Both the position numbers and the translations under genes were made by a program. Positions 1-23,484 of a DNA stretch of 23,484 bases are shown here, in pieces. Positions within the stretch are counted from its first letter, which is position 1; every line of letters starts with the position of its first letter. The DNA lies in IMG/VR virus record IMGVR_UViG_3300033894_000047, positions 1 to 23,484 of that record; one strand, 5' to 3'. A model generated the notes under the pieces. The model saw only the letters and a list, made by a program, of their open reading frames with translations, was not told where the DNA came from and searched no databases. Origin of the DNA: a virus.

Positions 1-77
1 AGGAAGTCCCGGAAGGGGGCGGGGATGACCACCCGCCCTTTGTCGTCCAGGCTGTACTGGTACTCGCCGAAGGGCAT
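1..77 (-). CDS. mraZ: MraZ transcriptional regulator, N-terminal part (runs off the window)
   Basis: The minus strand from the ATG at 77 reads MPFGEY, then QYSLDDKGRVVIP, then APFRDFL, and leaves the window at residue 25. This is the signature start of MraZ, the SpoVT/AbrB-type regulator that heads the division and cell-wall (dcw) cluster in most bacteria. MraZ is known to bind TGGG direct repeats in its own promoter, and such repeats lie upstream at 189-225. It is a host gene and marks the left chromosomal flank of the prophage. The gene is partial only because the window ends. Confidence 0.9.
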   Translation of the reverse strand, partial: MPFGEYQYSLDDKGRVVIPAPFRDF

Positions 78-155
78 CTCCCACCCGCTCCCACCTCCGC
101 GGGGGCCGGCCAAGGTGGCTCGGGAAAGTGTGGGCCGTGCCCGGGCGGGGCTTTC

Positions 156-171
156 GCCGGGGAGTATACCA
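156..171 (-). promoter_or_regulatory. mraZ promoter, extended -10
   Basis: On the minus strand TGGTATACT (171 to 163) is a good extended -10 box, about 85 nt upstream of the mraZ ATG. No clear -35 is seen, which an extended -10 tolerates. The start point (~156) is inferred. Confidence 0.5.
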
Positions 172-188
172 CGCAACCCCCACAGATT

Positions 189-225
189 TCCACTACCTCC
201 CACCTTGGTCCCACCTACCACCCAC
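189..225 (-). promoter_or_regulatory. MraZ box array
   Basis: The minus strand carries TGGGT, TGGGA, TGGGA and TGGAA at about 11, 11 and 10 bp intervals, just upstream of the extended -10. Direct TGGGN repeats at helical spacing are the known MraZ operator, so this is probably the autoregulatory site of mraZ and the dcw operon. Confidence 0.7.
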
Positions 226-234
226 CCCTCGGGC

Positions 235-264
235 GAAAAAAATCCCCGAGCCTGCGCTCGGGGG
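235..264 (-). terminator. Intrinsic terminator of rnpB (minus strand)
   Basis: The minus strand has CCCCGAG-CGCAGG-CTCGGGG (263 to 244) followed by a T run at 242 to 236. It lies directly after the rnpB 3' end and before the MraZ boxes. Confidence 0.8.
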
Positions 265-309
265 CCCCAGGATAGGGCGTAAGCCGGGTTCTGTTTTACG
301 CGGTCATCT
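265..309 (-). ncRNA. rnpB: 3'-terminal fragment of RNase P RNA
   Basis: The minus strand reads GATGACCGCG, then TAAAACAGAACCCGGCTTA, then CGCCCTATCCTGGGG. ACAGAACCCGGCTTA is the nearly invariant 3' end of bacterial type A RNase P RNA. The final CGCCC...CCTGGGG is exactly complementary to CCCCAGG..GGGCG at 23331-23343, the 5' strand of helix P1, so both pieces belong to the same RNA. Only about 45 nt remain. Recognisable rnpB sequence stops around 309, where the phage terminus begins. A complete gene in this orientation would continue to the right on the minus strand, but it does not. Confidence 0.85.
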
Positions 310-600
310 TGTAAGCGAGCATGCTTTAAGTTAGTTGGTTTAAGACCCGGGAAAAGGCGGCAATAGGCGGGAAAAGGCGGTGAGAAACGCGAAAACAGGC
401 GGCGGCGAGGCGGCAAAAAGCGGCGGCACCCGGAAAGGGGGGTGCGTCATGCTTTTGGTAAGAAAGTGCCGGTCAGCCCGTGCTGAAGGCAAAAACACGC
501 TGTCTACAACGGCAAAGTGCGATGAAGAAGGGCTGACTCTCAAAAGTATTAACTAAGTCCGAGTATGCTTTAGGTAAGAAAAGAGCATGCTCCAGGTAAG
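310..600 (+). repeat. Phage terminus with four transposase-site-like direct repeats
   Basis: A 15-bp motif, consensus (C/T)ATGCTTTAGGTAAG, occurs in the same orientation at 320-334 (CATGCTTTAAGTTAG), 448-462 (CATGCTTTTGGTAAG), 564-578 (TATGCTTTAGGTAAG) and 586-600 (CATGCTCCAGGTAAG). Spacings are 128, 116 and 22 bp. The terminus itself starts with TG, as Mu ends do. Mu ends contain three transposase sites per end with unequal spacing, so by position and pattern these are the best candidates for the binding sites of the transposase encoded at 8911. Binding is inferred. Confidence 0.65.
351..423. repeat. Helically phased AAAAGGCGG tracts
   Basis: AGGCGG, mostly preceded by short A tracts, starts at 355, 365, 375, 397 and 408, a spacing of 10, 10, 22 and 11 bp. 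The array fills the gap between the first two transposase-site-like repeats. Phased A tracts tend to bend DNA, and in Mu the equivalent spacer is bent by HU. A bend-assisting role is inference. Confidence 0.45.
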
Positions 601-859
601 TGACAAAAAGCTAGTTCAGACCGGCAAAAACTGCTACGGACTTGACATAGAAGGGCTAATATTCAATGAGAGAAGAAAACCCGCATCAAAAAGGCATAAA
701 GGCGGTTTATGCATCTTAATGCTGTCTAGTAGACAGCGTGGCCTAAAGGCCAAGGGGGTGAGTAGACACCGTAGACAGCATCGGTGGATCGCCACGGAGG
801 CCCTTTTGGACGGCATTATTCACACTTTGCATAGTAGTAGACAGCGTGACGCTGTCTAC
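497..859. repeat. GTAGACAGCGT repeat cluster with perfect palindrome
   Basis: The 11-mer GTAGACAGCGT, or its complement, occurs complete at 497-507 (minus), 729-739 (plus), 837-847 (plus) and 849-859 (minus). Shorter copies lie at 721-728, 762-768 and 771-779. The last two full copies form a perfect 23-bp palindrome with an 11-bp arm and one central base. The copies at 721-737 form a second palindrome. No gene is convincing here and the region is much AT-richer than its surroundings. It looks like a binding-site array (enhancer, operator or iteron-like); the ligand is unknown. Confidence 0.6.
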
Positions 860-1041
860 CGGTCAAAACTAAACATAGCCTGCCAGTATGCAAATCTACC
901 TCTCATGAAAAGCGCTATAATTTTTGCCCCTCTCCTCCCCGGCACCATCCTCCCCTGACCCGGGGCTGGCCCGAGGGGCACTAGAAGGAGCCGCGGCCGG
1001 GCTACCGGCCCGCCTGGCGCGGGTCCTGGGCCTAGAGGAGG
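860..1041. other. Non-coding stretch, no gene seen
   Basis: No supported gene lies between the repeat cluster and the degenerate ORFs at 1042-1273. TATAAT-like bases occur near 915 without a matching -35. GC-rich dyads such as GGCCGG-gcta-CCGGCC near 997-1012 and a GGAGG...CCTCC dyad near 1035-1055 are visible, but neither has a proper T tail. Confidence 0.4.
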
Positions 1042-1129
1042 TCAAAAATCCTCCTTTGACTGGCTTTGCTTCCCCCCGTACTCCTTCAGCGCCGCCCTAA
1101 AAGCCTGCCGCGCGTACTTTTCCTCCGCC

Positions 1130-1273
1130 TCATTGCGGCACACCCACTCTGGCTAGCTCTGGAGCTATCTTGTGGTCCGCCACCCTCTTGTGGTAGACTT
1201 GTTGTGGTAGACTTGAGGTGTACTCCACTCGGGCGGCGGGGTGCTCCCACACCCCGCTAAGTGCTTTTCTCAT
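1130..1273 (-). CDS. Small ORF of unknown function, possibly degenerate
   Basis: ATG at 1273 follows a good ribosome site (AGGAGG, 6 nt upstream) just after the chaperone extension and opens 47 codons ending in TGA at 1130. The protein begins MRKALSGVWEHPAARVEY and is not recognised. In another frame the next 110 bases (1042-1152) stay open and look more like coding sequence (CRNEAEEKYARQAFRAALKE), but they are preceded by two TAG codons. Together they suggest the remnant of a frameshifted gene at the place where a tape-measure gene would be expected. It contains a 13-bp direct repeat (AAGTCTACCACAA). Confidence 0.3.
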   Translation of the reverse strand: MRKALSGVWEHPAARVEYTSSLPQQVYHKRVADHKIAPELARVGVPQ

Positions 1274-1318
1274 ACCGCTTCCTCCTGAAGCTCCTGTTTA
1301 GGCGAAGCCCCCGGGCCT

Positions 1319-1728
1319 TTACCCGGGGGTCTTGGCCTGGAGGTAGCGCTTCTCCAACCAGACGGCCTGGTGGGCGAGCTCTAGGAAGGCCTCAAAGTCC
1401 TCCGGGGGTTCGCGGTGGAGCCAGTGGCGGATGAGGGCCTGGAGCTGGGCGATGGGCGGGAGGTCGGCGTCCAGGCTCCTCAGGCGGTCGGGAAACCCAA
1501 AAGCTCCAGGATCCCGTTCGCCGCCTGGAGGGCGAGGCCGGGCTTCTCCTCCAAGAGGGCCTTCCAGGCCTCGGGCTCCTCGGCGAGCTCGGCGGTGAAC
1601 TCAATGGCGGCGCTCACCGGGGCCCGGGAGATGCGGGCGGTGAGGCGGTTGATCTGGTCCACGGTGGGGCGCTTGAAGGCGAAGCGCCGGCCCCCGTGCT
1701 CAAGCGTGTAGAAGGGCTTCTTCTCCAT
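1319..1728 (-). CDS. Tail assembly chaperone, -1 frameshift (GT-type) product
   Basis: If ribosomes slip -1 at TTTGGGTTTCCCG (1501 to 1489), translation avoids the TGA at 1480 and continues DRLRSLDADLPPIAQLQALI and so on to TAA at 1319. That adds 56 residues, for a fusion of about 136. The extension is a clean high-GC reading frame with no start of its own. It ends just before the next ribosome site. Long-tailed phages, including Mu at gp41, make a short and a frameshifted chaperone that together load the tape measure for tail assembly. The position after the tube gene fits exactly. No pseudoknot was identified. Confidence 0.75.
1480..1728 (-). CDS. Tail assembly chaperone, short (G-type) product, gp41-like
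   Basis: The protein is 82 residues (MEKKPFYTLEHGGRRFAF ...), acidic and helical after residue 25, ending LLGFPTA. It follows the tail tube by 9 nt and lies on the same minus-strand late transcript. Size, position after the tube, and the slippery site at its 3' end identify it as the short chaperone form of a Mu/lambda-like tail module. Sequence similarity to a specific family is not obvious by eye, so the call rests on context and the frameshift. Its normal partner, the tape measure, is missing downstream. Confidence 0.75.
   Translation of the reverse strand: MEKKPFYTLEHGGRRFAFKRPTVDQINRLTARISRAPVSAAIEFTAELAEEPEAWKALLEEKPGLALQAANGILELLGFPTA
1489..1501 (-). promoter_or_regulatory. Programmed -1 frameshift site, three overlapping slippery heptamers
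   Basis: In the zero frame the minus strand reads CTT TTG GGT TTC CCG. T-TTG-GGT, G-GGT-TTC and T-TTC-CCG are each of the X-XXY-YYZ form, so slippage is possible at three successive codon pairs, all leading to the same -1 frame. Confidence 0.75.
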
Positions 1729-1737
1729 CCCTCACCC

Positions 1738-2151
1738 CTAGCTGTGCTCCACGCCGCCCAGGACGGTGAACTCCAGCTCCACCGTGACCTTCTCGGTGTC
1801 CTGCTCCACGCCGCCGAAGGAGCGCTTGGTGAAGAGGCAGTCCTTGAGGGTGTCGGTGACGGTCGCCGTGCCCTTGTCGTAGGAGACCACGATGTCAAAG
1901 GGCTCCAGCTTGAAGACGTTCCCCTCGGGGGCGGCGGCCCGGAGGCGGTCGTACTCCTCGCGGAGGAGGGTGAGCTTCCCCGAGCCCTCGTAGTTCCCCT
2001 TGGTGTAGCCCCTGGGCGTGCGCCCCTTGCCGAAGATGGCGTTGACCTTCTCGGAGTCCTCGTAGTCAATGGAGAGGACGTCGGCCAGGGGCACGCCCTT
2101 CACCTGGATGCTGATGTGCTCCCAGTCATAGTAGCGGCCGTTGATGGGCAT
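1738..2151 (-). CDS. Phage tail tube protein (Mu M-like)
   Basis: The protein is 137 residues and starts MPINGRYYDWEHISIQVKG. It contains the tube-family pattern of an initial strand, a KGVPL/SIDY turn, GRTPRGYTKGNYEGSGKLTL in the middle and a long beta-rich C-terminus (ATVTDTLKDC ... VTVELEFTVLGGVEHS). In Mu the tube gene M directly follows the sheath gene L, and the same order and 11-nt spacing are seen here. The protein would polymerise as the inner tube of a contractile tail. Confidence 0.85.
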   Translation of the reverse strand: MPINGRYYDWEHISIQVKGVPLADVLSIDYEDSEKVNAIFGKGRTPRGYTKGNYEGSGKLTLLREEYDRLRAAAPEGNVFKLEPFDIVVSYDKGTATVTDTLKDCLFTKRSFGGVEQDTEKVTVELEFTVLGGVEHS

Positions 2152-2162
2152 GTCTTACCTCC

Positions 2163-3584
2163 TCACGCCTTGGCCTGGGCCAGGAAGGGGTTCTCAAAGC
2201 CGATGTCCAAGGTTATCTCCCTGAGATAGCCCAAGGGGACGACCCGCACCTGCAGGAGGAGGGTGCGGGAGGCCAGGATGTCCTGGCCCGGGGGCACCAC
2301 CACCCGGCCCCGGGCGATCTCCCCCAGGGACTGCATGACCCGGAGAGGGGTGTTGGCCCGGGCGATGAGGCTGGCCAGGGAGGCGTTCAGGTCCGTGGGG
2401 TCCACGTGCCACTGCACGAAGTCCAGGAGGGCCTGGCGGACCTGGGTGACCGCCTTGTCCATGACCCTCCGGTTCTGGACGGTGGCGTAGTCGCTGGTGG
2501 GGGGCGCCGCCATGCGGCCCTCCACCAGGTAGACCCCGTCCCGCCCGATGAGCCGGTAGACGGTGGTGAAGCCGGCCGTGTCCAGGGCCAGGGCGTGGGC
2601 GTTGTTGAAGAGGCTCTTCTTGCCGTAGTCCGTCTGCACGAAGGGGGCCACGGCCACCACGCCTGGGAGGGGCCCCAGCTGGACCCAGGCGGGGGAGACG
2701 TGGACCCGGTTCCGGGAGATCCGGGCCCCCACCCGGGAGGCCAGGCTCTGGACCTCCAGCCTCCCGCTGAGGGTGTCCACCACCTCCCCCCAGGCGGCCA
2801 CGATCATGACCCGCTTGGAGGTGAAGCCCCCCTTCTCCGCGAGCCTGGCGTTCACCCAGGCGTCCGCGTCGTTGCCCGGGGCCGCGGTCTCGGTGAGGAA
2901 CCAGATGTAGCGGAACTGATTCTCCGCCTCCGTGGCCAGGGCGTCCAGGGCGGCCCACATGGCGGCGTCGGTGGGCTGGGCCACCTGGATGTACTCGTAG
3001 AGGATGGGGGCGTTGAGGGCCTCCCGCACGGCGGCCTGGACGCTGGAGACGCTGGCCCTGGGGGCGGTGGCCTGGAAGCGGTAGACCGCCCCCGCGGTGT
3101 AGGTGCCGGTGCCGAAGTTCAAGGTGAGCCCGGTGCCGGGGAGGGTGTAGCTGGCGGTGGTGACGATCTCGGCGCTCACGGTGTCCCCGCCGTCCAGGCT
3201 GTAGGTGAAGGTGGCGGTGCCCACGGCCCCGCCCCGGACGATCCGCACCACGATCTCGTAGGCGTCCAGGGGGCTTCCGCTCACGCTCACGGCGGGGGAG
3301 GCGGGGTTGGCGCTGTCGGCGGTGACGCTGCCCGCGATGTCCCCCACGGCCCGCACCGCGTAGACCTGGCCGCCTCCGTAAGCCAGCTGGTCGGCCACGG
3401 CCCGGGCCAGGGGGCCGGTGCCGAGGAAGGTGGGCACCTGGGAGAGGTCGGAGAGGCCCACCACCTGGTTCACGGGCCCCTTGGAGGAGACCCCCACCAC
3501 CACCCGCTGGCCGTCCCCGCTGGGGGCCACGATGCCCAAGCCCCCGTCCTGGATCTCGGGGTATACTCCTGGCAGTCTAGCCAC
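2163..3584 (-). CDS. Phage tail sheath protein (Mu L-like)
   Basis: The protein is 473 residues. GTG at 3584 is chosen because of the GGAGGTG ribosome site 4 nt upstream, and it gives VARLPGVYPEIQDGGLG. The N-terminal PGVYPE motif, an Ig-like insertion around residues 100-170 (DAYEIVVRIVRGGAVGTATF), the central MIVAAWGEVV region and the C-terminal LASLIARANTPLRVMQSLGE part are typical of contractile tail sheaths of the Mu L family. Presence of a sheath makes this a myovirus-type tail. It sits between a small unknown gene and the tube gene in the minus-strand late operon. Confidence 0.9.
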   Translation of the reverse strand: MARLPGVYPEIQDGGLGIVAPSGDGQRVVVGVSSKGPVNQVVGLSDLSQVPTFLGTGPLARAVADQLAYGGGQVYAVRAVGDIAGSVTADSANPASPAVSVSGSPLDAYEIVVRIVRGGAVGTATFTYSLDGGDTVSAEIVTTASYTLPGTGLTLNFGTGTYTAGAVYRFQATAPRASVSSVQAAVREALNAPILYEYIQVAQPTDAAMWAALDALATEAENQFRYIWFLTETAAPGNDADAWVNARLAEKGGFTSKRVMIVAAWGEVVDTLSGRLEVQSLASRVGARISRNRVHVSPAWVQLGPLPGVVAVAPFVQTDYGKKSLFNNAHALALDTAGFTTVYRLIGRDGVYLVEGRMAAPPTSDYATVQNRRVMDKAVTQVRQALLDFVQWHVDPTDLNASLASLIARANTPLRVMQSLGEIARGRVVVPPGQDILASRTLLLQVRVVPLGYLREITLDIGFENPFLAQAKA

Positions 3585-3594
3585 GCTTCACCTC

Positions 3595-3801
3595 CTACTC
3601 CTTGGCCGTGGGCCCCTGGAGGAACTCCCTCAGGGCCCGCTCAAACTGGGCCCGGGAGACCCGGGTCCCCACGGCCCAGCCCATCCGCACCCGGAGGCCT
3701 GCCAGGGCCCAGGGCTCCACCTTGAGGAGCTCGGCGAGCTCCTCCACGGTGGGGTCGGGCTGGATCTCCTTGTCCTCCACTTCCTTGGTCTCCTTGGGCA
3801 T
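3595..3801 (-). CDS. Small protein of unknown function before the sheath gene
   Basis: The protein is 68 residues, beginning MPKETKEVEDKEIQPDP, with an acidic N-terminus followed by a helical domain (VEELAELLKVEPWALAGLRV ... FERALREFL). GGAGGTG precedes the ATG. In Mu a small gene (gp38) occupies this place between gp37 and the sheath, but I see no convincing similarity to it. The helical part, with Trp followed by MGW, resembles small N-terminal domains seen in other Mu-like phage proteins. Function is unknown. Confidence 0.65.
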   Translation of the reverse strand: MPKETKEVEDKEIQPDPTVEELAELLKVEPWALAGLRVRMGWAVGTRVSRAQFERALREFLQGPTAKE

Positions 3802-3802
3802 G

Positions 3803-4288
3803 TCACACCTCCTCTACGAGCCCTTCCACCTCCACCGCCACGGGCACCCAGTCCACCCCCTCCAGGAGGTAGACCTCCACGGGGATCTCCAGGGCGAGCC
3901 CGTTTTCGGGGAGGAGGAAGCCCTCCTCGTCCTGATACGAGAGCGCGATCTCGTCCAGCTTGGCCTGATAGGACCCCCCGGCTTCCAAGGGGGTGTGCCA
4001 GAGATAGAGGAGTACCCCCACCAGGAGGCGGTCCAGCTCCTCCTGGCTTCGGGCATAGAGTTCCAGGCGGGCCCGCACGAGCCCGCGATACAGGGTCCGG
4101 GTGGTGCGCTCGGGCCCCGCCTGCACCCGGCTCCCGTCCCGCCGCAGGCTCCCCGAGGTGAGGGCGAGGAGGGCGGCGGGCACCGTTCGGTAGGCCTCCT
4201 CGCGGCTCCGGCGCACGAGGACCCGGGTCCGGGGAAGCCCGGCGTGGACGCAGGCCTCGGTGAGGTAGGCGAGCACGGGGGCGGTCAT
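3803..4288 (-). CDS. Mu gp37-like head-tail joining protein
   Basis: The protein is 161 residues. The start is the ATG at 4288, which overlaps the TGA of the preceding gpG-like gene by 3 bases; a longer TTG start would overlap more. The protein (MTAPVLAYLTEACVHAGLPR ... LLYLWHTPLEAGGSYQAKLDEIALSY) matches in size and position the gp37/DUF1834-type proteins of Mu-like phages, which precede the sheath and are thought to act at the tail terminus. Assignment rests mainly on order and general pattern. Confidence 0.65.
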   Translation of the reverse strand: MTAPVLAYLTEACVHAGLPRTRVLVRRSREEAYRTVPAALLALTSGSLRRDGSRVQAGPERTTRTLYRGLVRARLELYARSQEELDRLLVGVLLYLWHTPLEAGGSYQAKLDEIALSYQDEEGFLLPENGLALEIPVEVYLLEGVDWVPVAVEVEGLVEEV

Positions 4289-4770
4289 CTCCGGGAAAGC
4301 CAATCCAAGAGGAGGGCCTCGGCCTCCCGGCGGTCCTCCTCGGTGAGGCCCAGGAACGGCCGGGCGGGGATGCGCACCTTCCTCCCCCGGCCCGCCCTTC
4401 CCCCGAACTGGTGGATGGCGGCGTAGACTAGGTTGGTGCCCACGGCGATGGCGTTCCCCGCGACCTTCCAGCCGATGGAGGCCTTGAGGCGTCCGGTGCG
4501 GATGAGGGGCTTCCGCAGGGCCACGCGCCGCTGGGCCCGGGCGGAGAGGCCTCCCTTGGCGCGGTCCCGGCCCACCTCCCCGAGGAGGGTGGCCGGGGAG
4601 AGGGGCGGCCAGGGCCGGCCGTCCGGCCCCCGGCTCTCCTCGAAGCGGCGCTGGGTGCGGGCGTGGACGCCCTCGGCCACCGCCCGCTTCACCGCCTCGG
4701 GGACGCCCCCGGAGAGGCGGTGGAGGTGCCGGTGGAGGTCCCGCCAGTCCCCCCTAAGCCGCACGCCCAT
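4285..4770 (-). CDS. Phage virion morphogenesis protein (Mu gpG/tail completion-like)
   Basis: The protein is 161 residues and basic. Diagnostic features are ESRGPDGRPWPPLSPATL at residues ~44-62, LIRTGRLKASI in the middle, YAAIHQFGG and the C-terminal IPARPFLGLTEED. These are the hallmarks of the phage virion morphogenesis (tail completion) family, which includes Mu G and P2 S. It would act in head-tail completion. It overlaps the adjacent genes by one base (upstream) and four bases (downstream), consistent with translational coupling. Confidence 0.85.
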   Translation of the reverse strand: MGVRLRGDWRDLHRHLHRLSGGVPEAVKRAVAEGVHARTQRRFEESRGPDGRPWPPLSPATLLGEVGRDRAKGGLSARAQRRVALRKPLIRTGRLKASIGWKVAGNAIAVGTNLVYAAIHQFGGRAGRGRKVRIPARPFLGLTEEDRREAEALLLDWLSRR

Positions 4771-5207
4771 CAGAAGTCCTCCAGGCTCTCCCGGCTGAAG
4801 GTCCTCTTGCCCTGGACCTTCGCCCCGCCCTTGGGCTGGGCCGGGGCGGAGGCTGGGGGAAGGGGGAGGCTGGCCTTGCCCAGGGCCACGTCCTTGAGGA
4901 AGGCCACCGCGTCCCGGTACCGCTGGAGGAGGACCTCGTCGGCGGTGCCGGGTCGGATGCCCCGCCTGAGGGCGAGCCGGTAGACGGCGATGTCCAGCGC
5001 CTTGGCCCGCAGCACCTCGGGCAGGGCGGGGAGGGGGAGGGCGTAGCGCTGGGCCAGGTAGCTCTCCACCTCGCCCCAGGCCTCCCTGAGGGCGGCCTGG
5101 GCCCGGGCCTCCCCCTCCGGGGTGAGGACCCCCGCCCCCTCCTCGTCCACCAGGTAGAGGAGGGTGTCCAGGGGGAGGGCGTGGCGGAGGTCCTCTAGGG
5201 TGATCAT
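4770..5207 (-). CDS. Mu gp36-like protein (DUF1320 type)
   Basis: The protein is 145 residues. The start is the ATG at 5207, sharing one base with the stop of the capsid gene. MITLEDLRHALPLDTLLYLV, the central EVESYLAQRYALPL and KALDIAVYRLALRRG followed by RYRDAVAFLKDVALGK are the conserved blocks of the DUF1320/gp36 family, found right after the major capsid gene in Mu-like phages and probably forming a head-tail connector. The last ~25 residues are a Pro/Ala/Gly-rich tail. Confidence 0.85.
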   Translation of the reverse strand: MITLEDLRHALPLDTLLYLVDEEGAGVLTPEGEARAQAALREAWGEVESYLAQRYALPLPALPEVLRAKALDIAVYRLALRRGIRPGTADEVLLQRYRDAVAFLKDVALGKASLPLPPASAPAQPKGGAKVQGKRTFSRESLEDF

Positions 5208-6103
5208 CAGGAGCCGGCGCCGGTGGAGCCGTAGGCCAGCTGCCAGTAGAGGTAGCCTACGGCCTTGCGCTCGTACACGCCGAAGACGTACTCGTTGTGG
5301 CGGAAGACGTGGTCGTCCTCGGGGTCGGTCTTGGCCACCCACTCGGGGTCCATGCGCCGCTGCAGGATGAGGGGCTTGATGGGCCGCGAGCCGTCCACCA
5401 GGAACCAGTGGCCGGCGTAGCTGTCCACCAGCCACGGGTTGACCACGACCTCGGCCGCCCCGTAGTCGGGGTTGGCCCCCCCGTTGGGCAGGGTCGGGAC
5501 CCCCACGATCTCCGTGGCGGTGGGGGCCAGCTGGGGGCCCACGATGAGGAGCGGGCGGTCCAGGAAGAAGCCCAGGGGGTAGCCCCGGCTGTCCTGGAGG
5601 CTGCGCATTCCGGCCAGGGCGGCCCGGAAGCTCTCACGGGTGAGGGGGTTGGTGCCGGCGTTCTGGTAGTTCTTCTTGCCCACCCGGTGGGTGCCGAAGA
5701 AGTTGGCGCCATCGGGCCCCTGGGCGCTGAAGCCCTTGAGGAGGAGCTGGGTCACCAGGTAGTCATCGTGTTGCGCCCAGCGGAAGGCGTACTCGCGGGC
5801 GTTGGCGCCCACCTGGTCCAGGAGGTCGTCCTCCACGTCCTTGCGGGCGATGGCGAAGGTCATCTCCCAGTCGGCGTTCTCCAGGTTGACCGTCTTGAGG
5901 CTCAGGTTCTGGACCTGGCGCTCCCCCTTCCACTCCCGCATGGTGGGGAAGTCCTCCAGCCAGGTGTAAGTGCCCACCCTCCCTTCCGTCCTGGACTCCA
6001 GGGCGATCCTGTTCCAGAAGGGGCGGTACTCCTCCCGGGCCTGGAAGACCAGGGCCCGGAGGGAGCGGGAGAGGGCGTTGAGGTTCTCCCTGTTGAGCAG
6101 CAT
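5207..6103 (-). CDS. Major capsid protein (Mu T-like)
   Basis: The protein is 298 residues from the ATG at 6103, which overlaps the stop of the decoration gene (TGATG). It starts MLLNRENLNALSRSLRALVF, and features such as YTWLEDFPTMREWKGERQ, DWEMTFAIARKDVEDD, the central FSAQGPDGANFFGTHR and the C-terminal YVFGVYERKAVGYLYWQLAY are characteristic of Mu gpT major head subunits. Length is close to that of Mu T (~305). It assembles the icosahedral shell after scaffold/protease removal. Two Gly-Val starts upstream (6109, 6106) are less likely. Confidence 0.92.
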   Translation of the reverse strand: MLLNRENLNALSRSLRALVFQAREEYRPFWNRIALESRTEGRVGTYTWLEDFPTMREWKGERQVQNLSLKTVNLENADWEMTFAIARKDVEDDLLDQVGANAREYAFRWAQHDDYLVTQLLLKGFSAQGPDGANFFGTHRVGKKNYQNAGTNPLTRESFRAALAGMRSLQDSRGYPLGFFLDRPLLIVGPQLAPTATEIVGVPTLPNGGANPDYGAAEVVVNPWLVDSYAGHWFLVDGSRPIKPLILQRRMDPEWVAKTDPEDDHVFRHNEYVFGVYERKAVGYLYWQLAYGSTGAGS

Positions 6104-6486
6104 CACCACACCTCCACCCAGACGTAGCTTCCGTCTACCCGGAGGGCCCGGCCCGCCTTGGAGCGGCCCGTGCCCCCTTTGGCCACGGTGTTGGGCCCGG
6201 TGGCGTAGACGTCCTTCCCCAGCTCCGTGGCCCCCACCGGGTCGGCGGGGTCGTTCTCAAACCGGAACACCCCGCGCCGCACCAGGACCTCCTTGGCCCC
6301 GTCGGCGCCCCCGGTGTTGTCCACGGTCTCCTGGGCCACGCCCAGGGCGATCTTGCCGGTGCCAGGCCCGGCCTCCTCGGCGTAGCCCCCCGAGACCATG
6401 ACCAGCGCCCCCTGCCGGATGCGGGCGTTGGCCCGGACCGGCAGGGCGATCAGGTACTCGTCTAACCAGCGCTCGGTGTCAAACAT
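6103..6486 (-). CDS. Capsid decoration-type protein
   Basis: The protein is 127 residues and lies between the protease/scaffold and the major capsid genes, the usual place of decoration or cement proteins. MFDTERWLDEYLIALPVRAN is followed by a glycine-rich beta region with RRGVFRFENDPADPV, DVYATGPNTV and the ending GSYVWVEVW, a pattern like small DUF2190-type capsid cement proteins. Its stop overlaps the next start. Confidence 0.65.
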   Translation of the reverse strand: MFDTERWLDEYLIALPVRANARIRQGALVMVSGGYAEEAGPGTGKIALGVAQETVDNTGGADGAKEVLVRRGVFRFENDPADPVGATELGKDVYATGPNTVAKGGTGRSKAGRALRVDGSYVWVEVW

Positions 6487-6489
6487 ACG

Positions 6490-7500
6490 CTACCCCCACT
6501 TCCTCCACGCCTCGTCCTTCACGCCCAGAGCCCGGCGCAGCCGCTCGGCGGGGTCCTCCTCCAGGGGGGCCCTGGGGGCCTCGGCCCGGGGCAGGCTGGT
6601 GGGCACCAGCCGGGGCATCCCCTCTAGCGCCTTGCGGGCGGCCTCCAGGTCGGCCCGGGCCTGGGCCAGCCAGAACTCCCGCTGGTGGGGCAGGATGCGC
6701 CCCTCCTCCAGGGCGGCCCGCACCAGGGCTTGGGCCTTCTCCTCCCGGGTCTCGGCCCTAAGGGCCTCCAGCTCCGCCCGGGTCCTCTCCAGCTCCGCCA
6801 GGGCGTCCTGGGCCGCCAGGAGCCTGAGGAGCTTGGCCTTCAGCTCCGTCTCGTCCTCGGCCCCCAGGCCCACCTCCAGGACCACCCGGCCCACCCGGGC
6901 CTCGGCCAGGGTCCTCTCCAGGGCCTGGAAGGCCTCGTCCTCCGTGGCCTGGGGCGGGAGCCCCAGGGCCTGCCTGAGCTTCTCCAGCATGTCCGCCTCC
7001 GCTTCTATGCGCTTTTGCATCCGGATGCCGGGGTTGTTGGTGAGGGCGAAGGAGTGGTAGCCCAGCACCCGGTGCCTGCCCAGCTCGTCGGGCCGGGGGT
7101 CGTAGTAGAAGACAGGGCTTATGTAGGCGTACTCCCCCCGGCTCACCCTCTCCCGTCCCGTCTCCGACCACTCCACCAGGCCGTAGACGAAGCCGTCATC
7201 CCCCACCTCCAGCCCGGTGATGAAGCCCGCCGCCGGGGCCTCCTGGCCCTGGCCTTCCTCCACCCGCACCGTCTGGTGGTGGAAGTCCAGGACCCAGGGC
7301 ACGCCCCGCTCGGCCAGGTCCCGCAGGGCCGCCTGCAGGCTCTCCTCGTCGTAGAGAAAGACGGTGCCGTTCCCCACGAACTCCCCGAAGGGGTGGAGGG
7401 GGATGCGGCTAGGCGCCTCGGCCAAGGCGGCGCGCAGCGTGCCGGAAAAGGTCGGGGTGGAGGTATCGGTATTCTTGGGGAAGCCGGTCAAACTCGGCAT
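6490..7500 (-). CDS. Phage protease/scaffold protein (Mu I-like)
   Basis: The protein is 336 residues. ATG at 7500 follows AGGAGG by 4 nt. Residues ~30-150 form the protease part, with RIPLHPFGEFVGNGTVFLYD, WVLDFHHQTVRV, AAGFITGLEV and EYAYISPVFYYD, as in the Mu I protease family. Residues ~175-300 are a charged alpha-helical coiled coil, the scaffold portion that in Mu is also made separately as Z. It directs capsid assembly and is cleaved during maturation. An upstream overlapping frame (7409-7580) also looks coding. Confidence 0.88.
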   Translation of the reverse strand: MPSLTGFPKNTDTSTPTFSGTLRAALAEAPSRIPLHPFGEFVGNGTVFLYDEESLQAALRDLAERGVPWVLDFHHQTVRVEEGQGQEAPAAGFITGLEVGDDGFVYGLVEWSETGRERVSRGEYAYISPVFYYDPRPDELGRHRVLGYHSFALTNNPGIRMQKRIEAEADMLEKLRQALGLPPQATEDEAFQALERTLAEARVGRVVLEVGLGAEDETELKAKLLRLLAAQDALAELERTRAELEALRAETREEKAQALVRAALEEGRILPHQREFWLAQARADLEAARKALEGMPRLVPTSLPRAEAPRAPLEEDPAERLRRALGVKDEAWRKWG

Positions 7501-7580
7501 AGGGCCTCCTCAGGACCACGCCCCAGTAGGCTCGGTTCTCCAGCCTGGCCGTCTCCGGGGAGAGGGGCCACCGGGGGGCC
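7409..7580 (-). CDS. Open frame overlapping the protease start, no start codon
   Basis: Following the holin-like gene, a +1 frame stays open with coding-like composition and reads PETARLENRAYWGVVLRRPY, then AEFDRLPQEYRYLHPDLFRH and AARRLGRGA, ending at 7409 inside the protease gene. No ATG, GTG or TTG fits, so it would need a CTG start or a frameshift out of the holin-like gene. Function unknown; it may be the C-terminal part of a broken gene. Confidence 0.3.
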
Positions 7581-7850
7581 TCAGGCCCCGGCGGGGGCGC
7601 TTTGAGGGCCCGCGCCTTTGCGAAAGGTGCCGTCCCGGTTGAAGATGGCCACCACCGTGTCAATGACCCAGCCCACCACCGAGTCCGGGAGCCAGGCGGG
7701 CCAGAAGCCGATGATGGAAACCACCAGCTCCTTCACCCGCTTCAGGGCCTCCTCCTTTTTCTGGATGCCTGGGACCCCGTCCATGAGGTCCTCTACCACC
7801 AGGACCGCGAGGGCGGTGGCGGCGAAGATGATCTTCAGAACCCTTAGCAC
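7581..7850 (-). CDS. Small membrane protein, holin-like
   Basis: The protein is 89 residues from GTG at 7850, preceded by GGAGGG. VLRVLKIIFAATALAVLVVE is an N-terminal hydrophobic segment. The middle is charged (IQKKEEALKRVKE) and the second half is amphipathic (WAWLPDSVVGWVIDTVVAIF region). It is the first gene after late element A. Size, hydrophobic profile and position suggest a holin or other lysis-associated protein, but no family is recognised with certainty and no endolysin is adjacent. Confidence 0.55.
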   Translation of the reverse strand: MLRVLKIIFAATALAVLVVEDLMDGVPGIQKKEEALKRVKELVVSIIGFWPAWLPDSVVGWVIDTVVAIFNRDGTFRKGAGPQSAPAGA

Positions 7851-7864
7851 GCTTCCCTCCGGTG

Positions 7865-7951
7865 GGGATAAAAGCTTTACCCCCTGGGCTTCCCCAGGGG
7901 GCACTTATCCCACTCTAGCTAAAGACTAACGCTTCTCTCACACCTTGTCAA
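7865..7951 (-). promoter_or_regulatory. Late element A: promoter, conserved leader and hairpin
   Basis: Minus strand: TTGACA (7951 to 7946), 17 bp, TAGTCT (7928 to 7923), 2 nt, then AGCTAGAGTGGGATAAGTG and a 9-bp hairpin CCCCCTGGG-GAAG-CCCAGGGGG (7901 to 7880), followed by TAAAGCTTTTATCC. The -35 overlaps the repressor stop codon. Element B at 17439 has the same parts at the same spacings. The first gene downstream is the holin-like gene and then the protease, like Mu's PI operon. The predicted start (~7916) puts the conserved sequence at the 5' end of the RNA. Confidence 0.65.
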
Positions 7952-8343
7952 TCCAGCTTGCTCCGCACCTCCACCACCCGGCCCACGATCTCGGCCACTT
8001 GGTCCACGGGGATGACGGGAGGGCCGTTGGGCTCCTCGGGGTTGGTGGAGTACAGGGTGCCATCCGGCCCCATCCGCTTGACCACGTAGCTATTCCCGTC
8101 CAGCCGCGCCACCACGATGGCCCCGGGGTGGCCCTTGTCCTGGGTGTTGACGATGATGATGTCCCCATCGCAGATGGGCCGCTTCCCGGCGCACATGGAG
8201 TTCCCCCGCACCTTGAAGGCCACCAGGTGGGAGGCGCTTCCCTTCACCCGCACGGGTACGGTGCGGTCGCCGATTTCCTCCAGCTGGGCGGGGCCGCCGC
8301 CCACGTAGCCGAGGATGGGTACTCCCACTTCTTTTCGGGTCAA
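7948..8343 (-). CDS. Phage repressor, C-terminal S24/LexA-type half (broken gene)
   Basis: The 131-residue fragment opens at a TTG (8343), in the same frame as the HTH half and separated from it only by TAG at 8382-8380 plus 12 codons. It carries the S24 fold: RGNSM with Ser49, then CDGDIIIVNT, and YVVKRM with Lys89, the Ser-Lys dyad of LexA/CI-type self-cleaving repressors. The usual Ala-Gly cleavage site is Gly-Gly here (GYVGGGP), so cleavage may be altered. Whether this half is expressed alone by reinitiation is unknown; no ribosome site is evident at the TTG. Confidence 0.8.
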   Translation of the reverse strand: MTRKEVGVPILGYVGGGPAQLEEIGDRTVPVRVKGSASHLVAFKVRGNSMCAGKRPICDGDIIIVNTQDKGHPGAIVVARLDGNSYVVKRMGPDGTLYSTNPEEPNGPPVIPVDQVAEIVGRVVEVRSKLD

Positions 8344-8379
8344 AAAAGAGCCTTCGGGGTAAAGCCTCTCAATGAGGTT

Positions 8380-8601
8380 CTACACAGGGATTTCTAGCGC
8401 CAAGGAGAGTTTGGTAAGGGTGTCCAGGCTAGGCTTGATGTATTTGTCCCCGATTTTCCGCCCAATGACCAAGCTATACACCGTTGTGCGGCCGATGTCG
8501 TAATAATCGGCAAACTCTTCCAGCTTGCGGAAGCCTTTTTCACGCATTTTGGCCAGGATTTCCTTGGCGAAAGGCCCTTCAAGGTGGCGTTTTTTCTCCA
8601 T
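8380..8601 (-). CDS. Phage repressor, N-terminal HTH half (ends at in-frame amber)
   Basis: The 73-residue fragment has an XRE-type helix-turn-helix: KEILAKMREKGFRKLEEFAD, YYDIGRTTVYSLV and PSLDTLTKLSLALEIPV. The ATG at 8601 with AGGAGGGGG upstream is preferred; the ATG at 8634, also with a good AGGAGG, is possible. TAG follows directly after LEIPV, where related repressors usually have Glu (VPVEEL), and the frame then continues NLIERLYPEGSF into the S24 half. A GAG to TAG change is the simplest origin. It faces the Ner/Cro-like gene across a shared operator. Confidence 0.8.
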   Translation of the reverse strand: MEKKRHLEGPFAKEILAKMREKGFRKLEEFADYYDIGRTTVYSLVIGRKIGDKYIKPSLDTLTKLSLALEIPV

Positions 8602-8658
8602 GAATCCCCCTCCTGTCATGACCTGGGTCCCCATTACTTCCTCCTTTCGCATTACCCC

Positions 8659-8705
8659 TTGACTTACTCACGAGCGAGATGGTACTCTACTCTCAGATGA
8701 GAGTA
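8659..8705 (+). promoter_or_regulatory. Early promoter with palindromic operator
   Basis: TTGACT (8659-8664), 18 bp, TACTCT (8683-8688) forms a sigma-A-type promoter. TACTCTCA-GA-TGAGAGTA (8688-8705) is a perfect 8-bp inverted repeat overlapping the -10 edge and the ATG at 8697. The start point would fall at or within a few bases of that ATG, so the early mRNA is probably leaderless, as is common in Thermus. The palindrome is the best operator candidate for the repressor and/or the Ner-like protein. Confidence 0.65.
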
Positions 8706-8930
8706 AAGGCCCGCTTAAATCTTCACAAAGTTGAACGCCTCCTGGAGGAGCGCGGATGGTCCAAATACCGCCTGTCCCGCTTGGCTGGGCTAAGTTATGG
8801 GCATGTGATTATGCTTCTCCAGGGGCAACGTCAGAATCCGTCCATAGCTACCGTTGCTAAGCTGGCCCAGGCCCTTGGTGTACCTATTGAGGAGCTTTTG
8901 GAGGAGGAGGATGGCGTGGTTACCCATTGA
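8697..8930 (+). CDS. Ner/Cro-like XRE-family DNA-binding protein
   Basis: The protein is 77 residues from ATG at 8697 (an in-frame ATG at 8679 lies inside the promoter). LHKVERLLEERGWSKYRLSR, LAGLSYGHVIMLLQG and PSIATVAKLAQALGVPIEEL form a complete XRE helix-turn-helix domain with almost nothing else. As first gene of the rightward early operon, opposite the repressor, it fits the Ner/Cro role of shutting down early or repressor transcription. It overlaps the transposase start by 20 nt. Confidence 0.85.
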   Translation: MRVKARLNLHKVERLLEERGWSKYRLSRLAGLSYGHVIMLLQGQRQNPSIATVAKLAQALGVPIEELLEEEDGVVTH

Positions 8931-9807
8931 CGAAGCCGCCGCTCTGTTGGGGGTTTCCAGAGCGTGGGCTTGGAAGGTAATCAAGGAAAAGGGTCTGCCA
9001 ACTAGGCCTGAGCGGATGGGTCGCGTGTACCGTACCCTAGTTGACGTTGATCTCCTCGCTCTGGCTTTGGGCAAGGGAGGCAAGGACGCGGAGGAGCCCG
9101 TAGAGCTTCACCCTTCCAGCGGTACGAGGGCTTGGGCTGATGTGGCCCATGTGGCCGAGGAGTATGGTCGGTTACCAAGGGGCCTGCGATGGGAGCTCGT
9201 CCTCCATGCCGCCGATCGGTGGGGTGTGACCCCCGAGTACGCTTACCGAGTCATTCGGCGCTATCGGGAGCAAGGGGTGAGTGGCATCACGCCGAAGGCG
9301 CGCCAGGATAAGGGGGCACACCGGATTCCCGTTGAACTTCGCCAGCTCATCCTGGGTCTGAAGTTGGCTCACCCCGGAGCCTCGGCCTCAAAGATTCTGC
9401 GCATTATCCAGTTGAACGACCCCGGTCTTTTGCGATACAAGCCGTATAAAAACGGCTCTACCATAAACACGCTTTCCGCCTCCACGGTACGTAGGTTAAT
9501 CAAGGCAGCTGAGAGCATCCCCGCATTCCGCTGGGCCCTCCTCTCTGACGAGGGTAGACGGGAGTTCGCCCGTACCTGGGCGGGGCACGTCCTGGCCGAG
9601 TACCCCATGCAGATGGTCATGGTGGACATGACCCGATGTGACGTCTTCGTCTTCAATCCCGATGAGGATACCGCTTACCGCCTTCGCATTCACGTGGCTC
9701 TGGACGTTTATTCCGGGGCCTCGCCCAGTTTGGTTTTCAGCCGCGAGGAGTCCCAAGTCCCCACGGACCAGCTCCTTATCCTGATGACCCAGGACAAGCA
9801 AGAGTGA
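8911..9807 (+). CDS. MuA-like DDE transposase, N-terminal part (frameshifted gene)
   Basis: The fragment is 298 residues from ATG at 8911, with GAGGAGGAGG upstream. Residues 1-50 are a helix-turn-helix (LPIDEAAALLGVSRAWAWKV). Residues ~75-205 are further helical DNA-binding regions (TPEYAYRVIRRYREQGVSGI). Residues 232-295 start the rve/DDE catalytic core with the first Asp in MVMVDM (D239). The frame ends TQDKQE at a TGA (9805), but the rest of the core continues at once in the +1 frame, so the gene carries a one-base-type shift around 9795-9805. This would disable transposition unless the shift is programmed or a sequencing error. Confidence 0.85.
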   Translation: MAWLPIDEAAALLGVSRAWAWKVIKEKGLPTRPERMGRVYRTLVDVDLLALALGKGGKDAEEPVELHPSSGTRAWADVAHVAEEYGRLPRGLRWELVLHAADRWGVTPEYAYRVIRRYREQGVSGITPKARQDKGAHRIPVELRQLILGLKLAHPGASASKILRIIQLNDPGLLRYKPYKNGSTINTLSASTVRRLIKAAESIPAFRWALLSDEGRREFARTWAGHVLAEYPMQMVMVDMTRCDVFVFNPDEDTAYRLRIHVALDVYSGASPSLVFSREESQVPTDQLLILMTQDKQE

Positions 9808-10867
9808 ACTGGCCCCGTCATGGGACATCTTCGGCATCCCGGAGCGGATTTATTGGGACAACGGCCGGGTTTATCGCTCGGAGAAGAGCGAGCACTTCGC
9901 CCGCCAGCTGGGCATTGAGCTGGTCTACTCCCGCCCCCGGGTTTCCCACACTCGGGGGCGCGTTGAGAGGTTTTTCGGTGCGTTCCACCAGGAGTTTGAA
10001 GCCCTTTTGCCTGGTTACGCGGGCCGGGACGCCACCGAGCGGGATTCTACCCAGCTGAAAAGACTGATCGCCAACACTCGGGCTTGGGTGGCGGCGGGCA
10101 TGCCTCCCGAGGAGGACCCCTACCCGAACCGCCTCCTCCTGGAGGAGGAGTACAAAACCAAGGCCTTGGCCTGGCTCCTTCAGGACTGGCACCGGAAGCC
10201 GGTGGACGGGAATCTTTCCCGGGCCGACCTTTTCAGGGCTTTTGTTCCCCGCCACCGTCTCGTGAGGTTGGACCTCGGCGACCTTTATCTCCTTACCGCC
10301 TACCAGACCGAGCGGGTGGTGCGGGGGAACGGCACCGTGGCCTACAACGGCAAGACCTACTATCTCCGCCCCGAGGACGGATCCCTCATTCCCTGGCAAG
10401 GGCAGAAGATCGTGGTCCTGGACGTCCGGGTTCTGCCCGGCCAGCCGCTTCGGGCCGCTCTGCGTCAGCCTGATGGGAGCCTAAAGGTCCTCGGGGAACT
10501 CGTTCCCGAGCCCCTGCGGGCCGACAGCCTCGAGGCCAAGGCCAAGAGGCTGGCCGATAAGGCCGCCATCCGGGCCGTGCGGGAGGCGGCCCAGGAACTG
10601 GCCGCCCAGCTGGGCCCCGCCGTGCGGTTTGAGGAGATTCTGGAACGCCTTTCTGGCCTTGCCCCTCTGGCCCGGCGGGAGCGGGTCCGCCCGATGGCCC
10701 AGGAGCCCCTCCCCCGTCCCTCGGAGGAGGAGATCCGGGCCGCCGCGGCCGAGCTGGAGGACGGCCTGGACGACCTGATTTGGGAGCCCATTGCCCTGGG
10801 CGAGAAGTGGCTCCGGGAGCGGGGCCTTCTCCCCTCGGGCGAAGGGGAAACGGGAGGTGAAGCATGA
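9788..10867 (+). CDS. MuA-like DDE transposase, C-terminal part (frameshifted gene)
   Basis: This is the continuation of the transposase in the next frame: SELAPSWDIFGIPERIYWDN carries the second catalytic Asp (WDNG), and 35 residues later RGRVERFF carries the Glu, a D35E arrangement. Beyond the core come KRLIANTRAWVAAGM, a Mu-type C-terminal beta-barrel (VRLDLGDLYLLTAYQTERVV ... YNGKTYYLRPEDG) and a long helical tail that in MuA-type proteins contacts MuB and ClpX. Removing one base, for example an A in AAGCAAGAG, would join the halves in frame. The stop overlaps the MuB-like start (ATGA). Confidence 0.85.
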   Translation, partial: PRTSKSELAPSWDIFGIPERIYWDNGRVYRSEKSEHFARQLGIELVYSRPRVSHTRGRVERFFGAFHQEFEALLPGYAGRDATERDSTQLKRLIANTRAWVAAGMPPEEDPYPNRLLLEEEYKTKALAWLLQDWHRKPVDGNLSRADLFRAFVPRHRLVRLDLGDLYLLTAYQTERVVRGNGTVAYNGKTYYLRPEDGSLIPWQGQKIVVLDVRVLPGQPLRAALRQPDGSLKVLGELVPEPLRADSLEAKAKRLADKAAIRAVREAAQELAAQLGPAVRFEEILERLSGLAPLARRERVRPMAQEPLPRPSEEEIRAAAAELEDGLDDLIWEPIALGEKWLRERGLLPSGEGETGGEA

Positions 10868-11634
10868 CGGAAGCAGAGATCAACAGGCTCATTGACGAAG
10901 TGTTTGGTGGCTACGTCTCCGAGGCGGAGCTGAGGGACCCCCGCAACGGGTTCATCCCCACCGCCGGCGCCCGGGCCCTGCTGGGCCACCTGGCCCTGGC
11001 AGTCCAGGAGCGCTTCCCCTTCGCCCTGGTGGTGGGGCCTGCCGGGGTGGGGAAGACCCTGACCTGCCGCTACTACGCGATGGAGCACGAAGCCCCCTGG
11101 GTGCGGGCGCAACCCGCCTACAGCCCCGTGGCCTTCCTGGAGGACCTTGCAGTGGAGCTCCGCATTACCAGGCATAAGGTCTTTCGGGTCCTCCTCACCA
11201 TGATCCGGGACGCCCTGCTTCTCCGGCCTCGGGCGGTTTTTGTGGATGAGGCCCAGCTCATGGACCGCCCCACGCTGGAGACGGCGAAGTACCTAGCGGA
11301 CGAGACCGGCTCCACCTTCGTGCTCATCACCACCGATGAGTATGCCCCCCAGATCCGCCGCTACCGGGATATTGAGTCCCGCATCGGCACTGTGGCCCAG
11401 ATAGGACCTGTATCCGCCGCCGAACTGGTGGACATCTACGGGAGCTCGGGCTACACCCGCACCGTGCTGGAAGAGGTGCACCGGCTCACGGGCGGAATCC
11501 TCAGGGACGTGGTCCGCCTCATCAAGCAGATGGACACGCTGGTGGAGCTCAACCAAATCCCCAAGGGAGCCATCACTCCGGCTCACGTGCGGCGCCTGGC
11601 GTCCCGGCTGAACCTGGCAGGAGGTGCAGCGTGA
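10864..11634 (+). CDS. MuB-like AAA+ ATPase (transposition target selector)
   Basis: The protein is 256 residues. Walker A GPAGVGKT lies at residues 58-65, Walker B AVFVDEAQ at ~124-131, sensor-1-like FVLITTDEY about 30 residues later, and a C-terminal lid helix region (LTGGILRDVVRLIKQMD). It is of the MuB/TniB type, coupled by a 4-base overlap to the transposase. Such ATPases coat target DNA, activate the transposase and give target immunity. Unlike the transposase, this frame is intact. Confidence 0.9.
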   Translation: MTEAEINRLIDEVFGGYVSEAELRDPRNGFIPTAGARALLGHLALAVQERFPFALVVGPAGVGKTLTCRYYAMEHEAPWVRAQPAYSPVAFLEDLAVELRITRHKVFRVLLTMIRDALLLRPRAVFVDEAQLMDRPTLETAKYLADETGSTFVLITTDEYAPQIRRYRDIESRIGTVAQIGPVSAAELVDIYGSSGYTRTVLEEVHRLTGGILRDVVRLIKQMDTLVELNQIPKGAITPAHVRRLASRLNLAGGAA

Positions 11635-11981
11635 GGAGGCGCCCTTTCCCCCAAATAGAGGGCGATATTCCACCCGTGCGTTACGAAGCCACCTACATCT
11701 ACTTGACTGAAGACGGTACGTGGCCGAAAAACCCCATCGCCATCATCCCGAAGGACCTGGACTGGATGCAGGAGGAGACCTATGTGGCCATTCGCGACCT
11801 CCGCCCCTCATCTGTGATGGGAAGTATCTCTCACGTGAGGGTGTTAGAGGTGCGTCCTGAGATACATGTGAGTACTGGCCGTTACAGCCAGGTGATCCGG
11901 CGAGTGCTGGTCACGCCCGTCATGTCCTTAGAGGAAACAAACAAGGCCATTGAGGAGGAAAACGATGAGCTTCCCTTCTAA
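11631..11981 (+). CDS. Hypothetical early protein
   Basis: The protein is 116 residues from GTG at 11631, overlapping the MuB stop, with AGGAGGTG 5 nt before. It starts MRRRPFPQIEGDIPPVRYEA and is predicted to be beta-rich (VRYEATYIYLTEDG, SVMGSISHVRVLEVRPEIHV) with an acidic C-terminus (EENDELPF). Not recognised. Its lower GC differs from the genes downstream, suggesting a separate origin. The ending resembles the acidic tails of ssDNA-binding or recombination accessory proteins, which is only a hint. Confidence 0.75.
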   Translation: MRRRPFPQIEGDIPPVRYEATYIYLTEDGTWPKNPIAIIPKDLDWMQEETYVAIRDLRPSSVMGSISHVRVLEVRPEIHVSTGRYSQVIRRVLVTPVMSLEETNKAIEEENDELPF

Positions 11982-12387
11982 CTTGCCACCCGCTAAAGAG
12001 GTGGTCCGCCTGCTGGAACTCCCCGCCCTCATCCGGAAGGTGGGGGAGCGGCTGACCGCCCTCCGGGCCGAGCGCCGCGCGGTGGAGCGGGAGCTGAAGG
12101 ACTGGGAGGCCCGGGCCTATCTGGCCGCCGAGGGGCGCTCCGCCCAGGAGCGGGAGGCCCGGGCCCGCGTCCTGCTGGCCCAGGACCCGGAGTACCAGGC
12201 CCTGGTGAAGAGGCTGGACCAGCTTCACGCCGCCATTGACGTGGCCACGGAGGAGAAGAACGCCCTGGAACACGAGCGCAAGGCGATTTACGGGGCGCTG
12301 GTGGACCGGCACGCCCAGGCCCTGGAGATGGCCCTGGCCCAGGGCCTCTTCGGGGTCCGGCCCCCGGCGCCCCGGGGAGGGAACTGA
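11965..12387 (+). CDS. Hypothetical coiled-coil protein
   Basis: The protein is 140 residues from ATG at 11965 (GAGGAGGAAAACG upstream), overlapping the preceding gene by 17 nt. Long helices rich in Arg/Glu/Leu (LRAERRAVERELKDWEARA, DQLHAAIDVATEEKNALEHE) indicate a coiled coil. No enzyme motif is seen. It lies in the early operon after MuB, where Mu carries host-modulating genes. Function unknown. Confidence 0.75.
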   Translation: MSFPSNLPPAKEVVRLLELPALIRKVGERLTALRAERRAVERELKDWEARAYLAAEGRSAQEREARARVLLAQDPEYQALVKRLDQLHAAIDVATEEKNALEHERKAIYGALVDRHAQALEMALAQGLFGVRPPAPRGGN

Positions 12388-12575
12388 TGACCCGGGAAGA
12401 GCTCATTCGGCTCCTCAGGGAGGACCCGGAGGTCCGGGCCGCCCTAGCGGAAGCCCTCCGGGGGGTTCGCCCCCGCCCCCTGGAGGAGGCGGGAAGGGGG
12501 ATCCAGGCCATTTTGGCGGAGGCGGAGCTGGAGTGGCTCCGCCGGAGGGAGGTTAGGGATGAACAAGAAGCCTAA
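12387..12575 (+). CDS. Small hypothetical protein
   Basis: The protein is 62 residues, acidic and helical (MTREELIRLLREDPEVRAAL ... LEWLRRREVRDEQEA). The ATG at 12387 shares a base with the preceding TGA, and GGAGGG lies upstream. Function unknown; the N-terminal ~20 residues resemble short helical caps seen in many phage regulators. Confidence 0.65.
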   Translation: MTREELIRLLREDPEVRAALAEALRGVRPRPLEEAGRGIQAILAEAELEWLRRREVRDEQEA

Positions 12576-12843
12576 GAGCAAGCTGGAGGAGCTGGTGGAC
12601 GAGCTGGCGGAGGAGGGGCTTCCCCGGCACCTGCGGGTGGCCTACGCCCTCTACGACCTGGCCCGGGACATGGTGCGGGCGGCCAACGAGGCGCGGGACA
12701 CCGAGGCCGTGGACCTGGGGGAGCTTTCCCGGCTGGCCCGCCGGGCCCTGGCGGTGCGCCTGGCCGCCGAGGCGGAGTCGGACCAGAAGGCGCGGGAGGT
12801 GCTGGCCCACCCGCACCGGATGAAGGGGGTGGAGTGCCCGTGA
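12559..12843 (+). CDS. Small hypothetical helical protein
   Basis: The protein is 94 residues, starting MNKKPKSKLEELVDELAEEG. It is helical throughout and has no cysteine pattern or membrane segment, except a single Cys at the C-terminus. It overlaps the preceding gene by 17 nt in the early operon. Function unknown. Confidence 0.65.
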   Translation: MNKKPKSKLEELVDELAEEGLPRHLRVAYALYDLARDMVRAANEARDTEAVDLGELSRLARRALAVRLAAEAESDQKAREVLAHPHRMKGVECP

Positions 12844-13112
12844 GGCGGCCCTTTAAGAGCGCCCTGGACACCATCCGCAGCTACGGCCTCACCCCGGGGG
12901 AGCTTCGGGAGCGGGCCAGGCTGGCGGAGCGGCACGGCCAGGCCTTCCTGGCCCAGCTCTACCGGGACGAGGCGGAGGCCCAGGAGGCGGCCCTTCGCCT
13001 CCGGCCCTGCCCTCTCTGCGGGGGCGCGGGGCGCATCGCGGACGACATCTTCTGCTGGCGGTGCGACCCCCAGCTCTCCCGGGCCTGGGTGGAGGTGCGC
13101 CGTGGACCATAG
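12840..13112 (+). CDS. Small zinc-ribbon protein
   Basis: The protein is 90 residues from GTG at 12840, overlapping the previous stop; GTG at 12834 would add two residues. It has an N-terminal helical region (LTPGELRERARLAERHGQAF) and a C-terminal zinc ribbon with CPLCGGAGR and CWRC (CxxC-x12-CxxC). Small phage proteins with CPxCGG include Lar-type restriction alleviation proteins; that relationship is only suggested by the motif. Confidence 0.65.
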   Translation: MRRPFKSALDTIRSYGLTPGELRERARLAERHGQAFLAQLYRDEAEAQEAALRLRPCPLCGGAGRIADDIFCWRCDPQLSRAWVEVRRGP

Positions 13113-13344
13113 GTTCCTCATCCGCAAGCTCCGGGCCGACCCCGGCACCCCCTACCGCCTGCGCATCCGGGGGCTTACGGGGGAGGGGACGGTGTTCCTG
13201 AAGTGGGACGGGGGCGGGGTCATGTTCTACCTCCGCCCCCTCCGCCAGTGGGAGGGCCCCTACGCCGAGCCCAGGGCCCTGGAGGTCATGGCGGGCTGGC
13301 GGGTGCTGGAGGCCCGGCCCGTGGCCGTGGAGGAGGTGGCGTGA
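13102..13344 (+). CDS. Small hypothetical protein
   Basis: The protein is 80 residues from GTG at 13102 (MDHRFLIRKLRADPGTPYRL), with a short beta-rich core (GEGTVFLKWDGGGVMFYLRP) and many aromatic residues. It overlaps both neighbours. Not recognised. Confidence 0.6.
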   Translation: MDHRFLIRKLRADPGTPYRLRIRGLTGEGTVFLKWDGGGVMFYLRPLRQWEGPYAEPRALEVMAGWRVLEARPVAVEEVA

Positions 13345-13739
13345 GCCTGCGCGAGCGCCTGAAGGAGCTGGGCTGGGACGGGAAGGCCCTCCTCACCCCC
13401 AACCAGGTGGCCGCCCTCCTGGAGGTGGGCCGCCCGGCGGTGGAAGACCTCACGCGGCGGGGCCTCCTCCGGGTGGTGCGCATGGGCAAAAAAAGCTACA
13501 TCACCCTGGCCAGCCTGGAGGAGCTTCTGGAGGGGGCGGTGCCCAGGCGGCGGGCGGTCTGGCTGTCTCTGAGGCTCCTGGAGCGCCTGGGGGCCCGGGT
13601 GGAGCTGGCCACCCACCCCGAGGGCTACGCCGCCCGGGCCCTGGGGGAGGAGGGCCGGGGGCTGACCCCTGAGGAGGCCGTCCTGGCCCTGGCGGACCGG
13701 CTCGCGGGGGAGGTGGAGCGTGAAGGTGGAGATCTCTGA
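13341..13739 (+). CDS. MerR/excisionase-like HTH protein
   Basis: The protein is 132 residues from GTG at 13341. LTPNQVAALLEVGRPAVEDL, TRRGLLRVVRMGKKSYI and TLASLEELLEG form a helix-turn-helix with wing, as in excisionase/MerR-type (HTH_17) domains. The rest (residues ~60-132) is helical. It is likely a DNA-binding regulator of the early or middle region and one of three HTH candidates for controlling the late elements. Confidence 0.75.
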   Translation: MSLRERLKELGWDGKALLTPNQVAALLEVGRPAVEDLTRRGLLRVVRMGKKSYITLASLEELLEGAVPRRRAVWLSLRLLERLGARVELATHPEGYAARALGEEGRGLTPEEAVLALADRLAGEVEREGGDL

Positions 13740-14100
13740 AGGCGACCTGCGGGCCGCGGCGGAACTGCTCTTGCGGCGGGGGGAGTGGGGCGTGGCCCGG
13801 GCGGACTTTGAGCGCCAGTTCGGGGGGGACCGCCGGGGCCGGGCCATCATGGCCGAGCTCCGCAAGCGGGGCATCCTCCCCGTGGTGGTGGCGGAAAACC
13901 CCGCGGGGGACGAGGTCTACAAGGTGGCGGCCTCGGAGGCGGAGTTCCGGGCCTTCCGCCAGAGCCTGGTCTCCCGCATTGAGGAGCTCTACGCGGCGGT
14001 GCGGGGGCTGGACGAGGCCTGGGCCCACTGGCAGAAGCACCGGGCGCCCCGTTGGCGCCAGCCCAGCCTCTTTGAGGTGGGCGATGGAGGGAGAGGATGA
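13720..14100 (+). CDS. Hypothetical protein, winged-helix-like
   Basis: The protein is 126 residues from GTG at 13720. DLRAAAELLLRRGEWGVARA, DFERQFGGDRRGRAIMAELR and KRGILPVV resemble a small winged helix, followed by a helical segment (FRQSLVSRIEELYAAVRGLD) and the ending RQPSLFEVG. Function unknown. Confidence 0.65.
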   Translation: MKVEISEGDLRAAAELLLRRGEWGVARADFERQFGGDRRGRAIMAELRKRGILPVVVAENPAGDEVYKVAASEAEFRAFRQSLVSRIEELYAAVRGLDEAWAHWQKHRAPRWRQPSLFEVGDGGRG

Positions 14101-14308
14101 GGTCCTGGCCTTCCTGGCGGGCTTCCCTTCGCGCTACCCGCGCCGGGTGGGGGAGCTGGAGGTCTACGCGTATCGCGACGAGCGGGGACGCTGGACGCTG
14201 GCCCTCTTCCGGGGCGAGGTCCTGGTGGCCCTGGACTGGGGCTGGGACCCGGAGGAGGTAGAGGAGGCCCTATGCAGGCGCTTCGGTTCTTGCTTTGGCA
14301 GGTCCTGA
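14084..14308 (+). CDS. Small hypothetical protein
   Basis: The protein is 74 residues from ATG at 14084, in a different frame from the preceding gene, with GAGGTGGGCG upstream. VLAFLAGFPSRYPRRVGELE and YRDERGRWTLALFRGEVLVA suggest a small alpha/beta fold. It ends with a Cys-containing tail (CRRFGSCFGRS). Not recognised. Confidence 0.55.
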   Translation: MEGEDEVLAFLAGFPSRYPRRVGELEVYAYRDERGRWTLALFRGEVLVALDWGWDPEEVEEALCRRFGSCFGRS

Positions 14309-14643
14309 GGGCGCGGGCGCTGGAGCGCCGGGCCGCGTGGCGGGGCTACGTGCTGGACAGCTTTCCCGAGGCCCCGCCCCTCCCGGGAGAACCTGAACCG
14401 AGCGAAACTCCTACGCTCCATGCTCCTGCTACTCCTAAATGGGAAAACCCCGATGCCCATCGCGAAACATTTAGGAGCACCCCCCTGCTCCTAAATGGGG
14501 AGGGCGCTCCTAAATCCGAGGATGGCGGGGAAACCCTTCAGGAGGGCGCTCATTTTGTGCAAAGCGATGGGGAAGGCACTTCTCAGGACGAGGACCCCGG
14601 GAAGGCGGCGGAGGAGGGGAAAGGAGGTGCCCTATGGCCCTGA
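14272..14643 (+). CDS. Hypothetical protein with low-complexity tail over a repeat cluster
   Basis: The protein is 123 residues from ATG at 14272. Only the first ~35 residues (MQALRFLLWQVLRARALERR) look structured. The remainder is Pro/Glu/Gly-rich and overlies a cluster of CTCCTAAAT repeats (14431-14515) where GC drops. The coding role of the tail is doubtful; the DNA repeats may be the selected feature. It ends just before the next ribosome site (AAAGGAGGTG). Confidence 0.45.
   Translation: MQALRFLLWQVLRARALERRAAWRGYVLDSFPEAPPLPGEPEPSETPTLHAPATPKWENPDAHRETFRSTPLLLNGEGAPKSEDGGETLQEGAHFVQSDGEGTSQDEDPGKAAEEGKGGALWP
14431..14515. repeat. CTCCTAAAT repeat cluster with 11-bp inverted repeat
   Basis: GCTCCTAAAT or a close copy occurs at 14431-14440, 14487-14496 and 14506-14515 on the plus strand, and at 14469-14478 on the minus strand. 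The inner pair forms CATTTAGGAGC-N8-GCTCCTAAATG (14468-14497), a perfect 11-bp inverted repeat. It lies in the centre of the element and inside a poorly conserved coding tail. It looks like a protein-binding site; no family is recognised. Confidence 0.6.
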
Positions 14644-15185
14644 GGAGCCCCTGGGACAACCTGGCCCACCTGGCCCCCGCCATCCTGGCCCGCCTAAAGG
14701 AGCGCAACTGCCTCCTCTTTCGCCTCTACGCCGATGGGAAGCCCCTGGTGGAAGGGGGTGTGGTGGCCAGCCTCGAGGGCCTCCTCCTTTGGGCGGAGAG
14801 GGGAGCGGAGCGCCACCCCTTGGCCAGGGAGGTGAGGGTGGTGGGGGTGCGGCCCCTGGTGGGAGGCGGGGTGGAGGAAGTCCCCATCGTCTACCTCTTC
14901 CCTTCCCAAAGCCCTCCAGACCCGCCCCCTGGCCTGGAGAGTCCGAAGCTGGAGAGGCCTAACCTCTTCGCGGAGGCCCTGGCCGAAGCCCTGTTTTTGC
15001 CCGAGGAGGCCTACTGGATGGCCTGGGAAGACGGGAGAGGAAGGCACCGGGTTCTGGTACCCAAAGGGAACCTCGCCGCCTACCTGGAGTGGGCCGCCCG
15101 GAGCCTGCCTGAGCCCCGGGTCCTCGAGGTGCAGGACTTCAGGGGAAATGCCCTCTTCCGCTTGGAGAAGGAGGTCGAGCTGTGA
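14634..15185 (+). CDS. Hypothetical protein
   Basis: The protein is 183 residues, ATG at 14634 with AAAGGAGGTG 6 nt upstream. RLKERNCLLFRLYADGKPLV begins a segment with several alternating beta and helical stretches (EVRVVGVRPLVGGGVEEVPI, LVPKGNLAAYLEWAARSLPE). No catalytic motif is evident. It overlaps the next gene by 4 nt, with which it shares a general layout (short helices, then DGRV-type strands). Function unknown. Confidence 0.7.
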   Translation: MALRSPWDNLAHLAPAILARLKERNCLLFRLYADGKPLVEGGVVASLEGLLLWAERGAERHPLAREVRVVGVRPLVGGGVEEVPIVYLFPSQSPPDPPPGLESPKLERPNLFAEALAEALFLPEEAYWMAWEDGRGRHRVLVPKGNLAAYLEWAARSLPEPRVLEVQDFRGNALFRLEKEVEL

Positions 15186-15526
15186 ACCCGTGGCGGAAGC
15201 TCATCCTGGTAGCCCGCCCCCTGGCCGAAAAGATTCGGGCCATGCGCCCGCCAAAGATTCGGGTGGTGGCCGATGGTCGGGTCCTCTACTGGGCCCTGGC
15301 CGTCCCCACTGAAGAGGACCTCAAGGCCTACGCCGCCTGGCTGGGGCAGAACGCCCCAAGCCTGGAGGGGTGGCTTATGGAGCGGCTGAGGGCCCTCGAG
15401 GAGGACTGGCCGGATGCGCGGGAAGTGAAGCTTCTGGGGGTGTGGGCCGGGAACCCGCCCCGCCTCGAGTTCATCGCACGAGCCTGGATTGAGCCCGAGG
15501 AGGAAGAGGAGGCGGCGGAGGCGTAA
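15182..15526 (+). CDS. Hypothetical protein with acidic tail
   Basis: The protein is 114 residues from GTG at 15182. MNPWRKLILVARPLAEKIRA is amphipathic and basic, the middle is alpha/beta (RVVADGRVLYWALAVPTEED), and the end is a run of glutamates (EPEEEEEAAEA). It may be related to the preceding protein by duplication, which I infer only from layout. Function unknown. Confidence 0.65.
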   Translation: MNPWRKLILVARPLAEKIRAMRPPKIRVVADGRVLYWALAVPTEEDLKAYAAWLGQNAPSLEGWLMERLRALEEDWPDAREVKLLGVWAGNPPRLEFIARAWIEPEEEEEAAEA

Positions 15527-15537
15527 GGAGGCCCGTG

Positions 15538-15723
15538 ATGCTCTTCAAGCTGGTCCTGATCTACGTCCTGGCCGCCCAGGTGGGCCTCCTGGCCCTCCTG
15601 GGCTACCTGGCCCTGACCCGCCGGGAGGACCTCCCCGAGGGGGCCTCCGTGGGCCTGGCCCTCTTCGCCAGCCTGGTGGGCCTCCTGGGGGTCTTCCTGG
15701 CCCTGGCGTGGAGGTGGGTGTGA
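15538..15723 (+). CDS. Small two-helix membrane protein
   Basis: The protein is 61 residues from ATG at 15538 (a GTG directly before it is also possible), with GGAGG upstream. Two hydrophobic segments are clear: LVLIYVLAAQVGLLALLGYL and the C-terminal VGLALFASLVGLLGVFLALA, joined by a short charged turn (TRREDLPEGA). The hairpin topology resembles small class II holins, but its place in the early/middle operon leaves superinfection exclusion or another membrane role equally possible. Confidence 0.65.
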   Translation: MLFKLVLIYVLAAQVGLLALLGYLALTRREDLPEGASVGLALFASLVGLLGVFLALAWRWV

Positions 15724-15938
15724 CGGACTGGACGCGCTTTGTGGAGGAAGTGGAGCGCCGCCTGGCCAGGACCGAGAAGGGGGTCCCCGCCTTCTTCGGC
15801 GTGGCGGGGGCGGGGACCCCCTACTGCCCCCCGGTCGGGCTCCTGAAGGCCTACATCCAGGTGCCCGGGGGGCTGGTCTGGTACGGCCGCTCGGGCGAGC
15901 GCCTCTACTGGATGTGGCAGCCGTTGGAGGTGGCATGA
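15720..15938 (+). CDS. Small hypothetical protein
   Basis: The protein is 72 residues from GTG at 15720, overlapping the preceding stop (GTGA). VTDWTRFVEEVERRLARTEK is helical; the rest is beta-rich with many aromatics (YIQVPGGLVWYGRSGERLYW). Not recognised. Confidence 0.6.
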   Translation: MTDWTRFVEEVERRLARTEKGVPAFFGVAGAGTPYCPPVGLLKAYIQVPGGLVWYGRSGERLYWMWQPLEVA

Positions 15939-16189
15939 CCCCCGAGGAGGCCCTGGACGCCATCCTCATGCACGCCTACGAGGCCGCCTCCCGCGGCGCC
16001 TTCTTGGAGGTGGAGCGGGCGGGCGAGGTCCTTCGGGGGGCTTTGCGCAGGCTGACGGAGGTTGAGCGGGAGCTGGAAGCCCTTCGGGCCCGGGAGGCGG
16101 CCCTGGCCCGGCGCCTTCGGGCGGTGGAGGAGGGCCGCTACCGGGTCCTCAAGCTGGTCCTGGAGCTGGAACGGGAGCTGAAGCTATGA
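15935..16189 (+). CDS. Small coiled-coil protein
   Basis: The protein is 84 residues from ATG at 15935 (ATGA overlap). MTPEEALDAILMHAYEAASR is followed by continuous heptad-like helix (LTEVERELEALRAREAALAR ... LKLVLELERELKL). A dimeric coiled coil is likely. Function unknown. Confidence 0.65.
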   Translation: MTPEEALDAILMHAYEAASRGAFLEVERAGEVLRGALRRLTEVERELEALRAREAALARRLRAVEEGRYRVLKLVLELERELKL

Positions 16190-16998
16190 GGAACGCGTTG
16201 ATCGGACTGCTGATCCTGGCCTATCTGAGCACCCTGGCCATGAGCGCGGGCCACCTGGCCCAGTGGTACGCCCTTTCCCTGGGGGAGCTTCCCCCCTGGC
16301 TGGCCTGGGGCCTGGCGGGGAGCTTGGAGTTCACGGCCTTCCTTCTCTCCCTCCTCTCCAACTCCCTCCTCCGGGGCTCCTCCTGGGCCTCGGGCGGGGC
16401 CCTGGCCGCCCTGCTCCTGGTGTGGATGGGGAACGCCCTCTCCATGCGCCGGGCGGCCCCCGAGCTTCCCATCTGGGAGACCTTGGCCATGAGCCTCTTC
16501 GTCCCCGTGGGGACCTGGGTGGTGGGGAAGGTGGTGGGGGAGCTCCTTGCCTGGCGACCACCCCACCTGGCCGGGGTGGCCGCTAGGGGGAAGGAGGTGG
16601 CCGGCGCGGATGGCCACTCCCCTGGCCAGATGGCCACTCCCCTGTCCACCCCTAGGACCGATGTGGCCACCCGGGAAGGGGGACTGGCCACCCCTGACCG
16701 GACCGGGGCGGCCCAGGTGGACAGGGGTGGCCACTTCCCCCCGGACGAGGCCGAGCCCACGGCCACGCTTCGGGTGAAGCGGAGCGTGGACATGGAGTGG
16801 ACGCTGGAAGGCCGGGCGGTGGAGGTGGTCAGGGCTCTGTCCGCCCACGGCGGTCCCGTGGCCGTGGCCAGGTTGGCCGCGGAGCTGGGGTGGCCACGGA
16901 CCACCGTGAGGCGGTACCTTGAACGCCTGGAGGAGGAGGGGGTGGCCATCCGGACAGAGGAGGGGTGGACCCTGGCCAGGGAGGTGGCCAGTGTTTGA
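16186..16998 (+). CDS. Membrane protein fused to a winged-helix DNA-binding domain
   Basis: The protein is 270 residues, ATG at 16186 overlapping the preceding stop. Four hydrophobic segments lie near residues 5-25, 36-58, 68-87 and 96-118 (ALIGLLILAYLSTLAM, WLAWGLAGSLEFTAFLLSLL, GALAALLLVWMGNAL, WETLAMSLFVPVGTWVVGKV). A Pro/Gly/Thr-rich linker (~125-200) is coded by DNA full of TGGCCAC. Residues ~205-268 form a winged helix (GRAVEVVRALSAHGGPVAVA, RLAAELGWPRTTVRRYLERL, EEEGVAIRTEEGWTL). The layout recalls DUF2637/SpdB-like membrane proteins with C-terminal DNA-binding domains of plasmids and integrative elements. A membrane-tethered regulator is inferred; the order relative to late element B suggests late control. 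Confidence 0.75.
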   Translation: MRNALIGLLILAYLSTLAMSAGHLAQWYALSLGELPPWLAWGLAGSLEFTAFLLSLLSNSLLRGSSWASGGALAALLLVWMGNALSMRRAAPELPIWETLAMSLFVPVGTWVVGKVVGELLAWRPPHLAGVAARGKEVAGADGHSPGQMATPLSTPRTDVATREGGLATPDRTGAAQVDRGGHFPPDEAEPTATLRVKRSVDMEWTLEGRAVEVVRALSAHGGPVAVARLAAELGWPRTTVRRYLERLEEEGVAIRTEEGWTLAREVASV

Positions 16999-17034
16999 GC
17001 CTTTGCAACTGTGGCGGGCCCAGTGGGTGGCCAC
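16611..17034. repeat. TGGCCAC motif cluster
   Basis: TGGCCAC occurs at 16611, 16631, 16664, 16685, 16728, 16891 and 17028, with near copies at 16623 and 16943. The first five are 20, 33, 21 and 43 bp apart, close to 2, 3, 2 and 4 helical turns. The copies fall in different codon phases, so a protein repeat does not explain them. The cluster lies 0.4-0.9 kb upstream of late element B. Confidence 0.5.
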
Positions 17035-17464
17035 GGCCTTGTGGCGGGTGGTCCACGGGGAGGCCAGGTGGATCGTCCTGGACCCTAAGGTCTCTCCCCT
17101 CTCCATCCCGGCCTTGGGGCGGTCCCGCGACCTCACCGGCTGGTCCGGGGACGCGCCCGCGTTCCTGCCCATTTACGTTCCCAGGGCCCCCTTCGGGGAG
17201 CCGCCCCACGAGCTCTACCTCTGGCGGGACACCTACCTCCGCTTCGTCAAGGGCTTGAGCTTGGGCGAGCGCCAGGTTTTGGAGGCCTACCTGGGGACGG
17301 GGAACCCCAAGCGCCTCGCCGTCACGTACCCCTCCGAAACCGCCCCGTCCCGGAGGGCCCTTAAGGTGAGCCCCTACGTGAACCGCGATGTGGTGGAGAT
17401 CTTCGTGCGCCTGGCCGGCCTCTGTGAGGTGAGGCCCCTGGACAAGGGTGAAGAGATGGGCTAA
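16991..17464 (+). CDS. Putative DNA-binding protein, last gene before the late operon
   Basis: The protein is 157 residues from GTG at 16991, overlapping the preceding gene by 8 nt. The first ~100 residues (VFEPLQLWRAQWVATALWRV ...) are not recognised. The C-terminal part (LSLGERQVLEAYLGTGNPKR, LAVTYPSETAPSRRALKV, SPYVNRDVVEIFVRLAGL) has the look of a helix-turn-helix, somewhat like small-terminase-type repeats. In Mu the late activator C is encoded directly before Plys; this gene has the same position, and its stop codon overlaps the -10 of late element B. A C-like activator is therefore plausible but unproven. Confidence 0.55.
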   Translation: MFEPLQLWRAQWVATALWRVVHGEARWIVLDPKVSPLSIPALGRSRDLTGWSGDAPAFLPIYVPRAPFGEPPHELYLWRDTYLRFVKGLSLGERQVLEAYLGTGNPKRLAVTYPSETAPSRRALKVSPYVNRDVVEIFVRLAGLCEVRPLDKGEEMG

Positions 17465-17515
17465 AATCGCGCTAGAGTGGGATACGTGCCCCCTGGGAAA
17501 GCCCCAGGGGGTAGG
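17439..17515 (+). promoter_or_regulatory. Late element B: promoter, conserved leader and hairpin
   Basis: TGGACA (17439-17444), 17 bp, TAAAAT (17462-17467), 3 nt, then GCTAGAGTGGGATACGTG and a 9-bp hairpin CCCCCTGGG...CCCAGGGGG (17489-17511), followed by TAGGCCTTTT. Each part and each spacing matches element A. The -10 overlaps the TAA of the preceding gene. Transcription from about 17474 would start the late operon with the conserved leader. The hairpin plus TTTT could also act as a weak terminator or attenuator. Confidence 0.7.
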
Positions 17516-17534
17516 CCTTTTGGGAGGGGGGCGT

Positions 17535-17792
17535 GTGGACGAGCGCGTGGATGGGCTCATGCGCGTGGTGGAAGGCCTCTTGGATGAGCTGGCCCACCAG
17601 GGCGTGCCCGAGGAGAGGCTCCGCGTCTACCGGGAGGAGCTCCTGGCCCTCCGGATCTACACCCGGATGCGGGCCGAGCGGGACCGCCCCAGCCCCCTCT
17701 GGGCCAACCCGCGTCTCTGGCTGGTCCTGGCCCTGCTCCTGGCCATTGTCGGCGCCATGATGGGCCTGCCCGTCCACAAGCTCTTCCCCTGA
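17535..17792 (+). CDS. Small membrane-anchored protein, first gene of late operon 1
   Basis: The protein is 85 residues from GTG at 17535, with GGGAGGGGG just upstream. A charged helical N-terminal part (VDERVDGLMRVVEGLLDELA ... REELLALRIYTRMRAERDR) precedes one C-terminal membrane segment (LWLVLALLLAIVGAMMGLPV). Mu's corresponding operon starts with lysis genes, so a lysis or spanin/holin-related role is possible. No family is recognised. Confidence 0.65.
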   Translation: MDERVDGLMRVVEGLLDELAHQGVPEERLRVYREELLALRIYTRMRAERDRPSPLWANPRLWLVLALLLAIVGAMMGLPVHKLFP

Positions 17793-17801
17793 GGAGGTGC
17801 G

Positions 17802-18128
17802 ATGTTTCGCGATCCAAACCGTCCGAAGCTGATCCGGGGAGCCGTGCTGCAGGTGCTCTACCTGCACGCGATGGGAACCGAGTCGCCCCTCAACGTGGCG
17901 GACCCCTACGCCATGCCCAGGGGGGTCCTGGTGAGGACCCTGGAGTACTCCCACATCCTCCCTGCCCGTCCTGAGCTCAACGCCGCCGTGCGCTACCTCC
18001 AGGAGAAGGGCTACGTCCGGGCCGAGTGGGACGAGGACGGGGAGTTCCGCGTGGTCCGGCTCACCGAGAAGGGCATAGACCTGGTGGAGGGGTCCATCCG
18101 GGACGCCGGGGTCCTTCTGCCGCGGTGA
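17802..18128 (+). CDS. Winged-helix-like phage protein (Mu gp25/26 region)
   Basis: The protein is 108 residues, ATG at 17802 with GAGGAGGTG upstream. LIRGAVLQVLYLHAMGTESP, a central helix, NAAVRYLQEKGYVRAEWD and FRVVRLTEKGIDLVEG form a winged-helix pattern. Small wHTH proteins of this kind lie just before the terminase genes in Mu-like phages. Its role, packaging accessory or regulator, is unclear. Confidence 0.7.
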   Translation: MFRDPNRPKLIRGAVLQVLYLHAMGTESPLNVADPYAMPRGVLVRTLEYSHILPARPELNAAVRYLQEKGYVRAEWDEDGEFRVVRLTEKGIDLVEGSIRDAGVLLPR

Positions 18129-18134
18129 AGGACG

Positions 18135-18317
18135 ATGGACGTCCGGGAAGAACTCCACGCCATCTCCGTGGCCATCCGCCGGTACCAGGAGGAGACCCTG
18201 GCCGAGATCCGGAAGCTCCGCCAGGAACTGGAGGAAGAGCGGAGGCACCGCAGGACCGAGCGCTGGCTCCTCGCGGTCATCCTGGTCCTGGCCCTGGTGG
18301 GGTGGGTGCGGCCGTGA
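18135..18317 (+). CDS. Small coiled-coil protein with C-terminal membrane anchor
   Basis: The protein is 60 residues. MDVREELHAISVAIRRYQEE and LRQELEEERRHRRTE form an extended charged helix, followed by one membrane segment (WLLAVILVLALVGWV). It sits between a wHTH gene and the small terminase. A tail-anchored topology with a long soluble helix is seen in some lysis accessory proteins; assignment is tentative. Confidence 0.6.
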   Translation: MDVREELHAISVAIRRYQEETLAEIRKLRQELEEERRHRRTERWLLAVILVLALVGWVRP

Positions 18318-18853
18318 AGCTCCACTACCGCAGGCACCGCCTCTGCAAGGTCTGCGGGCTCCCGGACGAGGTGCGGGAGCGGGTGGACGCCATGCTCCTG
18401 GGCGAGGAGACCGAGGAGGACGGGCGTCCCTACACCCTGGAGGGCATCGCCCGCTGGCTCCAGGCCCAAGGCCACGAAGCCTCCCCCTCGGGCCTCCACC
18501 GCCACGCCCGGCACCTGGCCCCGGCCCTGGACCAGGTGCTGCAGATGGAGCGCCTGGTGGAGGCGGTGGAGGAGGCCACGGGCAAGCGCCTCTCCTACAG
18601 CGCCGCCCTGGCCAACATCGTGGTGCACAAGGTCCTCCGCTACCTGGACGGGCTGGAGCTGGGGGAGGCGGAGGTGGACCCGGAGAAGGTGGTGCGCCTC
18701 GGGCTGGAGGCGGCCCGGGTGGCCCTCTCCCTGGAGCGGATAGACCGCTCCCTCAGGCAGGAGGCGGCGGAGAAGGTGGAAAAGGCCCTCCGGGTGCGGG
18801 AGATTGAGCCTGAGGTGATTGAGGCCATCAAGCGGGACCTCTATGGGCTTTGA
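18314..18853 (+). CDS. Small terminase subunit (Mu gp27-like, DUF3486 type)
   Basis: The protein is 179 residues from GTG at 18314 (overlapping the previous TGA). CKVCGLPDEVRERVDAMLLG, then TLEGIARWLQAQGHEASPSG and LHRHARHLAPAL form the helix-turn-helix pattern of gp27/DUF3486 proteins, followed by a long helical region (AEKVEKALRVREIEPEVIEA). The CxxC near the N-terminus, with nearby His residues (HYRRHRLCKVC), may bind a metal, a feature I do not associate with Mu gp27. It recognises DNA for packaging and precedes the large subunit with 11 nt overlap. Confidence 0.82.
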   Translation: MKLHYRRHRLCKVCGLPDEVRERVDAMLLGEETEEDGRPYTLEGIARWLQAQGHEASPSGLHRHARHLAPALDQVLQMERLVEAVEEATGKRLSYSAALANIVVHKVLRYLDGLELGEAEVDPEKVVRLGLEAARVALSLERIDRSLRQEAAEKVEKALRVREIEPEVIEAIKRDLYGL

Positions 18854-20120
18854 CCTCCTCCCATACCAGCGGGCGTGGATCCGGGACGAGAGCCGCTTCA
18901 AGATCGGCCTCTGGTCCCGCCAGACGGGCAAATCCTTCGCCCTCACCCTCGAGGCCGCCCTCCACGCCGTGGAGCACCGGGGGAGCACCTGGGTCCTCCT
19001 CTCGGCGGGGGAGAGGCAGAGCCGGGAGCTGGCCGAGAAGGCCAAGGCCCACCTGGACGCCATGCGGCAGGTAGGCACCCTCATGGAGAGCCGCTTCTTC
19101 GAGGGGGGCGAGAGCGTGACCCAGCTGGAGATCCGCCTGCCCAACCTCTCCCGCCTCATCTTCCTCCCCGCCAACCCCCGCACCGCCCGCGGCTACACGG
19201 GGAACGTGGTCCTGGACGAGTTCGCCTTCCACCAGGACTCCGAGGCCATCTGGGCGGCCATGTACCCCATCATCACCCGGAGGCCCGACCTCAAGATCCG
19301 GGTGATGAGCACCCCCAACGGCCCCCGGGGGAAGTTCTGGGAGCTCTGGGAGAAGGGCGGGCCCGCCTGGAGCCGCCACAAGGTCACCATCTACGACGCC
19401 GTGGCCCAGGGCCTGCCCGTGGACCCCGAGGAGCTCCGCGCGGGCCTGGCGGACGACTTCATCTGGCAGCAGGAGTACCTCTGCGAGTTCCTGAGCGCCG
19501 AGGAGGCCTTCCTGCCCTGGGGCCTCATCCTGGAGGCCGAGGCCCGGGAGGACCCCCGGGGCCCCTGGAACCCCGACCAGGCCTACCTGGGGGTGGACGT
19601 GGGCCGCCACCGGGACCTCACCGTCTTCGTGGTCCTGGAGCGGGTGGGGGACGTCTACTGGGTGCGCCTCCTGGAGACGCTGCACCGGGCCCCCTTCGCC
19701 CAGCAGGAGGCCCGCCTCCACGCCCTTCTCCCCGAGGTGCGCCGGGCCTGCCTGGACGCCACGGGCCTCGGGGAGATGCTGGCGGAGAACGCCCGCCGGG
19801 CCTTCGGCTACAAGGTGGAGCCGGTGAAGTTCACCCCCGAGGTCAAGGCCGACCTGGCCCAGCGCCTCCGCCTCTTCTTTGAGGACCGCAGGGTGCGCAT
19901 CCCCGAGGACCGGGCCCTCCGGGAGGACCTCCACAGCGTGCGCCGGATCGTCACCCCCTCCGGGAACGTGCGCTACGACGCCGAGCGCTCGGAGAGGGGC
20001 CACGCCGACCGCTTCTGGGCCCTGGCCCTGGCCCTCCACGCCGCCGAGAACCCGAGGGGCCCCGTGGAGTACAAGAGCGTCCTCCGCCGGGCCTTCGCGG
20101 GCTGGAAAGGAGCCTTCTGA
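18843..20120 (+). CDS. Large terminase subunit (Mu gp28-like)
   Basis: The protein is 425 residues from ATG at 18843. The Walker-A-like SRQTGKS lies at residues 25-31 and Walker B NVVLDEFAF at ~120-128. MSTPNGPRGKFWELWE follows as the coupling region, then the RNase-H-like nuclease with GVDVGRHRDLTVFVVL (~250), CLDATGLGEMLAEN (~302) and GHADRFWALALALH (~388). It is the packaging motor: an ATPase that pumps DNA into the prohead and a nuclease that cuts the replicated phage-host DNA. The gene is intact, and its stop overlaps the portal start (TGATG). Confidence 0.93.
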   Translation: MGFDLLPYQRAWIRDESRFKIGLWSRQTGKSFALTLEAALHAVEHRGSTWVLLSAGERQSRELAEKAKAHLDAMRQVGTLMESRFFEGGESVTQLEIRLPNLSRLIFLPANPRTARGYTGNVVLDEFAFHQDSEAIWAAMYPIITRRPDLKIRVMSTPNGPRGKFWELWEKGGPAWSRHKVTIYDAVAQGLPVDPEELRAGLADDFIWQQEYLCEFLSAEEAFLPWGLILEAEAREDPRGPWNPDQAYLGVDVGRHRDLTVFVVLERVGDVYWVRLLETLHRAPFAQQEARLHALLPEVRRACLDATGLGEMLAENARRAFGYKVEPVKFTPEVKADLAQRLRLFFEDRRVRIPEDRALREDLHSVRRIVTPSGNVRYDAERSERGHADRFWALALALHAAENPRGPVEYKSVLRRAFAGWKGAF

Positions 20121-21628
20121 TGCCCATCCTGGACCAGTACGGACGCCCAATCCCCACGGAGCCCCCCAAGGCGGCCCGGGGCAGCCTGCCGGTGTGGCGG
20201 CCCTTCGCCGGCTACCCCTCCCGCGGCCTCACCCCCGAGCGGCTGGCCCGGATCCTCCGGGAGGGGGCCGAGGGCTACCTGGCCGAGCAGGCGGAGCTCT
20301 TCCTGGAGATGGAGGAGAAGGACGCCCTCCTCTTCTCCCTCCTCCAGACCCGGAAGTTGGCCGTCATCGGCCTGGACTGGCGGCTGGAGCCCGCCGAGGC
20401 CTCCCGCCAGGGGAGGCGGGTCCTCGGGGCCCTGGAGGAGGTGTGGTGGAACCTCCCCTTGGAGGACCTGATGCTGGACCTCCTCTCCGCCATCCCCCAG
20501 GGGGTGAGCGTGGTGGCCGTGGCCTGGGAGTGGGACGGCCTCCTCTGGCGGCCCGCCCGGTTCCGCTGGGTCCACCCCGGGGCCCTGGCCTACGAGGAGG
20601 CCCACGACCGCTTCCTCCTGGTGGGGGAGCGGGGGGAGGCGGAACCCTTCCCCTACGGAGCGGCCATAGAGCACCGCTACAAGGCCCGCTCGGGCCTCCC
20701 CACCCGGGCCGGGCTCATGCGGAGCCTGGCCTGGCTCTACCTCTTCAAGCACTACGCCCTCAAGGACTGGGTGGTCTTCGCCGAGACCTACGGCCAGCCC
20801 TACCGCATCGGCCGGTACGACCCCGCCGCCGGGGAGGAGGAAAGGCGGCGGCTGGAGGAGGCCGTGAAATCCCTGGGGGCGGACGCCGCCGGGGTCATCT
20901 CCAAGGACACGGAGATCCAGATCCTGGAGGCGGCCAAGGGGCAGGGCCCCCAGGTGTACGAGAGCCTGATCCGCCTCGTGAACCGGGAGATGGCCCAGGC
21001 GGTCCTGGGGCAGACCCTCACCTCCAGCGAGGGGGACGGGGGGAGCTACGCCCTGGCCAAGGTGCACGAGCGGGTGCGGATAGACCTCCTCCGGGCCGAC
21101 GCCCGCGCCCTGGCCAAGACCCTCCGGGAGGGCCTCCTCAAGCCCTTCGTGGCCTTCAACTTCGGCCCCGAGCTCCTGGACCTCGCCCCCTACCCCGTGC
21201 CCGAGGTGGAGGAGGAGCGGGACCTGGAGAGCCGGGCCCGGGTGCTCCAGGCCCTCCAGGGCATGGGCCTCGCCCTGCCCGAGGCCTGGCTCCGGGAGGA
21301 GTTCGGGGTGCCCGCCCCCGGGGAAGGGGAGGCGGTCCTCCCCGCCCGCGCCCTCCAGGAACGGCGGCCCCGGGGCATGGTGGCGGGTCAGGCCTTCGTG
21401 GACGCCCTGGCGGACCGCCTCCTGGAGCGGGTCCCCATGCCCGGCCTCCCCGACCTCCTCCGGGCCATCGCCGAGGCCCAGGACTACGAGGACCTGAGGC
21501 GGCGCCTCCTCGCCCTCTACCCCGGCATCCCCTTCGCCGAGCTGGCCCAGCTCCTGGACGCGGCCCTCGCCCTCTCGGAGCTGGCGGGCAGGCTGGCCCA
21601 GCGCCAGGACAGTGGCCTGGACGGTTGA
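20120..21628 (+). CDS. Portal protein (Mu gp29-like, DUF935)
   Basis: The protein is 502 residues. MPILDQYGRPIPTEPPKAAR, FLEMEEKDALLFSLLQTRKL, VIGLDWRLEPAE, the central LAWLYLFKHYALKDWVVFAE, TYGQPYRIGRYD and the conserved MAQAVLGQTLTSSEG are hallmarks of DUF935 portals. It forms the dodecameric ring through which DNA enters and to which the tail attaches. Length fits the family (~500). Position between terminase and MuF-type genes is canonical. It overlaps the next gene by 17 nt. Confidence 0.93.
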   Translation: MPILDQYGRPIPTEPPKAARGSLPVWRPFAGYPSRGLTPERLARILREGAEGYLAEQAELFLEMEEKDALLFSLLQTRKLAVIGLDWRLEPAEASRQGRRVLGALEEVWWNLPLEDLMLDLLSAIPQGVSVVAVAWEWDGLLWRPARFRWVHPGALAYEEAHDRFLLVGERGEAEPFPYGAAIEHRYKARSGLPTRAGLMRSLAWLYLFKHYALKDWVVFAETYGQPYRIGRYDPAAGEEERRRLEEAVKSLGADAAGVISKDTEIQILEAAKGQGPQVYESLIRLVNREMAQAVLGQTLTSSEGDGGSYALAKVHERVRIDLLRADARALAKTLREGLLKPFVAFNFGPELLDLAPYPVPEVEEERDLESRARVLQALQGMGLALPEAWLREEFGVPAPGEGEAVLPARALQERRPRGMVAGQAFVDALADRLLERVPMPGLPDLLRAIAEAQDYEDLRRRLLALYPGIPFAELAQLLDAALALSELAGRLAQRQDSGLDG

Positions 21629-22802
21629 GCCCGACCCCCTTCAGCCCGAGGAGGCCCTGGCCTGGTTCCGGGCCAGGCTCCCCCTCCCCGATCCCGAGTT
21701 CCGGGCCCTCCGGGAGGAGGCGAGGCGCCGGGCCTTCTGGGTCTCGGGCCTGGCCGCCTTGGACATGGTGCAGGAGGTCATGGACGCCCTGGAGGCGGCC
21801 CTGAGGGAGGGGACCACCTTTGGCGACTTTCAAAAGGCCCTCTCCGAGCGGGTGAAAAGCGCCTGGGCCGAGGGGAGCCGCCACCGCCTGGAGGCCGTCT
21901 TCCGCACCAACCTCCAGCTGGCCTATGGGGCGGGGCGGTGGAAGGAGGCCGTCTCCACCCGGGAGCTCAGGCCCTACTGGGGCCTCTCCGTGGTGCTGGA
22001 CGGGCGCACCTCCGAGGTGTGCCGGCCCCTGGCCGGGGTGGTCCTCCCCGCCGACGACCCCTTCTGGCGCACCCACGTCCCGCCCCTCCACTACAACTGC
22101 CGGACCGTCCTGGTCACCTACGCCCGGGAGGAGGGGGAAAGGCGGGCCTGGAGGGAGCCTCCGGCCCACGAGCCCCAGCCGGGCTTCGGCCGCCCCCCCA
22201 CGGAAGACGAGTGGAGCCCGGACCCCAAGGACTACCATCCCGAGCTCTGGGGGGCGTACCTGAGGGCCCTTGCCGCCCTGCCCGAGGCGAGGGACCGCCT
22301 CAGGCGGCTCGCGGAAAGCCGGGGCCGGGAAAAGCCAGAGCCCAGGGACTGGCTCTTCGCCGCCGGGACGATGGCGGGTAGCCCCTTCAACCGCAAGACC
22401 CGGTCTGTCCCCGAGGAACTGCGGTCCTCCCTTGGCGGCGGGCGGGCCACCGTGCTGGACATCCACGTGGCAAAGCGGGTTTCGGACGGGGACCTGGCCC
22501 CGGGCACGTCCCCTGAGGTGTACGAGCGCCTGTGCCGCGAAGCCCCCGCCCACCCCGAGGCGGCCCTCTTCGCCTACGCCCGGGCCCAGGGGCCGGTGCT
22601 GGCCGCCCTGGCCCCCGCCTCCTTCCTGTCCGAGGGGGTCCGCGGCCCCCGGCTCAGGGCCTTCTGGTTCGTGGTATACTCTTTCCACAGCGGGACGTTG
22701 GTGACCGGATACAGCGTCAACGCCCTGCGTGAGCTGAACATCCCGTGGGAGGAAGTGACGTGGCTCAAGAAGCCGCCCTGGCTTACCGCCCCCTCCAGCT
22801 AG
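21612..22802 (+). CDS. Head morphogenesis protein (Mu gp30/MuF-like) with C-terminal extension
   Basis: The protein is 396 residues from GTG at 21612. The MuF core is clear: the GDFQKALSERV region, RTNLQLAYGAGRWKEA, LDGRTSEVCRPLAG and PPLHYNCRTVLVTY (residues ~95-170). Residues ~240-396 (RDWLFAAGTMAGSPFNRKTR ... AFWFVVYSFHSGTLVTGYSV) are an extension beyond the core, ending in DNA with lower GC than the rest. MuF proteins often carry variable C-terminal domains, some of them toxins of polymorphic systems. I do not recognise this one. The following small gene overlaps it. Confidence 0.88.
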   Translation: MAWTVEPDPLQPEEALAWFRARLPLPDPEFRALREEARRRAFWVSGLAALDMVQEVMDALEAALREGTTFGDFQKALSERVKSAWAEGSRHRLEAVFRTNLQLAYGAGRWKEAVSTRELRPYWGLSVVLDGRTSEVCRPLAGVVLPADDPFWRTHVPPLHYNCRTVLVTYAREEGERRAWREPPAHEPQPGFGRPPTEDEWSPDPKDYHPELWGAYLRALAALPEARDRLRRLAESRGREKPEPRDWLFAAGTMAGSPFNRKTRSVPEELRSSLGGGRATVLDIHVAKRVSDGDLAPGTSPEVYERLCREAPAHPEAALFAYARAQGPVLAALAPASFLSEGVRGPRLRAFWFVVYSFHSGTLVTGYSVNALRELNIPWEEVTWLKKPPWLTAPSS

Positions 22803-23050
22803 CCCGCGCCTACGTGGACTGGGTGCGGGAGCTTTTGGACCTGGGGGAAGAAGCGGACCCGGACGAGCTCCTGGAGGCCGTGGAGGAGTGGAGCCGCTTC
22901 CGCCACTACCTCCAGGACGCCGCCCAGGAGGACCGGGAGGCCGTCCTGGCCCTGGCCCGGGAAGTGTTCGCCGAGAGGGCGAGGCTTGCGGCCCAGGGGT
23001 TTCCCGTGCCCGAGACCTGGGAGGCCTTCCTCCGGGGGCTGGGCCTTTGA
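22760..23050 (+). CDS. Small acidic protein following MuF (unknown, possible partner)
   Basis: The protein is 96 residues from GTG at 22760 with GGAGG 7 nt upstream, overlapping the MuF gene by 43 nt. It is strongly acidic and helical (LARAYVDWVRELLDLGEEAD, DELLEAVEEWSRFRHYLQ, DREAVLALAREVFAER). It is the last gene of late operon 1 and is followed at once by a terminator. Small acidic proteins after a MuF with a variable C-terminus can be immunity proteins; here that is only a context-based guess. A structural or assembly chaperone role is an alternative. Confidence 0.65.
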   Translation: MAQEAALAYRPLQLARAYVDWVRELLDLGEEADPDELLEAVEEWSRFRHYLQDAAQEDREAVLALAREVFAERARLAAQGFPVPETWEAFLRGLGL

Positions 23051-23082
23051 GGGCCGGGGGGAACCCCGGCCCTCCTCCTTTT
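23051..23082 (+). terminator. Terminator of late operon 1
   Basis: GGGCCGGGG (23051-23059), loop GGAA, CCCCGGCCC (23064-23072), then TCCTCCTTTT. It begins right after the stop codon of the last gene. In Mu a second late operon would follow here, but no phage gene does. Confidence 0.85.
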
Positions 23083-23313
23083 GGGGCGTCCGGTTCTTCC
23101 CGGCGGATGGCCTTCTGCGCCCCTAGAAGCCCCCTAGAAGGCCCGGCCAGGACCCTGCCCAACCTTCCCCACTAGGCCCCGCCACCCCCAGCCTTCTCGG
23201 GCCTCTGAGGGTCGGTTTCTCCCCCCTGTTCACAGCGTCCAGCGCCCTTCAGGACGGGGCAAAGGCGGGTTTCTGACCTGGAGCGTGAGCGATCCCCGCA
23301 ACACTTACGCAAG
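23083..23313. other. Spacer between phage operon and rnpB, no gene seen
   Basis: No supported ORF. A tandem 10-bp repeat CCCCTAGAAG lies near 23120-23140. ACCTGGAGC near 23278-23286 resembles one left-end repeat in reverse orientation, but too weakly to call a phage right end. The junction between phage and host DNA must lie in or near this stretch. Confidence 0.4.
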
Positions 23314-23322
23314 TGGTAGAAT
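23314..23322 (+). promoter_or_regulatory. rnpB promoter, extended -10
   Basis: TGGTAGAAT (23314-23322) is an extended -10 box placed 7-8 nt before the expected rnpB 5' end at about 23330. No good -35 is seen. Confidence 0.55.
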
Positions 23323-23328
23323 AGGAGG

Positions 23329-23484
23329 TGCCCCAGGGCGGGCGTGCGGTCGCGCCCAGGGGACTTCCCCCCTGGGTGAGGAAAGTCCGGGCACCATAGG
23401 GCAGGGTGCCAGCTAACGGCTGGGCGGGGTAACCCGACGGAAAGTGCCACAGAGAAGAGACCGCCAGCGGCCGGGGCTTCCCCG
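23329..23484 (+). ncRNA. rnpB: RNase P RNA, 5' part (runs off the window)
   Basis: CCCCAGGGCGGGCG gives the 5' strand of helix P1. It is followed by a GC hairpin and the near-universal GAGGAAAGTCCGGGC, then ACCATAGGGCAGGGTGCCAG and the ACAGAGAAGAGACCGCC region. This is the conserved 5' half of type A bacterial RNase P RNA, the catalytic RNA that trims tRNA 5' ends. Its P1 strand pairs exactly with the 3' fragment at 265-279 of the opposite strand. Whether the gene is complete beyond the window cannot be seen. Confidence 0.93.

Follow-up and report, generated by a model that had tools for sequence, protein, structure and literature searches.

The window analysed here is the whole of the IMG/VR virus record IMGVR_UViG_3300033894_000047 (23,484 nt), which is a defective Mu-like prophage of Thermus. 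Its plus strand encodes a transposase, a MuB-like ATPase, a large terminase, a portal and a MuF-type protein, and its minus strand encodes a protease, a major head protein, neck, sheath and tube. Matches to phrog_310, phrog_296 and the portal, MuF-type and major head families identify a MuA-type transposase, a MuB-type ATPase and a Mu-type head. The right end of the window's phage lies outside the record; TG...CA ends with a 5-bp target duplication were judged from relatives, where they occur in G008 (TCTGG), G009 (TCCAG), G017 (GTGGG) and G032 (GTTAT). The MuA gene (8911..10867, +) is intact in relatives and broken here by a 4-bp insertion at 9795–9798; the MuB-like ATPase (phrog_296) occupies 10864..11634 (+). 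Four further genes encode helix-turn-helix (HTH) proteins: a repressor with an S24 peptidase domain (7948..8652, −), split by an in-frame stop at 8380–8382 when compared with relatives, a Cro-like protein (8679..8930, +), an HTH_17-like (excisionase-like) protein (13341..13739, +) and a membrane protein with a C-terminal winged HTH (16186..16998, +). The membrane protein has four transmembrane segments and a conserved N-terminal part, and its C-terminal winged HTH is variable, with at least three unrelated-looking HTH types alternating among such proteins; Thermaceae genomes encode proteins homologous to it away from this phage as well. Contig L011 is near-identical to the window (99.99%, gapless alignment) and shares at least the MuA insertion. 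Since both MuA and the repressor are broken, this phage copy is probably not mobile and the array described below is, in this record, probably a relic.

The left end of the phage is the TG at 310 (310..334, +). Positions 260–309 belong to the host and contain the 3′ end of its minus-strand rnpB, beyond which lies mraZ; this rnpB fragment stops at 309, the first end-type transposase site follows at 317–334, and relatives have the same end. The placement of the repeats near a phage terminus in the original prediction was thus correct. The end-type repeat (GAGCATGCTyyAGGTAAG) occurs at 317, 449, 561 and 583, comprising, besides the terminal copy, an internal site ATGCTTTTGGTAAGAAA (449..465, +) and two adjacent sites at 561–578 and 583–600 (561..600, +). 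In three different phages (L031, L018 of the L010 contig, and G007), the outermost 19–42 bp of the left end are tandemly duplicated.

The array lies at 497–859 and consists of four exact and three near copies of GTAGACAGCGT, as originally described. The first is a lone, exact half-site in reverse orientation at 497–507 (−), found at the same place in relatives. It is followed by two back-to-back half-sites forming an imperfect palindrome (719..739), of which 719–729 (−) has two mismatches and 729–739 (+) is exact. Next come GTAGACACCGT and GTAGACAGCAT (762..781, +), a pair of direct half-sites at a distance of 9 bp with one mismatch each (762–772 and 771–781). Finally, two facing exact half-sites at 837–847 (+) and 849–859 (−) make up the perfect 23-bp palindrome GTAGACAGCGT-G-ACGCTGTCTAC (837..859). 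When no more than one mismatch is allowed, the 23.5-kb window has six matches, every one of them inside the array, and chance predicts almost none (mean 0.018, maximum 1, in resampled sequence of 310–1300). With up to two mismatches, 14 matches were observed in the window against 2.4 ± 1.6 in shuffles. The exact palindrome is confined to this phage among the IMG/VR contigs scanned. The region was rightly called AT-rich and non-coding, with a GC content of approximately 50% against approximately 70% in genes and no conserved gene within it. Also borne out is the distinctness of its motif from both the transposase-like (end-type) repeat and the early (Rep/Cro) operator, the latter lying 8 kb away. 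Further inward, at 1145–1215, TTGTGGTAGACTTG occurs twice in tandem, which is a local rearrangement of the window copy; in L030 and L008, a small reading frame on the minus strand occupies the corresponding place.

Relatives were gathered from IMG/VR contigs and Thermaceae genomes by searches with the MuB, tube and portal proteins. In approximately 15 related phages of Thermus and Meiothermus, the corresponding position holds an array built on another motif. While the window and L010 share GTAGACAGCGT, the motif is TGAGACAGCGT in G008, G009, G017, L039, L040 and L043, TGGCACAGCGT in G007 and G032, GTTCACA in L008 and L030, GTTCGCACCGT in L031 and L033, TGCGACA in G021, and TTTCGCA in L045 and L046. 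The Meiothermus-type phages carry CCACTCCGCCA (G039, G041, and G051) or TGTCCAAGCTGG (G036). The layout is alike in close relatives: a lone reverse site near +187 to +230, clusters near +420 to +490, and a facing pair near +530 to +580. In the alignment, the flanking elements TTATGCA, TTGCATA and TATGCWAAT are almost invariant; their counterparts in the window, TTTATGCA (706..713, +), TTATTCA..TTGCATA (817..833, +) and TATGCAAAT (887..895, +), are conserved, the two flanks staying constant while the motif varies. Less in keeping with the enhancer reading proposed below, the lone site near +187 retains an older motif in G009, G017, L008 and L030. No second array of a phage's own motif was found elsewhere in the relatives, and pattern scans with the other array motifs returned solely known contigs or unrelated chance matches.

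The comparison also brought to light a phage family resident at a single chromosomal locus, mraZ-rnpB, with an extra gene for RNase P RNA. Six Thermus genomes with the phage were found (G007, G008, G009, G017, G021, and G032); in each of them the phage splits the host rnpB and brings an unbroken copy, located within the prophage approximately 22 kb from the left end. The window ends at 23484 within this second rnpB (approximately 23334–23484), which is complete and phage-carried in relatives. An interpretation of the outward-pointing rnpB pieces as a replicative inversion was dropped because complete relatives carry the right-hand rnpB inside the phage. A clean 5-bp duplication is present in four of the six genomes, at four different rnpB positions and in a single orientation, and more rnpB positions, again in that orientation, come from the metagenomic left ends (window, L010, L030, L031, and L039). 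Thermus genomes lacking the phage have a single rnpB, beside mraZ in nearly all of them. The Meiothermus-type phages of G036, G043, G050, G051 and G055 lie between mraZ and an intact rnpB, and those of G039, G041, G051 and G053 have their own MraZ-family gene adjoining MuB. Instead of the dispersed, near-random integration of a Mu-like phage, most prophages were found at mraZ-rnpB; the other flanks in L008, L045 and L046, together with G035 as an exception to this location, indicate that insertion elsewhere also occurs. Either targeted insertion or retention of prophages whose loss would remove the only rnpB could account for the location; the fixed orientation and the Meiothermus-type cases favor targeting, and MraZ-guided target choice is a testable idea. 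No published description of a Mu-like phage at mraZ-rnpB with a spare rnpB was found in the literature searched. In L040, the rightmost 160 bp run from a phage right end through approximately 60 bp of 5′ rnpB sequence into a second phage left end, a pattern suggestive of two copies inserted side by side.

A site that changes should have a reader that changes with it; hence, every recognised HTH domain was compared across 12 phages with a known array, using 5000 label permutations. Two of the links in this test depend on overlapping contigs (100% identity between L039 and G060 over 7.1 kb, and 127 identical bases shared by L030 and L006), and G057/L033 and L031 (GTTCGCA array) were left out because their MuA assignment is uncertain. 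Among the 12 phages, every pair with MuA N-terminal domains at least 90% identical has a common array, and the identity of this domain never exceeds 83% in pairs with different arrays. The observed separation was reached by none of the 5000 permutations for the MuA N-domain, compared with 223 for the repressor, 207 for the Cro-like protein and 101 for the membrane-HTH domain, although these counts overstate independence since the phages are related.

The other HTH proteins are each identical or nearly so across different arrays, and none of them thus sets the motif. The repressor is identical in G007 and G017 and 99% identical in G032 and G008, pairs with different arrays, which excludes it as the array reader. 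The Cro-like protein follows the same pattern, with 100%-identical domains beside different arrays, and is likewise excluded. The protein at 13341 is 96–97% identical among the window, L030/L006 and L039/G060, which have three different arrays, so that it too is excluded. The membrane-HTH domain is identical in the window and L008, and in L030/L006 and L039/G060, again with different arrays. The proteins suggested as readers in the original prediction, those at 8697 (Cro-like), 13341 and 16186, are accordingly disfavored. Natural swaps point in the same direction: G007 and G017 share the repressor and Cro and differ in both the MuA N-domain and the array, while G009, G017 and L039/G060 share the MuA N-domain and array and differ in other regulators. 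Between the window and L008, the end sites and the rest of MuA are nearly constant, and the N-domain and array are changed.

Some comparisons fit less well. G032 (TGGCACA) and G008 (TGAGACA) differ in their arrays while their MuA N-domains are 83% identical, and the pairs G007/G032 and G008/G017 each have a common motif despite N-domains as far apart as 67% identity. When the five complete Thermus genomes are considered by themselves, sorting by array is better with the membrane-HTH domain than with the MuA N-domain; among mechanically picked ORFs, no other gene in the left 22 kb of these phages, and no gene in the right arm, sorts exactly by array. We retained the MuA N-domain because fully identical membrane-HTH domains contradict that rival, while for MuA a change of motif has to be brought about by nine differences in 54 residues. 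This preference is a judgement from sequence comparison rather than proof. The sequences themselves do show the array, its fixed position with a changing motif, its co-variation with the MuA N-domain and its mismatch with the other recognised HTH proteins.

The N-terminal domain of MuA (8911..9070, +) is assigned to Pfam HTH_17 and, from co-variation and a structure model, is the predicted array reader. The model of residues 1–230 of the L010 protein (mean pLDDT 76.7) shows an N-terminal winged HTH (strand-helix-helix-strand-strand-helix), a low-confidence linker at 58–75, and then helical domains. Foldseek likened the N-domain to RacA, RdfS, Xis and BldC with weak E-values and matched the later part of the model to TnsB end-binding domains; a PDB sequence search with MuA gave chance matches alone. 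Since the array and the MuA N-domain change together while other DNA-binding proteins can stay constant, the array is most likely a docking site for this domain, and we consider it likely to be the transposition enhancer of a Mu-like Thermus phage. The array had been taken to imply a third DNA-binding protein, either an enhancer protein, a resolvase or a replication initiator. The array does imply an activity beyond end binding and repression, and of the three guesses an enhancer fits best, but co-variation most likely places this activity in the transposase's own N-domain, not in a separate protein.

The best of the alternatives, that the array is an operator for a left-end promoter read by a phage regulator, is unlikely. 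It would fit the conserved TATGCWAAT and CATAAT-like hexamer that follow the array in many relatives, the single sigma-70-like match on the minus strand (858–831) that overlaps the palindrome, and the small HTH gene to the right of the array in L030 and G021. However, the window array lies past the 3′ end of the leftward tail operon, after which there is no conserved gene; moreover, Rep, Cro, 13341 and the membrane-HTH protein do not co-vary with the array, and the Rep/Cro operator motif differs from that of the array. Reading by the membrane-anchored protein at 16186, which would tether the phage end to the membrane, was once favored because, in the five complete Thermus phages, differences in its C-terminal domain follow the arrays exactly; the identical domains in L039/G060 and L030/L006 overturned it, leaving it quite improbable. 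Slightly less probable still is a role of the array in packaging (pac), in partition or as a replication origin, with a terminase, a partition protein or an initiator as its reader. The array adjoins the left end, which is where Mu packaging starts, and its direct repeats are iteron-like, but five phages that have two different arrays between them encode the same 177-aa protein (100% identity) immediately ahead of the large terminase, and no partition or initiator protein was recognised among the window's genes. An origin of the copies as ends of insertion sequences, members of a host repeat family or RNA hairpins is very improbable; the first two are the outcome that the original prediction had named as refuting it, and no mobile element or host repeat bearing the motif was found. 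The palindromes fold well as RNA (z = −3.2), but most relatives have chiefly direct repeats and thus no conserved stem, the array has no Rfam match and no significant DNA match in phage or plasmid collections, and in three Thermus genomes the motif with one mismatch is about as frequent as its reversed control.

We propose a model for the array as a transposition enhancer. Its half-sites, approximately 190–560 bp inside the left end, would be bound by the excisionase/MerR-type (HTH_17) domain of MuA, and recognition of the separate end sites would fall to the DNA-binding region that follows. If Mu is a guide, MuA subunits contacting both the array and the ends would bridge the two, and this bridging may aid assembly of the transpososome on the right DNA. 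The physical binding, the enhancer function and the order of action are what we infer here. The array would be separate from the repressor operator and would evolve with the MuA N-domain as a swappable pair. More tentatively, the pair might be a self-recognition module that is separate from the immunity operator, is swapped as a unit, and has diversified so that co-resident phages with the same ends avoid cross-assembling transpososomes. Closely related phages display at least six array specificities, which are independent of the operator and go with one small domain. With this natural variety, enhancer recognition by a transposase and the evolution of its specificity become testable by simple exchanges of domains and sites in a thermostable system.

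The same phage family includes the prophage of Thermus sp. 2.9 and prophage 2 of Thermus aquaticus Y51MC23, the latter with an L008-type MuA N-domain. The available part of their published description already annotates the genes as Mu-like and reports the shared flanks (mraZ, L31), with no mention there of an array or enhancer and with 'rnpB' and 'RNase P' absent from that text (PMC4605624). BldC-type proteins bind head-to-tail to direct repeats with a spacing of 9 bp or roughly one turn of DNA (PMC11963761), and the direct-repeat spacing of 9–10 bp in the array is in line with this. The arrays of BldC, Xis and RdfS thus share the domain type (Pfam HTH_17; Foldseek) and the spacing; however, the domain here forms the N-terminal portion of a DDE transposase, and the array belongs to a phage end, not to a promoter or an attachment site. 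A close parallel is the enhancer (internal activation sequence) of phage Mu, which, like the array, has several sites and lies internally, not far from the left end. In Mu MuA, the enhancer is bound by the N-terminal winged-HTH subdomain, apart from end recognition by the next two subdomains (PMC3362531), and the same division is predicted here. A Mu-type enhancer is also bent by IHF between its two halves and promotes transpososome assembly in cis; the features noted in this connection in the Thermus phages are the conserved TTATGCA and TTGCATA flanks. In Mu, the enhancer and the repressor operator coincide and are labelled O/E (PMC3820752), whereas in the Thermus phage they lie 8 kb apart with different motifs, and the repressor, which is of the CI/LexA-like S24 type unlike that of Mu, does not co-vary with the array. 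Also unlike Mu, the motif in the Thermus phages varies from phage to phage together with the MuA N-domain.

Follow-up and report, generated by a model that had tools for sequence, protein, structure and literature searches.

The DNA that we analysed, referred to as the window, is an IMG/VR virus record of 23,484 bases, and the virus is a Mu-like phage of the hot-spring bacterium Thermus with a contractile tail. Its minus-strand genes encode a Mu-like protease, a Mu gpT-like major capsid protein, a tail sheath (2163..3584, 473 aa; PHROG 907 tail sheath, E 2.8e-53; Pfam DUF2586) and a tail tube protein (2151-1738, 137 aa; PHROG 4579 'tail protein', E 2.6e-29). Directly downstream of the tube gene lies a small gene of 82 codons for a probable G-like tail assembly chaperone (1728-1480, minus strand, with its TGA stop at 1482-1480).

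The left end of the window, on the minus strand, looks like the start of the mraZ gene that adjoins a T. brockianus prophage, and mraZ also flanks two published prophages, those of T. aquaticus Y51MC23 and Thermus sp. 2.9 (PMC4605624). Both in the T. brockianus contig (G003; L122-L124, positions 112975-141201) and at the left end of the window (1-1300), the chaperone gene is the terminal phage gene, on the minus strand and beside mraZ. In the T. brockianus prophage the tape measure and baseplate genes (Pfam PhageMin_Tail, Baseplate_J) lie about 26 kb from the chaperone gene on the opposite strand. The chaperone gene of lambda and of Mu directly precedes the tape measure gene. Between the last phage gene and mraZ, at 490-872, the window carries CACGCTGTCTAC / GTAGACAGCGTG both as repeats and as inverted repeats, and relatives carry similar repeats of other sequence (ACGCTGTCTCA, ACGCTGTGCC); the repeats beside mraZ are perhaps end sites for transposase binding. 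Between mraZ and the phage, a stretch at 250-300 gives the impression of an RNase P RNA gene in its 3' part, with no Rfam match above threshold. The MuA-like transposase gene (8854-10867, plus strand) is split between frames near 9807, while the T. brockianus relative has a single 649-aa ORF; given this broken gene, the prophage copy in the window may be inactive or defective.

The 82-codon gene ends with the codons GAG CTT TTG GGT TTC CCG ACC GCC TGA, and TTTGGGTTTCCCG occurs once in the window, on the minus strand at 1489-1501. A reading of the sequence by itself had described three overlapping, in-phase -1 heptamers in the tail chaperone gene, and we find them on the minus strand as described: T_TTG_GGT (1495..1501), G_GGT_TTC (1492..1498) and T_TTC_CCG (1489..1495) each conform to the canonical X_XXY_YYZ pattern in phase with the 82-codon ORF, and the 0-frame TGA sits nine bases past the central one. 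The clean -1 extension that the same reading proposed is indeed open, although it runs for 57 codons (1492..1322, stop TAA at 1321-1319) rather than the 56 given. As read from the sequence, a -1 slip at any of the three heptamers would yield identical residues (...ELLGFPDRLRSL...), since at each of these steps the -1 codon specifies the same amino acid as the 0 codon, so mass spectrometry of the shared product (...ELLGFPDR...) could reveal the fusion and not the heptamer that acted.

We gathered relatives from viral contigs and genomes through the neighbouring tail tube protein, and also through the chaperone and the extension; the relatives that came through the tail tube gene are not conditioned on slippage. 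The site reads CTT TTG GGT TTC CCG in the window's clade, with the triple present in all seven of its IMG/VR loci, and CTG GGT TTC CCG in L023, which thereby has the central and the downstream heptamer. It reads CTG GGT TTC CAG in six further loci (L018, L029, L030, L046, L047 and L050), TTG GGT TTC CAG preceded by C in L031, CTG GGT TTG CCC in L024 and L025, and CTG GGT TTT CCG in L027, L032, L048 and L051. Both flanking heptamers thus occur together in the window's close clade only, the upstream one being confined to that clade and the downstream one to that clade and L023, and we regard both as lineage-specific and probably incidental. The central motif, in the form G_GGT_TTN, is common to every Thermus and Meiothermus relative examined, where it occupies one and the same position, with the 0-frame stop 9 or 12 nt further on, and is followed by a -1 extension of 55-63 codons; it is likely the functional -1 slip site. 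Among nine representatives TGGGTTT is the sole fully invariant 7-nt block of the gene, whose other codon-invariant columns are TTC, CAG, ACC and GCC. GGT is a rare Gly codon in a Thermus genome (8.3%) yet is invariant at the site in 9/9 representatives, and in L024 the Phe at the site has changed to Leu while GGGTTT stays.

Ten more distant phages (L162-L171), found through the extension, have a clearly different upstream gene. This gene ends in GGA AAC followed directly by the stop and preceded by G, giving an in-phase G_GGA_AAC, and its -1 extension spans 53-62 codons. L036 was considered as a relative lacking a heptamer and rejected: GGG TTT is out of phase there, but G_GGA_AAC lies two codons later. 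The presence of G_GGA_AAC in L036 and in L162-L171 indicates that a -1 shift at a single heptamer is the broad rule of the gene family, as judged by the motifs. Aligning the site in Thermus relatives, a check that the sequence-only reading had proposed, revealed, over all relatives examined, the central heptamer or G_GGA_AAC in each, and none of them has lost the slip heptamer while keeping the extension under its own start.

We then asked how unusual a triple is, taking as reference 263 Thermus ORFs of at least 200 aa (100,049 codons) from a related Thermus genome. These ORFs contain 976 in-phase X_XXY_YYZ heptamers, about one per 100 codons, and eleven runs of at least three overlapping heptamers, about one per 24 genes; overlapping triples numbered 12, compared to about 7 (sd 2.4) in a synonymous-codon shuffle. 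At the 39 in-phase GGGTTTN sites of ordinary Thermus genes, a heptamer overlaps upstream in 6, downstream in 8 and on both sides in 2. Given these two doubly flanked sites and the eleven runs, a triple in Thermus DNA is uncommon yet unremarkable, and GC-rich coding DNA yields such runs without a known frameshift role. Two features do go beyond chance: the central heptamer is conserved, and so is the -1 reading frame. A 17-mer spanning the triple matched eight IMG/VR contigs, of which seven are the window's clade; the eighth (L180) was set aside as an unrelated AT-rich virus in which the codons TTT GGG TTT CCC place the motif in another phase. A search on overlapping slippery frameshift sites found no papers in the body of literature covered.

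The three heptamers could instead all contribute, offering three successive chances to slip, with the G to GT ratio tuned upward in the window's clade, perhaps for high temperature. The triple would then act additively toward the same fusion peptide and raise the G-T share relative to relatives with a single heptamer. All three heptamers are canonical, in phase and lead to the same fusion peptide, so that no slip is selected against, whichever heptamer it uses; the upstream heptamer is created by CTT TTG, which the clade has in place of the GCC CTG of other lineages, and all seven IMG/VR loci of the clade share the triple. However, other Thermus and Meiothermus phages retain the extension with the central heptamer alone, chance produces doubly flanked GGGTTTN sites in ordinary Thermus genes at the frequency given above, and the flanking heptamers have the A-site codons GGT and CCG. 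In a systematic E. coli study, A-site UUN and AAN codons were more prone to shifting than CCN and GGN, and efficient -1 motifs worked best if the A-site tRNA could re-pair cognately (PMC4066793). The tRNAs of a Thermus genome carrying the same type of prophage include Phe-GAA, Gly-GCC/UCC/CCC, Leu-CAA/UAA and others, and Pro-CGG/UGG/GGG. On G_GGT_TTC, the A-site tRNA-Phe-GAA can exchange TTC for TTT and pair again, in line with the E. coli rule, although in the P site tRNA-Gly-GCC would be mismatched at the third position once it re-pairs from GGT to GGG, which counts against it. Both flanking heptamers leave third-position mismatches after re-pairing, and because of their A-site codons the published rules predict them to be poorer slip sites, a ranking that assumes the validity of E. 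coli rules in Thermus at 65-70 C. We therefore consider an additive triple unlikely; the flanking heptamers could add some slippage, perhaps to small effect. The sequence-only reading had suggested that three heptamers raise efficiency, set the G to GT ratio or suit high growth temperature. We find no support for these suggestions: the extension is kept with one heptamer, or with two in L023, and a role in heat is further weakened by the many single-heptamer relatives that are Thermus phages from hot hosts.

We next considered the extension as a protein. Ratios of pN/pS in the -1 frame were 0.05-0.56 for 13 of 14 pairs, whereas the other frames were mostly near or above 1; the fourteenth pair (L032-L051), compared ungapped, is saturated or out of register. 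A GC3 of about 0.95 marks the 0 frame up to the slip site and the -1 frame beyond it, and in the alignment of the extension, where conserved positions include AL, W and A.WLE.RY, homology starts right at the slip site. A scan of the -1 frame close to the site found no ATG, GTG or TTG start for the window, L004, L018, L024, L027, L031 or L050, while possible starts exist in a few relatives (a GTG in L023 and an ATG at -69 in L051). Alignment, pN/pS and start scan together reveal a conserved shifted-frame extension without its own start, those few relatives excepted, and they argue that the extension is a homologous, conserved protein under purifying selection in the -1 frame. Four IMG/VR proviruses (L007, L008, L012 and L013) break off exactly where the 0 frame of the chaperone gene stops, which drops the -1 extension from the record.

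The same observations make it very improbable that the locus holds two separate genes, the extension having a start codon of its own at which ribosomes might, for example, re-initiate past the 0-frame stop. The 0-frame stop does overlap the extension, and the in-frame GTG of L023 is preceded by GGGAG. Yet the seven sequences listed above offer no start codon near the site, separate genes would make the invariance of the slippery heptamer needless, and homology of the extension sets in exactly at the slip site. Slippage of RNA polymerase, producing a fusion mRNA as on the nine-T run of Thermus thermophilus dnaX (PMC5009743), is less credible still, since the longest run at the site is four T (TTTT), followed by GGG, and the site is CTGGGTTTC in most Thermus relatives, where runs do not exceed three.

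A search for a conserved stimulatory hairpin or pseudoknot, using RNAalifold on 12 sequences and single folds, found none. The consensus was weak (-12.2 kcal/mol, of which covariation contributes -0.92), pairing between the slip site and the far 3' end accounts for one of its two longest helices, and single-sequence folds were not consistently stable (z -2.4 to +0.6); an Rfam search gave no family match. Most relatives carry a GGAG-like element a few bases before the P-site codon, absent in L027 and L051. This element, which overlaps a Glu codon, is at most a candidate internal Shine-Dalgarno stimulator of frameshifting.

For the 82-aa protein, sequence searches matched PHROG 20303 'minor tail protein' as well as Pfam DUF6848, the latter at 31.6 bits where the cut-off is 27. 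Its predicted fold (AlphaFold2, mean pLDDT 92.6) most resembles RBSTP2171 of Bacillus stearothermophilus (PDB 3fgx; Z 11.5, rmsd 1.9 over 80 residues), a DUF6848 relative that is also related by sequence (E 3.3e-6) and is annotated as uncharacterised, without assigned function. The model's match to the HK97 tail assembly chaperone 2ob9 is weaker (Z 4.5, rmsd 4.0), as is that to YqbN (3klu, Z 4.3; a Foldseek E of 2.5 was noted alongside these weak chaperone matches). These weak fold matches no more than suggest chaperone kinship, and the identification as a chaperone rests mainly on gene position and frameshift architecture.

Considering the frame relation, the selected and homologous extension, the absence of an own start codon and the conserved heptamer, we think it highly probable that this is an ordinary programmed -1 frameshift of the lambda G/GT kind, in which the central heptamer would be the working element and the flanks probably add little. 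We infer the occurrence of frameshifting, its frequency and its function in tail assembly as follows. Most ribosomes would produce the 82-residue G-like protein, terminating at the TGA that comes nine bases after the slip site. A minority would slip by -1 on G_GGT_TTC, while tRNA-Gly occupies GGT in the P site and tRNA-Phe occupies TTC in the A site, and would go on to produce a G-T-like fusion of 136 residues. The expected roles, taken by analogy from lambda, would be binding of the tape measure protein for the G part and recruitment of tail tube subunits for the T part, with neither part staying in the virion. The two overlapping flanking heptamers would have arisen in the window's clade.

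The locus resembles lambda G/GT in having a small gene after the tube gene, an X_XXY_YYZ heptamer near its 3' end, and a -1 shift into a short extension without its own start. Lambda slips on G_GGA_AAG, and the present system differs in its G_GGT_TTN heptamer, in belonging to a contractile-tailed Mu-like phage and, in the T. brockianus relative, in a chaperone gene that is not beside the tape measure gene. Lambda-type -1 frameshifted tail chaperones and their counterparts were reportedly treated by Xu et al. in Mol Cell in 2004. Counterparts of the frameshifted lambda gpG/gpGT pair exist in most long-tailed phages (reviewed in PMC5009743). The locus shares with phage Mu its Mu-like head genes (gpT, protease I, gpF-like), a contractile tail and a frameshifted chaperone; however, the tail assembly genes of Mu use a -2 shift (PMC5009743; PMC4378225), whereas the window and all its relatives have the extension in the -1 frame. 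The Pseudomonas Mu-like siphophage PaMx73, for which a -1 shift at T_TTT_TTC was proposed in core ORFs 35/36 (PMC4378225), is likewise a transposable phage with a proposed -1 frameshift in its tail chaperone genes, but its heptamer and tail type are different, as is where the site lies with respect to the stop. A different tail chaperone family, with the extension in the +1 frame, is present in Thermus phage Riverbug (L028, 9985-9520) and a related provirus (L053, 1937-2405). TTT_C, a tetranucleotide reported to be prone to +1 shifting (PMC5009743), lies in the overlap of both (GAA TTT CGC and CGA TTT CTG), and in the provirus an ATG just past the stop is an alternative start.

As judged from these comparisons, the triple is a local feature of one clade, and the shift very likely one of the known G/GT kind with a single conserved slip site. 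Our literature searches found no paper describing G_GGT_TTN as a slip site conserved among phages of Thermus and Meiothermus. Reading G_GGT_TTC as the slip site corrects the annotation of a phage gene that some IMG/VR records truncate before its extension, and relatives carrying one, two or three heptamers form a natural set for asking whether overlapping heptamers add up.
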